A stretch of 58,382 nt of DNA from positions 1-58,382 of the IMG/VR virus record IMGVR_UViG_3300036792_000539, one strand, 5' to 3'. A program made the translations under genes and the position numbers. Under the pieces are notes generated by a model, which was given only the letters and a program-made list of their open reading frames with translations, was not told the DNA's origin and searched no databases. The stretch comes from a virus. Position 1 is the stretch's first letter. Every line of letters begins with the position of its first letter. Of the stretch, positions 1 to 58,382 are shown piece after piece.

Positions 1-1041
1 ATGGATAATGCGCTTAAAATTCTCTATGACGAGCTGATCGGCTTTTCGGGGTTGGGCCCCCTAATGGACATGTACCATAAAAACGACTACTCGCCTCTCC
101 ATACCTTCCACGGCATCCTGTCAGCCGTCTCGCCGGTGATCCCGTTCCTGTTGCTGATCGAGATCACCCGGGCTCTGGTCTACAAGCGGTTCAGGATAGA
201 GGACTACCGGATGCCCTTCTTTGTCTTTGTCGCCAACCGGTTTCTGTCGCGGTTCATCAGCATCGCGGCGGTTGGTTTTTGTATCTCGGTATTCACCCGG
301 GTTGCGCTGCTGAAGACCAATTTCACCTGGTACTGGCTCCTGTATGGATATGTGGTCTGGGAGCTGGCGCATTTTGTCTATCATTATCTTGGGCATAAGG
401 TACGGTTGTTCTGGTGCCTCCATTCGACCCATCATGCGCCCCAGTCGATGAATTTGTCGGTGACCTATATGCATTTCTTCCTGGAAGCGCCCTATGCGGA
501 TGTGATCCGCACTTCGATCTGTATCGCAGCCGGGGTCAACCCGCCTTTACTGTTCCTGATCATGGCGATCGACGGCACCTGGGGCGCCTTTATCCATGTA
601 GGGGACAACATCATGAAAGATGGCCGGCTCGGCATGCTGGGCCACCTGGTCCTCACTCCTTCCCACCATCGGGTGCATCATGCCCGCAATCCGCTGTATA
701 TCGACACCAATTTCTGCAACCTGCTGAATATCTGGGACCGGGTATTCCGCACCTATCAGCCGGAAGACCGTTCAGTCCGGATCGAATACGGTATCACCCG
801 GCCCGTCAGGACCCGGAGTTTTACCGACATGTATTTCGGGGAGTTCATTTGCCTCTTCCGTGACATCGCCCATGCACCGGGTCTGTACAACAAGATGCTA
901 TACGTCATCATGCCGCCGGGCTGGAGCCATACCGGCGACCACAAAACCGCGCACGTGATGAAGCAGAGCTCCGCCGCTGCAATGCCTATAAGCCATCCGG
1001 CGGAGAAAAGCGGGGATTTCGCGGGGAAAAATATCCCGTAA
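1..1041 (+). CDS. Sterol desaturase / fatty acid hydroxylase family membrane protein (host)
   Basis: A 346-residue membrane protein with the histidine clusters of the di-iron fatty acid hydroxylase / sterol desaturase superfamily: H124-x3-H128, H141-x2-H144-H145 and H222-H223-x2-H226-H227. Several hydrophobic stretches (about 44-60, 85-100, 108-128, 175-195) fit an integral membrane enzyme with the iron site on the cytoplasmic face. Family members hydroxylate or desaturate lipid substrates with O2; the substrate cannot be read from sequence. The ATG is the first base of the window, so an earlier start cannot be excluded. It lies on the chromosomal side of the tRNA used for integration and is taken to be a host gene. 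Confidence 0.85.
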   Translation: MDNALKILYDELIGFSGLGPLMDMYHKNDYSPLHTFHGILSAVSPVIPFLLLIEITRALVYKRFRIEDYRMPFFVFVANRFLSRFISIAAVGFCISVFTRVALLKTNFTWYWLLYGYVVWELAHFVYHYLGHKVRLFWCLHSTHHAPQSMNLSVTYMHFFLEAPYADVIRTSICIAAGVNPPLLFLIMAIDGTWGAFIHVGDNIMKDGRLGMLGHLVLTPSHHRVHHARNPLYIDTNFCNLLNIWDRVFRTYQPEDRSVRIEYGITRPVRTRSFTDMYFGEFICLFRDIAHAPGLYNKMLYVIMPPGWSHTGDHKTAHVMKQSSAAAMPISHPAEKSGDFAGKNIP

Positions 1042-1045
1042 AAAA

Positions 1046-1076
1046 TTTGCTATCAATACATTTTGACTTATTTTTG
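1046..1076 (+). promoter_or_regulatory. Bacteroidetes-type promoter for tRNA-Lys
   Basis: TTTG at 1046-1049, a 19-base spacer, then TATTTTTG at 1069-1076 match the Bacteroidetes primary sigma factor consensus (TTTG, 17-23 bases, TAnnTTTG). The -7 box ends 33 bases before the tRNA. The match supports the phylum assignment. Confidence 0.7.
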
Positions 1077-1109
1077 CGATCCCCAAAAAGCGTAGCTTTT
1101 TTCGCGGTT

Positions 1110-1182
1110 GATTCCGTAGCTCAGTTGGTAGAGCAATACACTTTTAATGTATGGGTCCTGGGTTCGAGTCCCAGCGGGATCA
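1110..1182 (+). tRNA. tRNA-Lys (anticodon TTT)
   Basis: A complete 73-nt cloverleaf. The acceptor stem GATTCCG pairs with CGGGATC (one G-T pair), the D stem is GCTC/GAGC, the anticodon stem ATACA/TGTAT encloses loop CTTTTAA with anticodon TTT, and the T arm CTGGG/CCCAG encloses TTCGAGT. The discriminator base is A and CCA is not encoded. An integrase gene starts 110 bases downstream in the same direction, the usual arrangement for a tRNA 3' end serving as a phage attachment site. Confidence 0.95.
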
Positions 1183-1184
1183 CG
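1157..1184. other. Probable attL core (3' end of tRNA-Lys)
   Basis: Inferred attachment site. Tyrosine recombinases next to a tRNA normally recombine within the T-arm and acceptor 3' half and rebuild an intact tRNA from the phage copy. The exact core cannot be fixed because no second copy of this segment occurs in the window; attR must lie beyond 58382. Confidence 0.4.
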
Positions 1185-1218
1185 AACCAAAGCCGCGTCA
1201 GTCGTGGCTTTGGTTTTC
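1185..1218 (+). terminator. Intrinsic terminator after tRNA-Lys
   Basis: AACCAAAGCC (1185-1194) pairs with GGCTTTGGTT (1206-1215) around an 11-base loop, followed by a T-rich run. It closes the tRNA transcript just before the integrase. Confidence 0.65.
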
Positions 1219-1292
1219 TTTCTCTTCCAGGCGTGGAGTAATTTTTAACGAAACGGAACACCATCCGGAACACCGTTCAAAAAATTACTGCT

Positions 1293-2552
1293 ATGCCCCT
1301 TTTGCTCCCCAATGGCTGCCACATCGGCAAATTAAGCGTTCACCCCCTGGACTGGGATCAGCCCACCGCTGACATATCGATCGAATGGTATATCCATTAC
1401 CGGTTCCATGATCCCCGCTTTAAAGGACGCTGGCCCAAGGGTTATCCGGTGAAGGTCCGCAATATGAATACCTCCAAGATCCTGGTGCAGCGACAGCGGA
1501 TAACCAAAAGCCTCCTTGCCAATGAAAACCACAATCTCCTGCGTGGGTTCAATCCTCTCCCGGTGCAAGATTCGGAGCTGGAGATATCACCCACAACGGG
1601 ACTCGAGGGGGCGCTAAAAAAGGTCTTTCCGCTGGTGCCTGACAGCGCGACCAAAAAGAAAATGGTAAACGCCCTCCCTCACCTGCAGCTGGCGATCACG
1701 CAGCTGCGTTATGCCGAGCTTCCGGTCAGTGAGATCGAGCAGCATCACCTGGAGAAGGTCCTGATCAAGGTCGGCCGAAATAAGGAGCTGGAATATGACC
1801 GGCTCCGGGCGCTTCCGGAAAGTAAGAAAAAGGCCATTCCGACACAGTGGGGCGCCGAGGCCTTCAACTCCTACCGGGCCTATCTCCAAATCCTCTTTAA
1901 GCAGCTCAAAAAGCTGGGGGCGACGAAGGTCAAACCGGTTGATGATATCGAAAAGAAAACCGGCATCAAGAAACTCCGGATCGGATTCACGACGGAGGAG
2001 TTTGACCGGATCTGCGATCACCTTAAACCCGACTATTACTCTTTTTGGAGGCTTATCCACCTGTTTTTCCCATTGGGTGCCCGGGAAACGGAGTTCATGG
2101 GCATCAAAAAAGAACATGTCAATCTGGTCACCTCAAAGGTCCTGGTGCTGACCAAAAAGGGTAAAGGACCTTGGGAATGGGTATGGAAGACGATCCGGCA
2201 AAAGGAATTGTGGCTTTGGCAGGAGGTGATGGCGGAAGGGTCCGCCGGCCATTACCTTTTCTCCGAAGGGCTGCGACCTGGTCCGGTCCTGATCTCTGCC
2301 CGACAGCTGACCATCCGTTGGCGGAAGCATGTGAAGAAAAAGCTGGGGGTTCAGCAGGATTTCTATGAACTCAAGCATTCCTTCACCACCAAGGTGGTCA
2401 GCATGGCACTGCAGAAGATCGACCAGGCCTCTAGCGAGGCGGCAGCGGTGAACAGCCATAAGGGGACTGAAATGGTGAAGCGGAAATATGACTTGGAGGC
2501 GGGGGAGCGGCTGCACCGGGAACTAAAGGATTCGACGGCCGGCCTCTCATAA
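1293..2552 (+). CDS. Tyrosine recombinase (phage integrase)
   Basis: A 419-residue integrase catalysing site-specific insertion at the tRNA. The catalytic half starts near residue 230. Visible residues are Arg264 in GARETEF, a beta-hairpin Lys near 289-291 (TKKGKG), the box II segment Y-E-L-K361-H362, His389 and the Tyr nucleophile at 399 (RKYD). Box II normally reads H-x-L-R-H; here the first His is Tyr and the Arg is Lys, a divergence in the active-site pocket. The N-terminal half would hold the arm-binding and core-binding domains. It reads away from the tRNA and is followed by a converging small gene. Confidence 0.9.
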   Translation: MPLLLPNGCHIGKLSVHPLDWDQPTADISIEWYIHYRFHDPRFKGRWPKGYPVKVRNMNTSKILVQRQRITKSLLANENHNLLRGFNPLPVQDSELEISPTTGLEGALKKVFPLVPDSATKKKMVNALPHLQLAITQLRYAELPVSEIEQHHLEKVLIKVGRNKELEYDRLRALPESKKKAIPTQWGAEAFNSYRAYLQILFKQLKKLGATKVKPVDDIEKKTGIKKLRIGFTTEEFDRICDHLKPDYYSFWRLIHLFFPLGARETEFMGIKKEHVNLVTSKVLVLTKKGKGPWEWVWKTIRQKELWLWQEVMAEGSAGHYLFSEGLRPGPVLISARQLTIRWRKHVKKKLGVQQDFYELKHSFTTKVVSMALQKIDQASSEAAAVNSHKGTEMVKRKYDLEAGERLHRELKDSTAGLS

Positions 2553-2595
2553 AAAACCCCGGGTGTACAACGTCCGGAGCTTCGCGGTCCCCGCT

Positions 2596-2853
2596 TTACG
2601 CGATAATATAGACCGGGATTTCAGCGTGCTCCAGAAAACGGAAAAGGGAGAGCTGGTCCACTGCGGTAATAACGATCATGTGCTTGCCGGGGGAAAGTTC
2701 ATCGTCCTCATATTCGGACGTGACGCCAATCCAGCCCATTCCTTCTGCCGCTTCAACCAGGTTGCCAACTCCCTCATCTTCGAGTAGGCTATAGTCCCTG
2801 ATCGTAACCTCGTTGGTTTGGGTAACATAGTTTGCTTTCATTAGATCAAACAT
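2596..2853 (-). CDS. Hypothetical acidic protein, 85 aa
   Basis: A small acidic protein ending in a hydrophobic segment (VYIIA). No family recognised. The ATG at 2853 is preferred over a TTG six bases upstream. It converges on the integrase gene with a 43-base gap and lies beyond the terminator at 2898-2921, so it is probably transcribed on its own. Confidence 0.5.
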   Translation of the reverse strand: MFDLMKANYVTQTNEVTIRDYSLLEDEGVGNLVEAAEGMGWIGVTSEYEDDELSPGKHMIVITAVDQLSLFRFLEHAEIPVYIIA

Positions 2854-2897
2854 AACCAAGTCCCGAGATAGTTTTTTACGGGAACCCGTAAAGCACG

Positions 2898-2921
2898 AAA
2901 AAACCCCGGCGAAAGCCGGGG
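2898..2921 (-). terminator. Intrinsic terminator, leftward
   Basis: CCCCGGC (2904-2910), a GAAA/TTTC tetraloop and GCCGGGG (2915-2921) form a perfect 7-bp hairpin; on the minus strand it is followed by six T. It would stop any leftward transcript before the 85-aa gene. Confidence 0.7.
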
Positions 2922-3062
2922 TTATCCTAACAAGGTGACTGATGCTCTAACCAGAATTCCATAACCATTAAACCTTATCCTATACGCCCAAGGTACAAAG
3001 AATTACCGATCTGTGGCCTATAGCCTACAATTTATTTTCGGCCGGATGCAGACCTTGCCAGG

Positions 3063-3284
3063 ATGGATGACCGGAAAAGACGGAAATTGCTTCAAAAAAT
3101 AGGCAAAAGGCTCCGGGAGGTCAGAATCGAGAAAGGATTTAGCATCTCGGGACTGGCAGATCAGGCTGATATCGACCGGTCGAACCTTAGCCGGATCGAA
3201 AACGGCGCTGTTGATCCATCTATCTCCACTCTGTATATTCTCGCCGATGCGCTCGATATTCCGATCGCTGAGCTTCTCATTTAG
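3063..3284 (+). CDS. Small XRE-family HTH regulator
   Basis: A 73-residue protein that is essentially one XRE/Cro-type helix-turn-helix domain. The motif is visible around residues 18-60 (LREVRIEKGFSISGLADQA then DRSNLSRIENG). It lacks the C-terminal domain of full CI repressors. It is read rightward between two terminators and away from the adenine methylase gene. It is a candidate lysogeny regulator or antitoxin-like protein; its operator is not identified. Confidence 0.85.
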   Translation: MDDRKRRKLLQKIGKRLREVRIEKGFSISGLADQADIDRSNLSRIENGAVDPSISTLYILADALDIPIAELLI

Positions 3285-3300
3285 CTTGTCCTTTCAAAGG

Positions 3301-3333
3301 AACCCGGTCTGGCATGCGGCCGCCGGGTTTTTT
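3301..3333 (+). terminator. Intrinsic terminator after the XRE gene
   Basis: AACCCGG (3301-3307) pairs with CCGGGTT (3323-3329) and is followed by a T run. It separates the XRE gene from the convergent methylase gene, whose stop codon lies in the T run. Confidence 0.75.
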
Positions 3334-4130
3334 CAGCTGATCGAGTAGTTGGCCGTCATAACCTCAACCTTTTTGCCGCCCGTTCCCTTATTGACCGAGA
3401 TCTTCTGCTCGAATTCCACTTGGTGCCAGCCGGCCGCGGCAGTAAATTCGGCCAAAACCTTGGAATGATAAGAGGAGAGTAAAAACTTGCCTTTGATCGA
3501 AGTGAGGACCTGGAGTAGCTGGCGGAATTCTTCTTCGGTATAACCCCGATAGTGGCCACAATCGCTGTTGAAATAAGGCGGATCGCAATAGAAAAAGCTC
3601 TCCGGCGTGTCCCGACTTCGGATGATATAAAGCGCATCCATGGATTCAAGCTGAACATTCTGCAGCCGGATGGCATATTCCTCGGTGAAGCTTTCTTTTT
3701 TATGCTGGACCTTGCTGGTAGTGCTTGCTTGCTTTTTATCATAGCCCCAAGAACCGTCCAGTATACTGCTGAAGCTCTGACTAGCCAGCACCCAAATCGC
3801 CCAAGCGCGCTGGATATCGCTAAACAGATGCGGAGCGCTATAAATGACGCCGGCGTCGCGGTGCAGATCCCGGCTATGCAGGCTAATCCGGATCTTCATC
3901 TCCAGTTCGGTGAATTTGGTTTTGACAACCTGGTAGAAGTTAATGAGCTCCTTATTCGTATCGTTCAAGATCTCAACTTTGGAGGGATCCTTGGCGAAGA
4001 ATTCCGCTGCGCCGCCGGCGAAAACCGAGGCATAGAGGTTATGTACCGGGATGCGGGAAATGATCTCCTTCGAAAGACGTTGCTTGCCGCCATAATAAGT
4101 GAGCGGTGTCTTCAGGTGAATTCGGGTCAT
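3333..4130 (-). CDS. D12-class DNA N6-adenine methyltransferase (Dam-like)
   Basis: A 265-residue orphan adenine methylase. It has the SAM-binding start YYGGKQRL (12-19) and VFAGGAAEFF (36-45) and the catalytic DPPY at 183-186, in the order of the D12 (Dam/DpnM) class. It would methylate adenine in a short site using SAM; specificity cannot be read here. No restriction enzyme gene is adjacent, so a role in protecting phage DNA from host restriction or in regulating phage genes is likely. It lies downstream of the terminator closing the lysis/fibre operon. Confidence 0.9.
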   Translation of the reverse strand: MTRIHLKTPLTYYGGKQRLSKEIISRIPVHNLYASVFAGGAAEFFAKDPSKVEILNDTNKELINFYQVVKTKFTELEMKIRISLHSRDLHRDAGVIYSAPHLFSDIQRAWAIWVLASQSFSSILDGSWGYDKKQASTTSKVQHKKESFTEEYAIRLQNVQLESMDALYIIRSRDTPESFFYCDPPYFNSDCGHYRGYTEEEFRQLLQVLTSIKGKFLLSSYHSKVLAEFTAAAGWHQVEFEQKISVNKGTGGKKVEVMTANYSIS

Positions 4131-4167
4131 AATGGTAATATTTGAGTTTGTTGCTTGCCACTCTCAA

Positions 4168-4195
4168 ATAAAAGCCAGCCGTGGAAACGGCCGGC
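4168..4195 (-). terminator. Intrinsic terminator of the late operon
   Basis: GCCAGCCGT (4174-4182) pairs with ACGGCCGGC (4187-4195) with one wobble; on the minus strand it is followed by TTTTATTT. It marks the end of the long leftward structural and lysis operon, before the methylase gene. Confidence 0.65.
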
Positions 4196-4249
4196 CCCAA
4201 AACTAACTGCTTATGAGAAAACTGCCCCCTTGGGCTGAAGGTGGTTCTT

Positions 4250-4672
4250 CTAGGAATTCGTTGTCGTACCGGTACCGGCAGAAGCAGCTGCAGCAGGGAT
4301 CGGGTTGAATGTAAACTTGCTGGCTACTGCAACCGGAGGAGGAGGCGGCGGAGGCGGCGTCACCGGTGCGGTAAAGATCAGGATGCCGGAGCTGGTCGGT
4401 ATAGGATTACCATTCACATCCTCGGCATCGAAATTGATCTGGCCGTCGCTGGCTGATCCCGGAGTATTCTCCGTGACCACAAAATCTTCTTCATCGGAAG
4501 GTGTCGAAACGGTGAATCCCGGAGGATTACCGCTGGGGCCCGGGACGACCGTGTACTTGCAGGATCCGCTTTTGTAAGCTGAATTGGGAAGCACGTTGTC
4601 GCCGGAATCGAGCGGCGCATTAAAACCTGATACGGGTGTGCCTGATGGCACGGTTAAAGTAGGCGCATTCAT
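4250..4672 (-). CDS. Hypothetical protein with proline tract, 140 aa
   Basis: A 140-residue protein rich in Ser, Thr, Pro and Gly with a run of eight prolines near residue 107 and an Ala/Gly/Thr tail. No family recognised. The low-complexity make-up suggests an extended or virion-associated protein. The frame stays open upstream to an ATG at 4831. The AT-rich stretch just before 4672 makes the shorter form more likely, but the longer one is not excluded. Confidence 0.5.
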   Translation of the reverse strand: MNAPTLTVPSGTPVSGFNAPLDSGDNVLPNSAYKSGSCKYTVVPGPSGNPPGFTVSTPSDEEDFVVTENTPGSASDGQINFDAEDVNGNPIPTSSGILIFTAPVTPPPPPPPPVAVASKFTFNPIPAAAASAGTGTTTNS

Positions 4673-4842
4673 TGCTGAAAATTTTAAAGTATTAATAATA
4701 AAAGTGAACCGTGATTGATGTGCGGGATGCGGCTGATGGCGGCGGTGAAAGTGTTCATGCAATTCCGCCTTCGCCTTTCGGATATCCCTTTTACAGGTCT
4801 CTATCCACTCCCTAATTTGTTGTTCGAGCATATTGTCAGTTT

Positions 4843-5016
4843 TTAGTGCTGTGATACGTCTTCCAGGGTATCCCATCGCCAGAGCTGCCATTTCGGTTCG
4901 AACTTCGATTCCCTCGGTTTCTTCTTTCCCTGATCGATGAAGGCCTGGAACCGTTCCCGGATCTCCGGCCGCATTACATGCGGTTTTTCAGGAAATGGGG
5001 ATTTGCGCCGCGGCAT
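4843..5016 (-). CDS. Hypothetical basic protein, 57 aa
   Basis: A small basic protein starting MPRRKSPFPEK, with a tryptophan-rich end (KWQLWRWDT). It starts 3 bases after the stop of the upstream gene, so it is probably translationally coupled. No family recognised. Confidence 0.5.
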   Translation of the reverse strand: MPRRKSPFPEKPHVMRPEIRERFQAFIDQGKKKPRESKFEPKWQLWRWDTLEDVSQH

Positions 5017-5019
5017 GGG

Positions 5020-5286
5020 CTATTTAATTTCCGCCCAATGCCATGTTCCGGGCTCTTTGGTTTCTGAATAGACTGCAGAAGTAACCCAGATATCGGCAGG
5101 TCCATCGGTGAATACCCGTAAGTTAACTTTCCCTTCATCGATATATCCAGGCTGATCCAGCCATGGGTTTACGATGATTGCGGGCAATGGCGAAGTCTTG
5201 TTGGAGTTCTTGTTACTTTGATTATCGCTGTCTGTTGGAACATACATGACTATGCGACCAGATGAATATGACTTTGGAGAGTTCAT
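5020..5286 (-). CDS. Hypothetical protein, 88 aa
   Basis: Open frame between the endolysin and the 57-aa gene. The start at 5286 follows the endolysin stop; an in-frame ATG at 5349 would overlap the endolysin end and give 109 aa. The composition (IVNPWLDQPGY, WVTSAVYSETKEPGTWHWA) looks like a small beta-rich soluble protein. No family recognised. Confidence 0.5.
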   Translation of the reverse strand: MNSPKSYSSGRIVMYVPTDSDNQSNKNSNKTSPLPAIIVNPWLDQPGYIDEGKVNLRVFTDGPADIWVTSAVYSETKEPGTWHWAEIK

Positions 5287-5317
5287 AAAAAGGTGTTCGG
5301 TATCCCCGTCCCCGGTT

Positions 5318-5899
5318 TTAAAAATTGAGGACCTTTCGGGCCCGTTCATAATTAGCGGTCCGGACGTCGATGCCGTTCTGACCACCATTGACCAAAAGCG
5401 TCATCCACTGGATCTTTGTGTAGGTCTTTCCGTTGTGATGCCAGACCGTCGTCCAATCCTCCGGATGATCACACACCGCATTCAATGGCTTGGCCGTTGT
5501 CCAGAACCAGCAGGCGGATTGTATTGCATATTCTGGCTGCAAGAGCAGATCCGGGTTGACCAAAAGCCGATCGTCTGCGAAGATGTCTTTGGAGCACCAT
5601 TGATAATTGCCACGGCCAGTTATCTGGATAAGGCCTCGCCCCTTGTACTTCACGCCGTCTCCCGGGTGAATATTTCCTAGATCCGACCGGCCTTCATATT
5701 CGGCGCCGGTGGCCAGCTCTTTTACATGGGAAAAGTTGATAGATTCTTCTGCTACCTGCGCGAGGAAACCGCCTATGCGTTGCGGCGTGTCGATGTGATA
5801 GTGCGGCAGCAGCTGCTGCAGGAAGGGCAGATACAAAGCCAGGTTCCCGGGGGTGATCCCGGGAACGATGGCCTGTAGGATGGATTGGTCTATGGTCAT
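5318..5899 (-). CDS. Endolysin, glycoside hydrolase family 19 (chitinase-like)
   Basis: A 193-residue lysozyme/chitinase-type GH19 domain, compact as in phage endolysins. Family marks are the catalytic-Glu segment FLAQVAEESINF (about 45-56) and YKGRGLIQITGRGNY (about 84-98). It would cut the glycan of peptidoglycan to release progeny. There is no signal peptide, so it should rely on a holin; holin-like and spanin-like membrane proteins are encoded directly upstream (5913-8303). Confidence 0.9.
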   Translation of the reverse strand: MTIDQSILQAIVPGITPGNLALYLPFLQQLLPHYHIDTPQRIGGFLAQVAEESINFSHVKELATGAEYEGRSDLGNIHPGDGVKYKGRGLIQITGRGNYQWCSKDIFADDRLLVNPDLLLQPEYAIQSACWFWTTAKPLNAVCDHPEDWTTVWHHNGKTYTKIQWMTLLVNGGQNGIDVRTANYERARKVLNF

Positions 5900-5912
5900 G
5901 GGTCTAGGTTTG

Positions 5913-6299
5913 TTAGATGAAGGGTTGAATAACGGCGAAAATCACCAGGGCCAGGATCTCGATGATCCATGTCCGGGCGCCGAATAGGCGGAGCTCGATC
6001 TTATCCTCAAGGGAAGTCGACGAAAGACTGATATAGGTCCAGGATAGCCCTCGGAAACGGTTGAGGGCGACATTAAATACCGTCAGCCGACCCGCTCCCT
6101 GCGCAATGCCGTAGAGCATGAACTTATACCATGGGACCAGGGAGCCGCATACCCACCAACCCGCCGCAAGGATCAGTAAGGCATAGGCGGCCGCCCATAG
6201 TCCGTGATAGATCGGCCGGTTATTTTTTATCAACCGGCTTTGCCAATAGGCCATCCCGACCGTTATGACCAGGAGGATAAGTTCGGATAGGTACACCAT
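5913..6299 (-). CDS. Membrane protein of the lysis region, 128 aa
   Basis: Three hydrophobic segments are visible: about residues 4-18, 36-54 and 110-126. The ATG at 6299, next to the stop of the preceding gene, is preferred to a longer overlapping start. It lies directly before the endolysin, so holin or lysis regulator is a fair guess, made from context only. Confidence 0.6.
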   Translation of the reverse strand: MVYLSELILLVITVGMAYWQSRLIKNNRPIYHGLWAAAYALLILAAGWWVCGSLVPWYKFMLYGIAQGAGRLTVFNVALNRFRGLSWTYISLSSTSLEDKIELRLFGARTWIIEILALVIFAVIQPFI

Positions 6300-6300
6300 G

Positions 6301-6798
6301 CTAATAAGTTTGTGGGGCGGTTGACCAAAATGACTCCAGGTCGCCGCCATACTTCATATAGTCCATCTTCCTGATCTCCCGCTCCGTATTAAAGTAGTAG
6401 AAGCCGCCGATGAAGCTGCCGCCAATCACAATGGATCCGAAGGCGATCATCAGTGTCCACATAGCGTTTTGCCCATTGGAGGTGAGATAGACGTAAATCC
6501 CCATGCCGATCAACACGATAGCGATGCCGACGACCAGCATCCACTTATTTCCACTTCCCCACTTTTGATAGAGCGTGAATTCGACGATATATACCGAATC
6601 GCAGAATTGAGGGTTGGAGCCGGCATTGGCCGCTGGAATTTCGCGCACGTCGCCGGCGTCGAGGAGTGCTTGCACGGAATCGGTAAGCGGAGAGAACGCA
6701 CAGGATTGAGCGACCTGTCGCCCGACAATCTTGTTGTGATAGTCTTTGCTGCAGGAGGCAAAGCAGAGGATCAGGGCAAATAAGGCGAAGATTTTCAT
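6301..6798 (-). CDS. Lipoprotein with transmembrane segments, lysis region
   Basis: A 165-residue protein starting with a lipoprotein signal (MKIFALFALILCFASC) with Cys16 in a lipobox-like site. Two hydrophobic segments follow, near 86-107 and 113-135. Combining a lipid anchor with inner-membrane spans is odd for an outer-membrane spanin. In this position, next to the endolysin and a coiled-coil membrane protein, it may be part of a spanin-like pair. Confidence 0.6.
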   Translation of the reverse strand: MKIFALFALILCFASCSKDYHNKIVGRQVAQSCAFSPLTDSVQALLDAGDVREIPAANAGSNPQFCDSVYIVEFTLYQKWGSGNKWMLVVGIAIVLIGMGIYVYLTSNGQNAMWTLMIAFGSIVIGGSFIGGFYYFNTEREIRKMDYMKYGGDLESFWSTAPQTY

Positions 6799-6800
6799 AT

Positions 6801-7439
6801 TTATTTTTTTAGTAAAGCCCCTAGCAGCACGACGACGATCGCGCCAGCGAGGCCCTTGTTTAGAAACTGGCTAAATTTCAACCTTCCCCCTACTTTTTGA
6901 TAATCGGAATAGAGGGCGTTATACTTGGCCGCCTGGAAATTGACGGTTGTGTCGGCGTGCAGATAAAGCGATCGCCAGGAAGCGGCTGTGCTGTCTTTGA
7001 TCATGCCCTGCTGGACCATGGCGCTCACCAGGCTATCCGTGAGCAACCGGTATCCGCTGACAGCTACTTTTCCCGCCTCCACTTCCGTGGACAGAGTATC
7101 GCAGGTAGCAATGATCCGAATGGTATCCTTCTGGACCTCGGCTGTATGCAGATTGCCGATCGTGTGACCAATGGCTTTTCCGTCAACCACAACGGCACTA
7201 TCCGCTGTCGATCGTTCTGCCATGAGCCAGTTGATCTGATTCTGCTGGTCGGCAGAATCCTGCTGCAGCTGCGCAATATGGGCCATTTTTGCAGTGGAAT
7301 CGGTCTGTAGGGCTTTGATGGCGCTGTCCAGGCTTGCATTATCCCCAGCATGCGAAGGGGGCGAGTAGCAACCTCGAAGAAAGTAAAAGACAGCGCCGAT
7401 GATCAGCGCGGTGCAGATGAGAGGAATCCATTTTGTCAT
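6801..7439 (-). CDS. Coiled-coil membrane protein (spanin-like candidate)
   Basis: A 212-residue protein with an N-terminal membrane anchor (about 6-22), a long Gln/Ala/Ser-rich periplasmic-type coiled coil, and a second hydrophobic segment at the very C-terminus (about 193-210). The ATG at 7439 starts the anchor cleanly; the open frame extends further upstream without coding character. A membrane-to-membrane bridge fits a spanin role, but no family motif proves it. Confidence 0.6.
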   Translation of the reverse strand: MTKWIPLICTALIIGAVFYFLRGCYSPPSHAGDNASLDSAIKALQTDSTAKMAHIAQLQQDSADQQNQINWLMAERSTADSAVVVDGKAIGHTIGNLHTAEVQKDTIRIIATCDTLSTEVEAGKVAVSGYRLLTDSLVSAMVQQGMIKDSTAASWRSLYLHADTTVNFQAAKYNALYSDYQKVGGRLKFSQFLNKGLAGAIVVVLLGALLKK

Positions 7440-7509
7440 TACGTTCGTTTTTGTCGGACCCCTGCGCGATAATCCTGCGAGGACCAGGATTATCGCCGGG
7501 CATCCGGTT

Positions 7510-7671
7510 TTACAATTTGGCTTTAAATGCGGCCAGGGTTTGAGCGCCGGCGGCTGTAGCGGCTTTGATTTCCGCATCCAGCTTCGCCTTCAGGCTCGCT
7601 TTCGTGTTATTCCAGGCCACCAGAGCGCCTACAATAAAGCCGGCAGCTCCCACTACGAGGTACAGTAGCAT
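7510..7671 (-). CDS. Small single-span membrane protein, 53 aa
   Basis: A 53-residue protein with one N-terminal transmembrane helix (LYLVVGAAGFIVGALVAW) and an Ala/Lys-rich amphipathic tail. It belongs to the cluster of small membrane proteins before the endolysin. Size and topology fit a class III holin, an antiholin or a lysis accessory protein. Confidence 0.6.
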   Translation of the reverse strand: MLLYLVVGAAGFIVGALVAWNNTKASLKAKLDAEIKAATAAGAQTLAAFKAKL

Positions 7672-7693
7672 ATGATTGTTTTTTGATGACGGG

Positions 7694-7975
7694 TTATGGT
7701 TTCGCCTGATCGGGCGCAGTGTCCGGGTCCTTGAGGCCGAACTTTCCCAGCGTTCCCTTAATTGCCGGAATCGCACTGTCTCCGAACACCAGGGAAATAT
7801 TGATCACCAGGAATTGATAAAGCTGCGACTGGAGATCGGCTTGCAACACTCTGGTGTGGTCGTACAGGTTAACCAGGACGACAGCGATAAAGGTGAACAT
7901 GGCCAAAAACAGAATGACCCTTTTACTGGATAGTGTGCCGTCAGGGCCTGTCAGAATGGATTTTAGCATTTTCAT
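7694..7975 (-). CDS. Holin-like protein, two transmembrane segments, 93 aa
   Basis: A 93-residue protein with two hydrophobic helices (about 19-38 and 50-70) and a charged C-terminal tail (PDTAPDQAKP). This matches the size and topology of class II-type holins, which open the inner membrane for the endolysin. Of the membrane proteins here it is the best holin candidate. Confidence 0.65.
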   Translation of the reverse strand: MKMLKSILTGPDGTLSSKRVILFLAMFTFIAVVLVNLYDHTRVLQADLQSQLYQFLVINISLVFGDSAIPAIKGTLGKFGLKDPDTAPDQAKP

Positions 7976-7985
7976 AACTGCTTGT

Positions 7986-8303
7986 TTAATGTTTAAAAAT
8001 GTGCTCCACGATATAGGTGAAAATCAGAGCGATGGTCCCGCCCGCCATGCTCCACATCAGTTTCACCTGGGTATTGCTTTTGATCGCGGTTTTTTCGATC
8101 CGGTCGACTCGTTCCTCGAGATTTTCTTTTTGCTTTTCCAGATCAATGACCCGCTGGATAAGTCCGCCGTCTCTGGCCAGTTCATTACCGACCAGGGCGT
8201 AATGGATGTTATCCAGCTTTTGGCCAAAGGCGGCCACATCCTTTTTGATATCCCGAATATCGGCCTGCGTAGCGGCGACGAGGTGTGGGTTTTCGGATGC
8301 CAT
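7986..8303 (-). CDS. Coiled-coil protein with C-terminal membrane anchor (XhlA-like)
   Basis: A 105-residue protein with a long charged coiled coil (about 12-75, including LEKQKENLEERVDRIEKTA) and a C-terminal transmembrane helix (about 82-102). The layout resembles XhlA-type haemolysin/holin accessory proteins of defective phages. It starts the lysis cluster immediately after the last fibre gene. Confidence 0.6.
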   Translation of the reverse strand: MASENPHLVAATQADIRDIKKDVAAFGQKLDNIHYALVGNELARDGGLIQRVIDLEKQKENLEERVDRIEKTAIKSNTQVKLMWSMAGGTIALIFTYIVEHIFKH

Positions 8304-8304
8304 A

Positions 8305-11300
8305 TTATTGCAATACCGGTTTTTTCCCGGCCGGTACGGTGAGGTAAGTGGGTGAATAAAGTTGTAGGATCATGCCGCTATAGGCCGGGATCGTCACCGA
8401 TCCGGTATGCGGCGCCCCGGTCACGTCCAGGTAATAGGCGTAACCCAGGCTCATCGATATCGGTGCCGCCGTCGGATTGTACAGAAGGACCTGCGGGCCG
8501 TTTTGCAGCGTGCTGTGGCTATCGTAGCTCGTACTGGACTTAAAGCCCGGGAAGGACCTGGTGGTGCCGGCGTCGACGGACGACTTCGTGTAAAAGAGAT
8601 TGGTCAGCGTATTAACCGGCCCGAGATAGCTATTATAATCGATGGCGCCGAAGTTGCCAAGATCATTATTGGGACTGGTGAGCTGCAAGGCTCCGAACTG
8701 GGACGCGAAGACATTATTTTCAACCACCAGGCCCACAATAGGGGTGGCGCTCGTTGCGGCGGCCAGAAATTGCGTCCAGCCTTCCCCATAACCGATGTTA
8801 CCGGTAAAGGTGTTATAAGGCCCGTGGTCGAAATAGCAGATGGAGTTGACATTGCCCACGACGCAGTTCGTCACATCGACGCTGTCGGAGATATTGTCGT
8901 TGTAAATGCCGCAGGCGGCCGAGGAGTAATTCAGGCTAACCCCATTATGCGAAATCGAACTACCGCCGCCGATGCAGATGAGGTTTTTCACCTTGCGGCG
9001 CCGGGCGAAGGCAGTATTCCCACCCGTGCCGATCCAGGTATAGTGCGCGGCGCCGTCCTCGAGGATCTGGCACCAATTGCGGATGTAACTGGAGTCGTCG
9101 TCGAAACCGCTGCCGTAGTTGGCGATCGCTATATAGCCGATGGAATCGAGGAAGCATTTTTTGACCACCGATCCGCTGTCGCCGGCGATGATGCCGCAAT
9201 AATACTGGCTGGCATTACCGGTATGCCCCATGCCCGGCTGCATGCCGATATCAAAAAGCGTATCGTAGAGATAGGAATTATTGTAGTTATTGGCATTCTG
9301 CTTCAGGATACCATTATCCGTCATGTGCAGGATCTTGGTGTTGAGGATCGTTACGCCGCCTTCGCTGCGCAGCTGGACGCCGTCAAAGCCGTAATCCAGG
9401 GTGTCGTTCGACAGCGTTACTCCGGACGCCGCCTGGAAGGCAAGAATGACATTGGCGTAGTTGCCGCCCTGGATGTGCAGGTGATCGAGCGTGAAGTTCA
9501 CGGCCGCGCTGTAGACCGGGGTATCTACGGCCGGAACCGTAACGCCGGTCGGCGTGGTCGTGCTAAAAATTTGCACCGTTCCCGCTGTATTCCGCCACTG
9601 GTTCTGAATTCCGGGGAGACCGCTTTGCTTGAAGTAGCCTGCCGCGCCGGCACCATTGTAAGTGAGAGCCGGACTGACGGTGATCGTACTGCCGGAAATG
9701 CCAGTTATTGTTACCTTATCCAGGGTATAGGCGCTGCTTTTCACGATCAGGGTGTCCCCGACTTGGAGGATACTCGCATGCGCAGCATCGGTAAAGCTCG
9801 TAGTGTTGATCTGCGTCATCGCCCAGTATTGCCCAAATCCGGCAGAGGTGCTTTTGCTTTGAAGGACACCGTTGACGGCGAGTAGATTCGGTTGGGGGCC
9901 CGCATAAGTCGTTTGCCAGACGTTTCCGCCGATACTGGTCCAACCTGTAAGTGCCACCATGCCGCCGATAATTGGCAGGTTGCCGGTGCCGTACGAGGTG
10001 TAATAAACGCCGGATACGGGGGCGAGCTGTATCGCATAGGTGCCGCCCGCCTGAAAGTAAACCGAATCGCCTGCAGTCAATGAAAGGCTCGGTATATAAG
10101 ACGCCGGGCATGGGGCGGGATTCGTGCAGGCAGTCCCGGATCCGGAGGAGGAGATATAGAAGCCGGCCTGCGTAGTCGAGGTAACGGTGAAAGAAGTAGT
10201 CGTGGAATCGGCTTCCCAATACTGCCCCTGTGTCAGGACCTTCACTACGTAAGTACCTGGTACCAATCCGGTGATGGTATCGGTCTTATTTACCGGATTG
10301 TCCACCACTCCCATATTCGGGGTCGATGGCCCGGATACAAACGAAAAACGGACATGCTGCAATCGCGTTCCACCATAAGTGGATGCCGCAGCCGTTAGGA
10401 AGCCCGTTGATCCGGACCAGCTGGCGGAAAGTGCCGCATGAATAGAATAGCAGGTAACGGTGATCGCCGAACACTGCGTGCTGGAAACCGGACCCCCTAC
10501 GCACGCGTTAGAACAACCCTGAGAAGTGGATGGAGCGCAAGTATTGGCGAAGGCATCATATGCCTTTGTGAAATAGGGGAATTGGGCGCCGTCAGGTTGC
10601 ACCGCTGAGAGGTTACTGGACGCATAGTCGGCATAATGAACACCCATCGGGGCGACGAATATTTTATACCGGCCGCAAAACCACCAGTCCCCATTCTGGT
10701 CTTGATAGATATTGTAATAGCAGTAATAACCGCCATTCAGCAGCGTCTTCCAGTTTGTTTTGCCCGCGCAAATAACAACCGGTGTAAATTGTACGATCTG
10801 ACCCGCGCTCTCATCCGATCCGCCATCGTTATAGGGAGAAGAATAAGCGGCAAAATTGAGCTGCGCCCCGTTCCCCAGCGTACCCTGCTCTGAGCTACCC
10901 CACCCTACCAGCACCCTGGTGCTTCCCGAGCCCACCAGCATGTGCGTGCTGGCCATATCTGTCACAATCGTATCGATTGGGCCGATCGCTGTCACAGTAG
11001 AGGTAAGAATCTTTGAGGTGATGTCTGTCGGGTTATTGAGCGGATCGGCTCCTACAGAAGTCGAATGGCACATGCGCCAGCCATATGTTCCCCACCCATA
11101 AACCCGCTGCACGCCGGCGGAATCGAAAAGGGCATAATTACACTCCAGGCCCCCGGCCATCATACGTATATTGTGCGCATGCTGTCCATTGACTAATATC
11201 TCCTGCGGGGTATTATAGCCTCCATTATAAGTGCCAGCGCTTTCCCCGAAGGATGGGCTGCCATAACCAAGAGAGGCCTGATGCGCTCCGCTTACGCTCC

Positions 11301-11931
11301 AGGTATAAATTCGCTGGCCAAGCACGATACCACCCGCGACTGTGTCGCAAAGCACAAAAACGGTGAAAGAAGAATAAATTTGAATCGCCTTCAACCCGGC
11401 TGGGAGCTGGACCTTCACCCATTTCATCAAGTCGGTTGAAGCCGTCCCATTTCCGCGAATGCCGTTTTTTAGGTCCCCGCATATCCATATAGAACTGTCC
11501 AGACCATCTCTGGCTACAAAAAAACCTTCCTCGCCGTCCTGAAAGTTCCACCCAGCTGTCATCATATCGAAGAAGTGGCTGGAACTCCCCGCGCTATCCT
11601 GTATCCCATCATAGACATTATTTCCAGTTATGTAAGGGATACCCGACTGCTGGCCGCCGAACCACGGATGACCATTGTAGTCCAACCATGCGGCACAGTG
11701 GAGACTATTGACAGACACTTTCATCTTTGTGGAGGTCCCGATCAAAGAGGCGGTACCAGGCGTTCCGGTACCCCCATTACACATCAGACCCGTTGCATCC
11801 GTGAAAACCACTCCGAGACTGTCAGAGCTTCTGCCGGCACCCATATATTCTCCTAAGGAGTAATCAAGGATTTTTCGTTGCCCGAGAGTGGCCAGCGGCA
11901 AAAAGGATAATATGATGATGAGGTTCTTCAT
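8305..11931 (-). CDS. Large secreted-type fibre protein: RCC1-like and beta-helix regions
   Basis: A 1208-residue protein with a Sec-type signal peptide (MKNLIIILSFLPLATLGQ). The N-terminal third has Gly-rich, evenly spaced segments such as WFGGQQSG, WICGDLKNG and GWGTYGWR that resemble RCC1-type propeller repeats. A fibronectin-III-like stretch follows near 525-620. The C-terminal half is a right-handed beta-helix (pectate-lyase type; IQGGNY, ASGVTLSNDTLDYG, GVTILNTKILHM), as in tail spikes that bind or cut polysaccharide. TAATG links its start to the gene above. The likely role is host surface recognition or depolymerase; the signal peptide is unusual for a tail protein. Confidence 0.7.
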   Translation of the reverse strand: MKNLIIILSFLPLATLGQRKILDYSLGEYMGAGRSSDSLGVVFTDATGLMCNGGTGTPGTASLIGTSTKMKVSVNSLHCAAWLDYNGHPWFGGQQSGIPYITGNNVYDGIQDSAGSSSHFFDMMTAGWNFQDGEEGFFVARDGLDSSIWICGDLKNGIRGNGTASTDLMKWVKVQLPAGLKAIQIYSSFTVFVLCDTVAGGIVLGQRIYTWSVSGAHQASLGYGSPSFGESAGTYNGGYNTPQEILVNGQHAHNIRMMAGGLECNYALFDSAGVQRVYGWGTYGWRMCHSTSVGADPLNNPTDITSKILTSTVTAIGPIDTIVTDMASTHMLVGSGSTRVLVGWGSSEQGTLGNGAQLNFAAYSSPYNDGGSDESAGQIVQFTPVVICAGKTNWKTLLNGGYYCYYNIYQDQNGDWWFCGRYKIFVAPMGVHYADYASSNLSAVQPDGAQFPYFTKAYDAFANTCAPSTSQGCSNACVGGPVSSTQCSAITVTCYSIHAALSASWSGSTGFLTAAASTYGGTRLQHVRFSFVSGPSTPNMGVVDNPVNKTDTITGLVPGTYVVKVLTQGQYWEADSTTTSFTVTSTTQAGFYISSSGSGTACTNPAPCPASYIPSLSLTAGDSVYFQAGGTYAIQLAPVSGVYYTSYGTGNLPIIGGMVALTGWTSIGGNVWQTTYAGPQPNLLAVNGVLQSKSTSAGFGQYWAMTQINTTSFTDAAHASILQVGDTLIVKSSAYTLDKVTITGISGSTITVSPALTYNGAGAAGYFKQSGLPGIQNQWRNTAGTVQIFSTTTPTGVTVPAVDTPVYSAAVNFTLDHLHIQGGNYANVILAFQAASGVTLSNDTLDYGFDGVQLRSEGGVTILNTKILHMTDNGILKQNANNYNNSYLYDTLFDIGMQPGMGHTGNASQYYCGIIAGDSGSVVKKCFLDSIGYIAIANYGSGFDDDSSYIRNWCQILEDGAAHYTWIGTGGNTAFARRRKVKNLICIGGGSSISHNGVSLNYSSAACGIYNDNISDSVDVTNCVVGNVNSICYFDHGPYNTFTGNIGYGEGWTQFLAAATSATPIVGLVVENNVFASQFGALQLTSPNNDLGNFGAIDYNSYLGPVNTLTNLFYTKSSVDAGTTRSFPGFKSSTSYDSHSTLQNGPQVLLYNPTAAPISMSLGYAYYLDVTGAPHTGSVTIPAYSGMILQLYSPTYLTVPAGKKPVLQ

Positions 11932-12635
11932 TATTGAACTTTCATGGTGAAGGTTGGAACCGTTTGAATAGAATTGATCGAACCGGTCCCCCATTGCGCA
12001 ACCAGTCCGATCGCGTTCGAAACTGTGGTGTTGATGGAATAAGTAGTGCTCGAACTGGCGCCCAAAAATTCATATGGAACTTGACCAGATACGGTGAAAA
12101 TCTGCGATAGAGTCACCGTGCCACCACTGCCAGTCGTCAGGATGGTAATTTTGGCAATATAATGGACTGGTGTATTGCTGGCGCCGTTGGGTAGAACAGG
12201 TCCCCAACTTACCGTCGTCGTACCTGCAATTGAAGGACCGATGGTAAAAGTTCCTATAGAAGAAGCAGCTGTGCTAAGTAGCATCTCCCCTTCCAGAATG
12301 ATGGTCTGACCGACTTGTAGGGTGTTCGCTGGAATAGTGAGCGATCCTGTCCCGGTAGCGCCCATAATATTCGTAGCAGATGTCCCGGTCAATGCCGCGC
12401 CATTGGCAGTCTGAGAGAAGAGGATGGGATTCGTCGCTGCTGCTAAAGCATCCGCCAATAGCAGATCAACGCTGACCGCCGCATGCGTCATTCCCTTAAG
12501 AAACTTAAATCGGGGCGTATCGCTGAATTGTCCGGCCCATCTGTCGCCATCACCCGCTATCGTATTCTTACTGCCTTCCTGTGCTATCCCATGCAGGCAC
12601 GAAAAGAGAAGGGCAAAAAAAAGTATCTTTTTCAT
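11931..12635 (-). CDS. Secreted-type fibre-region protein, 234 aa
   Basis: A Sec signal peptide (MKKILFFALLFSCLHGIAQ) is followed by a Ser/Thr/Gly/Ala-rich beta protein (TGTGSLTIPANTLQVGQTII and similar), typical of fibre tips or head-decoration domains. No enzyme motif is visible. It lies between two other signal-peptide-bearing fibre genes, and its stop overlaps the next start as TAATG. The ATG at 12635 is chosen because it begins the signal peptide. Confidence 0.6.
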   Translation of the reverse strand: MKKILFFALLFSCLHGIAQEGSKNTIAGDGDRWAGQFSDTPRFKFLKGMTHAAVSVDLLLADALAAATNPILFSQTANGAALTGTSATNIMGATGTGSLTIPANTLQVGQTIILEGEMLLSTAASSIGTFTIGPSIAGTTTVSWGPVLPNGASNTPVHYIAKITILTTGSGGTVTLSQIFTVSGQVPYEFLGASSSTTYSINTTVSNAIGLVAQWGTGSINSIQTVPTFTMKVQ

Positions 12636-12645
12636 AATGAATTGA

Positions 12646-15432
12646 TTAGTGTACATATCCTTGGGCAATAATCCACCGGGCTATCGCATAATCGCACGCC
12701 CCAGTGGGGTGAATGTTATCGGCCTGCATCGGGCAGCCGCTGGTCCCGATGCTCTGTGTGTAGGTCCATACGTCAGCGAAGGTGATCCCCAGATCCGTGG
12801 CGATCTGCGACAGCGTCCCGGATGGCCCCGCCATCCCAGCCTGACAGGTTTGGGCGGAGTGATAGGGCGGAGACATGATGATGATCTTCGATCGAGAATA
12901 ACCGTAGTTGATTAACTTATTAATCTGCGCTTCATAGTCCAACTTCCAAGTTGTGGCATTGCTAACGCAGTAGTCGTTTGTCCCATATTCCAGCAAAACC
13001 CAGCCATTATTAGCACCGCGCATATAGCTCGATGTAGTTGCGAAGGCATTCGGCGGCGTGACGACCTTAGTCCCGGCGATCCCATAATTGAAGTAGTCCT
13101 TCCCGAGTGTGTCAGCGATGAAGTAGAGGAAACATGAATCGGCATTCCCCAGGCCATAGCCCGCCATGATGCTGTTTCCGAACCCGGCCAGAAAATCATT
13201 ATTGGCCAGCCCGTACTTCGTTTGGAGATAATCTCGTACACTCTTGTCATCGGCATCCTTGGGAATACCAGACACCACGATGCATTCCTCGATGTTGTAA
13301 TTGCAACCGCCGCCAGAAGTCGTCAGCCCCATATTGAATGCGGTCATGGCGCCGGTACCGGGGTTATTCGTGCCCAAATAATAGTAGATGTTCTTCAGCT
13401 CCTCATTCACTTCCACGCTGGAATTGGTGCCGTTAAATACCAATTTGAAAATCTGCCACGTACTGCGGGCATTCATCACGTCCTGGGTCTTCCAGTCGAC
13501 AGACGCTACAGCGCACAGCGTATATCTTCCCCTCGTATCCGGACCGGTGTAGGCGATGCCGTTGGTCGAGGAGGACCCGAATTGGAAGAGGTTGAGGTGA
13601 TTGCCATAGGTGACCCCCTGGACGACGATGTATACAGTATAGGGTTGTGACAGAGCAATCCCGCCCGAGACCGCCATCGTAGCGTTGGAGATGCTGACAT
13701 AGGGCAAATCGTTCGGGCCGCCATAATAGACAACGGTCGGAGATTTCGTGGTGTCCGACTGCGTGAGATTGTAGTTATTGCCGCTCTTGTCGTTGACCTG
13801 GGTGATCCGGGAGGCGCTTCCCGAGGCATTGACGGCGAGCGTAGATTGATCCTGAAAATCGTACCAGCAAACCAGACCGGGGATGTCCTTGGGGTTATAA
13901 TAGAAGGCGGCTTGAGTGGTTTGGTTAACGTTCAATATAATACTTCCCGGCTTCGAAGTCGTGTCTGCATTCAGGCCGCTACCGGCCACCACGGTTTTAA
14001 TGCTATCCGTTCCGGGCGTGGCAAGTGGAATGGCGCCTGCATTGCCCATTCCGCGGTTCAAAAGAGTGCCCCCAGAGGCACTAAGTGCGCCATTCACGAT
14101 CGCTAAATTGGCGCCTAAAGCTACTTTACGCACCGAGCTGTCCGCATCTTGAACGAGAAGGGAGCCTGCGGGTGTCGCCCAGGTTAGTCCCCTTAGCAAC
14201 ATACCGGTCCCAACGGAATCCAAAATATATTGCGCATTGGTCGCGCCGGCGGTATTACCGAGATTCTGGTAAACCGTCGAATCCCAATGACCGAAGGGAG
14301 AGCCGAGAGCAATGAGATTCAATCCATCCATGAACACTCCCCTTTTTGCATAAATATTAAACGGCGGGATGCCAGCGATCCCTTGCGCGACCGCCCGGTC
14401 AACATATAGATCATTAGCCGCTTTGGTCGTGCTATCATGCGCCGTCTGAGTCGGAACCGTCGGATTGCCGGTGAAGGAGGGCGAGGCAAGTGGCGCCTTT
14501 GCGGCCAGCAGGGCATTAACAACCGCCAGGATCGAGTCTACTACCTTTTGGCGAGAGGCCTGCGTCACATATCCCCCCGGATCCGTGGCGATACTGTCAT
14601 TGATTGCTTTCTTCAAGGCAAGTGCCGCATTGAAAATAGCCTGCAAGCTATCGGATACCTTTTGCCGGCTGGCCTGAGTCGTATACCCGCCTGGTGACGT
14701 GGCCGCGCTGTCCGATATATTCTTCTTCAGCACCAGCAGAGCATTGAAAATGGCCTGGAGACTGTCGGACAATTTCTGCTTCGAGGCCTGGGTGACATAA
14801 TTTGACGGCTTACTAACCCCGCTATCGGTAATCTGCTTATATTTTGCCACATTGAAGCCGTCGGTGTGGAAACCGCCGCCTTGTGAGGTGGCGGAGTCGA
14901 ATCCGGAGGAGATCAACCCGCGCAGCGACGCGGCGCTGTCGACGAGGGCGTTCCGAAGACTTGCTCCTGTGTCGATGACCCCCATCTCGGCTAGGGCGAC
15001 GTCCAAGCCGACCGTATCAATCCGGTGGGATAGATTCAGCGTATCTGATGGCGGTATGCCACCTCCGCCGCCTCCGGATGGCAGGATCTGGAAGAACGGC
15101 AGGTGGTGGATTGAATAATGGAGAGTATCGTTCGAAATATAAATAGTGTCCAGGAAAGAAGGCAGCTGGCTAAGCGGGACCTGCCCACCGGCTAAATTCG
15201 GAATAGACAGCCCAATTTGCGCGTTGATGGTATTTAGGACCTGCGTAGAATCCATGTTCAGCAGGTTGATCGCATGCATAGTGGCATTGAGCGTCTTGGC
15301 GGTGATTGCCCGGACACCATTGACGCGAATGCTGTCATTAATCTGCTGCTCTATCGCTGCCTTGCCTGCATCCTGGCCATGAACAGCTATGACCAGGAAG
15401 ACGGGAATAAAAAATATCAGTAGTTTCTTCAT
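12646..15432 (-). CDS. Secreted-type tail fibre with C-terminal SGNH esterase domain
   Basis: A 928-residue protein. A signal peptide (MKKLLIFFIPVFLVIAVHGQ) precedes a short conserved-looking collar (DSIRVNGVRAITAKTLN) and three tandem repeats of about 43 residues near 215-325. A lectin/LamG-like region follows (about 520-720). The C-terminal SGNH/GDSL hydrolase domain has GFGNSI near 750, EYGTND near 815 and DNIHP near 905, supplying the Ser, Asn and Asp/His of that family. SGNH domains on fibres usually remove acetyl groups from surface glycans. The ATG at 15432 begins the signal; a TTG lies six bases upstream. Confidence 0.75.
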   Translation of the reverse strand: MKKLLIFFIPVFLVIAVHGQDAGKAAIEQQINDSIRVNGVRAITAKTLNATMHAINLLNMDSTQVLNTINAQIGLSIPNLAGGQVPLSQLPSFLDTIYISNDTLHYSIHHLPFFQILPSGGGGGGIPPSDTLNLSHRIDTVGLDVALAEMGVIDTGASLRNALVDSAASLRGLISSGFDSATSQGGGFHTDGFNVAKYKQITDSGVSKPSNYVTQASKQKLSDSLQAIFNALLVLKKNISDSAATSPGGYTTQASRQKVSDSLQAIFNAALALKKAINDSIATDPGGYVTQASRQKVVDSILAVVNALLAAKAPLASPSFTGNPTVPTQTAHDSTTKAANDLYVDRAVAQGIAGIPPFNIYAKRGVFMDGLNLIALGSPFGHWDSTVYQNLGNTAGATNAQYILDSVGTGMLLRGLTWATPAGSLLVQDADSSVRKVALGANLAIVNGALSASGGTLLNRGMGNAGAIPLATPGTDSIKTVVAGSGLNADTTSKPGSIILNVNQTTQAAFYYNPKDIPGLVCWYDFQDQSTLAVNASGSASRITQVNDKSGNNYNLTQSDTTKSPTVVYYGGPNDLPYVSISNATMAVSGGIALSQPYTVYIVVQGVTYGNHLNLFQFGSSSTNGIAYTGPDTRGRYTLCAVASVDWKTQDVMNARSTWQIFKLVFNGTNSSVEVNEELKNIYYYLGTNNPGTGAMTAFNMGLTTSGGGCNYNIEECIVVSGIPKDADDKSVRDYLQTKYGLANNDFLAGFGNSIMAGYGLGNADSCFLYFIADTLGKDYFNYGIAGTKVVTPPNAFATTSSYMRGANNGWVLLEYGTNDYCVSNATTWKLDYEAQINKLINYGYSRSKIIIMSPPYHSAQTCQAGMAGPSGTLSQIATDLGITFADVWTYTQSIGTSGCPMQADNIHPTGACDYAIARWIIAQGYVH
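14500..14800 (-). repeat. Tandem repeats inside the SGNH fibre gene
   Basis: Three imperfect copies of about 129 bp encode units built on TQAS(K/R)QK(L/V)-(S/V)DS-(L/I), then Ala/Leu-rich helix and an SPGGY or DPGGY turn. Each unit probably adds one helical or coiled-coil step to the fibre shaft. Confidence 0.7.
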
Positions 15433-15434
15433 AC

Positions 15435-15830
15435 TCAATTATTGAAATCAGGACCAAAGTCCTGGTTAAAGTCTCCCGGGTTGTTACATTCGACGTCGAC
15501 GGTAGTCGTTCCGATATACACGCCGCCGGCGCCGATCCGGATGAAGGACTCTTGCCCGTTACCGGTAAAGGGATACATGGCATAGAACCCTTCTCTTGCG
15601 ATTTCATAGGCGGGTCCGGATAGGACGTAGAGAATATCGCCAGGGACCAAGCTGTTATACTGGGCGCTGAAGAGGAAGGCTGGATTATTCGACACAAATG
15701 ACGAATAGCAGTACATCTCCTCCAGTGCGGCGATCACTCCGTTTTCATCAGGATAGATGGTGGTAATATCCACCATCGCTCCGGTGCGGGAGTAAACGGT
15801 AGCCGTCCCGTTTACTCCACCGTAAAACAC
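15435..15830 (-). CDS. Hypothetical tail-region protein, 131 aa
   Basis: A 131-residue protein, mostly beta-rich, with no recognised motif, between the tail-tube-like gene and the fibres. The start is a GTG at 15830, inside the last codons of the upstream gene (19-base overlap), which suggests translational coupling. A baseplate or tail-terminator role is only inferred from position. Confidence 0.55.
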   Translation of the reverse strand: MFYGGVNGTATVYSRTGAMVDITTIYPDENGVIAALEEMYCYSSFVSNNPAFLFSAQYNSLVPGDILYVLSGPAYEIAREGFYAMYPFTGNGQESFIRIGAGGVYIGTTTVDVECNNPGDFNQDFGPDFNN

Positions 15831-16357
15831 TCAAAGATCCCGGCCGGAATAGCGACGGGTGCCGGCAGCACCTGGCTGATCCAGTCGACCTCCACTTCCC
15901 AGACTACGATTCCCTGCAGGTCGTCGGGGATCTGCGCCTTGGGCTTCCAGACGGCCGTCTTATCGGCCACATGCAGCTTCGTATTCGACCGGAAGGCGAT
16001 GTACCAGTCCCGGCTAAACATGAGGGAGTTGTAAAAAGCAGCGTTGCCGCTATAATTCGGGTCGCGAAACTGCACTTTGAAGTTGTAGGTTAGGTTCTGC
16101 TCTGGCGTATCGCCAAAGCCCGTCACCGTCTTGGGCGTGCCGCCATCGAAATCACCGGAAGTCTCCGGGATGATGACGATCAGGCCTGCCTCGATGCCGG
16201 CCTGCCATTCGGCGGGGTCCGTTGGATCGTTGAAGACCCAGCTCTTGTTGATGACCGCTACCGAGCGCACCCTGGCGGCCTCAAGGGGCGCACAAGGATC
16301 GCAGGAGTGATTGGAGCCGATGCCGCACTCCGATCCGTAATAAAGAATTTGAGACAT
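15812..16357 (-). CDS. Putative tail tube protein
   Basis: A 181-residue soluble protein. Its size, its segment reading FKVQFRDPNYSGNAAFYN and its place between the tail-completion gene and the fibre genes fit a major tail (tube) protein. A Cys-rich N-terminus (CGIGSNHSCDPC) is unusual. No diagnostic motif is visible, so the call rests mainly on context. Confidence 0.45.
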   Translation of the reverse strand: MSQILYYGSECGIGSNHSCDPCAPLEAARVRSVAVINKSWVFNDPTDPAEWQAGIEAGLIVIIPETSGDFDGGTPKTVTGFGDTPEQNLTYNFKVQFRDPNYSGNAAFYNSLMFSRDWYIAFRSNTKLHVADKTAVWKPKAQIPDDLQGIVVWEVEVDWISQVLPAPVAIPAGIFECFTVE

Positions 16358-16396
16358 TGGTCAAAAAATTTAATAATCCAGGTTCTTTCGCTGCCA

Positions 16397-16999
16397 TCAG
16401 CAGCCGCAAATGGCGAGGCAATCCTTTCGGTAGCTGCTCTCCACTTTATAGTTGATCTGAAACAAGATGCTTTCCGGTTTCAGGAAGTTGTCGGCGCCAG
16501 GATACTCCTGCGCGAAGACCGCTCCTGAATTAAAATTGGTATCCGACAAGGAAACAATAAGCGAGCTAAACCCTTCGCTCGGATATTCCATCTTCGGGAT
16601 CTCATCGATAAACCCAGAGATGATCACGGCCTCCAGTTCATCGGCCGATAGCCGGATCCGGCTCCGGTCGGCATAGACGATCATATACAGGATCGCCGAA
16701 TTTTTGATCCGGTGCTGCCCGTCACCGAACTGTTTTGAGGCCGGCTCGGGCACGGTCACGCTGCGCTGGACCTTGTGATAGATGATCAAGGGAGCGGTGT
16801 CGTCGATCCCGATGTATTTCGCTTCCCCGTCGGATATCCATACCGTCGGGATGGACTGTTTGCCCCCTCCGGTGACCTTATCGCGCATTACATTCATCGC
16901 AATCCCATTGAACTCGCCGCTGGCAAATCGTTTGTCAGTCAGCGTACCGCGCTGCAGTCCCTGGTTGATCAATCCGACGATATGGTCTAAAAAGGGCAT
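16397..16999 (-). CDS. Putative tail completion / neck protein
   Basis: A 200-residue protein directly downstream of the gp10-like gene, sharing TAATG with it. In siphoviruses this slot usually holds tail-terminator or tail-completion proteins. It ends with a Cys pair (CLAICGC). The assignment is positional. Confidence 0.45.
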   Translation of the reverse strand: MPFLDHIVGLINQGLQRGTLTDKRFASGEFNGIAMNVMRDKVTGGGKQSIPTVWISDGEAKYIGIDDTAPLIIYHKVQRSVTVPEPASKQFGDGQHRIKNSAILYMIVYADRSRIRLSADELEAVIISGFIDEIPKMEYPSEGFSSLIVSLSDTNFNSGAVFAQEYPGADNFLKPESILFQINYKVESSYRKDCLAICGC

Positions 17000-17550
17000 T
17001 AGGAATTAAAAATTTTCATGATTTCATCCGCGGCAATTTGTATCGCGAGATCCTCTTCGCGGGCAGTCAGCCCGAAAATCTCTTTTCCATAGGTCTTCTC
17101 CACATAGCCTGCTTTATTGAAGTTCTCTTCATTCGAATAGCCAAGGCCGTAGCCGTCCTCCGTAGCTACGACCTTGAAATCATTCTCCATCTGACGGGTC
17201 AGGCTCGCCACTACCTTGGTGTCACTTGTGCGGTTATAATTCGGTCGGGGTTGCCCCTTGTTCTTTCCCTTGGTGAAAACGCCGGAATCTTTCGGCTGCC
17301 CTTTGTTTTTTCCACGGACAAACCTTTTGGAATTCCCGAAATCGCCCGTCCGAACCTTCATATATTCTTGCCCGTATGTCCCGATTTGGCCGCCAGTAAC
17401 GTCCCTACCCTCTTCATGGATGCGATCATGGACGTCGGCTAAAAGAGTTGTGGCCACCTTGCGCATGACGATATCGTCCTGTCCGAGCTGCTGAAGCTGC
17501 TCCAAGGCGGATCCTAAACCGGGCGATATCGTAACCTTAGCTTCGATCAC
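16999..17550 (-). CDS. Putative head-tail joining protein (HK97 gp10 / gpS-like)
   Basis: A 183-residue basic protein beginning with an amphipathic helix region (ALEQLQQLGQDDIVMRKVATTLLADVHDRI), typical of the HK97-gp10/virion morphogenesis group. A short internal repeat, RGKNKGQPKDSG and TKGKNKGQPRPN, forms a flexible basic loop. The start is GTG, overlapping the upstream stop as GTGA, a clear sign of coupled translation. Confidence 0.55.
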   Translation of the reverse strand: MIEAKVTISPGLGSALEQLQQLGQDDIVMRKVATTLLADVHDRIHEEGRDVTGGQIGTYGQEYMKVRTGDFGNSKRFVRGKNKGQPKDSGVFTKGKNKGQPRPNYNRTSDTKVVASLTRQMENDFKVVATEDGYGLGYSNEENFNKAGYVEKTYGKEIFGLTAREEDLAIQIAADEIMKIFNS

Positions 17551-18581
17551 ATCGTTATCATTTCGCGGTACGTGACGGGAGCATTACATTCAATGCAGCA
17601 ATCGCTCGTCCGGATGTCAATGCCGTCGAGGGCCTGCTTTAACATCTCGGTCGATTGCGATTCGAAATATTCCTGGTTGGCCTCCGCCTGGTCCCGGTCA
17701 ATGGTCGTATACCGGTTGATCCGGTCAGAGGCCAGGCGTTCGATCATGATTTCCGCTCCCAGCAGGTATTGCAGGGCATCGCCGAGGATATACCGGTTGT
17801 TCCAGGCGAGGGCATCATAGGTGCATCCTACGCTGAAGACGCCGGTCAGTCCGTAGGACTGCATGCCGAAGGCCAGATCGGTGAAATCCTCCTGGACGAT
17901 CGTCTGAGCGCCGCGGATATAGGCATTGCAAAAGACAAAGCCATAGATCCAGTTGACGCAGGAGGAGCATTCCCATTCCACGGTCGGCGGGATATACAAG
18001 TTTGTGCCTTGCACCTCGGTCGCATCGTAGGCCACAAAAAGTCGGAAAGCCGTATAACGCTTCCCGATCTTGATCCGGTTCCAGCCCACCGTCGCGGTCG
18101 CAGCTTTGATCAGGAAGGTGTCCAGAATGGTTCCGGTGTTCAAATCAAAAATGTTGACGGTAACATCATTGGTCGGAACCCCATTCAGATAGAGGCTTAC
18201 TTCCTGAATAATGGTCGACTGAAAGGGCGATGCCACGATCCGCTGCATATTTTTGAAGGTCAGCTCGATCGAAAAACCTCGCCATTGAGGGGCGGGATCA
18301 TAATAGACGGGATCGATCTGCCGGAGCAGGTCGACCGATTGGATAACCGTTTTAAGGCGATACCGGTGGTTGAGGGTCGAATAGATCGCCATCTGAAATT
18401 TCTTCATCGCGCGTTTCTGGATGGTATTCCATACCTGCTGATAGGTGAGCTGATCGGAATCGGCGACCTTATCGATGGATTTCAGATTAATTCCCGGAAG
18501 GTCATTGACATATAGGCCGCTATCCGGGAGGATCCCCGAAATTGCCCCGCGAAGCCCGATATAGTCAATAAAACAGTCCAT
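17547..18581 (-). CDS. Putative head-tail connector / neck protein, 344 aa
   Basis: A 344-residue protein immediately after the capsid gene with a C-terminal Cys cluster (SDCCIECNAPVT). No family motif is recognised. The position (capsid, this gene, gp10-like protein, tail completion) suggests an adaptor at the head-tail interface. It is longer than usual adaptor proteins and has a central beta-rich region. Confidence 0.5.
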   Translation of the reverse strand: MDCFIDYIGLRGAISGILPDSGLYVNDLPGINLKSIDKVADSDQLTYQQVWNTIQKRAMKKFQMAIYSTLNHRYRLKTVIQSVDLLRQIDPVYYDPAPQWRGFSIELTFKNMQRIVASPFQSTIIQEVSLYLNGVPTNDVTVNIFDLNTGTILDTFLIKAATATVGWNRIKIGKRYTAFRLFVAYDATEVQGTNLYIPPTVEWECSSCVNWIYGFVFCNAYIRGAQTIVQEDFTDLAFGMQSYGLTGVFSVGCTYDALAWNNRYILGDALQYLLGAEIMIERLASDRINRYTTIDRDQAEANQEYFESQSTEMLKQALDGIDIRTSDCCIECNAPVTYREMITM

Positions 18582-18647
18582 CGTTTTGTAAGGATAGGGA
18601 GCGGCGGATAACCGCTCCCTGGTTTATGGTTAAGGCGTCAGACGATT

Positions 18648-19808
18648 CTAATCGTTGGTGATCAGGTACCGGAAGGTGCCGTTGCTGCCATACAGCCGGT
18701 CCGTCGGATCGTAGGCGTCTCCCGGGATATTGAACAGGTCATAGGCCTTAGAGACGTAAAGTGCCCAACCCCGATTGAACGTCTGGGCATAGCCGCCGGG
18801 GCCCTGCAATTGGGTCGGGCAATCGATATACTTCAGCTGACAATCCAGTTCGAGGCGCGGAAGGGCATTGCCCAGGGAATCCTCCCCGGGAGGGGTCATT
18901 GTAAAGAAGATCGAACCACCCTTGAAGCCGGCCGCGAATCCCTTATACCGTGCGCGGGTGACAAATTGCACCGCATCGGCCGCGAATAACGCGATTTCAT
19001 TCGCGCCAAAGGCATTAACGGTGGAGGAATCCCAGTACCATTTATACAGTTTCTCGAAGGCCGCCGTGTCGATACCGATGAAATCATTCCCGCCTTTGGC
19101 TAGTTGCTGCAGCACATAATTGTGCATGATCCCGTTGCCTACCATCAGCATTGGACCAGCATTTTCATTCTCCTTCCACTGCGTGAGGAGCTCTGTCATA
19201 CCGCTGGCCAGGTTGTTTTTGGTGGCGTCCAGCAGGATATTGACCGATACGGCGTTGTTGTTGCCCGATTGCGGGTTGACGCCGAAATTGGCCGCCAGCT
19301 TTTGGGTGAGATCGGCATTGATGTCATGGAAGACGCCATTGAGCATCTCCATTAGCCGGTCGAAAAACTCCTGCATGAAGGTCGTCGTGCTCTTAAAGCC
19401 CTCCACCTGTCCGGCCGTGTTGACCTTGGCGACACTGGTGGCTTCCGCCAGGTACTTCGACATCGTCGCGTCGTCAATGTAGAAGCCGATCTTCCGAAAG
19501 AGGGACAGGTTGACCGAGGCCTCCTTGTAAACGGGCACATTGTCAATGTTACAGTCATCGGTTGTGATCGTCTGACCTTGCGGAAGGCGGTTCCGGTACT
19601 TGATCTGCATCGCGCGAATATGACCGGTGCCGTCGTCGATTCCTTCATTGATGATGTTGGGAGCTTCCGTATTCTCGAGCAATGCGCGGAGAAAACCGGG
19701 AGGGGTTATTTTCTTAGAGGGGGCGTTTCCTTTGGCCACCTCCGTCAACTGGGTCAGGAGATAAGGCGCAAAGCCTAACCCGTTGTTAGTAGGATAAATG
19801 CCAGGCAT
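18648..19808 (-). CDS. Major capsid protein
   Basis: A 386-residue protein that follows the scaffold-like gene. Composition and size fit an HK97-fold major capsid protein. The early segment with KKITPPGFLRALLENTEAP, the central NLASGMTELLTQWKENENA and the late VQFVTRARYKGFAAG look like the spine and A-domain of such shells. The scaffold upstream and connector downstream support it. No maturation protease is seen next to it. Confidence 0.75.
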   Translation of the reverse strand: MPGIYPTNNGLGFAPYLLTQLTEVAKGNAPSKKITPPGFLRALLENTEAPNIINEGIDDGTGHIRAMQIKYRNRLPQGQTITTDDCNIDNVPVYKEASVNLSLFRKIGFYIDDATMSKYLAEATSVAKVNTAGQVEGFKSTTTFMQEFFDRLMEMLNGVFHDINADLTQKLAANFGVNPQSGNNNAVSVNILLDATKNNLASGMTELLTQWKENENAGPMLMVGNGIMHNYVLQQLAKGGNDFIGIDTAAFEKLYKWYWDSSTVNAFGANEIALFAADAVQFVTRARYKGFAAGFKGGSIFFTMTPPGEDSLGNALPRLELDCQLKYIDCPTQLQGPGGYAQTFNRGWALYVSKAYDLFNIPGDAYDPTDRLYGSNGTFRYLITND

Positions 19809-19844
19809 GTGAAAAAGTTGAGAAGATTATCTCAGCTTCAGTAC

Positions 19845-20735
19845 CTATGCGTTAAAGCCGGATGTGGCAAGGGCTCCCAGGGATGCTTGATTGGCCTCGA
19901 GCAGCCGCGTGTTTACCTTTTTGTCGTCACCGGTAACAATGGTCTGTTGCTGATGCGAGGGATCACCAGTTTTTGACTGGTCGGTAACGGCGAGCAGTTT
20001 ATTGCTCGACAACACGCCGTCGAAAAATCCGTCGGCGTCCACTTTGTTGTGCTTCGAATCGTAGTAATCCGAACCATCTTGTTTCAAAACTCTTATGACG
20101 CCATCCTTATTGACGACCATCAGCCCTTCTTTGGCGAGAGCCTGATCGATCAAGGTTTTGGCCGTAATTATGCTAACTCCTTTGGGGAGCTCTTTGTTGG
20201 CGTAGTTCTTTCCTGCCAGGATGGCCTCGACCATGAGACCTGTTTCCCGAGCGGAAAAAGTTTTCTGGCGGTTGTCCAGCTCAGTTGTGTGACCTTCTTT
20301 GGTCAGGCGCAGCTGCTCCTGGAGCTCCTCGATCTGCTTTTGCAGCTGTCCCTTTTCGGTCTTACTGGTGGCATTGTCCTTTGCATCCCGTAGCTCAAGG
20401 AGCTTGTCGGTGAGCATCTCCATCTTTTTAACGGTAGATTTCTCACTTTCTATCGGCGCCCAGTCCGCATCCGGGATCTGCCGTTTTTGAGCGATCTTTT
20501 TGAGCGATGCGTCCATACCATCCGCCAAGGCGGCAAAAAAATGTCGCTTAAGATCCGGATGGCTCTTCGCACTATCCATCGTGAGCAGGGCGGTTTCAAT
20601 TTGATTAGCGACCGCGTCCGGCACTTCCGCAGCAAGGCTCAGCAGCCCGGCAAAATCGGCGCTTTTTGTCGCCAGATCATTAATGTCGACCCCGGCCTTC
20701 GTCGCTAAACTTTTGAAAAGCTCACCCAGTTTCAT
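19845..20735 (-). CDS. Putative scaffolding protein
   Basis: A 296-residue, highly charged, mostly helical protein with a central coiled coil (about 90-145: LTDKLLELRDAKDNA, KGQLQKQIEELQEQLRLTKE), directly before the capsid gene. This is the usual make-up and place of a scaffold that templates the procapsid. A Gly/Asp-rich segment and a short hydrophobic tail follow. Confidence 0.65.
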   Translation of the reverse strand: MKLGELFKSLATKAGVDINDLATKSADFAGLLSLAAEVPDAVANQIETALLTMDSAKSHPDLKRHFFAALADGMDASLKKIAQKRQIPDADWAPIESEKSTVKKMEMLTDKLLELRDAKDNATSKTEKGQLQKQIEELQEQLRLTKEGHTTELDNRQKTFSARETGLMVEAILAGKNYANKELPKGVSIITAKTLIDQALAKEGLMVVNKDGVIRVLKQDGSDYYDSKHNKVDADGFFDGVLSSNKLLAVTDQSKTGDPSHQQQTIVTGDDKKVNTRLLEANQASLGALATSGFNA

Positions 20736-20761
20736 GTATGATAGTTAAAAAGTATCGACCC

Positions 20762-21175
20762 TTATTCCTCCCCTTCTCCTTCACCATCCCCGTCCTGCAG
20801 ATCATCCCCCTTTCCGTCCGTCCTTCCTTTTGCGCCCGGCACTTTCTTAGTCAATTGCTTCTGCAGCGCCTCGATCTGAGCCTTCAGTGCCTCATTTTCC
20901 GAATTCAAGGCCGCGTTCTGACTATCGACCGGCGAGAGATTCTCATAGAGCGTTTCCAGATGCTCGACTTCTTCAAATTCCTGCGACCCTTTTACTTTGC
21001 CGGGAATGAACCTGCCTTTCACAATCTTCACCGATTTCGGTTTATCGGCGGCGCCTACATTGGCGGCCTGCTCGATATGGAATTTTCGGCTATGCCGATT
21101 ATCCGGGACAATATGGATCTTGTCCTTGCGGTCCGTAATCTTCAAATATTGCTTAGCGGGATTCTTCGAAGCCAT
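20762..21175 (-). CDS. Hypothetical protein with coiled coil and acidic tail, 137 aa
   Basis: First gene of the capsid operon. It has a basic N-terminal domain with FHIEQAANVGA and a coiled coil near 80-112. The Gly/Asp/Glu-rich tail (DGKGDDLQDGDGEGEGEE) looks disordered. The ATG lies 20 bases downstream of a good -7 box. It may assist capsid assembly; no family is recognised. Confidence 0.55.
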   Translation of the reverse strand: MASKNPAKQYLKITDRKDKIHIVPDNRHSRKFHIEQAANVGAADKPKSVKIVKGRFIPGKVKGSQEFEEVEHLETLYENLSPVDSQNAALNSENEALKAQIEALQKQLTKKVPGAKGRTDGKGDDLQDGDGEGEGEE

Positions 21176-21195
21176 AGAATTTTTCTTGTCGAGAC

Positions 21196-21227
21196 CAAAT
21201 GTAGATTCTTTGGGTATTATTTTCCAA
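21196..21227 (-). promoter_or_regulatory. Leftward Bacteroidetes-type promoter of the capsid operon
   Basis: On the minus strand TACATTTG (21203-21196) matches TAnnTTTG; TTG lies 21 bases upstream (21227-21225). It points at the 137-aa gene, scaffold and capsid, and is back to back with the forward promoter at 21235-21265. Confidence 0.6.
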
Positions 21228-21234
21228 CCGAAAG

Positions 21235-21265
21235 TTTGCTTCTTTCAAAGAAACCGATAGTTTTG
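21235..21265 (+). promoter_or_regulatory. Rightward Bacteroidetes-type promoter of the forward-strand gene
   Basis: TTTG (21235-21238), 19 bases, TAGTTTTG (21258-21265): an excellent match to the Bacteroidetes consensus, 15 bases before the ATG at 21281. It supports the reality of the forward gene. Confidence 0.7.
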
Positions 21266-21280
21266 GTGCAAAATCCACCA

Positions 21281-21724
21281 ATGACACCTATTAAGAGCGG
21301 CCCGCGGTCGCTATCTTTGAAAAACGTCCCGGACGACGTTTTCGAACTGCTGGTCCACGAGCAAACCCGCATCAAGCTTGAAAAAAGAACGGGTAAATTC
21401 GGTATCGAGCAGGTCGTCTATAAGCTCCTGCGGGCCCTAAACAAAATCTCCGGCATGAAAAGAAGGCCTTACGATCACGATCACATGTGCTATTTCGCCA
21501 GGTATGTCCTGCAGCGATGCAAAGCCAGCGAAACTCTTTCTATCTATGGCAGCGGCAGCGAGAGTATTTCTCTGCAGACACTTAATTCTCTTCTTCACGA
21601 ATGGAAGCGCGATCACCCCAATGAATATGAGGAAGAAAAATCAATGGTCATAGGAATAGGCAAAACCCCAGCAGACGTGCTGGGGTTGAAAGGTCCCAAG
21701 AACGAGCCGCCGTCAGCCAGCTAA
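21281..21724 (+). CDS. Forward-strand moron-type gene, basic protein of 147 aa
   Basis: The only forward gene within the 35-kb leftward structural region. It encodes a Lys/Arg-rich helical protein (DDVFELLVHEQTRIKLEKR, GIEQVVYKLLRALNKISG) with no recognised domain. A consensus promoter stands directly before it and no leftward gene covers 21176-21712. The last four codons overlap the end of the convergent methyltransferase gene, and its end also spans a leftward terminator hairpin. Own promoter and opposite strand are typical of a gene expressed from the prophage (lysogenic conversion or regulation). The function is unknown. Confidence 0.65.
   Translation: MTPIKSGPRSLSLKNVPDDVFELLVHEQTRIKLEKRTGKFGIEQVVYKLLRALNKISGMKRRPYDHDHMCYFARYVLQRCKASETLSIYGSGSESISLQTLNSLLHEWKRDHPNEYEEEKSMVIGIGKTPADVLGLKGPKNEPPSAS
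21662..21687 (-). terminator. Leftward terminator after the methyltransferase gene
   Basis: CCCCAGCA (21666-21673), a 4-base loop and TGCTGGGG (21678-21685) form a perfect 8-bp stem, followed on the minus strand by TTTTG. It would end the terminase-to-methyltransferase operon. It lies inside the 3' part of the convergent forward gene. Confidence 0.6.
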
Positions 21725-22261
21725 CGGTACCCGGTACAAAAAGCAGCTGGGCAGGATCTCCGCCTCGGGCAGGATCTCGTCAACCGCCTTGCGCACGGCG
21801 TCGAAATAGATATCGTGGCCGGCCAGCACTCCGCCCGGCTTTATAAGCGGCTTGTAATTTTCCAGGTCGGCCTTGACGTAGAGATAGGTATGATTCGCAT
21901 CCACAAAGGCGAAATCCAGCGAAATCTCCCTTTCCCTGAAATAGGCAGCTGCCTCCGCCGTCGACATCTGCAAGGGCGTAATAAACTCGGATACGCCGCA
22001 CAAATTCATATTGTGCCAGAAACGCTGAAAGATATCCTCATTCACATCGGCGTGGTCATTGTCGACAGTCTTTTTCCACAAATCCACCGCATAAAAGTGA
22101 ACCTTTTTGCCGCTATCCTTGATAAGGCCGGCCATATAGGCGGCCGACTGGCCGAGGTAGACGCCGAGCTCGACCAGGACATCGCCGTCCTTGGCGCGGT
22201 CTACGGCGTCGCGATACAACTGCTGGTAATCAAACCAGCCGGGAATGTCACTCCATTTCAT
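21713..22261 (-). CDS. SAM-dependent class I methyltransferase
   Basis: A 182-residue Rossmann-fold methyltransferase. Motif I is VLVELGVYLGQSA (about 28-40). The later VDANHTYLYVKADLENYKPLIKPGGVLAGHD matches the Methyltransf_24 group, which methylates small molecules or sugars. The ATG at 22261 follows the GT25 stop and avoids the overlapping longer frame. With two glycosyltransferases in the same operon, an action on a glycan (capping or modifying a sugar) is a reasonable inference. Confidence 0.8.
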   Translation of the reverse strand: MKWSDIPGWFDYQQLYRDAVDRAKDGDVLVELGVYLGQSAAYMAGLIKDSGKKVHFYAVDLWKKTVDNDHADVNEDIFQRFWHNMNLCGVSEFITPLQMSTAEAAAYFREREISLDFAFVDANHTYLYVKADLENYKPLIKPGGVLAGHDIYFDAVRKAVDEILPEAEILPSCFLYRVPLAG

Positions 22262-22262
22262 G

Positions 22263-22886
22263 TTACTTGAATTTATTGTTGGTAATAGAAAACAGGTTAT
22301 GTGCCGCGGCCGGCTGATGGGTATTGTCACTGTAGCTCGGCCGCTGATCGAAGACCATAGGCGTCACGACATAGGCTGCCCGGATCGGCTGTACAACGGA
22401 TCGCAGGTACTCGTCGATGGGGGTCCGGGATCCGCAGGTTACCATACCTCCGAATTCATCGAGGATCCGCCTCATGCCCTGCTGGCTGAGGCCATAGGCA
22501 TGGCAACAGACGACATTCTTGGCGACGTGCAGGTGTTCCGCCACGCGGTCAGTGTTGATCTCGTCAGGAAACACCAGGCCGCCAAGGTAGACTACTTCCC
22601 AGCCGCGCGGCAAGGACTCCAGCGCTTCGGCGACATGGTCCATATCCCCTTTGGCGCAAAAGTCATCCTCGAGGATGAAGAGATTGGACAAGTGCCGGTT
22701 TTTTCGGATCGCGGAAAGATGGGAGAGTGAACAGCCGTAAGGACCGTGCGGATGTGCGATCGCTGGTATCCGCTCAGCCTCAAAACCCAGCGTTTTGAAT
22801 TCCTGCTGGCATTCCGCCCACCGGTCCGTCCGGCGATCGAGGTTAATGCAAACGATTTTCTCAAAGAAAGAAAGCGATGTATTCAT
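22263..22886 (-). CDS. Glycosyltransferase family 25 (LPS-type galactosyltransferase)
   Basis: A 207-residue GT25 protein. It has CINLDRRTDRW (13-23), the GCSLSHL motif (51-57) and the metal-binding LEDDF (72-76), in the order of bacterial LPS glycosyltransferases. It starts with an ATGA overlap on the MuF-like gene. Placed between head genes and a methyltransferase, it may glycosylate a virion protein or alter the host surface during lysogeny. Acceptor and donor are unknown. Confidence 0.85.
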   Translation of the reverse strand: MNTSLSFFEKIVCINLDRRTDRWAECQQEFKTLGFEAERIPAIAHPHGPYGCSLSHLSAIRKNRHLSNLFILEDDFCAKGDMDHVAEALESLPRGWEVVYLGGLVFPDEINTDRVAEHLHVAKNVVCCHAYGLSQQGMRRILDEFGGMVTCGSRTPIDEYLRSVVQPIRAAYVVTPMVFDQRPSYSDNTHQPAAAHNLFSITNNKFK

Positions 22887-24328
22887 ATAGTTATTTTTGT
22901 TCGGACCATGGGCGGAACGGCTGACGTCGCCACCGCGATCAGCTGGTGACCGCAATTGTATCCGCCGCGGTAAATGGGAAAATTATATTTATTCGTACCT
23001 GGAATCATCCCCTGCGGCAGGTTCGTCCGCTTATCAATTTTGCCTCCCTGTTCTTTGAACTCCGGGAAATCCCCTTCGATCACCGCCTCAAATTCCGATT
23101 TATGGACATATTTTTTTTGTATCAAGGCTTTGCAGAGTGGGCGGCTTGTCTTGATGAGGGAGCCGACATATTGAAACCACTCCAGCCCCAGATCGTCGGT
23201 CACCACTTGATTGTACTGCGCCGAGAACTGGTTTAATGCATCCGTGGTGATCTGTTGGGTATACCTGACCATGGCGCCGCCCATACCAGGCGTTCCAACT
23301 ATATAATCCCTCATCTGGCTCATCAGCTGTGGGAAGTCGCCGCCCGTCGTGATATTCGTGCGGAGGATATCCTGCACCCCGCTCATCACGCTTGCGTGCA
23401 GGCCGGCCGCGGTAAGGCCGTCGATCGTGGCTTCAATTGCTTGGGTTTTAACCACCTCCAGGACCTTCGGAGGCGTAAATTCGGCCGCCACCGTGCTGAA
23501 ATATTTGTTCTGCAGTTTGGCGACGGCCGCAAAGGCGTCGGCGAATTCCTCCACCTTTTTCACATAAGGATCGGAGATGATGACCTTCTCCAGATCCGCC
23601 CGCAGCTGCCCGATCGCCTTGACGTTTTTTACCGTCGCCGATAGGCGCCCATTCTTGAGGTCGAGCTCTTTTACCAACCGGACAATTTCATTATAGGCGT
23701 CCTGCTGAATCGCGGGGATCGCCTCCTGGAAGGAATCGACTGCCTTTTGGATCGTCGAAAGAAGCTCGTCTATAGTCTCCTGCCCCTTAGCCGAATTGAA
23801 AGAATCGGTTGATTTTTGGTCCTCGTTGGGTTGCGCGTCTTGCTTTTTAGCTTCACTATCAGCTTGCTGATGGGGTTGCTTTTCGGGCTTTGCGGGCTTT
23901 TCGGGTTGGTCCGGCTGTTTTTCCGCAGGAGTATCTTGTTTGGCGGCGTCTGGCTTCCGGGAACGATCATTCGGATATTTTTCATCATACTCCTTTAGAA
24001 CCTTGTTTCCAGCGTTTTCCGCGCGTTTAGACCCCTTTATCGTGCCAGCAACCTGATCGAGATCGCGCTGTAACCGATCTTTTACGCGCTGTTCGATATC
24101 TGGGTCGGGAATGCCCTTCTCTAGGTTTTCCCGGGCTATTTCAATGGAAGTCTGCAAAGAAGATAGGGCTTCCACTCTATTTTTTACCAGATACCACGCA
24201 TCTATCACCTCTATAACATCGCCGTCATTCTTATAGCCGTTAACAGAGCGGATCTGGTCTGCCTTTGCCTGCAGCTTATCCCTCAGCACGGAAAGTCGTG
24301 TAATGGTATCCTGTAAAATGTCGCTCAT
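22883..24328 (-). CDS. MuF-like head morphogenesis protein
   Basis: A 481-residue protein. The N-terminal 200 residues are helical, with a Gln/Lys/Pro-rich disordered linker near 110-165. The C-terminal part carries the phage Mu F pattern: SRPLCKAL, then LPQGMIPGTN and FPIYRGGYNCGHQL, an Arg/Cys/His set that resembles a minor head protein zinc site. It overlaps the portal stop as ATGA. MuF proteins are injected or head-assembly proteins associated with the portal. Confidence 0.75.
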   Translation of the reverse strand: MSDILQDTITRLSVLRDKLQAKADQIRSVNGYKNDGDVIEVIDAWYLVKNRVEALSSLQTSIEIARENLEKGIPDPDIEQRVKDRLQRDLDQVAGTIKGSKRAENAGNKVLKEYDEKYPNDRSRKPDAAKQDTPAEKQPDQPEKPAKPEKQPHQQADSEAKKQDAQPNEDQKSTDSFNSAKGQETIDELLSTIQKAVDSFQEAIPAIQQDAYNEIVRLVKELDLKNGRLSATVKNVKAIGQLRADLEKVIISDPYVKKVEEFADAFAAVAKLQNKYFSTVAAEFTPPKVLEVVKTQAIEATIDGLTAAGLHASVMSGVQDILRTNITTGGDFPQLMSQMRDYIVGTPGMGGAMVRYTQQITTDALNQFSAQYNQVVTDDLGLEWFQYVGSLIKTSRPLCKALIQKKYVHKSEFEAVIEGDFPEFKEQGGKIDKRTNLPQGMIPGTNKYNFPIYRGGYNCGHQLIAVATSAVPPMVRTKITI

Positions 24329-26229
24329 TTATTAGCGTTTGTTGGATCCGTGTTGGGTGTCTCGTCAATTCCGGGCTTCTGCTTGGGGCCTGTATCATCC
24401 GCATTGCCGGTCTTTTGATCCTGGTTGCCGGAATTGTCGAGCTCATCCTGATTCGGATCGGTGACCGGTGCGCCTATGGCTTTTTGAGCCATCTTGAGCT
24501 TCAGCTGCGCCGCCTGATCATTGGCGTCGATGACCTCCTGGGCATATTTTTCGAGCACATCCCGCTGATCGCCATAATCCAGCGCGACGAACTTTTCATC
24601 CTCGTCTATGGCGCGACGGACAAACTGGTGAATATTGCAGCTCACGACGTAGTCTATCTTCGAGATGCCACCATTCTGCATCCGGGTCATTTTGTCATCA
24701 TCCGCGATCTCAGGGAAGGGATCGAGAAGTAGCGTCAACCGGACAAGGGCCTGTACGTCGGGCTCTCCGCTGAAGCGCTTGGTGGCGAATTCCACCTCCA
24801 TCTCCGTCACGATTGACGGATCCACCTTTCCGGTTTTGGCGTCTTGTATATCGCCAATCATGCTGTTGGACGACAGCAAATCAAACTTCAGGGGTACTGA
24901 AAAGGTCGGCACGAGGCCCTTCCGTTTCGATTCATTCGGGACAATGATCCGGTACCGGTAGTCTATTCCTATTTTTTCGATCTCCCGCATGATGCCGACA
25001 ATATCGCTGGCGACCGAATTGACGAAGATATTCAGCTCATCGCGGTCGACCTCCTTGGCCGTACCGGATTCGCTGAGCGGCGTATCTTGAAGGAACTCCA
25101 TGTTAATTGCGGAGAGGGCTTTATAGATGTGCGCGTCGACCCGGTCATCCTGGATTTTCACAATTTCTGTATCCTTGGATACATAGCCCATGGGCGGCGT
25201 GGGGACCTGCTGCTCCCCTAACTGGGCCGGCCGGATTACCTGGTGCGCGTAAGGCGAGGTATTAATCTTGCCTTGCCCTTTGCAGACCTCGCAGACAACC
25301 GTTCGGCCCTCCCGGCCCGGCAACTGCCCGAGGCCTTTACATTCCTGGCAGTCCTGAGTAGCATATACCCACATCGTGGAGTGGATATGTTGGACTACCT
25401 CCGCCTGCAGATCGGAATACTCCCGCACTGCCTCATTCAGGCCCGGAACAATGGATGCGATCCTGCTTTTCCACATGATGGTCTTGTCTAGGGCTTTCTT
25501 AAAAATGCCCTTTGCCCGGAAGGCTGGCATATAACCAAGGTTATGAACATAATTGACCACCAACTCTTTATCGCCCTTCGCGTTGACCTGATCATAACGC
25601 TGGATCACTTTGTCTGTGACGACGTAGTAGATATCGCCGTCGTTTTTGATGGTTGTTCCCACCTTATAGTTCGCCTTATCCGTAGAATAAAGGACGCAAA
25701 AAGACTCCTCTTCGTAGTCATAGACCAGGTTGCTGTTGAAGATCACCGGGAAAGGCCTGAGGTAAGTATTTTCCGGAAGATCCGTCTCCAGCGGCAGCAC
25801 CACGATAACTGCATTGGCGTCGATCAGGTAATTTTTCAGCCCGACATTGAACATCCAATCGGTGAGCGATTTGAAATAGGGGAATTGCGATTCAAAATAC
25901 ACCTCTGGCGTTTCCTCTTTCGCAATTGCCGGCGGCACATCCGTCTGGTCATATTTAATCCCCCAGTCCGAGGCTTTGCGGATTTTACCCAGGGAGGTTA
26001 GGATCTTGGAAAACGTGCCTTCCGTGATGGGTTCATAGATCTTTTGCCGATAGGCGTGGATCTCCATCGATTCGGCCGGCCGCCGTTCTTTGATCAGCTT
26101 ATGGGGAAACTCCCCGTCGGCATGGGTTCTGAGCGCATCATACAGCGCGACACTATCGTCATAGCACTTCCAGCGCTTGGGATTTGCCTTCTTCGTATAC
26201 TCCTTGAGTTGTGCGGGCGTGATCTCCAT
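24325..26229 (-). CDS. Portal protein with inserted DnaJ-like zinc motifs
   Basis: A 634-residue protein in the portal slot next to the MuF-like protein. It has the helical stem-wing character of portals (IMREIEKIGIDYRYRI, LLDPFPEIADDDKMTRMQNGG) and a Gln/Asp/Asn-rich tail. The oddity is a pair of CxxCxGxG motifs, C294-x2-C297-x-G-x-G and C313-x2-C316-x-G-x-G, like half of a DnaJ zinc-finger domain, in the middle of the chain. These four Cys probably bind one zinc. The portal forms the DNA channel vertex, and the terminase docks on it. Confidence 0.75.
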   Translation of the reverse strand: MEITPAQLKEYTKKANPKRWKCYDDSVALYDALRTHADGEFPHKLIKERRPAESMEIHAYRQKIYEPITEGTFSKILTSLGKIRKASDWGIKYDQTDVPPAIAKEETPEVYFESQFPYFKSLTDWMFNVGLKNYLIDANAVIVVLPLETDLPENTYLRPFPVIFNSNLVYDYEEESFCVLYSTDKANYKVGTTIKNDGDIYYVVTDKVIQRYDQVNAKGDKELVVNYVHNLGYMPAFRAKGIFKKALDKTIMWKSRIASIVPGLNEAVREYSDLQAEVVQHIHSTMWVYATQDCQECKGLGQLPGREGRTVVCEVCKGQGKINTSPYAHQVIRPAQLGEQQVPTPPMGYVSKDTEIVKIQDDRVDAHIYKALSAINMEFLQDTPLSESGTAKEVDRDELNIFVNSVASDIVGIMREIEKIGIDYRYRIIVPNESKRKGLVPTFSVPLKFDLLSSNSMIGDIQDAKTGKVDPSIVTEMEVEFATKRFSGEPDVQALVRLTLLLDPFPEIADDDKMTRMQNGGISKIDYVVSCNIHQFVRRAIDEDEKFVALDYGDQRDVLEKYAQEVIDANDQAAQLKLKMAQKAIGAPVTDPNQDELDNSGNQDQKTGNADDTGPKQKPGIDETPNTDPTNANK

Positions 26230-26232
26230 AAC

Positions 26233-27120
26233 TTAAATTTTCTCCCGTTCCGGGATAAAGTCTTTTTTGTTTTTCCAGACATACGGCGCCCGGAGTCCCA
26301 GCTTCCGGTAGGCGTATGCTGCCTGTCGATTGTATATGTTCTCCTGGAAGAGTGGCGTCGAATTGCCTCCCAGAGAATAGGTGAAATAGTCTTGTTTCAG
26401 CTCGAACGGGAACTTCCCTGACTTTTCCTGCTCCCGGTAATACCAATAGGTCGGGAAATAGGGCTCTTTGTGCGGGTAGAGGCTATGAGTAGCCATGGCG
26501 ATGCAAAATGCCAGCTCCTCGGTTATTGGCTGACCTGCAAATTTCACCGTCGCGCACCTCGGCGGCTGGATAAAAACGTCCCGCGCAGTGTTGAAAAACG
26601 CGTCGGAGAATTCGTTTTTTTCAAAATAGAACCATTCCGCGTAGATCTTGTAAAACTTACGGCTTTGGATTTTGTACGCCGCGGCGATGGCGTGGATATC
26701 TCCCCAGAGGCTCATATTCTGGTCCGCATGCTCATTGGTGATCGTATACCCATTGTTACAGATCGTGAAGGGCCTGCCTTCGAGCTCGTCAAAGACCGTT
26801 TCCGGATCGTTGCCCTGGATCCACAGCTGATCTCCATCGAGGGAAAGCGTCCGGTCGAACGGCGAAAGGATATCGAGATATACCCTCGGCATGAGCGGCG
26901 AGAACGTTCCATCCGCGGCAGTATAATAGAGGGGATCCAGCTCCATCACGAGGGTAAAGAGCTTTCTTTCTTCCGCATTAAGATGCCTGGCGCCGGCATG
27001 ATTGGTTAGCAGGGCGATAGGAAGCTTCCTATTCATGCAGCGGATGAGCGCGACCAGAACGGCCGCCATGCGACCGTAATTGGGATGCCCGAGGGCCAGT
27101 ATGACGATTCCTTTTTCCAT
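26233..27120 (-). CDS. Putative glycosyltransferase with DxD motif
   Basis: A 295-residue protein. The start (GIVILALGHPNYGRMAAVLV) looks like a nucleotide-sugar Rossmann segment, and D95-G-D97 in LSLDGDQLW is the metal-binding DxD of GT-A enzymes such as GT8-like families. A long aromatic C-terminal half follows (WFYFEKNEF, YFPTYWYYREQE). It sits between a tail protein and the portal with 2-3 base gaps, so it is co-expressed with virion genes. Virion glycosylation or modification of the cell surface is likely. Confidence 0.65.
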   Translation of the reverse strand: MEKGIVILALGHPNYGRMAAVLVALIRCMNRKLPIALLTNHAGARHLNAEERKLFTLVMELDPLYYTAADGTFSPLMPRVYLDILSPFDRTLSLDGDQLWIQGNDPETVFDELEGRPFTICNNGYTITNEHADQNMSLWGDIHAIAAAYKIQSRKFYKIYAEWFYFEKNEFSDAFFNTARDVFIQPPRCATVKFAGQPITEELAFCIAMATHSLYPHKEPYFPTYWYYREQEKSGKFPFELKQDYFTYSLGGNSTPLFQENIYNRQAAYAYRKLGLRAPYVWKNKKDFIPEREKI

Positions 27121-27121
27121 G

Positions 27122-29017
27122 TTAACTCAAATAGGCGTTTCCCCCGAACTCGTTGGCCTCGTTCAGGGTGATATAAAATGCCCCTCCGCCCTGCGAAAAA
27201 GCAGCCGGTGGATAACCTGGTGTTCCTGATGGCGGCGCACTGCCTGCACTGTTCCATTGGCCTAATAATGACGCGAAATTGACGGCCTCTATCAGTTTCA
27301 GCGCAATGGTCGCAGGAGTATCTCCGGCTAAAGCCACCACCGTAATCACATGGCTATACACTTCAAGCGTGAACCTATTGCCAGCCTGCACGTTGGGCCC
27401 GACTTGAAAATAGTTGGTGCTGGTCGAGCCGTTACTTCCTGTGCGTACCAGGGTAAGCGCTGGGAGTGCCTGGATCGTAAAGGGCTGGGTCGCGGGCGTT
27501 CCTTGGGCGCCGTTATCACAGATCGGGATAATTTTAGCTGAGTGGTTGCCGACCGCAAGATTATTGAGCACGATGGAAGGCGATCCTGCCTTGATCGGGG
27601 TGACGGCATTGTCGATATAGATATACCAAAGGGTCGGTGATCCGGTCGCCTGCCAACTAAGCGTGGCCTGCGTCTGTGAATTCTGCAAAAGGGTAATATT
27701 CGACACCGTGCCATCACATGGCGCAGTCCCGGTTGTTGATCCGGTAAAGGTCCCTGACCATGATCCCGTCACGGAGCCGCAGATACTTTGCAGCTGATAC
27801 TCAATTTCTGTCCCCGCAGGGAGACCAGGTATAGTATAGGTACGACCATTCAGGCCCGACACCAGGTTCCACTGCGTTGAAGATGCCAGCCGCCACTGGA
27901 GATTCCAGCTGGTCGTGAACATCCCAAAATTGACGGCAATCGTGAACGAATTATCCGTCGGCGTGGTCGAGGTTACAAAGGGCGGACAGCAGGGGATCGT
28001 GGTCTGGCTATAGCAGTTGCTATTGATATCGGAGATCGGCATCGAGATCTTCAGCTTTGCCGAAGCCACGACGATCGTATTTTCATCGATCCAGTCCGGC
28101 TTATAATCTCCCTGGATGAATAGCTCATTGCTTACCAGCCCGGTATCGGTATTGGTAAAAAGGACATGGTCGTGCTTGAGCGCGACCACAATCCGCTGAT
28201 GGAAATAATCCGTCAGTACGTCCGTATACCCCTCAAATTCCTTATTGATGCGCGCCGATGCCCGCCTCATTTTCCCATTTGATTTGGTATAGACCTGTTC
28301 GACAATCGGATAAATGGGCTTGTGAAAGGTAAGCGGCAGCCGGATCGTATTAAAAAAAGCGCTTGTGGGATAGCTGAACCCATAGGCATCATCATCATTC
28401 CAGTATGCGAGGAACGTACTATAGCAGGTATCCCCTACCCGGCGGAATTTGTTGCTGAAGGCAATCACATTGCCGCTGCCATCTGCGATACCGTAGCGAA
28501 AGCAGTCGCCGATCCGGAGTAGTCCGGACATATTGGTCTGCGGATAAACGGCAAAGCCATAATCCCAGAAAGCACCGAAGGTGATTGTGCCGGTACTCGT
28601 AACGATAGAGAGCGCCGGAAAAAGACAGCAATAATCGAACTGGGTTGAAGGAATATCAGTACCAACCACGGCGCCAAGCGCCGCGAGAAAGGAAGGGAAA
28701 TCATAGGAGCCGGCTGGAATTGGCTGGCCGGCGTTCACGATGACCGGAAAAGCACTCTCCGCTACGCTAAGCCGGTATTGATAGCAGAGATTCTGCACCA
28801 TAATTCCCTGATCGAGGATCTTGTTTCCATCCGCATCACAGATCACCAGCTTTAGGCCGCTGGCCGCCGGCAGGTCACCGCTCACCTGCAGTTGGAACTG
28901 GATCCCGAAATCGTTATAGGCCGGAAGGGAGATATCCGGCTGCGGCGGACAGAGAATATCCACCGGAGGGTTGAAATCGACGAAGCTATTCGGCGGGCTA
29001 ATGATCGAGAAGCTCAT
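27122..29017 (-). CDS. Tail / baseplate protein with fibronectin-III-like domains
   Basis: A 631-residue protein. The N-terminal 330 residues form a beta-rich tail domain with paired cysteines. From about 355 two fibronectin type III-like repeats follow (TTPTDNSFTIAVNFG, TYTIPGLPAGTEIEYQLQSI; then LLQNSQTQATLSWQATG), and a Ser/Gly-rich C-terminal domain. FN3 domains on tails usually mediate weak surface contact. It overlaps the upstream gene as ATGA, so the two are translated together. Confidence 0.6.
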   Translation of the reverse strand: MSFSIISPPNSFVDFNPPVDILCPPQPDISLPAYNDFGIQFQLQVSGDLPAASGLKLVICDADGNKILDQGIMVQNLCYQYRLSVAESAFPVIVNAGQPIPAGSYDFPSFLAALGAVVGTDIPSTQFDYCCLFPALSIVTSTGTITFGAFWDYGFAVYPQTNMSGLLRIGDCFRYGIADGSGNVIAFSNKFRRVGDTCYSTFLAYWNDDDAYGFSYPTSAFFNTIRLPLTFHKPIYPIVEQVYTKSNGKMRRASARINKEFEGYTDVLTDYFHQRIVVALKHDHVLFTNTDTGLVSNELFIQGDYKPDWIDENTIVVASAKLKISMPISDINSNCYSQTTIPCCPPFVTSTTPTDNSFTIAVNFGMFTTSWNLQWRLASSTQWNLVSGLNGRTYTIPGLPAGTEIEYQLQSICGSVTGSWSGTFTGSTTGTAPCDGTVSNITLLQNSQTQATLSWQATGSPTLWYIYIDNAVTPIKAGSPSIVLNNLAVGNHSAKIIPICDNGAQGTPATQPFTIQALPALTLVRTGSNGSTSTNYFQVGPNVQAGNRFTLEVYSHVITVVALAGDTPATIALKLIEAVNFASLLGQWNSAGSAPPSGTPGYPPAAFSQGGGAFYITLNEANEFGGNAYLS

Positions 29018-31704
29018 GCGCGTTTGGGAATAAGGGTGTACTTGGCCATTCCCGCGACAGGGCTATAAGATATTTTGGATATCCATCCCTGCCGGACCTC
29101 GCTCGGGTCGCGGTAATAGGTAATCAACCCGTAAGGGTTCGCTTTGATCGCGACGAATTCATCCGCCGCCATGGGATAATCGAAGGAATCTTCTTCGAGC
29201 GCAAAAATTGGCTCGTTTCCGGGTTGGTCAGCAAAGATCTGGATGCTTAGGTTTTGAGCTTCTTTCACGTCCACCGCCTCCATCTTGCCGGTAGGATCCA
29301 GCTGCTGACCAGTTGCGAAATAGTTTCCATCGCCGGTTACAAAGACAAAGACGCTGCTCGGATCATAAGGGTTCTGGTACATGGAAAGCATCCATTTCAT
29401 CCACCGCATCATGTTGCGGAAAGGCGATAGCCGCCAGTTGTAGACTGTCGACGGGTCAACCATGAAGCAAGTGGTCTGATCTACCTCGCCGCTGGCGGTC
29501 GTAACATTTCCCTGCTCCGGTTCGAAGAGCCGCGGAGATACGCTTTTTATTACGCCCGAGAAAGCAGTTCCCGGCACAAGGGATTCTTTAACGGTCAAGA
29601 TCGAATCGCCCCCATAAAGGGTCGTCGGCGAGGTTTGGACAATATTGCGGGCGCAGGTTACGACGGTATAAGTCATTGGCGCTCCGCTCCCGATCGTTAT
29701 ACTGAACGTACCACCGACTGGAAAGACCAGGACCTGTCCGGTAATATAGATAATGTTCCCAGGCTGGAACTGAATGCTTTGACAAGTCAGCTTCATCGGT
29801 AAGACGCAGATCAGGAAGGTATCGTTATCAAACTCGCTGTCCTGGGTGGCGTCCCCGGATGCGCGCCGGCAATATTCGATCGCGTAGCCCGACGTCACAA
29901 AGTCGCAGGTCTTATCGAGGGTATTCTGGATTTGGGTGAAAGTCGAGCGGTACTGGCGTTTCGTAAGAAATTCATCCAAGCCGTCATAGGAGGAGGTTTC
30001 CCATTTCGAATAGCCGAAGTTCATCAAACTATAAAATTTCCCGCTCTTGGTCTCTTTTGTGATCTCCAGGATATTATCGAGCGTCATAAGGACCTGACTC
30101 TGGAAGAAATAATCAAACCGCTCCATCCGAAGGCGCTGCTTGCCAGGTCGCGTGGGGTCATCTTCGATGCCCAGTCCGGTGCAATGGATCGCATTCAGGG
30201 CATTAAAGACATCCTCAAAGGAAAGGGCAAAAATGTTGACATTGTTGAGTATATCCGACTGCGAAGAGTTGAAATTATCCAGATAGCCTCCTTGCGCGTT
30301 CAGGACGGCTTGGCGAGCCTGAAGGCCCCGCATGATCAGCCCTTTCGTAAGCACTTCGAACGCTCCTTCACCGTCAGTAGCTGCCGCATATGGCTGGCTG
30401 TCTATACGCCCGAAATAATCTGAGACGACGGAGAGCTCTGTATTGGTGATATTCTCAGCGATCCGGCTCATCGTTTCCAGGACCGGGAAAACTTTGCAAG
30501 GCGTATCCACATAAGTCGTCGGCGCCTCGCAATTGATGGAATTATTTCCGTCAAACGTGAAATTGGGCCGCGCGCCTAATCCAAACTTCCCAAAGATGAC
30601 AGCGAACATCAGGGCTTCGCCATTTTGAAGGGGATAAGCCGGATTGTTATATTCGAAATCGAAATTGACGATATCCGAAGGCCCGGAGGCTCTATAAACT
30701 GGGCTTTGCTGAATAATGGCATTGACAGACCGACTGCCATTAGAATCGTATAGATAGGAGATCAGCAAGATTTGGAAAAACCCTTCTCCCGCCGGGCCTA
30801 TGTCTGAATAGAAGCCTTTAAAAACGATATCTATGGACGGCGCCTCTACCTGGACCAGGTTGGCGATATTGATAGGAAGCAAGCGAGGCTTATACATTAG
30901 GTAAGCCCCACCGATATGGCCGAGATCATTGTATCCGCCATAGGCGATCTGGACACTGGTAATGTTCGTAGCAATGTTAATCCCGATACTCGGATATTGA
31001 ACGAAGGATTGCAAGATTTCGACCGCCCGCACATTGGTAAAAGGCGGGATGAAGTAGCCGGCACTGATGTTGGGATCGCCATGGATGAATGCCTGATCGT
31101 TATACAGGGGATAGCTGACGGGTTGAGGCCCAAAGTTCGCATCGCCGATCCCCACGCTGGTATTATCCGCTACGATCCGCTCAATGACGGTCTTGTTTTT
31201 CAGCGTGATCACCTGCCCCATGGCGCTATAGGGTGTCAATGGCGTCTTCAGGTCATAGCCTATCATATTCTCCAGGTCGACCTTTTGGTCATAGAGGTTA
31301 TTGAACTGCAAGAGCGCGGATGAGGTTTCGAGCGGCACATCGATATAGCAGAAGTCGCTGTCCACCCGCTTATATTCAGTAAAATTGAACTGGGCCTGGT
31401 AGAAGAACTGGTACTGGCAATCCGGACACTCCGGGCAATAGTATTCAATGAGCAGCTGCACATTGGCCACAATGCCAAAGCCCTCATAGGCGGTGCGCAG
31501 GATCCAATAGGCCTGATCGGTCCACTTCAGACTGGAGAACGAATAATCGAAAAAGACACCCTTCAGATCCTCATCGCGCTCAATTTCGATCGTTGCATCC
31601 GTCCATCCGGGGGGCTCATAGAGGCTGCCATCCTTTTCCGTAAGGACAGTGTTCGTCCCGCCGACGCTGGTCGTAAAATCGATCATGGTAAATCTCCAGT
31701 TCAT
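29014..31704 (-). CDS. Large tail / baseplate hub protein, 896 aa
   Basis: An 896-residue protein directly downstream of the tape measure gene (ATGA overlap). This slot normally encodes distal-tail or baseplate hub proteins. A Cys-rich motif YYCPECPDCQYQF near 88-100 looks like a small metal-binding site. The rest is beta-rich and lacks motifs I recognise. Position and size make a tail-tip role likely. Confidence 0.55.
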   Translation of the reverse strand: MNWRFTMIDFTTSVGGTNTVLTEKDGSLYEPPGWTDATIEIERDEDLKGVFFDYSFSSLKWTDQAYWILRTAYEGFGIVANVQLLIEYYCPECPDCQYQFFYQAQFNFTEYKRVDSDFCYIDVPLETSSALLQFNNLYDQKVDLENMIGYDLKTPLTPYSAMGQVITLKNKTVIERIVADNTSVGIGDANFGPQPVSYPLYNDQAFIHGDPNISAGYFIPPFTNVRAVEILQSFVQYPSIGINIATNITSVQIAYGGYNDLGHIGGAYLMYKPRLLPINIANLVQVEAPSIDIVFKGFYSDIGPAGEGFFQILLISYLYDSNGSRSVNAIIQQSPVYRASGPSDIVNFDFEYNNPAYPLQNGEALMFAVIFGKFGLGARPNFTFDGNNSINCEAPTTYVDTPCKVFPVLETMSRIAENITNTELSVVSDYFGRIDSQPYAAATDGEGAFEVLTKGLIMRGLQARQAVLNAQGGYLDNFNSSQSDILNNVNIFALSFEDVFNALNAIHCTGLGIEDDPTRPGKQRLRMERFDYFFQSQVLMTLDNILEITKETKSGKFYSLMNFGYSKWETSSYDGLDEFLTKRQYRSTFTQIQNTLDKTCDFVTSGYAIEYCRRASGDATQDSEFDNDTFLICVLPMKLTCQSIQFQPGNIIYITGQVLVFPVGGTFSITIGSGAPMTYTVVTCARNIVQTSPTTLYGGDSILTVKESLVPGTAFSGVIKSVSPRLFEPEQGNVTTASGEVDQTTCFMVDPSTVYNWRLSPFRNMMRWMKWMLSMYQNPYDPSSVFVFVTGDGNYFATGQQLDPTGKMEAVDVKEAQNLSIQIFADQPGNEPIFALEEDSFDYPMAADEFVAIKANPYGLITYYRDPSEVRQGWISKISYSPVAGMAKYTLIPKRA

Positions 31705-34700
31705 TTGCGTCGATGATACCGTTTTGAGATGGAAATCTGTCGTTCAATTCCCTTTCGGATGGCATGGACAAACCCATTTTCGTCGAAAGAAAATTCATTC
31801 ATCGGCAACTGGGAAATAGCGCCTCCCAGGTGACGGGCAACGGCGGCGCCCAGCTGGTCATAGTCGATCGCGGCGCCCCCAAAGCCTCGACGTTCCATAT
31901 CTTCCAACGGGAGGGCTGGATTTAGATCGCCGGTGAGCATGGCATTGGCAACCTCCGGCTGGATGAGTTCATTGTGGATGGCTGACAGGGCCGGGAAATA
32001 CTTCCGGTTGATATCGGCTCGGACGACCCGCTCCCCCTTGCTAAGCCGGGCAAGGATCGAATCGGAAGTAGACGTTCCCGGGCCGTCGAGCATTTCCACG
32101 CCAGCGCGGTAGGTCGGGAGCGGTGTGGATTTGATTTTTGATAGTTGAGCCGTGGTTTGCGCAATCGCGAGAGCAGTCAGGACGGCAGCCAGGATGGGAT
32201 CGTCGGCATGCTCAGCCCATATCTTCGCAATGGCCAGGAAACCATCGATTTCCGCCTGCTGCTCATCATTATTGCGCTTTTGGATATCCGCTTGACGTTC
32301 GGAGGCAATCTGCTGACGTTTAAAGGATTCATCAATAGCCGCCTTTTGGGTATTGGTCAGGAATTTTTGGTTGAGGGTAGCTTCCTTGTCCCGATCCAGA
32401 GCAGCCGTGCGGTTTATCTCCTCCTGCCTGATCTCATTGTCATTGACCGCAAAAACGGCATCCGCGATTTTCTGGGTGATCTCGATCGTAGTGTTCTGGA
32501 TCGCCTGGTAGACCTGCTTTTTGTGGGCCGCTTCGGCATTATCGATCTCATATTGCTTTTGCAGCCGCTGGTTTTCCAGCTCCAGCGACTTCTGGACGTA
32601 TTGCTCCTGGGTGATAATCTTATTTTGATAAAGGCGTTCATTTTCTTTTTCTTCATTATCAATATTTTCCAGTTCAATCTGCCGGGCCTGCTGCTGCAAC
32701 TTAAACCGCTGGTCATTGGTGGTGGTGGGACTGGCGGCCTGCCCTTGCAAGCGGGTGATCCGGATGTCATTGACGGCCCTTGAGCTATTGGTCTCATCCT
32801 CGATCTCCTTTTGCAGATAGGCTTTTCGCAAATCTGCTTCCTGCTGCAAGGCTTTGGCGTTGATCTCAGCGATCTGCGCCTGTCCTTTCTCCGTATTCCG
32901 CACCCGTTCGTCGATCGCTGCGACTTCCGCCTGGCGCTCCAGTTCGACTGCTTGCAGCTGAAGGGTATATTCCTCATGCGTGCCCCGTTGGGTGGCATCG
33001 AGCTTCGCCTGGTTGACGAGCTTAGCGCTTTCCAGCTCATCGAGATTGCGCTGGCGGATGAAATTGCGCAAGAGGGCGCTATAATCGTCCTCGAACTGCA
33101 GGCGCACCCGCTGCTGCTCCTGGATATTGTCCCGGGCAGCGAGGGTATCGACATCGCGCTTTTGGATCAACAGTTGCTTTTCCAGCTCCAGCTCTTCGTT
33201 GCTGCCTTTTTGCACAACGGCAAGCTTTCCATTGGCATAGGCCTGATAGATTGCCAGGCTACCTTTGGCCTGCTCTAGGGTATAATTATACTGCAGGTCG
33301 CGGATCTCCCGGGCGGTCTGTTCCTCAATTGCCCGCCGCTGAATGCCGGTCAGGTTGGCATCATTTAGTTCCAGCGCTTTCTTTCGGTTCAGGACGCCGA
33401 TCTCGGCATTGAGCTCCTCTTCCGTTGATTTTTTCGATAGGGCAAGGCGGATATTGGCCGCGGCGACATCGTCTTTCAGCCCTTCTTCTACAGCGTGCTT
33501 CCGGAGCTCTTCAGCTTTGGCTTCATCTGCGGCGCGGGCTTCAATTAAGGCTTTTTGGCTATTTTCTCCCGTCTCGAGCTGCTTCTGGAGGTTCTCGATT
33601 TGCGCCTTGGTATTATCGATATCGTCATTAATAGTCGATTCGCCTCTTTCACCATAGAGCCATTTGGTCAAGAACCAGCTGGACTTTTTGGAATCGAGCT
33701 CCGTTTTCAGCGAAACGAGCTTTTCCTTTAGAAAGGAAATTTGCGAAGATACATCGCCGATATTTTTTACCTCAGCCGCATAGAAACCGGCATTGTTGCC
33801 GGCAAGGGCCCGCTCCGCGGCAGCCAATTCCTTTTCCTTCTCGAGGATCTGGGTCTGGCTAACATTTTTTGCCTTTAGGACGGTAAGCTCGGCCTGGAGG
33901 TCGCGGATCCGTTCACTATTGCCTTGTACGGAGATCCGTTGATATTCCTCCAAGGCTTCCATCTGCAGCTTTTCTTCCTCGAGGAGCTTTTTCTGGGCCT
34001 CGGCCGCTTTATTGGTGTTGCTGGTAAAGGCAAAGAGGGCAGCGCCGGCGGCAACCAAAATACCAATAAGCAAAACGGCGGGATTGGCTGCCATGACGGC
34101 ATTTAACGCGGCCTGAGCGGCCGTAGCGGCATACCGGACAACAATATATTCGCTTTCGGCAGCCGCGGCCAGTTGAGTAGCTGTTGCTTGTAGCGCCGCC
34201 TGCCCCCGGGCAATCAACTGGACAGCGGCAGATTCTTTCAGCGTTACATTGTAGAGCTTCTGAATACCGTTGGCCAGCGCCATTGCGGCAAACACCCGTT
34301 GCGTCGTTTTCTCGAGTTCTTCGGACTTTTCCCCGAAAATGGCCGATGCGCCGGCGGCGGCTTCAAATGCGCCGGCGATGCCTTCTGCCCCTTCTACAAC
34401 GCCCCCTAAGTTTTTTGTTTCGCTGGCCACCCCTCCAATGTCTTCGCCTACCTTTTTGGCGCTGATCTGCAGTTCTGCCAGGCTATTTTTGACGGCCTTA
34501 TAGACCTCTGTATTATCAAGCCCTGCCTGCTTCAGCTGGACGAGTGTATTGGTATAGGCCCGCGTTTGTTGTTGAATAGTGGAGGTGCCGGCGGCCAGGG
34601 ATGCCGTCGTCTTGGCAAGGGCCCCCATTGCAATCTCGGTTGCTTTAATTTCCTCCTCCAGATCGGTAAAGGCGTCTGTGCCGGCCTGAAGCGATGCCAG

Positions 34701-35051
34701 CTTTGCCTTTGCCTGATCCAGCTGGGAGATCATCTTTCCGATCTCCGTGGATACGCCGGCGGTAGATGTCCGGAGGCTATCCAGCGCCTGTTTGCCGGCG
34801 GCCCCGACAATGCCTTTAGAGGCGTTGTTCGTAGCATTCGCCAGTCGGTCGAATTGGGAACCGGCGCCGGCGGCAGCCGTTGCTATCGCCTTGACGTTGG
34901 AGGCGGTAGCAGCTGTCGCCTTATTCAGCTCGTCGAACTGCTTGACCTGCTCTGCCGACAAGCCGCTTTTCTGCAGTTCCTGATTGGCGGTTGCCAGCTC
35001 AGAATAATCGCCGGTGAATTTAATGACGACGTTGCGGGTATCCGTGGGCAT
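31701..35051 (-). CDS. Tail tape measure protein
   Basis: An 1116-residue protein, mostly coiled coil rich in Ala, Gln, Glu and Lys (about 350-960), with hydrophobic segments near 300-345 (NPAVLLIGILVAAGAALFAF). The N-terminal Ala-rich helices are typical. The tape measure sets tail length and is ejected with DNA; at roughly 1.5 angstrom per residue this predicts a tail of about 165 nm. The gene follows the presumed tail assembly chaperones, as in most long-tailed phages. Confidence 0.9.
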   Translation of the reverse strand: MPTDTRNVVIKFTGDYSELATANQELQKSGLSAEQVKQFDELNKATAATASNVKAIATAAAGAGSQFDRLANATNNASKGIVGAAGKQALDSLRTSTAGVSTEIGKMISQLDQAKAKLASLQAGTDAFTDLEEEIKATEIAMGALAKTTASLAAGTSTIQQQTRAYTNTLVQLKQAGLDNTEVYKAVKNSLAELQISAKKVGEDIGGVASETKNLGGVVEGAEGIAGAFEAAAGASAIFGEKSEELEKTTQRVFAAMALANGIQKLYNVTLKESAAVQLIARGQAALQATATQLAAAAESEYIVVRYAATAAQAALNAVMAANPAVLLIGILVAAGAALFAFTSNTNKAAEAQKKLLEEEKLQMEALEEYQRISVQGNSERIRDLQAELTVLKAKNVSQTQILEKEKELAAAERALAGNNAGFYAAEVKNIGDVSSQISFLKEKLVSLKTELDSKKSSWFLTKWLYGERGESTINDDIDNTKAQIENLQKQLETGENSQKALIEARAADEAKAEELRKHAVEEGLKDDVAAANIRLALSKKSTEEELNAEIGVLNRKKALELNDANLTGIQRRAIEEQTAREIRDLQYNYTLEQAKGSLAIYQAYANGKLAVVQKGSNEELELEKQLLIQKRDVDTLAARDNIQEQQRVRLQFEDDYSALLRNFIRQRNLDELESAKLVNQAKLDATQRGTHEEYTLQLQAVELERQAEVAAIDERVRNTEKGQAQIAEINAKALQQEADLRKAYLQKEIEDETNSSRAVNDIRITRLQGQAASPTTTNDQRFKLQQQARQIELENIDNEEKENERLYQNKIITQEQYVQKSLELENQRLQKQYEIDNAEAAHKKQVYQAIQNTTIEITQKIADAVFAVNDNEIRQEEINRTAALDRDKEATLNQKFLTNTQKAAIDESFKRQQIASERQADIQKRNNDEQQAEIDGFLAIAKIWAEHADDPILAAVLTALAIAQTTAQLSKIKSTPLPTYRAGVEMLDGPGTSTSDSILARLSKGERVVRADINRKYFPALSAIHNELIQPEVANAMLTGDLNPALPLEDMERRGFGGAAIDYDQLGAAVARHLGGAISQLPMNEFSFDENGFVHAIRKGIERQISISKRYHRRK

Positions 35052-35373
35052 GCTTCATCTTTCGTCTATTTGCATTTTCAGTATCTATCTCCTTTTTCAT
35101 ATCGTTCAGATGGAAATAGTACTCGTATATAGAAAGGCTCATCAGTTCGATCTGCGGCGGGAGCCATTTAGCGAGGGCGATTTTCTGACGCTCTCGAGTA
35201 ATGGCAGACTGTCGGATAGCTGTGACGAAATGGTCTCCCACATCTTGTCGTTCAGCACCTTTACGACCTCCGAATAGTTCTCTAAATTCTCCTCGAAGGA
35301 ATCCAAACCCGGTATCAAATTTTTGATAGGGGTCGACAAAAAAAAACTCTTCAGCGACAGGTCCTTTTTCCAT
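35020..35373 (-). CDS. Frameshift extension of the tail assembly chaperone (candidate)
   Basis: An open frame in the -1 frame relative to the upstream 215-aa gene. It overlaps that gene's last 77 codons and runs 40 codons past its stop to the tape measure start. The unique part (LPPQIELMSLSIYEYYFHL then a charged helix) looks like real protein, while the part upstream of the overlap does not. This is the classical layout of the gpG/gpGT pair made by programmed -1 frameshifting before the tape measure gene. A canonical slippery heptamer is not evident; CAGAAAA near 35183 is the best candidate. Confidence 0.5.
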   Translation of the reverse strand: MEKGPVAEEFFFVDPYQKFDTGFGFLRGEFRELFGGRKGAERQDVGDHFVTAIRQSAITRERQKIALAKWLPPQIELMSLSIYEYYFHLNDMKKEIDTENANRRKMKHAHGYPQRRH

Positions 35374-35789
35374 CGCTCGATCTTCTTTTGTCCATAGGCA
35401 AAGTCATAGCGGTACGGGTCCTCGGTTTGATCGAAATACATGACCGCGGCGAGTTTGTATACGATCTCCGGTTCCACGATCAATCCGAGCCGGTCCTGCA
35501 AATTTTTGTTCAGGATGGAAATCCGGTAAACGTCGATCTTTTTGGGATCGGCAAGAATTTCGCGCATCGCCCTACAATGCGCCTCCAGGTATTCCCGGGT
35601 CGTGCGCATGCGCAGCTCCTCATAGAAGCTGAGGGCGGTCAGCGCGCGCTCGAATCCCATGGACAGCACATCCGGAAAATGATAATAATCGATGCCGTTA
35701 GCCGTGAAGGCCAGCTCGATCTTATGGCCCGGGCGCAGCTGATGCGCCGGCCTGCGGAAAATACTTTTCAAGATTTTTGTTAAGGTCAT
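35142..35789 (-). CDS. Putative tail assembly chaperone (gpG-like), 215 aa
   Basis: A 215-residue helical protein directly before the tape measure gene. The ATG at 35789 is preferred; the frame is open to 35843 but overlaps the upstream gene more deeply. Its natural end (SRRRSN) is basic and looks out of place, consistent with most readers ending here and a minority shifting into the overlapping frame. Chaperones in this slot coat the tape measure during tail assembly. Confidence 0.55.
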   Translation of the reverse strand: MTLTKILKSIFRRPAHQLRPGHKIELAFTANGIDYYHFPDVLSMGFERALTALSFYEELRMRTTREYLEAHCRAMREILADPKKIDVYRISILNKNLQDRLGLIVEPEIVYKLAAVMYFDQTEDPYRYDFAYGQKKIERWKKDLSLKSFFLSTPIKNLIPGLDSFEENLENYSEVVKVLNDKMWETISSQLSDSLPLLESVRKSPSLNGSRRRSN

Positions 35790-35994
35790 ATAAATAGCCG
35801 CTGGCCACAGCGGAGCCGTTTTTTTTGATGACGAAGGTCCCATGGACGGTCTGCGCGGGTCGGATCTCGAGCACCTGGTTGTTCACGCCGCGCAGAAAGC
35901 ATTTGTACAGGTTCCCGCAGGCCGTGCATTTGCTGACCGTAAAGCCGCAGCGTTCCATCAGCGTCCTGAAATTCTCCTTAGTAACCGCCTCCAT
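35722..35994 (-). CDS. Hypothetical protein, 90 aa, with Cys pair
   Basis: A 90-residue protein with C23-x2-C26 (SKCTACGNLYKC) that could help bind metal, and an Ala/Gly/Pro tail. It overlaps both neighbours (17 bases with the membrane gene upstream, 68 with the chaperone gene). No family recognised. Confidence 0.55.
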   Translation of the reverse strand: MEAVTKENFRTLMERCGFTVSKCTACGNLYKCFLRGVNNQVLEIRPAQTVHGTFVIKKNGSAVASGYLYDLNKNLEKYFPQAGASAAPGP

Positions 35995-36274
35995 GGGGAA
36001 TAAAAAATTGGTCTTTCCAGATGGCGATGAGCCAGTTTAACCCGATGACCGGTAGCATCAGCTCGATCAGGCCGCATGCCGGCCGGCCCAGCACGTAGAA
36101 TACCAGCGTCCAAAAGCCGCCCATGCAAGTCAGGCATTCAAATGCGGGCTTGTGCAGGACCTGCGGTAGGATGCGCCAGAGCCAGCGCCGGACCGGCGCC
36201 AGGATCATGCCTTCCTGGAAGCATACATATACTGCCAAGATCTTCAGCGACGTGAGGACAACCTGCTCCAGCAT
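35978..36274 (-). CDS. Membrane protein, 98 aa
   Basis: Three hydrophobic segments (about 5-22, 48-62, 68-86) and a CLTCMGGFW motif. It sits between virion genes; such small membrane proteins occur here in Bacteroidetes phages, but I do not recognise a family. Confidence 0.55.
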   Translation of the reverse strand: MLEQVVLTSLKILAVYVCFQEGMILAPVRRWLWRILPQVLHKPAFECLTCMGGFWTLVFYVLGRPACGLIELMLPVIGLNWLIAIWKDQFFIPHGGGY

Positions 36275-36288
36275 GACGGACGATTTGC

Positions 36289-36675
36289 TTAGTGGCAGTC
36301 GATGATCGAGTTGGGAACGTTAGCCGTGACATTGGCGAACGCCATCAGGATCGTATCGTAAGCTTCGGCGCAGAACGTTAAGGGCTGGGGAGCCTCGTCC
36401 TGGAGGGTCTTTTTGACCTGCAGCTGAAACTTACCGCTATAGGGATTGAAAAGGCCGGTGGGAAAGTCCGCGGCCAATAGTTCAAAAGAACCGTTCTCGT
36501 CGGCCGTTACCTGCTTGGTATATTCATTGCCGAATTTGTCGGTGACGATGTACCAATACTCGGTAGCAGGCGTGAGATGGGCGTTGATGGTGATATTGTC
36601 GACCGCGGCATTGGCGCCGCTGGGCGCCGGCAGGGTGATCTGAAAAACGCTATTGCAAGGGGTAACAAGGCCCAT
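36289..36675 (-). CDS. Hypothetical virion protein, 128 aa
   Basis: A 128-residue beta-rich protein without signal peptide (FQITLPAPSGANAAVDNITI, FGNEYTKQVTADENGSFELL). Its fold character and its place between the large terminase and the tail chaperones suit a minor tail, tail-tube or decoration protein. It has no diagnostic motif. Confidence 0.5.
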   Translation of the reverse strand: MGLVTPCNSVFQITLPAPSGANAAVDNITINAHLTPATEYWYIVTDKFGNEYTKQVTADENGSFELLAADFPTGLFNPYSGKFQLQVKKTLQDEAPQPLTFCAEAYDTILMAFANVTANVPNSIIDCH

Positions 36676-36723
36676 CCGCCGGTATTTTAATCAAACTTAC
36701 AGGATTATTTTAATTCCGGGAGA

Positions 36724-38091
36724 TTATTTTTTGTCCATCGGACGGAACCAATCCATGAAGTTGTTGCAGAAATACCGGAACGTATCGAGGGCATCGGATT
36801 GCTGCGCCGGATCATTCCGGTCCTCTTTGACGATCGTACCATCCGCGCGCTTTTTGACATTTTGCATATCGAAAATTAGCGGAGCCGCCTTTTCCTCATC
36901 GATGGTGACTTTATAAAAGGCTAGCACGCAGTTGACATGCGTCTGGTTCTTTTGTAGCCGCGGATTAGGCTTTACTTTTAGCTGGCCGGGCGACAGCCGG
37001 AGGTATTGCTGGATCAGCTTATAATGCGTCACCTGTTCGGCGAAGAGAGACGTTTCGTTATTGCCGGAATAGTCACCCGTAACGATGTACAAGCAACCGG
37101 GATAGAAGACCAGGACGTGGGCACATACCGCGTCGACCCCGGATTTGGGAATCTTGAAGACCTGCAGCACATAGATCCGGCCGCCGTAATGCTGGATCAC
37201 CGCACAGCACATGGGATTGCGGTTGAAGTCAAAGGACAGGTAAACCGGCTCTTTGGGGTTGAGCTGACAGTGGCCGACATGCTTGCTTCGATCGAACGCG
37301 AATGCCCAGGGAGCATCATTCGCCTGGTTGCCCCAAAGCCCCAGTGTATAGACTTGGTACCAATAATAATTAGTATTCTTGAGCGACTCGTGGAAAGCGA
37401 TACGTTGGGGCGAGACATAGGGATTATCGACATAGGTGACGTGCGTCGCCCGGTAGGTGACCTGGACCGGATTGCCTTCCTTATCCTTCATCGGTTGGCC
37501 GGTCTTGGGGTCATTGATTACCATTGCGCCGGTAAAATTCAGCTGTCCCTCGTATGCCGCAAAGAACATCTTATAGAGCCAGAATTCCTTATAATCCGCA
37601 GTCAAGGCTTCCGGGTTGAGACTGAGCCAGACCTTGATCTTGCCATAATCCGACCGAAGGCCGGTAATGATCGTAATAAAGCCTTCTTCCGTCGTTTGGT
37701 TGGCTTCTTCGACCCATACCTTCGATGGATTCGTAAAGGACCGGAGTTTGCCCGGATCATCCAAGCCGCGAGTAGCAAAAGTTCCTCCGCTCCGGCATTC
37801 AATCCCGAGCGGCGACGTTTTGAACCGGAACAAGGGATCGACGCCCCATTGTTCGGCGTTATCCTTGATCATCTGCCACTGAGCGTCCTTGATGGATTCG
37901 TGCGTCTGCTTGATCAGGATGCACCGGAAATAGTCAGCGCCCATGCAGTCCTCGGTCAGGATCTGGGCGATGAACTTCGACTTTCCGCTATCGCGGCCGC
38001 CCCATAGGATTTCGATATCGATGTCATTGGGCTCCAGTAAGTGATGGAAGCATTCTAAATAGACGTCTTTATGGATCTCGACCTCGATCAT
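36724..38091 (-). CDS. terL: Terminase large subunit
   Basis: A 455-residue packaging motor. The ATPase domain has Walker A GGRDSGKS (31-38) and Walker B VWVEEA (125-130). The RNase-H-like nuclease domain has Asp288 in SFDFN, Asp340 in TGDYSGN and the late DALDTFRY (433-440). It cuts the DNA concatemer and pumps it through the portal. The ATGA-type overlap with the 141-aa gene and the small subunit just upstream confirm the packaging module. Confidence 0.95.
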   Translation of the reverse strand: MIEVEIHKDVYLECFHHLLEPNDIDIEILWGGRDSGKSKFIAQILTEDCMGADYFRCILIKQTHESIKDAQWQMIKDNAEQWGVDPLFRFKTSPLGIECRSGGTFATRGLDDPGKLRSFTNPSKVWVEEANQTTEEGFITIITGLRSDYGKIKVWLSLNPEALTADYKEFWLYKMFFAAYEGQLNFTGAMVINDPKTGQPMKDKEGNPVQVTYRATHVTYVDNPYVSPQRIAFHESLKNTNYYWYQVYTLGLWGNQANDAPWAFAFDRSKHVGHCQLNPKEPVYLSFDFNRNPMCCAVIQHYGGRIYVLQVFKIPKSGVDAVCAHVLVFYPGCLYIVTGDYSGNNETSLFAEQVTHYKLIQQYLRLSPGQLKVKPNPRLQKNQTHVNCVLAFYKVTIDEEKAAPLIFDMQNVKKRADGTIVKEDRNDPAQQSDALDTFRYFCNNFMDWFRPMDKK

Positions 38092-38513
38092 TCCTTTACC
38101 GGCAGCTCCTCGCCGGTAAGTGCGAAATATAGGTTTTGCAGCTGATGGACTGCTTTCAATTCGATGCCGGCAAAGCCATATTCATGCTCATCGGGCCCAC
38201 CGTCCAGCAAAAGATGAAATTTGCCGGTATCCCTTTGTCGAATTACGCTCATATTATTATAGAACAATTTACCCACGGCGTCTCCGACAGATGGTTCCCA
38301 GTTTTCTTCTACAGTTTCAAATCCTATTTTTTCCAGCCATTCCTCCGAAAGGGGCACCGGATCAAGCTGCTCGGGAGAATAGTCGTAACCCGGAGAAAAG
38401 GACATGGTAATATCAGCATCCCCATCTTCGCAGACGGTGAGGGAAGTAACCGATCCGGTCAGGTTCGCCACCGTAGCGATATTGCCAATGCGGAGCTCTC
38501 TCCCATTTATCAT
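38088..38513 (-). CDS. Hypothetical protein between terminase subunits, 141 aa
   Basis: A 141-residue acidic protein beginning MINGRELRIGN with a beta-rich body (GSVTSLTVCEDGDADITMSF) and a helical end (LKAVHQLQNLYFALTGEEL). This start and end pattern recurs, as far as I recall, in many Bacteroidetes phage proteins of unknown function. Its co-translation with the large terminase suggests a packaging or early structural role. Confidence 0.6.
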   Translation of the reverse strand: MINGRELRIGNIATVANLTGSVTSLTVCEDGDADITMSFSPGYDYSPEQLDPVPLSEEWLEKIGFETVEENWEPSVGDAVGKLFYNNMSVIRQRDTGKFHLLLDGGPDEHEYGFAGIELKAVHQLQNLYFALTGEELPVKE

Positions 38514-38538
38514 AAATCGTTAATTTTTTTGGTTTATC

Positions 38539-39093
38539 CTACTTTCTTTTTACGCTGATCTTCAACACCTTTTGCTGATTGTCCTTCTCGAAGCCGCCGA
38601 GATGGCGGATCAGATCCACTCCGGATGCCCTTTTATCCACGAATTTTAACTCGACGCTTTTAACCGGCCGGCCATCTGGGTCATACCGCTCAGTCGTTTT
38701 AATCCCCACCACAGGCTTCAACAGCTCCCTGGGCAGTGTAGTAAGATCGAGAATAGTGTTGCCGGCGCCGACAAAATCTTTGATTGACCAGAAGGTAAAG
38801 CGCTTCATCTCATTGATTAAAGAATCCAGTGAAAGATCCGCCCTTATAAGGGCTTCGTTTCGCAACTGGTCGATCCGGTCCCTAATTTTAGGATTTCTCA
38901 ATAGTTCGTGGCCGATAGCGCCGGCTGTCTTCTTAGAATAACCAGACCGTATAGCTGCTTGAGTATCATTCATATCGATCAGCCACTCGTGGCAGAAAAG
39001 TTCTTGTTTGGCCGTGAAGGCAATTGCATTTTTACCGGGGCTCTTCGGAGGTTTGCGCGTAATGGCCTTTTTCAACGATTTGGGGGCTGTCAT
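38539..39093 (-). CDS. terS: Terminase small subunit
   Basis: A 184-residue DNA-recognition subunit. The N-terminal HTH of the Terminase_2 family is visible: FTAKQELFCHEWLIDMNDTQ then AAIRSGYSKKTAGAIGHELL and RNPKIRDRI (about 27-77). A middle region binds the ring partner (LIRADLSLDSLINEMK) and a basic end follows. It recognises the phage packaging site, probably close by, and delivers it to the large subunit. Confidence 0.9.
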   Translation of the reverse strand: MTAPKSLKKAITRKPPKSPGKNAIAFTAKQELFCHEWLIDMNDTQAAIRSGYSKKTAGAIGHELLRNPKIRDRIDQLRNEALIRADLSLDSLINEMKRFTFWSIKDFVGAGNTILDLTTLPRELLKPVVGIKTTERYDPDGRPVKSVELKFVDKRASGVDLIRHLGGFEKDNQQKVLKISVKRK

Positions 39094-39130
39094 GCCATAA
39101 AGCTAAAAATAAACTTTGGGTTCGAAAAGC

Positions 39131-39370
39131 CTACTTCGGGAATAGTTCGGACGGATCAATTTTAAAGGCGTGGCAGAAGTTGTAGAATTGCTCCAGGGTA
39201 AAGGTAAATGTGGGATCCCGCTCGATTCGGTAGATGCAATTACGGTTCATGCCTATGCGGTCGGCGATTTGCCGCCGGTTTTTGACCACATCGTCGGCAA
39301 TAAGCAATTTCATTCGTCGGATCATGTTTTCGGTGATGATCCGATGGGGCGGGGTTGACCGTTTTACCAT
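39131..39370 (-). CDS. HTH regulator at the head of the late operon, 79 aa
   Basis: A 79-residue XRE-like DNA-binding protein (KNRRQIADRIGMNRNCIYRI near 30-50) with a short dimerisation-like tail (LEQFYNFCHAFKIDPSELF). As the gene before terminase, it is well placed to control the switch into late expression. Confidence 0.8.
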   Translation of the reverse strand: MVKRSTPPHRIITENMIRRMKLLIADDVVKNRRQIADRIGMNRNCIYRIERDPTFTFTLEQFYNFCHAFKIDPSELFPK

Positions 39371-39467
39371 TAGCAGCCTTTGAGGGCGTACAAGATAATA
39401 CCGGAAGTTGGAAAAACCTACTCGGATGGGGAAATCGTGGGGATAATTGGAGATGGTCGCGCCGGCG

Positions 39468-39647
39468 CTATTTATCCCTCTTTTCTACATAATCGACACC
39501 GTCAGGCCAGATAACCCAGTTACTGCCATCGGGTTGTTTGATCAGAAAACATAGCCCATTCCACTTGTCATCCGCCCAGACGCCCACCCCTAGGAATTTC
39601 CCATCCTTAAAAATCAAATAGGTGATGCCAATAGTCGGAGCGCTCAT
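39468..39647 (-). CDS. Hypothetical protein, 59 aa
   Basis: A small protein starting MSAPTIGITYLIFKDGKFLG with a Trp-rich body (WADDKWNGLC, SNWVIWPDGVDYV). It is the first gene after the early terminator at 39672-39695. The good start context and protein-like composition make it likely to be real; the function is unknown. Confidence 0.55.
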   Translation of the reverse strand: MSAPTIGITYLIFKDGKFLGVGVWADDKWNGLCFLIKQPDGSNWVIWPDGVDYVEKRDK

Positions 39648-39671
39648 TGCCTTAAATATCGTTTTTGAAAC

Positions 39672-39695
39672 AAAAGCGGCGGTGCCAACCGCCGC
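39672..39695 (-). terminator. Strong terminator between early and late regions
   Basis: GCGGCGGT (39676-39683), a 4-base loop and ACCGCCGC (39688-39695) form a perfect 8-bp stem; on the minus strand it is followed by TTTTGTTT. It ends the leftward replication/accessory operon before the regulator and packaging genes, so late transcription must start downstream or antiterminate here. Confidence 0.8.
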
Positions 39696-39784
39696 CTTGT
39701 CTTTGCTTTCATTCGTAATTTGATATTTTCTGCCTGCATCTGTGCGGTCGAGGCGGCCCCCGATTGAGTTCTTCAGTTAGCCTA

Positions 39785-40150
39785 TTAAAGTTCATGGTCT
39801 TCCTCCTCTTCATTGCCAGCTTCTCCAGCCAGGGCTTTTCCAACGCCATCAGATGTGGGAAGGGCCGGCATATGCTTTTTGACCAGCTCTTGAATATCCC
39901 AAATCTGAACGGGCTTGACGTGAAGCTGGCCCGCAATATGCCGGGCTGTTTCTTCATCTACGGGGTTGAGGGCATAGATGGCAGTGGATCCGAAAAAGCG
40001 AGTAAATGATGGGGCGTCTTTCGTTTCCGGGACGTCAACGCGGAGCATGTTTGCGCCGGCAATATTTTGCTCGGTACAAAAACCGGCGATGCGGGCATGC
40101 CCGAAGAGCTCGACCAGGCACCAGGCGCTAAATGTTGGTAATGTGTTCAT
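39785..40150 (-). CDS. Conserved Bacteroidetes phage protein, 121 aa
   Basis: A 121-residue protein starting MNTLPTFSAWCLVELFGHAR, followed by IAGFCTEQNIAGANMLRVDVP and FTRFFGSTAIYALNPV. From memory this is a recurrent small protein of Bacteroidetes phages and mobile elements, function unknown. The C-terminal part is acidic (NEEEEDHEL). It is the last gene before the early terminator. Confidence 0.65.
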   Translation of the reverse strand: MNTLPTFSAWCLVELFGHARIAGFCTEQNIAGANMLRVDVPETKDAPSFTRFFGSTAIYALNPVDEETARHIAGQLHVKPVQIWDIQELVKKHMPALPTSDGVGKALAGEAGNEEEEDHEL

Positions 40151-40166
40151 ATCGATCTTTTAAAGT

Positions 40167-40568
40167 TTACCAAATTGGTTCATATACATACCGGAAGCCC
40201 TGGAAGCCGCGCATCGGGATCTTGCGGGGTGCCTTTTCGAAAGGTCCAGCCATCAGTATGCGCGGCCAGGTAATAATACTGCGGCTCGACCAAGAATGCC
40301 CGTTGCCATTGAATGCTGCCGTCGCACCGGTTTGATAGCCGGCATAAAATAACCGGTATCTGACCTTGTTGCAGACAATCACGTATACCTGGGCCACGTC
40401 TTGCTGTGGACAGTTTTTGCTCTTCTGCATCCAGATTCCTTCCTCATCCGCCATGGTCAATTCGAAATAACGGATGAAGGCGAGTAAGCCACCTTTCTGG
40501 ATGATCATATCCCTGCCCCAGGTAACAATGATGCCGATCGATGGTAGTCCTCCATAGCTAATGTTCAT
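40167..40568 (-). CDS. Hypothetical protein, 133 aa
   Basis: A 133-residue protein with beta-rich, aromatic segments (YVIVCNKVRYRLFYAGYQTG). No family recognised. It overlaps the preceding gene by 4 bases, so it is probably co-translated in the accessory early operon. Confidence 0.5.
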   Translation of the reverse strand: MNISYGGLPSIGIIVTWGRDMIIQKGGLLAFIRYFELTMADEEGIWMQKSKNCPQQDVAQVYVIVCNKVRYRLFYAGYQTGATAAFNGNGHSWSSRSIITWPRILMAGPFEKAPRKIPMRGFQGFRYVYEPIW

Positions 40569-40843
40569 GGTTGCTTGATTAATAGTTCAATAACGTCGAT
40601 CCAACCTCTTTCAAAATCCTCATGCGTCCAAGTCTTGCATTCCGGCAGCCCGCGTAGGAAGTTTCGAATTTGCATTCCCTCCCGCAAGTGGATTGGATGA
40701 ACAGGGATTTTTTTCTTTTGAAAGTTCAGCCGAAGTATGACATTGATGCCACCTTTGAGCCCCTTTACATGCCGAAACCACCTGATATTTTCCTTGCCTA
40801 TAAAGGCGGCGACCTTTTCAATAATGCTTTGCTGGATTTCCAT
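40565..40843 (-). CDS. Hypothetical basic protein, 92 aa
   Basis: A 92-residue basic protein starting MEIQQSIIEKVAAFIGKENI, with a Lys/Arg-rich centre (LRLNFQKKKIPVHPIHLREG) that could contact nucleic acid. The ATG at 40843, next to the upstream stop, is preferred to a longer frame. Confidence 0.5.
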   Translation of the reverse strand: MEIQQSIIEKVAAFIGKENIRWFRHVKGLKGGINVILRLNFQKKKIPVHPIHLREGMQIRNFLRGLPECKTWTHEDFERGWIDVIELLIKQP

Positions 40844-40844
40844 A

Positions 40845-41066
40845 TCAATTTTCCTCCGGCGTTTTAAAATCATTTTTCTCTTCAAGGATTGTGATGGTTT
40901 CTTTTAGGGCTAAGATCATGTCCTGGCGCTTGGCATTGGAGAGGTAATTTGCAATTCCCGGATGATGGAATTCAAAGACTACTATAGCGAAGCCGAGACT
41001 TGGGATTTCCCGAGCGATCTTTTTTCCCAGTTTTCTCATGGCGGCAGCTCCGATTTGTTGACTCAT
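40845..41066 (-). CDS. Hypothetical protein, 73 aa
   Basis: A 73-residue helical protein (MRKLGKKIAREIPSLGFAIV, DMILALKETITILEEKNDF). No family recognised; part of the tightly packed accessory early operon. Confidence 0.5.
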   Translation of the reverse strand: MSQQIGAAAMRKLGKKIAREIPSLGFAIVVFEFHHPGIANYLSNAKRQDMILALKETITILEEKNDFKTPEEN

Positions 41067-41079
41067 ATTATTGCTATGT

Positions 41080-41352
41080 TTATTGAGTTAAAGAATCCGG
41101 TACCGGGATCTGCGAATGGTTCTCCAGGGTGCTGTCCCACGGGTAAAAAGTACCGGTCAACGGGCCTGGTTCCCAGCAGAGGGTCGTACATACACCGATC
41201 GCGCCGACGAGCATGACGGCCAGTAGGATGATCAAAACGATTGTCCGGTCGGTGAAGCGAGGCCGAGCCGAGGCCCGCCGGCTTCGGATCGTAAATTCCT
41301 GGGTGCGGTCGTCCCACCAGGCCTGTTCATTATCTTTCAGTTTAGGTATCAT
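41080..41352 (-). CDS. Small membrane protein, 90 aa
   Basis: A 90-residue protein with a basic N-terminal cytoplasmic part and one transmembrane helix (IVLIILLAVMLVGAIGVC, about 38-55), then a Trp/Pro-rich exterior tail. It could be a superinfection-exclusion or host-interaction protein; nothing in the sequence settles this. Confidence 0.55.
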   Translation of the reverse strand: MIPKLKDNEQAWWDDRTQEFTIRSRRASARPRFTDRTIVLIILLAVMLVGAIGVCTTLCWEPGPLTGTFYPWDSTLENHSQIPVPDSLTQ

Positions 41353-41363
41353 AATTGGTTGAT

Positions 41364-43112
41364 TTATAAAAGTTCGAGTAATTCGGGATTGAAACGGATC
41401 TTGCCGGCTTCCCTCTCGATCAGCTCGAGCGTCGACAGCCGGGAAAGAGCGTTCTGGAAGGTGCTGGAATTGACCGAATAACCGGTAGCTGTGCGCGCCG
41501 CGATCTCGTCCTTGCTAAGCAGCTGGTCCGGAGTGGCAAGGATCACTTCATAGAGCTCCTTTTCACATTTGCCCAGGTTCGTGGAAAATGTGTGCGCATT
41601 AAATTTGTGCTCGAAGACCGGACCAACAAGGGAAAGGATCTCCTGCCACGCCTCCTGGTTATAAGTGATCCGATCGCCGCGAACGATCAGGCCACGGGTA
41701 TTCAGCTCCGAAAGCGCATTTTGAAAAGTGCTTGAGTTCACGGAATATCCGGTGGCCACGCTTATCTGCACCTTGGTGAATTTCCTATTGTCGAAGCCGG
41801 CCAGGAAAGAAAGGATCGCGCGGGCGCACTTGCCGAGTTTATCGCCATCCGGCACATTTTTATCAGGTTTCGGTACGGGTTTTTCGGATTTCGGCTCATT
41901 CTTAGCGCGAATCGGCTCACGTTTCGAAGGGATCGTCTCGCCTGCAGGCGTCGGAATGGCTGATATCGTCAATGGCACCGCCAGCTTGCTGATCCGGCCC
42001 ATGCGGTTGTTCAGCTCATGGATCACATCTGTCAGTTCCTTGATCTTTTTATTGCCTTCCTGGATGAGTTTCTTGAAATGGTCGGTCGTATCGGCACGTG
42101 CTTTATCAGCAGCCCGGTCGACGGCCATCTGAACCTGCTTTTCATTGAAATGCGGATAGGTCGGTGCAGCTGCCGCCGGCGCCTTCTTCGTCTTCGCCAA
42201 CTCTCCTGTCAGCCGCTTCACCTCCACTTGGAGGCTTGCGATATCCTTCAGCTCCTTCTCCGCGTCCTTCGGCAACAGGGACAATTTCGACAGTGCCGCC
42301 ATCACTTTATCGGTCGGTTTCTTCGGTTTGATATCGAGAGCCATGCCGAATTTCGGAATAGTAGTCTCACAAAGGCCGATTGTTACCTCATGGACATGAT
42401 GAGGCTGAATACTGGTACCATAACAGTAAAAATGCCGCGGCTGTAGACCACGTAACGACAGCCGGGTGTATTGACTGGAGGAAGTAAAACCTAATTCCCG
42501 GGCAGCGCGGTCCATATCGATGTCGAGATTGGTACGGCCGACAAACTTGTTATTGCACTCGGCAGCTGCATCCTTATGGAGCTTGCTTATCCGCTGCGTC
42601 AGCAAAATCCCGCAATAGCCCATCTTCCTTCCACCGCTCATTAGATCGCGAACAGCAGGACCCGATTCCTGTTTATCTTGCTCTCCGCAGTACTTATGAG
42701 CCTCCTCGATAAACACAAAATATGGCTTCCAAAGCGTCTTGGGCAGCTCCATCATGGTCTCCAGAAAAATCTTGACGTATTCAATCCGCCCCTTCATCTT
42801 CATTTCGCTCGGATCTATCACGACCGAAAGTTGGTTAGATATGATTTCCCGGGGAAGTAGCCTGGCTGCTTGAAGACTGAGTGGTATGTCAGCTGCATGA
42901 CCGCCGATAACTATTACGTCAGACAGCTTTTCTTTCAACGTGTAGTATTCTCCGTCATAATCAATTACAATGAAAGGCACTATCCCATAGCATTTCTCCA
43001 TGATCTTGCGGGCAAGCCCGGATTTTCCGCCGCCGCTGTTGGCCTGGATCAGCAGCCTGCTGACCAGCAGATCCGCGAGATCGATTTCCGTGCCGATGTC
43101 TATTTTTTGCAT
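41364..43112 (-). CDS. HerA-like ATPase with duplicated C-terminal winged helices
   Basis: A 582-residue FtsK/HerA-superfamily ATPase. Walker A ANSGGGKS (24-31) and Walker B FVFIEEAHK (132-140) frame a DUF87-type motor domain (about 1-260). A coiled linker with an Ala/Pro-rich stretch follows. The C-terminus has two winged-helix-like repeats, near 455-485 and 545-575, sharing a 15-residue identical segment that begins TGYSVNSSTFQ. The motor probably pumps or unwinds DNA and the wings bind it. In prokaryotes HerA pairs with NurA; no NurA is seen here. Confidence 0.8.
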   Translation of the reverse strand: MQKIDIGTEIDLADLLVSRLLIQANSGGGKSGLARKIMEKCYGIVPFIVIDYDGEYYTLKEKLSDVIVIGGHAADIPLSLQAARLLPREIISNQLSVVIDPSEMKMKGRIEYVKIFLETMMELPKTLWKPYFVFIEEAHKYCGEQDKQESGPAVRDLMSGGRKMGYCGILLTQRISKLHKDAAAECNNKFVGRTNLDIDMDRAARELGFTSSSQYTRLSLRGLQPRHFYCYGTSIQPHHVHEVTIGLCETTIPKFGMALDIKPKKPTDKVMAALSKLSLLPKDAEKELKDIASLQVEVKRLTGELAKTKKAPAAAAPTYPHFNEKQVQMAVDRAADKARADTTDHFKKLIQEGNKKIKELTDVIHELNNRMGRISKLAVPLTISAIPTPAGETIPSKREPIRAKNEPKSEKPVPKPDKNVPDGDKLGKCARAILSFLAGFDNRKFTKVQISVATGYSVNSSTFQNALSELNTRGLIVRGDRITYNQEAWQEILSLVGPVFEHKFNAHTFSTNLGKCEKELYEVILATPDQLLSKDEIAARTATGYSVNSSTFQNALSRLSTLELIEREAGKIRFNPELLELL

Positions 43113-43423
43113 GTGTCTTGATTTCCGTATAATTCAATGATTTTCTGTAGTAAGGGTCGCATGTGCCACAGCAGACGGGCGGGGGCGCTGCCAGAGGAAT
43201 ATATTTGGATAGAATCTCTGTATCTCTTCAAAAAAGGCTCGAGCTCCTGTAGTTCGCGGCTGATCTTTTGATCCAGCGCTTCCTGGGCCATTTCCGTTCG
43301 CGCTTCCCAGACCGCCTTTTTCAAGGCGTCCATGATCCGGGGATGAAGAAATAGGTCCATTTGGTCGATGAACATCATCAGCTGGCCCATTTTTGTTTTC
43401 GGTGGCTGTTCCTTCTTTTTCAT
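43100..43423 (-). CDS. Hypothetical helical protein, 107 aa
   Basis: A 107-residue charged helical protein (MMFIDQMDLFLHPRIMDALK, ALDQKISRELQELEPFLKRY). It overlaps the HerA-like gene by 13 bases, so translation is coupled and it could be a partner of the motor. No family recognised. Confidence 0.5.
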   Translation of the reverse strand: MKKKEQPPKTKMGQLMMFIDQMDLFLHPRIMDALKKAVWEARTEMAQEALDQKISRELQELEPFLKRYRDSIQIYSSGSAPARLLWHMRPLLQKIIELYGNQDTCKK

Positions 43424-43788
43424 TCCCCTGGAGTTTCATCTTTCCCTTCCTCCACACAGGCACTGCAGAGATCCGCTTCCACCCAATGGCAGGCGTTCCC
43501 AGTCTTTTCGATACACTGGCGGCAATCGTCATCCGTGCATCCGCACACCCGGCATTTGCGGACCGCCGGCACAAAGAGATTGTCGTTGTCGAATTCCAGG
43601 GCGATCCATTCTTTCGTCCCTTCCGGGATCTCCTCTCCGGCCATCTTGCTGATCGTGAATCCAGGGTAGATCCCATCGGAGCTCCCTTCTTCATCTGCTC
43701 CCCGTTCGTTGGCCGCCCAATCGAGGATCGCCACCTCTATCTCCGGGTCGAACTGCTGCAATTTTGCGATCAAGTCTTTGTTTTTCAT
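43420..43788 (-). CDS. Cys-rich zinc-binding small phage protein, 122 aa
   Basis: A 122-residue protein starting MKNKDLIAKLQQFDPEIEV with a zinc-ribbon-like cluster near the end (CRVCGCTDDDCRQC, then CHWVEADLCSAC). Small zinc proteins of this make-up are common in phage early operons. The ATG at 43788 fits the protein start. Confidence 0.6.
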   Translation of the reverse strand: MKNKDLIAKLQQFDPEIEVAILDWAANERGADEEGSSDGIYPGFTISKMAGEEIPEGTKEWIALEFDNDNLFVPAVRKCRVCGCTDDDCRQCIEKTGNACHWVEADLCSACVEEGKDETPGE

Positions 43789-43789
43789 C

Positions 43790-44143
43790 TCAGTAGTTTT
43801 TAAGAATGTAGTCAATACGTTCCTCCTGGCTCATGTTGCTATATATCGCCGGCGGTCGCTCCCATTGCCTCGGCGGATCCGGGGCGACATTTTTCAACTT
43901 TTCAGGTGGCAAGGGCGCCGGCTTTTCCTGCAGCTCGGCTTTCTGCCACTCCTCAGTCAGGGAATAGACAGCCGAATTGTCTTTTTGCACGGCAATTCCC
44001 CGGTTGATTAGGCTCCGGAGTACACGGACGCGCTTGATGTCCGTCGTGATTACAAAGAGCAGCTCCTGCATGGCGAGGATCTCCCGCCGTTGATCTTCTG
44101 TCAGATACCGGATATCAGTGTCCGGATGGAATTGTTGTCTCAT
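43790..44143 (-). CDS. Hypothetical protein, 117 aa
   Basis: A 117-residue protein with a helical N-terminal half (DIRYLTEDQRREILAMQELL, VLRSLINRGIAVQ) and a Pro-rich end (APLPPEKLKNVAPDPPRQWE). The ATG at 44143 is chosen over an upstream frame that overlaps the 80-aa gene. No family recognised. Confidence 0.5.
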   Translation of the reverse strand: MRQQFHPDTDIRYLTEDQRREILAMQELLFVITTDIKRVRVLRSLINRGIAVQKDNSAVYSLTEEWQKAELQEKPAPLPPEKLKNVAPDPPRQWERPPAIYSNMSQEERIDYILKNY

Positions 44144-44159
44144 CTTGCGTTTATTACAA

Positions 44160-44402
44160 TTAAAAAAAGGGCGCTTCATCATCCTCCATTTTCGAGGGGA
44201 CCGTCAGACAAAAGCTCACCTGATCTCCGGGGATCAAAAGCCGGTCTATTTCCCGCTCCAGGATAGCGACCATTCCCTGGATCTGCTTTTGCCGGTATTC
44301 ATGCTCGTCTCGCAGCGGGATGCGCCGGTCCCTTTTCATCAGCTCCGGTGCTATCCGGGCACGCAGTAATACCTCCCCGCGGACCAGCACCTCAATAACC
44401 AT
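44160..44402 (-). CDS. Hypothetical protein, 80 aa
   Basis: An 80-residue basic protein between the resolvase and the 117-aa gene. It has a helix-rich centre (HEYRQKQIQGMVAILEREID). It overlaps the resolvase end by 11 bases, which implies coupled translation and perhaps a linked role. Confidence 0.5.
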   Translation of the reverse strand: MVIEVLVRGEVLLRARIAPELMKRDRRIPLRDEHEYRQKQIQGMVAILEREIDRLLIPGDQVSFCLTVPSKMEDDEAPFF

Positions 44403-44841
44403 AGACCAGCATTGCGGCGTCCATGGAATGCGAGGTCACCGGGGCGCTCCAGCCGGTCAACCGCTCAAAGGCATTTACCTTCAGTTTCGTGATCGATTTG
44501 ACCGGCCGAACCATTTGAAAATCGATGCCCAGGCCAAGGAGGAAATCTTCCCAAACTTTAGCATCTCGCTTGACCGACCCCGCTCCTTGCGCTTTATAGG
44601 CATCTTTTTGTCTCCGGAATTTAGCTTGCCGGGCATCCTCCACCCTAACCAGGATCCGGGGGGACATTGCCCAATCCGCTACCCGCTGCATGGCCTCATG
44701 GATCAGCAAGGTGCGGACGCTGAGGAGTCGCTTTCCCGGCACCTGGTAGACGGCATAACCCGTCTTTACCCCGGTATCGATGCCGATCCAAAACCAGTAT
44801 TTCGTGCGGTCAAGGCCGGTTAAAGATTCGATTTTTGCCAT
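44392..44841 (-). CDS. RuvC-like Holliday junction resolvase
   Basis: A 149-residue RNase-H-fold resolvase. Asp22 lies in IGIDTG, Glu68 in VRVEDA and an Asp in the late SHSMDAAMLV (Asp141), spaced as in RuvC-type crossover endonucleases. It would cut four-way junctions produced by recombination or branched replication before packaging. It overlaps the replication protein gene by 32 bases. Confidence 0.75.
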   Translation of the reverse strand: MAKIESLTGLDRTKYWFWIGIDTGVKTGYAVYQVPGKRLLSVRTLLIHEAMQRVADWAMSPRILVRVEDARQAKFRRQKDAYKAQGAGSVKRDAKVWEDFLLGLGIDFQMVRPVKSITKLKVNAFERLTGWSAPVTSHSMDAAMLVYGY

Positions 44842-46018
44842 TTGTTTTCAATTGTTTAAAAATTTCCAGCACTCCGAATGCCCGAATCAGCGCATCCTCA
44901 ATCGCCGGCCCCTGCAGTCCTTTTTCCGTCATATGAGCCCTCGCCATCTTCCAGAGTACTTCATTCCAGCCAGATATGTAGTAATGCAGCTCCTCTGCCT
45001 TGAGCGCAGCAAAATGCTCATCAGTAATCGAGGTGACAGTCACTTGCTCCGGATTGGCGCACCACTGGCTGTAGATGCTATTCACCTCCTCCTGGATCTT
45101 CGCCAGCGGCGGCCCTTTTGGCGCAGCGGCCGCTGGCGCGGTGGCTCCTGATTTTTTCCATCGCACATCGTTATCCTCCCATTTTACCAGCCGAAGCTCG
45201 AGTACCCATGTTTCCTCCAGCTCCCACTTCATTTTCGTCCGCGACTTGTTGGCCTCCCGCCAGTAGTCGTAAAAAGCCCGGATCATTTCTTTTCCATAGG
45301 TCGACAGGTGGGGGACCAGGCTTTGGTAAAATTCCTTTTCCCGTTCGAGCATAGCCAGTTGCTTTTCTTCCGTCTTATTCCGTGGGGGGGGCAAAGGCGC
45401 GTCAGCGCCTCCTTCCCCCTCCCCTTTTTTCTCTTTATTATCCTTATTTATATTTGTTCCCTGACTGTTCCCTGACTGTTCCCTGACTGTGTCATTCTGT
45501 GTCCCTTTTGCTGTACCCGCACTCTCATCTAATCCTTTGCTGTCCTGCGTTTCACTGTCCCTTTTGCTACACCTTTTGTTTTTTTCCGGCTGTTCCTTCT
45601 GCGTCCCGTCATTTTGATCTAATCCAGTGCCATTGCGGGTTTTGCTATCCCTTTTGCTTCCCATATCATTTTCCGTTCTTCCGATCGAATTATACCTTTC
45701 GAAGTTCACGAGTGAGAGTTTCGTGACACCACCTTCTTTGCCGACGACGACCATCTCTTGGCTACGCAATACTTCAACAAAGTCACACGTTTTATGGATC
45801 GACCAGTTCCACCGGCTCGCTATCCACCTGATGGAGGCGACAATTTCTCCCCGGTTGCGGGTGATCGCCTTTCCTTTAATCAGCTCCGTTTGACCGTCCA
45901 CAAAGGACGCCAGTTGAATTAAGTCCAGCCAGGCCTCGAATCGACTGAACACTCTGTGTTCATTGTAAAGAAAATGCTCGAATAGGGTTCTTCTGATCGG
46001 TATAAATCCTTTGCTCAT
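44810..46018 (-). CDS. Phage replication initiator (lambda O / DnaD-type)
   Basis: A 402-residue protein. The N-terminal 115 residues form a winged-helix domain (FEHFLYNEHRVFSRFEAWLD, ITRNRGEIVASIRWIASRWN) like phage replication proteins. The middle (115-210) is a Gln/Asn/Lys/Gly/Thr-rich disordered segment with internal repeats. The C-terminal part has a conserved-looking helical region (ALKAEELHYYISGWNEVLWK). Domain order and the repeats inside the gene resemble lambda O, where the origin lies within the gene. Confidence 0.7.
   Translation of the reverse strand: MSKGFIPIRRTLFEHFLYNEHRVFSRFEAWLDLIQLASFVDGQTELIKGKAITRNRGEIVASIRWIASRWNWSIHKTCDFVEVLRSQEMVVVGKEGGVTKLSLVNFERYNSIGRTENDMGSKRDSKTRNGTGLDQNDGTQKEQPEKNKRCSKRDSETQDSKGLDESAGTAKGTQNDTVREQSGNSQGTNINKDNKEKKGEGEGGADAPLPPPRNKTEEKQLAMLEREKEFYQSLVPHLSTYGKEMIRAFYDYWREANKSRTKMKWELEETWVLELRLVKWEDNDVRWKKSGATAPAAAAPKGPPLAKIQEEVNSIYSQWCANPEQVTVTSITDEHFAALKAEELHYYISGWNEVLWKMARAHMTEKGLQGPAIEDALIRAFGVLEIFKQLKTNGKNRIFNRP
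45456..45490. repeat. Three 11-bp direct repeats in the replication gene (candidate origin iterons)
   Basis: GTTCCCTGACT is repeated three times without spacer (45456-45488) and a fourth copy begins (GT). Because 11 is not a multiple of three, the repeat is read in three frames and does not encode a protein repeat, which favours a DNA function. Larger diverged repeats flank it. In lambda, origin iterons lie inside the initiator gene. Confidence 0.5.
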
Positions 46019-46054
46019 CCGATTGTGAGGATTTTAGCGGGCACGGATTAAAAC

Positions 46055-46270
46055 CTAAGCCTCTGTATCGGCTGTCTTCAGTTCCGGCACGAGGGCCGGC
46101 AGCTGCGCAATAAGTCGGTCCAGATCTGCTTCACGCCGTTTGGCCTCGGCATAATGGGCTTGTTTCATTTTGGATTCCTTCGGCTCCCGGCACGCGTAGT
46201 AAGCCTTCTGCGCCTCCCGGCATTTTTTGGCCGTTCTATACACCTGCTTTAGAACATATACTGCATCCAT
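46055..46270 (-). CDS. Hypothetical small coiled-coil protein, 71 aa
   Basis: A 71-residue, highly charged helix (AKKCREAQKAYYACREPKES, AEAKRREADLDRLIAQLPAL). It may be an adaptor or regulator of the replication protein encoded next. No family recognised. Confidence 0.5.
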   Translation of the reverse strand: MDAVYVLKQVYRTAKKCREAQKAYYACREPKESKMKQAHYAEAKRREADLDRLIAQLPALVPELKTADTEA

Positions 46271-46281
46271 GGCACTTGATT

Positions 46282-46690
46282 TTACGTAGTGGCGGCCGCT
46301 TTGACCTCCAGCAGCCAGTAGAGGGTATTCTGCCCGCGCACCTTGACCGGCTCCGGGACGATCGCGGCCCTTGCGGACTTATCCTTCGGCAATTCCCAGG
46401 CATCCATGAACGTCTGCACGAGCTCCAGATGATGGATCAGCAGGCCGCCTTTGGCGATCTTCTTCAGCGGGAAGCCTTGTTCATCCTTGAAGAAAAACCA
46501 CTGATCAGGGCTGGCATCATCCTGACAAAGACTGACCTTGTCGCCGGCTTTCAGCTCCATGAGCTGGCAGGCATTGACGCTGAAGGAAATTTGTCCTTTG
46601 CGGCCAAAGCCTATTTTGTTCACATTTTTTACCCCCCCCCCCGTTGACTTTGGCGGGAAGCGTTTCCTGCGAGAATACATTCAGTTTCAT
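46282..46690 (-). CDS. Phage protein whose frame is set by a G11 tract
   Basis: Two starts exist. The ATG at 46690 gives MKLNVFSQETLPAKVN, which resembles the usual start of a small Bacteroidetes phage protein family, and would enter the long downstream frame only if the following G tract had 10 bases (or 7 or 13). With the 11 G seen here it shifts frame and stops after about 40 more codons. The ATG at 46680 (MYSRRKRFPPKST) does reach the main frame. That frame encodes VNKIGFGRKGQISFSVNAC, AGDKVSLCQDD and LFHHLELVQ-like segments. The function is unknown. Slippage at this tract, or a sequence error, decides which N-terminus is made. Confidence 0.6.
46632..46642. repeat. Homopolymer of 11 C (G on the coding strand)
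   Basis: The longest mononucleotide G/C run noticed in the window, in the 5' part of the gene at 46282-46690. Tracts of this length are prone to slippage during replication and transcription and are also typical places for sequencing errors. Confidence 0.9.
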
Positions 46691-46718
46691 GTTGTTTGCT
46701 TTTATAAGAATGGAATGA

Positions 46719-47474
46719 TTACTTGATCGGGATTGGATTGACGGTCATGTTCTCCAGGTTCACATAGCAGCCATGGTGGCGGATGACGCCTTTGCGAAAG
46801 AGCTTCCATAGCAGCCCTGCTCCAAACTGCGCCAGCGTACTATTGATAAAAAGGTCCTGCCGGTTGATCGCCTGCGCGAGACTGCAGCTGGGCCCTTCAT
46901 CGACTTCTTTTAGTTTACTCAGCTGCGGGAACTTCTGTAGCACGGTCTTTAAGCTACCGGTTGTTCGCTTTTCGCCCGTTGGCTGCGGAGCCGGCTGGAT
47001 CGTTCCAAGGATGGCCTGCCCGGTCTCCTGTGCGTTGCCCATATCGAGCCAGTAGTAGGTGCGCTCGGTTGCGACACCCTTCCCCCTGGGCTTCAGCTGT
47101 GCTCCGATCTTTATGCGCCCGGCAGCGGTATCGATGCAGGTGATGATAATATTGGCCCCCTCGCTTCCGTCGAAGGCCCGGCTGTTGGCTTCCCAATCCA
47201 GACCAAAACAGCGATTAATCCGGCTGACCAGGACGAGCGCCTTATTCAGCCCGAGATCCGGCTCATAAAAAAGCTGCCGGGCAAGATTTGCTGCGGAGAC
47301 CACATCTGCATCCCAGGCGCGGATGTGAAGCCCAGGATGACCGAGCGCCTTTAGCGTCTCGTGCAGGCGCACGAGTTGGTTCAGCATCTGAGACCCGGTA
47401 CCGCCGAGGCCGACCAGGTGCACGGTGACCTTGTGCGCCGGATCCAGAAGATACTTTTGCGTATAATGGATCAT
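46719..47474 (-). CDS. PRTRC system ThiF family protein
   Basis: A 251-residue ThiF/E1-like protein. The nucleotide-binding start is HLVGLGGTGSQMLNQLVRL (about 20-38); later VVSAANLARQLFYEPDLGLNK resembles the ThiF Arg/Asp region, and TCIDTAAGRIKI the D-T loop. In PRTRC (ParB-related, ThiF-related cassette) clusters of plasmids and elements it accompanies proteins A-F. E1-like enzymes adenylate C-termini of small carrier proteins; a partner here is not known. It overlaps protein B by 4 bases. Confidence 0.85.
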   Translation of the reverse strand: MIHYTQKYLLDPAHKVTVHLVGLGGTGSQMLNQLVRLHETLKALGHPGLHIRAWDADVVSAANLARQLFYEPDLGLNKALVLVSRINRCFGLDWEANSRAFDGSEGANIIITCIDTAAGRIKIGAQLKPRGKGVATERTYYWLDMGNAQETGQAILGTIQPAPQPTGEKRTTGSLKTVLQKFPQLSKLKEVDEGPSCSLAQAINRQDLFINSTLAQFGAGLLWKLFRKGVIRHHGCYVNLENMTVNPIPIK

Positions 47475-48193
47475 AAAATATCTTTCACGGTTTTTTTGCC
47501 GATGGGCTGTAGCTCGTCGAGCTCCGCCCAGGTCAGCCGCTTATTTTTGATAAGTTTGGGCCACAAAAGATTGATGTTGGTCCTGGTCGGGCTCTTCGAA
47601 CCTTGGAGGTGCGAGAATTCACTCAGCCAGAAGAGGTCCTCCCAATATTTCATTAGGGCGGCGTAGGTACGTTCTTTGGGTTTGGGAACCATCGCACTAC
47701 CCAGGCAGACGTCGCCCTCTTCGCCCACATTGTGGAAAGGCGCCCGCAGTAGCGCGGTCTTCTCATCGGGGCGCCGGTCATCCGGGAGCGCATAGACCGC
47801 CAGCTCCCTGCGAGAGGCTTTGTAAAGCATAGGGGGCACAAAGGCTTCGCCGTTTGCGATGTGAAGCGACTTCTCGAAGAACAGCCGGCGACGTTCCGCG
47901 GGCCGGTGCCAGATCATGGCATAGTGACCGCCGGGCAGCCCCTCGTAAAAGAGGATATTTGGCGGCAGAAGGCCTGAGATAGCAATCCGGTTCTGCCGAT
48001 CATCAAAAAAAACGTCAATCATCCCCTGGATCGTCTCCTGCTTAAGCGGCTTGGCTTCCAGGAGCGCACCCTGATCGTCAATTTCGTGGCTCTCGAGATA
48101 AGCATCGCCCCAATCGTCCATCATGGAGGTATATGCTATGATCGCCAGGCGCGGTTGAAATGTCTTGGTCAGTCGTTCGGTAAGCTGATTCAT
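47471..48193 (-). CDS. PRTRC system protein B
   Basis: A 240-residue protein in the standard slot before ThiF. Recognisable parts are HYAMIWHRPAERRRLFF, FVPPMLYKASRRELAVYALP and KTALLRAPFHNVGEEGDVCL, followed by YAALMKYWEDLFWLSEFSHL, the pattern of PRTRC protein B. The biochemical role is unknown. It starts with an ATGA overlap on protein F, so the cassette is one translation unit. Confidence 0.85.
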   Translation of the reverse strand: MNQLTERLTKTFQPRLAIIAYTSMMDDWGDAYLESHEIDDQGALLEAKPLKQETIQGMIDVFFDDRQNRIAISGLLPPNILFYEGLPGGHYAMIWHRPAERRRLFFEKSLHIANGEAFVPPMLYKASRRELAVYALPDDRRPDEKTALLRAPFHNVGEEGDVCLGSAMVPKPKERTYAALMKYWEDLFWLSEFSHLQGSKSPTRTNINLLWPKLIKNKRLTWAELDELQPIGKKTVKDIL

Positions 48194-49320
48194 CTTTTTC
48201 TCAAGTATTTGGTGACGAGCTCCTGGGCCCGGCTGGTGAATTGCTGCAGCTGCATCGGCCATCCCAGGAGCGACTCCAGCTTATCCAGGTCCGCCTTCGT
48301 CGTCTTTTTTTTGATTTGAAGCGTAACAAAGGGATGCTCTACCCCTTCCTGGGCATTGGCATCGAGAAAGGTTTCGGTTTCCTGGGTGATCAGATCGGAG
48401 GCATCGAATAAGATAGCAGATTGATCGAGCAGGTGCAGATAGCTGGCAAAATCGTCTCCGTAGTAACCGCGGTAGATGTAATCCGTCAGACTTCGCCCCT
48501 GCCGCATGATCTCGACCCCCTGGTGAATAAGATTGGCGATGGGCTGACCTGCTTTATAACAGCGCGCCCGGCTTTGCATTTGGGGGAGCGGAATTTTGGG
48601 CGCTTTGCGGATCAGGGCGATATATCTTTTCGGATCCCCCTTTTCGTATTCGGCAATCGCCTTTTTCACTTGCCTTTTATCTTCCGCATTTTCAAAATCA
48701 TTCACCAAGACGCTATCTTTCAGGTAGTCCAGCCCATAAGCCATAATGCCGTCGTCCCAGATGGGGATCTGGCAAGCCGAGGAGTATTGATTCAGGAAGG
48801 AGAGGAACAGGCCAAATAATCGCTTATTTTCCTTTTCCAGCTTCCGGAGCGCCGGGCCTACTTCAAAGGCCGACCAGGACCAGTCGTAGGGGCATTCCTG
48901 AAAGATCGTTACCACATAATCCTTCCCCTCCCGGTCAATGTTGAACTCAAACCCCCTGGGTATTTGATCACTCAGGCGACGCAGGACGTAGGCTGCCGCA
49001 AAGGGCATGGTAATCCCCTTTTCCAACGGATCAAAATCAACCGGCTTTCCGGTGCGGATCGTCTCCAGCCGTTTTGCGGCAGACAGCAGGATCTGATAAA
49101 GCCCTTTGGGATCATCGAGCGGATGGCCGAGCGCTTTAAAGAAGACCTCCGTACCCGGCTTCTCCTTGAATCTTACGGTATAAAGGGTAGGTCTTGCGAC
49201 GGCAGCATCCGGCGTTCGTTCTCCTGATCGCGGGCGTGAAGCCGGAGATCTCTTCTTTCCTCGCGCAGTACGCGACCGAGCTGATGATGGAGATCGTCTG
49301 GTCTTAACTTTTTTCGGCAT
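48190..49320 (-). CDS. PRTRC system protein F
   Basis: A 376-residue protein. After a basic, Arg/Ser-rich N-terminus (about 1-45) comes the conserved body (AYVLRRLSDQIPRGFEFNI, TIFQECPYDWSWSAFEVGP, FLNQYSSACQIPIWDDGIMA) of PRTRC protein F. The start is uncertain: the ATG at 49320 (MPKKVKTRRS) avoids overlap with protein C, while 49383 is also open. Confidence 0.8.
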   Translation of the reverse strand: MPKKVKTRRSPSSARSRTARGKKRSPASRPRSGERTPDAAVARPTLYTVRFKEKPGTEVFFKALGHPLDDPKGLYQILLSAAKRLETIRTGKPVDFDPLEKGITMPFAAAYVLRRLSDQIPRGFEFNIDREGKDYVVTIFQECPYDWSWSAFEVGPALRKLEKENKRLFGLFLSFLNQYSSACQIPIWDDGIMAYGLDYLKDSVLVNDFENAEDKRQVKKAIAEYEKGDPKRYIALIRKAPKIPLPQMQSRARCYKAGQPIANLIHQGVEIMRQGRSLTDYIYRGYYGDDFASYLHLLDQSAILFDASDLITQETETFLDANAQEGVEHPFVTLQIKKKTTKADLDKLESLLGWPMQLQQFTSRAQELVTKYLRKR

Positions 49321-49348
49321 GATTTCTTGAAGTCTTTGGTTTTCATCT

Positions 49349-49570
49349 TTATCCTTTGGTTCCAACGGTCGTCTTGAACTCATAGACCGCCTTATCTCCC
49401 TCGATCTTCGGTCCCGCGATCGTGGAGGTCGTCAGCTCTTCATGCTGGCCGGCATAGAATTGCATCACCTCTTCGGGGGAGAGATTAGGGTTAAAGTCGG
49501 AGAGCTCGACGGTCTTGCCGTCTTTTTTGAAATGGAATATGCGGGTGAGGCCTGTTACTTGTAATGCCAT
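49349..49570 (-). CDS. PRTRC system protein C
   Basis: A 73-residue protein starting MALQVTGLTRIFHFKKDGKT, with the typical end FKTTVGTKG. Small size, the FNPNLSPEEVMQFYAGQHEE segment and its order between E and F identify it. With a Gly as last residue next to a ThiF-like gene in the same cassette, it resembles a ubiquitin-like carrier substrate in size and tail; this is inference. Confidence 0.85.
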   Translation of the reverse strand: MALQVTGLTRIFHFKKDGKTVELSDFNPNLSPEEVMQFYAGQHEELTTSTIAGPKIEGDKAVYEFKTTVGTKG

Positions 49571-49625
49571 ATGCTCGATTTTAATTGGTTTCCGTTTCAG
49601 GTGATTGGGTTTCAAGAGAAGTAGG

Positions 49626-50090
49626 CTACGCTTCCGGTAAGAGATCCGGCGCGGGCTGGGAGAACATATCACCGACCAGGAGAGCAGGCGCGGTTTTACT
49701 CTTCTCTTCTTTAACCCGCTTCTCCCGTTTGGGCGTCTTGTCCTTTTGAGCAATCTTTTTCTCCTTTGCTGCTTTAGCGGCCTTAGAGGACCTTGCATAT
49801 GCCGGCGCCTTCTTCTCCTTCGACGCTTCCTTTTCCTTGGTTTCGGCGTCCCGCTTCACCTGGTCGAGGTTGCTGAGCAGGCCTTTGATCGCATTCATCT
49901 GGCCGGTTACCTGGTCAAAGAAGCCTTCATCGAGCTCCGCAGCCGTACCGGTCAGCACCAAGGGTTTTACTTTTGAGGCGTTCTTCGCCTGGGGCTCTAC
50001 CGACATGGTAATCGTCCCGTCTTTGCCTTTGATCCGGAGCACCAGATCCATTCCCTGCCCCAGCGATTCGAGTTGTTGGAAAAAGTTCAT
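49626..50090 (-). CDS. PRTRC system protein E
   Basis: A 154-residue protein. The N-terminal half (MNFFQQLESLGQGMDLVLRI, KVKPLVLTGTAAELDEGFFD, QVTGQMNAIKGLLSNLDQVK) matches PRTRC protein E. The second half is a Lys/Ala/Glu-rich disordered tail ending MFSQPAPDLLPEA. It begins 7 bases after the clamp gene stop and is the first gene of the PRTRC cassette. Confidence 0.8.
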   Translation of the reverse strand: MNFFQQLESLGQGMDLVLRIKGKDGTITMSVEPQAKNASKVKPLVLTGTAAELDEGFFDQVTGQMNAIKGLLSNLDQVKRDAETKEKEASKEKKAPAYARSSKAAKAAKEKKIAQKDKTPKREKRVKEEKSKTAPALLVGDMFSQPAPDLLPEA

Positions 50091-50097
50091 ATTGTTG

Positions 50098-51186
50098 TCA
50101 TTGTAGCATTAGTGGCATAATAAGTCCGAGATAATTGGCATCTTCCTCCGAGGTGATCACCACGCCGCGGTTGGGCCCGTCGATGTGAAGGAAAAGATCA
50201 TCGAAGGGCAGCTGCCCAAGTACCGTTCTCAGCAGCACCGGCGCCAGGGCGATCTGCAATGTCTTTCCCGCGTATTCACCGGGCATCGTAACGACAGAAT
50301 CGCGCCCCCGCTCTTCGCTGGCGGAGGCCAGCTTGAATCGCCCGTTCCGGCTTTCCAGAGGTTCAAATTGCAGCAGGATCTGTTTGTCATCCGTCAGCAG
50401 GCATTTATTAAGGGAGGTCATGAGCTGAAGCCGGCCGACTGTAAGATTTGCCTCGCTGTTGGGAATCACCACCTTCCAGTCCGGATACTTATCGCTGGAC
50501 CGGGTGCTGATGACAGTAATATGGTCCGCCTGAAACGCAACATGATGAGAATGCCAGCGGAGCGTTGTTTTCTCCAGGCCTTCCAGAGCAAGGCCGATCT
50601 TAGGGGAAACAAGGATGGTCTCCGTTGTCGGCACCCCCATCGGGAACCGGTATTTGAACAGGGCATGGGCATTCGTAGAGACGATCGTGATGGCATCAGG
50701 GGTTAGTTCAAGGCAGGCCTTGGTCATGGCGGGTCGCAAGTCATCCTTGGATGCGGTGGCCATGGACCGGAGAAGCCAGGTCATGAATTCCTCGTTCAGT
50801 TCCAGACTATTCTTTTTGGGGATGTCCGGAAGCTTTGGAAAATTGCCCACCTCCTCGAGTCCGGCAAGGTGGAAGACCTCGTCGGCGGCGGAAAACCGCG
50901 CCTTCTTGCCGTTCAGCTCGATCACCAGTGGCTGGTTTCCCAATAGGGGGACGAGCTTTGAGAGGAACTCGAAGGGAATAAGCATCTCAAACTCCTGGGC
51001 GCACTCACAGGAACAAGTATAGCTGATGGTCAGCTCCAGGTCCGTCGATATCAGCTCCAGCTCGTTCTTCCGCGCCCTGCAATAAAGATTTAATAACACA
51101 TCGAGCGCAGGTTTTTTGAGGACGGCCTGGCTTAGATGTCGGAGCGCCGGTTTGAGGCTCTCCGTCGAAATGATGACTTTTTTCAT
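50098..51186 (-). CDS. dnaN: DNA polymerase III sliding clamp (beta subunit), phage copy
   Basis: A 362-residue beta clamp with three domains of the usual length. It starts MKKVIISTESLKPALRHLSQ and ends in the clamp signature GLIMPLMLQ. Residues typical of the ring (LELISTDLELTISYTCSCEC, FPKLPDI) are seen. It would tether polymerase, and perhaps the recombination enzymes, to DNA. A viral dnaN next to PRTRC and RecT suggests the phage partly redirects host replisomes to itself. Confidence 0.9.
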   Translation of the reverse strand: MKKVIISTESLKPALRHLSQAVLKKPALDVLLNLYCRARKNELELISTDLELTISYTCSCECAQEFEMLIPFEFLSKLVPLLGNQPLVIELNGKKARFSAADEVFHLAGLEEVGNFPKLPDIPKKNSLELNEEFMTWLLRSMATASKDDLRPAMTKACLELTPDAITIVSTNAHALFKYRFPMGVPTTETILVSPKIGLALEGLEKTTLRWHSHHVAFQADHITVISTRSSDKYPDWKVVIPNSEANLTVGRLQLMTSLNKCLLTDDKQILLQFEPLESRNGRFKLASASEERGRDSVVTMPGEYAGKTLQIALAPVLLRTVLGQLPFDDLFLHIDGPNRGVVITSEEDANYLGLIMPLMLQ

Positions 51187-51436
51187 TCAAAAACTGTTTA
51201 TATAATCGCTTGATCGAATTTTTACCGTGTAACCGCTGAACAGCCCGAATACTGATCACCTGCTTATCTGTGCCCTTCGGCTTGAGGATGTTCCATTTAT
51301 TGATAGACCTGATCAGGTTGTCCGGTATCCGAAGCACCGGAATCCGGTTGCCTTCATAGAGCGTCAGCTTACCATGCACCTTCACCAGGTAGGCGCCGCG
51401 GAGCAATTTTGATATGAGGAGTTTTCTATTTTTCAT
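51005..51436 (-). CDS. Hypothetical basic protein overlapping dnaN, 143 aa
   Basis: A basic protein starting MKNRKLLISKLLRGAYLVKV. The region up to about residue 84 (IRAVQRLHGKNSIKRLYKQF) looks protein-like. The last 60 residues overlap the dnaN start by 182 bases in another frame and look less convincing, so the end may be artificial (frameshift or longer overlap). No family recognised. Confidence 0.5.
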   Translation of the reverse strand: MKNRKLLISKLLRGAYLVKVHGKLTLYEGNRIPVLRIPDNLIRSINKWNILKPKGTDKQVISIRAVQRLHGKNSIKRLYKQFLNEKSHHFDGEPQTGAPTSKPGRPQKTCARCVIKSLLQGAEERAGADIDGPGADHQLYLFL

Positions 51437-51437
51437 A

Positions 51438-51779
51438 TCAGAACAGCGATCGCTGGTTTTCTTCTTTGGGCGGATCCGGGCGGCGCGCGCGGTTGGTTTT
51501 GGTAGGGCTGCTTTTCGGGCTTTGCGTGGCGACAGCCGGCGGGGCAGCAACCACCGGTTGTCTATGTTCTTCGGCGGTTGGCGGAGGCGTCGACTGGGCC
51601 AGCCATTCCGCCGGTATATCAAGGATATCGCTGGCCAGCGCCGGGTATTTAAATCCGCTCTGACCCTTTACAATAAAGACATGCCCGTGAACGGAAATGA
51701 TCTCCACTTCCTCGCCGGCGGCGCCGTATATTCTTTTGGGCGGGAGCGCGCTTCGGATATCGTGCTTAAGGGTAGGCAT
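51438..51779 (-). CDS. Hypothetical protein with Pro/Ala-rich tail, 113 aa
   Basis: A 113-residue protein. The N-terminal 55 residues are folded-looking (MPTLKHDIRSALPPKRIYG, VFIVKGQSGFKYPALASDIL). The rest is a Pro/Ala/Thr/Ser-rich disordered tail ending RSLF. The ATG at 51779 is one base past the upstream stop. The tail end could be a clamp- or SSB-type docking peptide, but that is a guess. Confidence 0.5.
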   Translation of the reverse strand: MPTLKHDIRSALPPKRIYGAAGEEVEIISVHGHVFIVKGQSGFKYPALASDILDIPAEWLAQSTPPPTAEEHRQPVVAAPPAVATQSPKSSPTKTNRARRPDPPKEENQRSLF

Positions 51780-51780
51780 G

Positions 51781-52071
51781 TCAGGTGAATTCATAGCGTT
51801 CGTTCTCTTTTACGATCGTTGTCTGGAAGGGGAAGGCTTCCTTTGGCACCCGTTCGATCATCTCCCGCAGCGTCGCTGATCCGGTAAAAATGACGTGCTG
51901 CGTCTCCCCGATCCGGATCTGCAAGTCCAGGCGATCGCCGTCGAACTTGGATTTCTCGATCTTGAAGGCTTCGACCGTGATTGACCGGTTGAGGATCCTG
52001 TCGATCTTGATTTTGTCGCCCACGAATCCTTTCTGGGCCGGCTTGATCCCGAATTCCTTGAAATTTCTCAT
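51781..52071 (-). CDS. Small protein overlapping the DGR reverse transcriptase, 96 aa
   Basis: A 96-residue protein starting MRNFKEFGIKPAQKGFVGDK, with IKIDRILNRSITVEAFKIEK, HVIFTGSATLREMIERVP and FPFQTTIVKENERYEF: a beta-rich small domain. As far as I recall, relatives lie next to reverse transcriptases in Bacteroidetes mobile elements. Almost the whole gene lies inside the RT open frame in another frame (281 bases), so it is either an overlapping accessory gene or the true C-terminal part of the RT reached by a frameshift. A longer in-frame ATG is at 52107. Confidence 0.7.
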   Translation of the reverse strand: MRNFKEFGIKPAQKGFVGDKIKIDRILNRSITVEAFKIEKSKFDGDRLDLQIRIGETQHVIFTGSATLREMIERVPKEAFPFQTTIVKENERYEFT

Positions 52072-53017
52072 GCAGTAAGGTTTTGAGTAGGTGGTTGCAG
52101 TCGGCATGGGCAGCCCAACCGTAATAGGATGCGACCGATTGAAGGGTCAGTCGACGCGCAACCATGCGCGCAAAATTCTTCTTGATGGATTTGCGAAGAA
52201 GCGTATGGGTAAGAAAGAACCGGTATCCGACAAAGTCGATGCCCCGGGCGGCGACGGGAAAGACCTGGTAATTGGCTTTCAGCTGCAGGCGCAAGTGGAC
52301 TTCGAGGTACTGGCGGATCTCGCCCAGCAACCGGTGCAGCGACGGCTTATTCGGGGCCAGGAAAACCATGTCATCCAGGTAGCGGAAATAATGCCGGACC
52401 AGCTTTTCTTCTTTCAGCCAGTGGTCAAAATAGGTCAGGTAAAAATTGGCGAAGTACTGCGACAGGTAGTTGCCGATCGGAAGACCCGGAGCGCTTTCGA
52501 TGATCTCGTCGAGGAGCCACAATAGATCAGGATCCTTGAATTTGCGGCGAAGCAGCCCTTTGAGGACGTTATGGCTGACCGAGGGGTAGAACTTGCGGAT
52601 ATCGAGCTTAAGACAATAGCGGGTCGCTTCTGGGTCGCGGAGGGCCCTTTTAACAGCCCTGGCGGCGCCGTGGATCCCGCGGCCGCGGATGCAGCTATAG
52701 CTATCGGCCGTATAGACGGCCCGGAAAATGGGCTCGAGGATGTTCAGGACCGCATGATGCAGAATGCGGTCAGGGAAATACGGCAGCCGGAAGATCTCGC
52801 GCTCTTTGGGCTCGTAGATCTTAAAGGTAATATAGGGGGATGTTTGGTAGGTCTTCGTCAGAAGCATTTGCTGAAGGCTAAGGAGGTTGGACTCAGCGCT
52901 CACCAGGTGCGCCTTCACGCCCGGCTGATGACTTTTGCCCTTGCGGGCCTTTTGGTCGGCCAGCCGGAGGTTATCCAGGCTGCAGATCTTCTCGTATAAC
53001 TGACCGATGCGCTTCAT
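51791..53017 (-). CDS. Diversity-generating retroelement reverse transcriptase
   Basis: A reverse transcriptase of 408 codons. The palm has the catalytic Asp139 in KLDIRKFYPS and YLDD at 213-216. The diagnostic DGR motif is IGNYLSQ at 181-187 ([LIV]GxxxSQ in place of the usual QGxxxSP), which is linked with adenine-selective infidelity. GYRFF (264-268) follows, and a thumb-like helix ends near residue 315. Residues 317-408 read Arg/Asp/Pro-rich nonsense and overlap the 96-aa gene, so the functional RT probably ends near 316. It starts directly after the template repeat and would copy the TR RNA into mutagenised cDNA. Confidence 0.95.
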   Translation of the reverse strand: MKRIGQLYEKICSLDNLRLADQKARKGKSHQPGVKAHLVSAESNLLSLQQMLLTKTYQTSPYITFKIYEPKEREIFRLPYFPDRILHHAVLNILEPIFRAVYTADSYSCIRGRGIHGAARAVKRALRDPEATRYCLKLDIRKFYPSVSHNVLKGLLRRKFKDPDLLWLLDEIIESAPGLPIGNYLSQYFANFYLTYFDHWLKEEKLVRHYFRYLDDMVFLAPNKPSLHRLLGEIRQYLEVHLRLQLKANYQVFPVAARGIDFVGYRFFLTHTLLRKSIKKNFARMVARRLTLQSVASYYGWAAHADCNHLLKTLLHEKFQGIRDQAGPERIRGRQNQDRQDPQPVNHGRSLQDREIQVRRRSPGLADPDRGDAARHFYRISDAAGDDRTGAKGSLPLPDNDRKRERTL

Positions 53018-53110
53018 CCTTTGCTGTTGGGGGCCCGCGTTCGCACATACAGCGCTACCGGCGGACCCGGTTTAAGAGACATTTTTTGCCATGCGGGCAA
53101 GGCTTGCGAG

Positions 53111-53123
53111 AACGATGATCGTT
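53111..53123. repeat. Perfect 13-nt inverted repeat beside the template repeat
   Basis: AACGAT-G-ATCGTT is palindromic around one base and starts 4 bases past the 3' border of the TR (coding sense). TTGC/GCAA lies around it and could extend the stem with a bulge. DGR RNA and target DNA often need hairpins near the repeats, so this is a candidate structure for cDNA priming or RNA recognition. Confidence 0.55.
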
Positions 53124-53127
53124 GCAA

Positions 53128-53194
53128 ATGCTGGGAGCTGCCGGTCGTGTTCGTGATGTCGTAGTTCGAATCGTTGAACCGGAAACTGGAACCA
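53128..53194 (-). repeat. DGR template repeat (TR)
   Basis: A 67-bp invariant donor sequence between the RT gene (starting 53017) and the stop of the first target gene (53231). Read on the minus strand it is rich in AAC and other A-containing codons: the in-frame translation near its centre is FRFNDSNYDITNTTG. Ungapped alignment with the two copies shows 12 (VR1) and 13 (VR2) substitutions, all 25 at template adenines; every G, C and T is kept. This is the defining mark of a DGR template. Confidence 0.95.
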
Positions 53195-53226
53195 CCCGCT
53201 CCGCCCTCGCGCCGCCTGTATCAGGA

Positions 53227-53240
53227 CCTGCTAAAGCAGG
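53227..53240. repeat. Hairpin at the stop codon of the first target gene
   Basis: CCTGC-TTTA-GCAGG, a perfect 5-bp stem with a 4-base loop, contains the stop codon of the VR1 gene and lies 66 bases after VR1. In the Bordetella phage DGR a hairpin or cruciform past the variable repeat promotes retrohoming; this is a candidate equivalent. Confidence 0.45.
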
Positions 53241-53713
53241 AACCGGTTATAGTGATCCAAGAACTGGGTTCCGACATAGTCGCTGATTCGCTTGGAGCAA
53301 AGGCGGAGCCGGGAGCCGCCGGTCGTGAGCGTGAGGGCGTAGTCCGAAACGAGGAACCGGAAACCGGAACCAGTGTGGACAAAATAGGGCGCCCATTTTT
53401 GCTGATTGTTATTCGGCGACCAGTCCCATTCCCATCCGGGAGGAAGGAACGCTTCTATCACTACCTTGAGCTGCTTATAGGCGATCTCATCAGACGTTCC
53501 GCTGTTCAGCTCCATATCCTGTGGATCATCGCCGGTGATCCGGCACGCCGCCTCAAAAGAGGGCACGAGCGGGATAATGTAATCCTCCCATTCCTTGATA
53601 TTGGTGTAAAAGGGAGAGCCGCCGAATAAATTATTTAGTGTAATTAAACCACCTTCGTCAGCCTCCTTATAGGCTTGCAAGACTTTTTCTTTTGGAATTT
53701 GAATCATATCCAT
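53231..53713 (-). CDS. DGR target protein 1 (variable protein), 160 aa
   Basis: A 160-residue soluble protein. The N-terminal 80 residues are helical. Residues 93-112 are Trp/Asn-rich (PGWEWDWSPNNNQQKWAPYF), followed by the variable segment (about 114-136: GFRFLVSDYALTLTTGGSR) and a helical end (YVGTQFLDHYNRFLL). Ten residues of the variable segment differ from the template translation: 117, 121, 122, 124, 126, 127, 129, 133, 135 and 136. It has no signal or membrane segment and lies between the RecE-like gene and the TR, so the diversified product acts inside the cell or is carried in the virion. I recall similar hypothetical proteins across Bacteroidetes, ending with GSRLC and Y-x-G-x-Q-F, of unknown function. 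Confidence 0.85.
   Translation of the reverse strand: MDMIQIPKEKVLQAYKEADEGGLITLNNLFGGSPFYTNIKEWEDYIIPLVPSFEAACRITGDDPQDMELNSGTSDEIAYKQLKVVIEAFLPPGWEWDWSPNNNQQKWAPYFVHTGSGFRFLVSDYALTLTTGGSRLRLCSKRISDYVGTQFLDHYNRFLL
53307..53372 (-). repeat. DGR variable repeat 1 (VR1)
   Basis: A 66-bp copy of TR positions 53129-53194 (offset 178) within the 160-aa gene. The 12 differences are all at template A on the coding strand, giving C, G and T as replacements. Examples are AAC to CTC, GAT to GTT, AAC to GAC and ATC to CTC. The homology ends sharply on both sides. Confidence 0.95.
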
Positions 53714-53732
53714 CGTTTGAATTTTAGCGTGT

Positions 53733-54404
53733 TCATGCGGCGCCCATCAGGCTTCCGAACAGCGTCGCATATTTAAAAGCCAGATCCTGGTATTGCGCTT
53801 TGCCTTCCTGGTAGTTGGCATCGCCTCGCCGGATCGGAACCTGGAAGACCCGGCAATTTTTTTTGCTGATCCCAATCAGCATATCGCGATCGACCCCTTC
53901 GATATCCATGTACCAGGCGCGTTGGCGGAAATATTCGAAGTAGTGGCAAGCCTCTTCGAATTGCTTCTGCGTCTCGGCCGTCGTGCTTTTGATGTCGCCG
54001 GAGATCTGGAGCTTCGGCATGGCGAAGAGGTCCCATTTGCACCGGACATCCAGCAGGAACCGGACGCCAGCATATTCGACTGGAAAGCCTCTTCGGATGC
54101 TGACCTTTTGGAACTCCGAATTTTGGGCCAGCAGCTTGCAAAAGGGTACCCGGTAAAAAGCCTTCTTCATTTCCTCGGCGAGTTCGAAATCTCCTCGGGT
54201 GTATTGATTTCCCGCACAGGTATACCGGAAGTAGTTCACCTTATGCGGCTCGGTGATCATGCAATCGATCAGGGTACCGAACCGGTAAGCGGCCTCCTTA
54301 TCGTAGCGAAGGATCTCCGGCTCCCAATAGCGCTTTAGATCGGAGAGATCGCTATTGCTCACCTCCGGCCGGCCGTAGTAGGGATCATTGACTTCCTCGA
54401 TCAT
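53733..54404 (-). CDS. RecE-like PD-(D/E)XK nuclease
   Basis: A 223-residue nuclease of the PDDEXK-like (DUF3799/RecE) group. Motifs in order are GTLIDCMI (43-50), Asp119 in FLLDV, GDIKST (136-141) with the D-x-K pair, and the helix segment FRQRAWY (159-165) that resembles the Q-x3-Y of lambda-exonuclease types. It would chew 5' ends of double-stranded breaks to expose single strands for RecT, encoded upstream in the same operon, in single-strand annealing of phage DNA. Confidence 0.8.
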   Translation of the reverse strand: MIEEVNDPYYGRPEVSNSDLSDLKRYWEPEILRYDKEAAYRFGTLIDCMITEPHKVNYFRYTCAGNQYTRGDFELAEEMKKAFYRVPFCKLLAQNSEFQKVSIRRGFPVEYAGVRFLLDVRCKWDLFAMPKLQISGDIKSTTAETQKQFEEACHYFEYFRQRAWYMDIEGVDRDMLIGISKKNCRVFQVPIRRGDANYQEGKAQYQDLAFKYATLFGSLMGAA

Positions 54405-54631
54405 AGAAGCGGTGATTTAGAAATTCCTGTCCGTTGTTCCATTTCGATCAAGCGTTCCAGGCGATCACGCGGTCCAACGGATGTTTCATTGATATTCCTG
54501 GCCAGCTTCAGGGCGTCCTCAACGAACCAGGTGATCTCCTCCCGGACGCGGCGCCGGGTCAATTCCTCCGGTACTGTTGTTTGCCGCGCATGAGTAATGC
54601 AGCGCTCAACGACATTGTCTATCCGGCTCAT
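54401..54631 (-). CDS. Hypothetical protein of the recombination operon, 76 aa
   Basis: A 76-residue charged protein (MSRIDNVVERCITHARQTTV, VEDALKLARNINETSVGPRD). It begins with an ATGA overlap on the coiled-coil gene and overlaps the RecE-like start by 4 bases, so it belongs to the recombination unit. No family recognised. Confidence 0.55.
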   Translation of the reverse strand: MSRIDNVVERCITHARQTTVPEELTRRRVREEITWFVEDALKLARNINETSVGPRDRLERLIEMEQRTGISKSPLL

Positions 54632-56154
54632 GCCTCCTCCTTGTTTTTTTCTTTCCGGTTCACAGCCTTGACATCCAGTTCATAGCGCAGATATTCGCTC
54701 TGGATCCGTTCGCCGGATTTCTTGTCCGTATCTTTGGCCGCCGTCTCGCAGAACGTCTTCATCGACTCCAGCTTTACGGATGCCATTTTATCAACCGCCA
54801 TCTTGCAGCCCTTGTGCTGGTACCAAAATTGGAAGATCTGAACCCATCCTGCCGGATGCAGTACGGTGATCTCATATCCTTTCCGGGATTCGGGCCCATC
54901 GTCTACCAGGCTGGCCGCAGCCTGATCGAAGAGCGTGCCGGCGATCAGCGAAGAGGTTGTCAGCTCCGCGGTCTGTCGGTTCTTTTCCTCGGCCGCTTCG
55001 CGCTCCCGCTGGAGTTTCTCCTTTTCCTGGCGTTCGCGTTCCAGTTTTTCATTTTCCAGCCGGTCATTCTCGGCTTGCAAGGCGGCGAGACGTTCGTTTT
55101 CCCGCTGCTGGTCTTCCTCGCGCTTCTTCCGATTGATTTCAGCCTCCTGGCGCGCTTTGGCTGCCTCGGCCTCGAGTCGCTTCCTTTCCTGCGCATTGGC
55201 CCGGGCAATGTTCGCCTGACGCTGTTCTTCGGCTTTCCTGGCCGCCTCTTCTTCCTGTTGGCGTTTCAGTTGCGCCTGGTAGCGCGCCTTTTCGGCTTCG
55301 CGCGCCAGTCGGGCGAGCTCCGCCGCTTCCTCGAATTGCTGCCGCAGCGCCGGCAGCCGCTCGATGAGCGACTGTTTGAGCTCCTCCATCTCCTGGTCGT
55401 GCCGGGCGATCCAGCTATCAAAATCATAGTCTTCATGTGCTTTAATGCGGGCCGTGTTAATCTGCTCTTCGGCTAATTTGGGAAAGACAGGTAGTTCGTA
55501 GCGCAGCACCTCGCCCAATTTGGTGCGCACGAAAGCGGTCGACGCCTGTTTCAGGTTCTCTGCACTTTGGTCAAATCCCTCCGCAGCGATCGCATTGAAG
55601 GAATCCATCCATTTCTGCCGTTTATTGAAAAGATAGCCCGTCAGCAGGTCGCCGATCTTTTGGGTGACCCAGCCGATCAGCCGGGCCTTCTCCTTTTCGA
55701 TCTCCGCTTTTCGTTCCGCTTCGATCCGCTGGCGCTCCGCCTCCTGGATGCAAAATTTCGCCCAATCGTTGCGAAGGCCCTGGATCTGGGTGATATCGTT
55801 CGGAGCCTTGGAGGCGATATCCAGTTCTGCCTCCAGGCCGGTGAATTGCCGGGAAAGCGCGGTGGCCAGCTGAGTGAAAGGTTCGCGCCGTTCTTTCATC
55901 GTCTTCAGGGTCGTGGAAACTTTGATCAAAAAACCTTTTGCTTGCTCATCGAGCTCGGCCGTCATCTTACCCCCGGCCGCGGCGACCTTCTGCAGGATCC
56001 GCTGCGCGCCGGCCTTCGCACCCATGTTGGACTTTTTATTGGCCTTAAGGATATTGGGGGCATCCTGGAAGATGTTCAGGCTTTCGCGGAACATCACCAC
56101 ATCCTTATCCTCCTGTTCCGGCGAGACGGGTGCCGGCAATTGATTCGTATCCAT
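54628..56154 (-). CDS. Long coiled-coil protein of the recombination operon, 508 aa
   Basis: A 508-residue protein. The N-terminal 120 residues are helical with charged heptads. A coiled coil of Glu/Arg/Gln/Ala stretches (about 255-420: ARLAREAEKARYQAQLKRQQ and many similar repeats) follows. A C-terminal domain (about 430-508: KGYEITVLHPAGWVQIFQFW) has a folded appearance. Coiled-coil proteins of this kind next to RecT occur in Bacteroidetes phages and probably form a scaffold for annealing. The role is inferred. Confidence 0.6.
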   Translation of the reverse strand: MDTNQLPAPVSPEQEDKDVVMFRESLNIFQDAPNILKANKKSNMGAKAGAQRILQKVAAAGGKMTAELDEQAKGFLIKVSTTLKTMKERREPFTQLATALSRQFTGLEAELDIASKAPNDITQIQGLRNDWAKFCIQEAERQRIEAERKAEIEKEKARLIGWVTQKIGDLLTGYLFNKRQKWMDSFNAIAAEGFDQSAENLKQASTAFVRTKLGEVLRYELPVFPKLAEEQINTARIKAHEDYDFDSWIARHDQEMEELKQSLIERLPALRQQFEEAAELARLAREAEKARYQAQLKRQQEEEAARKAEEQRQANIARANAQERKRLEAEAAKARQEAEINRKKREEDQQRENERLAALQAENDRLENEKLERERQEKEKLQREREAAEEKNRQTAELTTSSLIAGTLFDQAAASLVDDGPESRKGYEITVLHPAGWVQIFQFWYQHKGCKMAVDKMASVKLESMKTFCETAAKDTDKKSGERIQSEYLRYELDVKAVNRKEKNKEEA

Positions 56155-56177
56155 TTTATTCGCAGATTATTAAATGA

Positions 56178-57101
56178 TTAATAGGGTTGATCCGGATCGT
56201 CATCGAAGCTGACCGTGCGACCATTCAGCTTCGATTCGTGAGCGGAGTGAGAAGGAACCACAGCAGCCGGTTGTTGCGCGGTAGGCGAAGCGTTCTCCGG
56301 ACTGAATGGTTTGGTAGAGTTTGCAATTACCTCCGGACGCACCGGCGCGCCAGAAGGCGACTCGTCGTCGACATCCATCTCGACGTCCGTGAACTGCTCC
56401 ACGTTGGCCGGCGTGGTACCAATAGCCCAATGCTTCGCCTTACAGGCGTGAAGGGTGATCTTGGTCTTGAGGAATTCCGGTTGAGGTTGCTGTGAGCCGT
56501 TGTGGTTCCAATTGGGGCCGTCCTTCATCTCCGATTTCTGCCGCCAGGATTCCCAATCGCTCTTGCGGAAGGTGGCGAATAGATCCCTGCCATTCTCATC
56601 CAGCTCAAAGCGGATGTAGCCTGCGATGATGATATCGGTCTGGAAGTTCTCCTGGTGGCGCAGGACCCGACCTTTCTCCACCTGGTAGATATCGCCCTGA
56701 TAAACCAGGACGGGCTTGTCGGCACTGAGGATCTGGCCGGAGCGCTTCAGCTTGCGGATATAGGCGCCGGCTTGCCGCTGCAGAACGGCCTTGCCGCCGC
56801 GGGGAACAATATAGACCTCGTCATCGGCGGGATCGAGGCTGTATCCATTGACGGCCGCGGTCGCGAACACGGCATAAAGGCTGAAGGGATCGCAGTTGCG
56901 CAGCTTCTCGCTGGCGGAAAGTATCTGCTTGAAATGGATGACATTTCTATGGTACATCATATCGCCCACCTTTTCGCGGTGGCAGGCGTTGTAGTTACGG
57001 ATGTATCGGTCACGCACGAAGTCGAGCTCACCGATCGCCGCAGGAGGCGTATTGGCAAGGACCTGCGTGATGCTGTTTTGCGAATTTGTTACGTTTGACA
57101 T
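56178..57101 (-). CDS. recT: RecT-family single-strand annealing protein
   Basis: A 307-residue protein of the RecT/Erf-type annealing family. The core (about 30-230) has the expected segments: FKQILSASEKLRNCDPFSLY, AVFATAAVNGYSLDPADDEV, YIVPRGGKAVLQRQAGAYIR and DIYQVEKGRVLRHQ. A Ser/Pro/Asn-rich tail follows, ending FDDDPDQPY. RecT binds single strands and pairs complementary ends. It is first in the recombination operon, behind a terminator-like hairpin that may attenuate it. Confidence 0.9.
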   Translation of the reverse strand: MSNVTNSQNSITQVLANTPPAAIGELDFVRDRYIRNYNACHREKVGDMMYHRNVIHFKQILSASEKLRNCDPFSLYAVFATAAVNGYSLDPADDEVYIVPRGGKAVLQRQAGAYIRKLKRSGQILSADKPVLVYQGDIYQVEKGRVLRHQENFQTDIIIAGYIRFELDENGRDLFATFRKSDWESWRQKSEMKDGPNWNHNGSQQPQPEFLKTKITLHACKAKHWAIGTTPANVEQFTDVEMDVDDESPSGAPVRPEVIANSTKPFSPENASPTAQQPAAVVPSHSAHESKLNGRTVSFDDDPDQPY

Positions 57102-57126
57102 ATATAAGACTTGTTTTCGCTGTTAG

Positions 57127-57156
57127 AAAAATGGGGCCGGGCTCAACTCCGGCCCC
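57127..57156 (-). terminator. Terminator / attenuator before recT
   Basis: GGGGCCGG (57133-57140), 8-base loop, CCGGCCCC (57149-57156): a perfect 8-bp GC stem, followed by five T on the minus strand. It stops transcripts arriving from the 27-aa gene only 25 bases before the recT start, too little room for an ordinary promoter; attenuation or antitermination is likely. Confidence 0.75.
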
Positions 57157-57185
57157 TACTTCACTTAAAACTGGATCCAAAACCG

Positions 57186-57269
57186 TTACTCCTGGTCCTT
57201 CTTTTCTTCGTCTTCCTCATCGTCCGGGCCGGCGTAAAGCCTCAGCTCATCGGGAATGTTTGTCTTCAT
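57186..57269 (-). CDS. Candidate micro-protein, 27 aa, acidic
   Basis: An ATG-started frame of 27 codons (MKTNIPDELRLYAGPDDEED, then EEKKDQE) that ends 30 bases before the attenuator hairpin. It could be a leader or anti-CRISPR-like micro-protein. The composition is biased, so it may also be a chance frame. Confidence 0.4.
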   Translation of the reverse strand: MKTNIPDELRLYAGPDDEEDEEKKDQE

Positions 57270-57299
57270 ATTTAAAACCGGGTAACCGTCCCGGCGGGT

Positions 57300-57407
57300 T
57301 TACAAAATGCCGGTCTTTCCCGGCCGCCATCGAGTTACCCATTTCCTTTCCTTCTCGAAACTAGAACGACACGCCGTGGGCTCGGGGGCATAGTCAGTGA
57401 TACGCAT
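57300..57407 (-). CDS. Candidate small protein, 35 aa
   Basis: Starts MRITDYAPEPTACRSSFEKE and ends WRPGKTGIL. It begins 2 bases after the stop of the 49-aa frame (57410), as in coupled small genes. Without homologues it remains tentative. Confidence 0.35.
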   Translation of the reverse strand: MRITDYAPEPTACRSSFEKERKWVTRWRPGKTGIL

Positions 57408-57409
57408 GT

Positions 57410-57559
57410 CTATGGCCAACCTTCAGGGCATTTCTGCCGTGTGCGTATAAAGCAAGTAATATTTGCCTGTGCCGGATCACCTCTCCCTTTCAGGTTGTAG
57501 GCGTGCTTGGAACGCCTCGTTACTTGTGTCCGTCCCTGCACTATTTCTTTCAGGCCCAT
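57410..57559 (-). CDS. Candidate small basic protein, 49 aa
   Basis: Starts MGLKEIVQGRTQVTRRSKHA and carries two Cys and many basic residues, suggesting nucleic acid binding. It and the next two frames may form a small early operon. Tentative. The 147 bases from here to the tRNA-like element hold no gene that I can support. Confidence 0.35.
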   Translation of the reverse strand: MGLKEIVQGRTQVTRRSKHAYNLKGRGDPAQANITCFIRTRQKCPEGWP

Positions 57560-57706
57560 CTAACCACCGATACCGGTGTCGGTGGGGTCCTATAGACGGC
57601 CATTCAGAAATAGACAGCAGGCTCTTAAATATTTTGATCCAAAGAACTTTTTTATAAACCCAGGCTTGGGAACAGGCCCGGCATAACGATTACGTGCCTA
57701 TGAAAG

Positions 57707-57772
57707 TGGAGGAGCAGGGATTCGAACCCTTGTCTGGCGCGCGCCGTCCCTCCGCCTTTCGGATACTCCCCC
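57707..57772 (-). ncRNA. tRNA-like structure without an anticodon arm
   Basis: A 66-nt minus-strand element. GGGGGAG (57772-57766) pairs with CTCCTCC (57714-57708) as a full 7-bp acceptor stem, and a T arm AAGGG-TTCGAAT-CCCTG and discriminator A follow. The D-arm slot holds TCCG-AAAGG-CGGA (5-base loop). The stretch where the anticodon arm should be (19 nt, GC-rich) has no 5-bp stem with a 7-base loop, only a GGC/GCC mini-hairpin. It is too short for a normal tRNA. It may mimic a tRNA end (processing signal, decoy for aminoacylation) or be a decayed tRNA. Confidence 0.55.
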
Positions 57773-57776
57773 ATTA

Positions 57777-57810
57777 GCGGCGGCATCCAATATCATAGTT
57801 TAGCCGCCGC
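57777..57810. repeat. GC hairpin upstream of the tRNA-like element
   Basis: GCGGCGGC (57777-57784) and GCCGCCGC (57803-57810) form a perfect 8-bp stem around 18 bases, 4 bases from the 5' end of the tRNA-like element. It may fold as part of the same RNA or mark its 5' processing site. No gene is visible between 57811 and 57890. Confidence 0.6.
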
Positions 57811-57890
57811 CGGTTAATGTATAAGACCAACAAAGAACTAATCCCGGATTCCGCCGGGCCGTCCGAGGCCGTGTCGTCGCCTCAAGCTTT

Positions 57891-58079
57891 TTATACCGAG
57901 TATCTACCTGACCGGACCAGAATTTCCTGCACCTTCAACCGGGTGCGCCTGTTCAGCTGCTCCCAGTGCGGAAGAAGCGCTTCGGCCGCATCAAAGGCAC
58001 CGGGCACACATATCACCCAATCATACTTCCGCGGGTTATTGACGATATCGATCAATGTTTTCATTGGGGCGTTATACAT
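57891..58079 (-). CDS. Hypothetical protein after target gene 2, 62 aa
   Basis: A 62-residue protein (MYNAPMKTLIDIVNNPRKYD, AAEALLPHWEQLNRRTRLKV). The ATG follows directly on the stop of the second variable gene (TGA-ATG), so both are one transcription unit. It could be a partner of the variable protein. No family recognised. Confidence 0.55.
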   Translation of the reverse strand: MYNAPMKTLIDIVNNPRKYDWVICVPGAFDAAEALLPHWEQLNRRTRLKVQEILVRSGRYSV

Positions 58080-58382
58080 TCAATTTTCAATTTCCTCAGT
58101 CGATGCCGCTTTTTTTATAGCGGGCAGCTGGCCACCGCAGAAGTCAGCCCAAAGGGCAATGCACTCGATGGCGAAAAAGTCCTGATCATCCACAGAGAAA
58201 GTGCAAAGCCGGGAGCCGCCGGACGAGTACGTGAGGCCGTAGCGCGAATCGCCGAACCGGAAACCGGGGTCATTCATCAAAAACCAGCTTCCATATTTCT
58301 CTTCGCTGCGGTCATTCCAGTCGGCGACCCGCCGGCTGACCAGTGCCTTTCGGATTACTTCCAGCTGGAAGGAGACAACTGG
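58080..58382 (-). CDS. DGR target protein 2 (variable protein), N-terminus cut by window
   Basis: The last 100 residues of a second target gene. It matches target 1 in its scaffold: QLEVIRKAL, DWN, then GFRF, S-x-Y-x-L-T and GGSRL around the variable segment. Its C-terminus (DDQDFFAIECIALWADFCGG) is different and longer. Its own values at the variable positions (G, D, R, G, L, Y, S, S) differ from target 1, so the two proteins have been diversified separately from the one template. The N-terminus and start are beyond 58382. Confidence 0.85.
   Translation of the reverse strand, partial: PVVSFQLEVIRKALVSRRVADWNDRSEEKYGSWFLMNDPGFRFGDSRYGLTYSSGGSRLCTFSVDDQDFFAIECIALWADFCGGQLPAIKKAASTEEIEN
58205..58267 (-). 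repeat. DGR variable repeat 2 (VR2)
   Basis: A 63-bp copy of TR positions 53127-53189 (offset 5078). The 13 differences are all at template A on the coding strand, for example AAC to GGC, AAC to CGC, AAC to TAC and ACG to TCG. It lies 5 kb upstream of the template in the direction of transcription. Confidence 0.95.

Follow-up and report, generated by a model that had tools for sequence, protein, structure and literature searches.

The window that we analyzed, a stretch of 58,382 bp corresponding to an entire IMG/VR record, carries a genuine and complete diversity-generating retroelement (DGR) of known type. We are highly confident that this element belongs to a temperate phage of Bacteroidota, pairs its reverse transcriptase (RT) with a predicted OB-like protein that would replace Avd, and diversifies two small target proteins that are probably not part of the virion. 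The accessory gene and the small, probably non-tail targets set this DGR apart as a variant. A complete DGR had been proposed in the initial annotation of this sequence, and the RT family and the adenine-only changes of two variable repeats (VRs) confirm it. The coordinates given there for the RT open reading frame (ORF), the template repeat (TR) and the 160-aa ORF hold, and the inventory of RT, TR and VR1 was correct, but it listed neither the second VR nor the accessory gene. The cassette and its neighboring genes are as follows:

50098-51186, minus strand: sliding clamp (DNA polymerase processivity factor), context gene; PF00712; PHROG 947, E = 1.5e-41
51781-52071, minus strand: conserved accessory gene whose 96-aa product (pI 9.3) has a predicted OB-like fold; it overlaps the 3' end of the RT
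51791-53017, minus strand: DGR RT ORF, 408 aa; PF00078 (RVT_1), E = 2e-14; PHROG 1423, E = 5e-124; best PDB match 8ub7
53018-53127, minus strand: spacer RNA between the TR and the RT, whose stems covary and which is distantly related to Rfam RT-17; model match at 53013-53145, 71.7 bits
53128-53194, minus strand: TR, rich in AAC/AAY-type codons
53231-53713, minus strand: target protein 1, 160 aa, acidic (pI 4.8), PHROG 11581, carrying VR1
53306-53372, minus strand: VR1, 12 differences, all at adenines of the TR
53733-54404, minus strand: RecE/exonuclease VIII-like nuclease, context gene; PHROG 412, E = 6e-14; DUF3799 below threshold
56178-57101, minus strand: RecT single-strand annealing protein, context gene; PF03837, E = 6e-15
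58080-58382, minus strand: target protein 2, same family (PHROG 11581), truncated at its 5' end by the contig boundary, carrying VR2
58205-58267, minus strand: VR2, 13 differences, all at adenines of the TR

Upon ungapped realignment, the TR and VR1 differ at 12 positions and, as had been reported, every one of these is an adenine of the template on the coding strand, with no change at C, G or T. An unbiased match/mismatch scan delimited a 65-nt core that contains 16 template adenines; all 11 mismatches of this core fall on A (chance P = 4.9e-9) and the 12th difference lies just outside of it. A search for direct repeats identified a third copy at positions 58195-58267, which includes VR2 proper, and all 13 changes of VR2 are likewise located at template adenines (chance P = 2e-10). 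VR1 lies within the open 160-aa ORF and ends approximately 25 codons ahead of the stop; the gene carrying VR2 is also open and is cut at the contig end.

Four of the 12 changes of VR1 are identical in VR2: one A>G change at the 5' end and three changes at the 3' end, where GGC AGC TCC CAG CA in the template becomes GGC GGC TCC CGG CT (A>G, A>G and A>T), encoding a GSRL motif. Among the VRs of relatives that bear this motif, which itself served to locate the site, the Gly and Arg codons present G where the template has A in 96 of 96 and 92 of 92 cases, while the adenines of the core change freely to any of G, T and C. The four shared changes are therefore best read as fixed boundary, or IMH/IMH*, differences rather than as products of random mutagenesis, which would leave about eight freely mutated sites in VR1 and about nine in VR2. 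The earlier interpretation of all 12 substitutions as mutagenic events thus stands with respect to their adenine specificity, but four of them look fixed. The 3' end of the VRs accordingly presents an IMH that differs from the IMH* of the TR, as judged from the sequence pattern. In addition to this difference and to the adenine-only TR/VR pair, the window presents an RT of the DGR clade, a VR near the C-terminus of its target and a structured spacer; the bAvd gene of Avd-type (BPP-1-like) elements is absent from it.

The RT is conserved over residues 1-319 (approximately positions 52061-53017). The usual stop is missing, and the remaining ~89 residues of the ORF read into the accessory gene, which is encoded in another frame. 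The initial description of the RT as intact holds for its catalytic part but calls for caution as regards the ORF, which runs past the end seen in the family: the RTs of relatives are mostly 316-322 aa long. We first obtained identities of 50-60% to relatives over "residues 1-408"; this extent reflects the overlap with the accessory gene and was discarded, because most of these RTs stop near residue 319. The closest solved structure is 8ub7 ("Reverse transcriptase", E = 2.6e-45), which we take to be the RT of BPP-1, and the next is a group II intron RT (E = 1.1e-16). In a quick tree (support 97, with long branches flagged), group II intron and Drt3a RTs are separated from a group that contains the window RT together with those of BPP-1, ANMV-1, crAss and hankyphage. 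The IGNYLSQ motif had suggested a DGR-type RT, and the PHROG 1423 match, the 8ub7 match and the position of this RT with BPP-1, outside the group II intron RTs, all agree with this assignment.

The 110-nt spacer between the TR and the RT is a covarying, structured RNA. We built a model from 52 sequences, including the window; the spacer aligns over these 52 loci and all 11 predicted pairs covary. Paired cells amounted to 93%, relative to 72% in shuffled alignments and 34-45% when the alignment was slid, and none of 500 shuffles attained the observed values. The model also matched beside the RT in 35 of the 36 genome loci outside the model-building set and gave weak matches in crAss DGRs. Rfam RT-17 (RF03020) occupies the same place ahead of the RT and scores 20.4 bits on the window copy, relative to a cut-off of 40.4 bits; one relative (L046, positions 763-844) exceeds its gathering score. 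RF03020 itself seems to represent the template spacers of one lineage of DGRs. In Rfam, the equivalent position is occupied by Phage_DGR in BPP-1 and by RT-3 in hankyphage. The spacer of BPP-1 serves both to recruit the RT-Avd complex and to prime cDNA synthesis (PMC12875486), and we infer by analogy that the spacer RNA of the window may play a similar role.

The mechanism of DGRs is known mainly from BPP-1, in which Avd is indispensable. The Avd model PF22296 (bAvd) matched BPP-1 and none of the 49 other records searched, including the window. (Pfam PF05635 had been tried as an Avd model and was replaced by PF22296, its negative result being discarded, because it missed the Avd of BPP-1 itself.) What follows the RT in the window is instead the accessory gene, which matched no Pfam or NCBIfam model. 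Homologues of this gene were found in 67 (tblastn) or 69 (profile) of 80 loci selected by their RT. The RT is directly upstream of it in 119 of 122 loci, nearly all of which were collected through the accessory gene itself; the three exceptions are a contig edge, a partial match and locus L188. The gene is present as a single copy in every searched record that has it and its products are basic (median pI of 9.0). Among 67 BPP-1-like loci, Avd was detected in 61 and the accessory gene in none, and LBR48-like loci have neither as a rule (Avd in 0 of 38, accessory gene in one of 38). The contrast between the clade of the window and the BPP-1-like loci yields a Fisher P of 1e-30, an optimistic value since the loci are related. 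One Dyadobacter genome (L205) contains a target gene at position 4473 and a partial accessory gene at 6001-6114 with no RT, and looks like a decaying cassette.

The linkage of the accessory gene to the RT extends beyond this clade. The archaeal viruses ANMV-1 and vir525 possess a homologue after the RT (E = 7e-21 and 5e-24, respectively), in tail-module settings. In hankyphage p00 (L214), the domain is fused to the C-terminus of the RT (residues 327-432; HMMER E = 8e-15; hhalign probability 98.4%, E = 8e-15), and in BI-TP1 (L247 gp9) it lies in the last frame of a frameshifted, split RT (E = 1.6e-5); both of these DGRs are tail-targeting. Several other candidates were rejected: Bbp4, the BPP-1 gene overlapping brt, did not match the accessory gene; the separate gene following the hankyphage RT is not the homologue, which is the domain inside the RT; and the C-terminus of the LMMB RT was not supported by profile comparison, although a crAss RT appeared in the fold search.

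The AlphaFold model of the accessory protein (pLDDT 88) has the element order b-b-b-a-b-b, and it is predicted to be OB-like, an OB fold being defined as a five-stranded barrel with a helix between strands 3 and 4. Its fold matches in PDB include many OB-type nucleic-acid binders, all of them weak (best E = 0.11). In BFVD, a single match reaches E <= 1e-3, a phage RT protein (TM 0.70); a crAss RT and ssDNA-binding proteins rank lower. We did not detect the accessory gene in some relatives with adenine-only VRs (L035, L040, L064, L070 and L073), so it may be non-essential or have a substitute that escaped detection. Three DGR accessories have been named, Avd, HRDC and MSL (PMC10053308). We propose, based on these sequence comparisons, that the present gene represents a putative fourth type that stands in place of Avd and probably acts in the DGR. 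A literature search, conducted mostly on non-subscription text without supplements, returned nothing relevant on an OB-fold or ssDNA-binding DGR accessory; priority is therefore uncertain.

Searching with the RT of the window drew 80 viral loci. In nearly all of them the template precedes the RT by ~106 bp, with between one and four target genes (median of 140 aa, typically 8 bp apart) upstream. We pooled 124 distinct TR-VR pairs, in which adenines were changed in 64% of cases and C, G and T in 0.5-0.7% each; pairs were kept only if at least 70% of their mismatches were at A, and the values of the window are independent of this selection. The accessory gene additionally led to 39 bacterial genome loci, all but one of which belong to Bacteroidota in the wide sense (including Ignavibacteria), and this supports the assignment to Bacteroidetes made initially. 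Of these loci, 36 have an RT and all 36 present adenine-specific repeats. The DGRs of relatives are naturally active, since near-identical phages differ almost only at template adenines: of the 13 differences between L023 and L025 over 6,861 bp, 12 fall on TR adenines within a VR, and of the 21 between L035 and L036, 20 do so and one lies elsewhere. The window copy is probably active too.

The prophage origin initially suggested is supported by the left end of the window (positions 1-2552), which contains a host-type fatty-acid hydroxylase gene, a tRNA-Lys (1110-1183) and a divergent ORF of 419 aa whose C-terminus is tyrosine-recombinase-like and which has no Pfam match. This region likely represents the host flank, the attachment site and the integrase of the prophage. 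At the other end, transcription proceeds from target 2 through RecT, a 508-aa protein, a small ORF, the RecE-like nuclease, target 1, the template and the RT to the accessory gene, with the sliding clamp further downstream. The gene order of L047 matches that of the window (RecT, 508-aa protein, nuclease, targets and RT). We also observed a tmRNA/tRNA-like element of 69 nt whose acceptor stem spans 7 bp (57704-57772, minus strand; Rfam tmRNA at 28.8 bits, under the cut-off) and a ThiF/E1-like protein within the phage early region (46719-47474, minus strand; PF00899).

A profile built from target relatives identified exactly two members in the record, targets 1 and 2. Searches with the peptides of the target itself found no homologues because the family is too divergent, whereas the sequence of a relative succeeded as a query. 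No relative of the target fold was found in PDB, and the VR segment is poorly modeled (pLDDT of ~57). The targets of this family are 120-180 aa long without a large N-terminal module, and those of the window adjoin the RecT/exonuclease and clamp genes. In relatives, the genes nearby encode MuB, DUF3164, a primase and an AAA ATPase, and those for portal and neck proteins are transcribed in the other direction; many of these relatives are Mu-like, in that MuB and DUF3164 lie upstream and the oppositely oriented portal and neck genes are those of Mu. Two tandem targets are fused into one ORF with two VRs in L058 (1603-2313) and L196 (near 4251-4759). An unannotated fragment of the small-target family also lies at the right end of the hankyphage-like BT-TP2 (L245, 5001-5201), near the integrase and the repressor, and is possibly a lost second target.

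The gene gp84 of BI-TP1 is a homologue of the window targets (E = 1.7e-27) with 12 of 12 changes at adenines over 107 bp, and it is located among methyltransferase genes and a tRNA ligase. We take BI-TP1 to be Quimby-like as judged by its gene order and frameshifted RT, which is not a formal classification. A non-structural DGR target has been described in Quimbyvirus (PMC8008677), and the homology and setting of gp84 fit this target, which favors a cytoplasmic role over receptor binding. Both targets of the window are thus probably not tail proteins, and we think that a role in the cytoplasm, perhaps in counter-defense, is likelier than receptor binding.

It is nevertheless conceivable, if unlikely, that this is an ordinary receptor-binding DGR whose small targets belong to the tail and adjust adsorption to the host surface, in the manner of Mtd in BPP-1. 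Most phage DGR targets in clades 1, 4 and 6 are indeed tail proteins (Roux 2021, PMC8144416), crAss relatives target large tail proteins, and a tail protein of L078 weakly shares the VR motif with PHROG 11581. The small size of the targets and their recombination and early-gene neighbors argue against this scenario, as does the methyltransferase rather than tail setting of the BI-TP1 homologue. Moreover, the tail-fibre-like protein of the window, which carries a GDSL lipase domain (12646-15438, minus strand), contains no VR. We consider it quite unlikely that the accessory protein is simply a neighboring ssDNA-binding replication protein of the phage, unrelated to the DGR. Its OB-like model and the replication and recombination genes around it would fit such a protein, but it accompanies the RT into the tail modules of ANMV-1 and vir525, is single copy in each searched record that has it, was detected in none of the 67 Avd-type loci, and is either fused to the RT (hankyphage) or continues it in frame (BI-TP1).

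The loss of the RT stop raises the question of decay, in which past diversification was real and the copy is now dead. The 408-aa ORF is what speaks for this scenario, and we judge it improbable: the catalytic YLDD and IGNYLSQ motifs, the TR, the spacer RNA, the VR1 target and the accessory frame are all conserved and open, and four relatives with long read-through RTs (L039, L046, L058 and L082) keep adenine-specific VRs. Finally, the best NCBIfam match of the RT is a group II intron model, far under its cut-off, which could point to a retron or group II intron RT flanked by chance repeats. The wide gap between the two best structural matches, the tree and the chance probabilities of the VRs (P = 5e-9 and 2e-10) leave this reading with practically no credence; the adenine-only repeats and the placement of the RT refute it.

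Comparison with characterized systems places the window DGR among known elements while indicating where it departs from them. BPP-1 (mtd, avd, TR and brt) shares the RT, the TR, the adenine-only VR changes and the succession of template, structured spacer RNA and RT; it differs by possessing Avd rather than an OB-like protein, a single large tail target, a TR of 134 bp (~67 bp in the window) and a spacer RNA that belongs to a different family. Bacteroides hankyphage (phage p00) likewise represents a DGR of a Bacteroidota phage with the same accessory domain, although RT-fused, but it has one large C-type-lectin target and the RT-3 spacer RNA. Its repeats are 117 bp long (PMC6199706). The Quimbyvirus, LoVEphage and BI-TP1 group (Benler 2021, PMC8008677) is similar in having a non-structural target among methyltransferase genes, with the gp84 homologue and the accessory domain of the split RT in BI-TP1; in these phages, however, the other target is a tail protein, the RT is split over frames and the TR exceeds 100 bp. 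The ANMV-1 virus (Paul 2015, PMC4372165) shares the accessory homologue directly after the RT and differs in being an archaeal virus whose large target, AdtA, is encoded close to tail fibre genes. The published figure of this element indicates an Avd ORF (PMC4372165), whereas the bAvd model detected no Avd in this record. Rfam RT-17 (RF03020) shares the position before the RT, with the window copy falling under its cut-off.

Taken together, these features suggest how the element could operate. The RT would copy the template transcript, which carries the structured spacer RNA on its 3' side, making errors at adenines. The small basic OB-like protein would partner with the RT, standing in for Avd, and may hold the template RNA or the single-stranded cDNA, such that the two proteins acting on the spacer RNA would produce mutated cDNA. 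This cDNA would then replace the VRs of both small target genes by retrohoming, perhaps with the assistance of the phage's own RecT. The targets, small and probably non-virion, would be expressed from the recombination module, presumably act in the cytoplasm, and carry a scrambled loop that would vary what they bind. On a wider scale, we tentatively consider it possible, though somewhat doubtful, that in one DGR lineage of Bacteroidota phages, which has relatives among archaeal viruses, an OB-fold protein or an RT-fused form of it takes over from Avd in handling the template or delivering the cDNA, and that this lineage diversifies small, early, cytoplasmic targets, possibly against variable host defenses.

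An RT-linked, OB-like replacement of Avd, occurring in some elements as a separate overlapping gene and in others fused to the RT, would make the task required of the DGR accessory testable and could yield a compact, one-protein mutagenesis tool. The homology of the small targets to the only non-structural target of a phage DGR that we found reported suggests that phages also scramble proteins other than their tail fibres.
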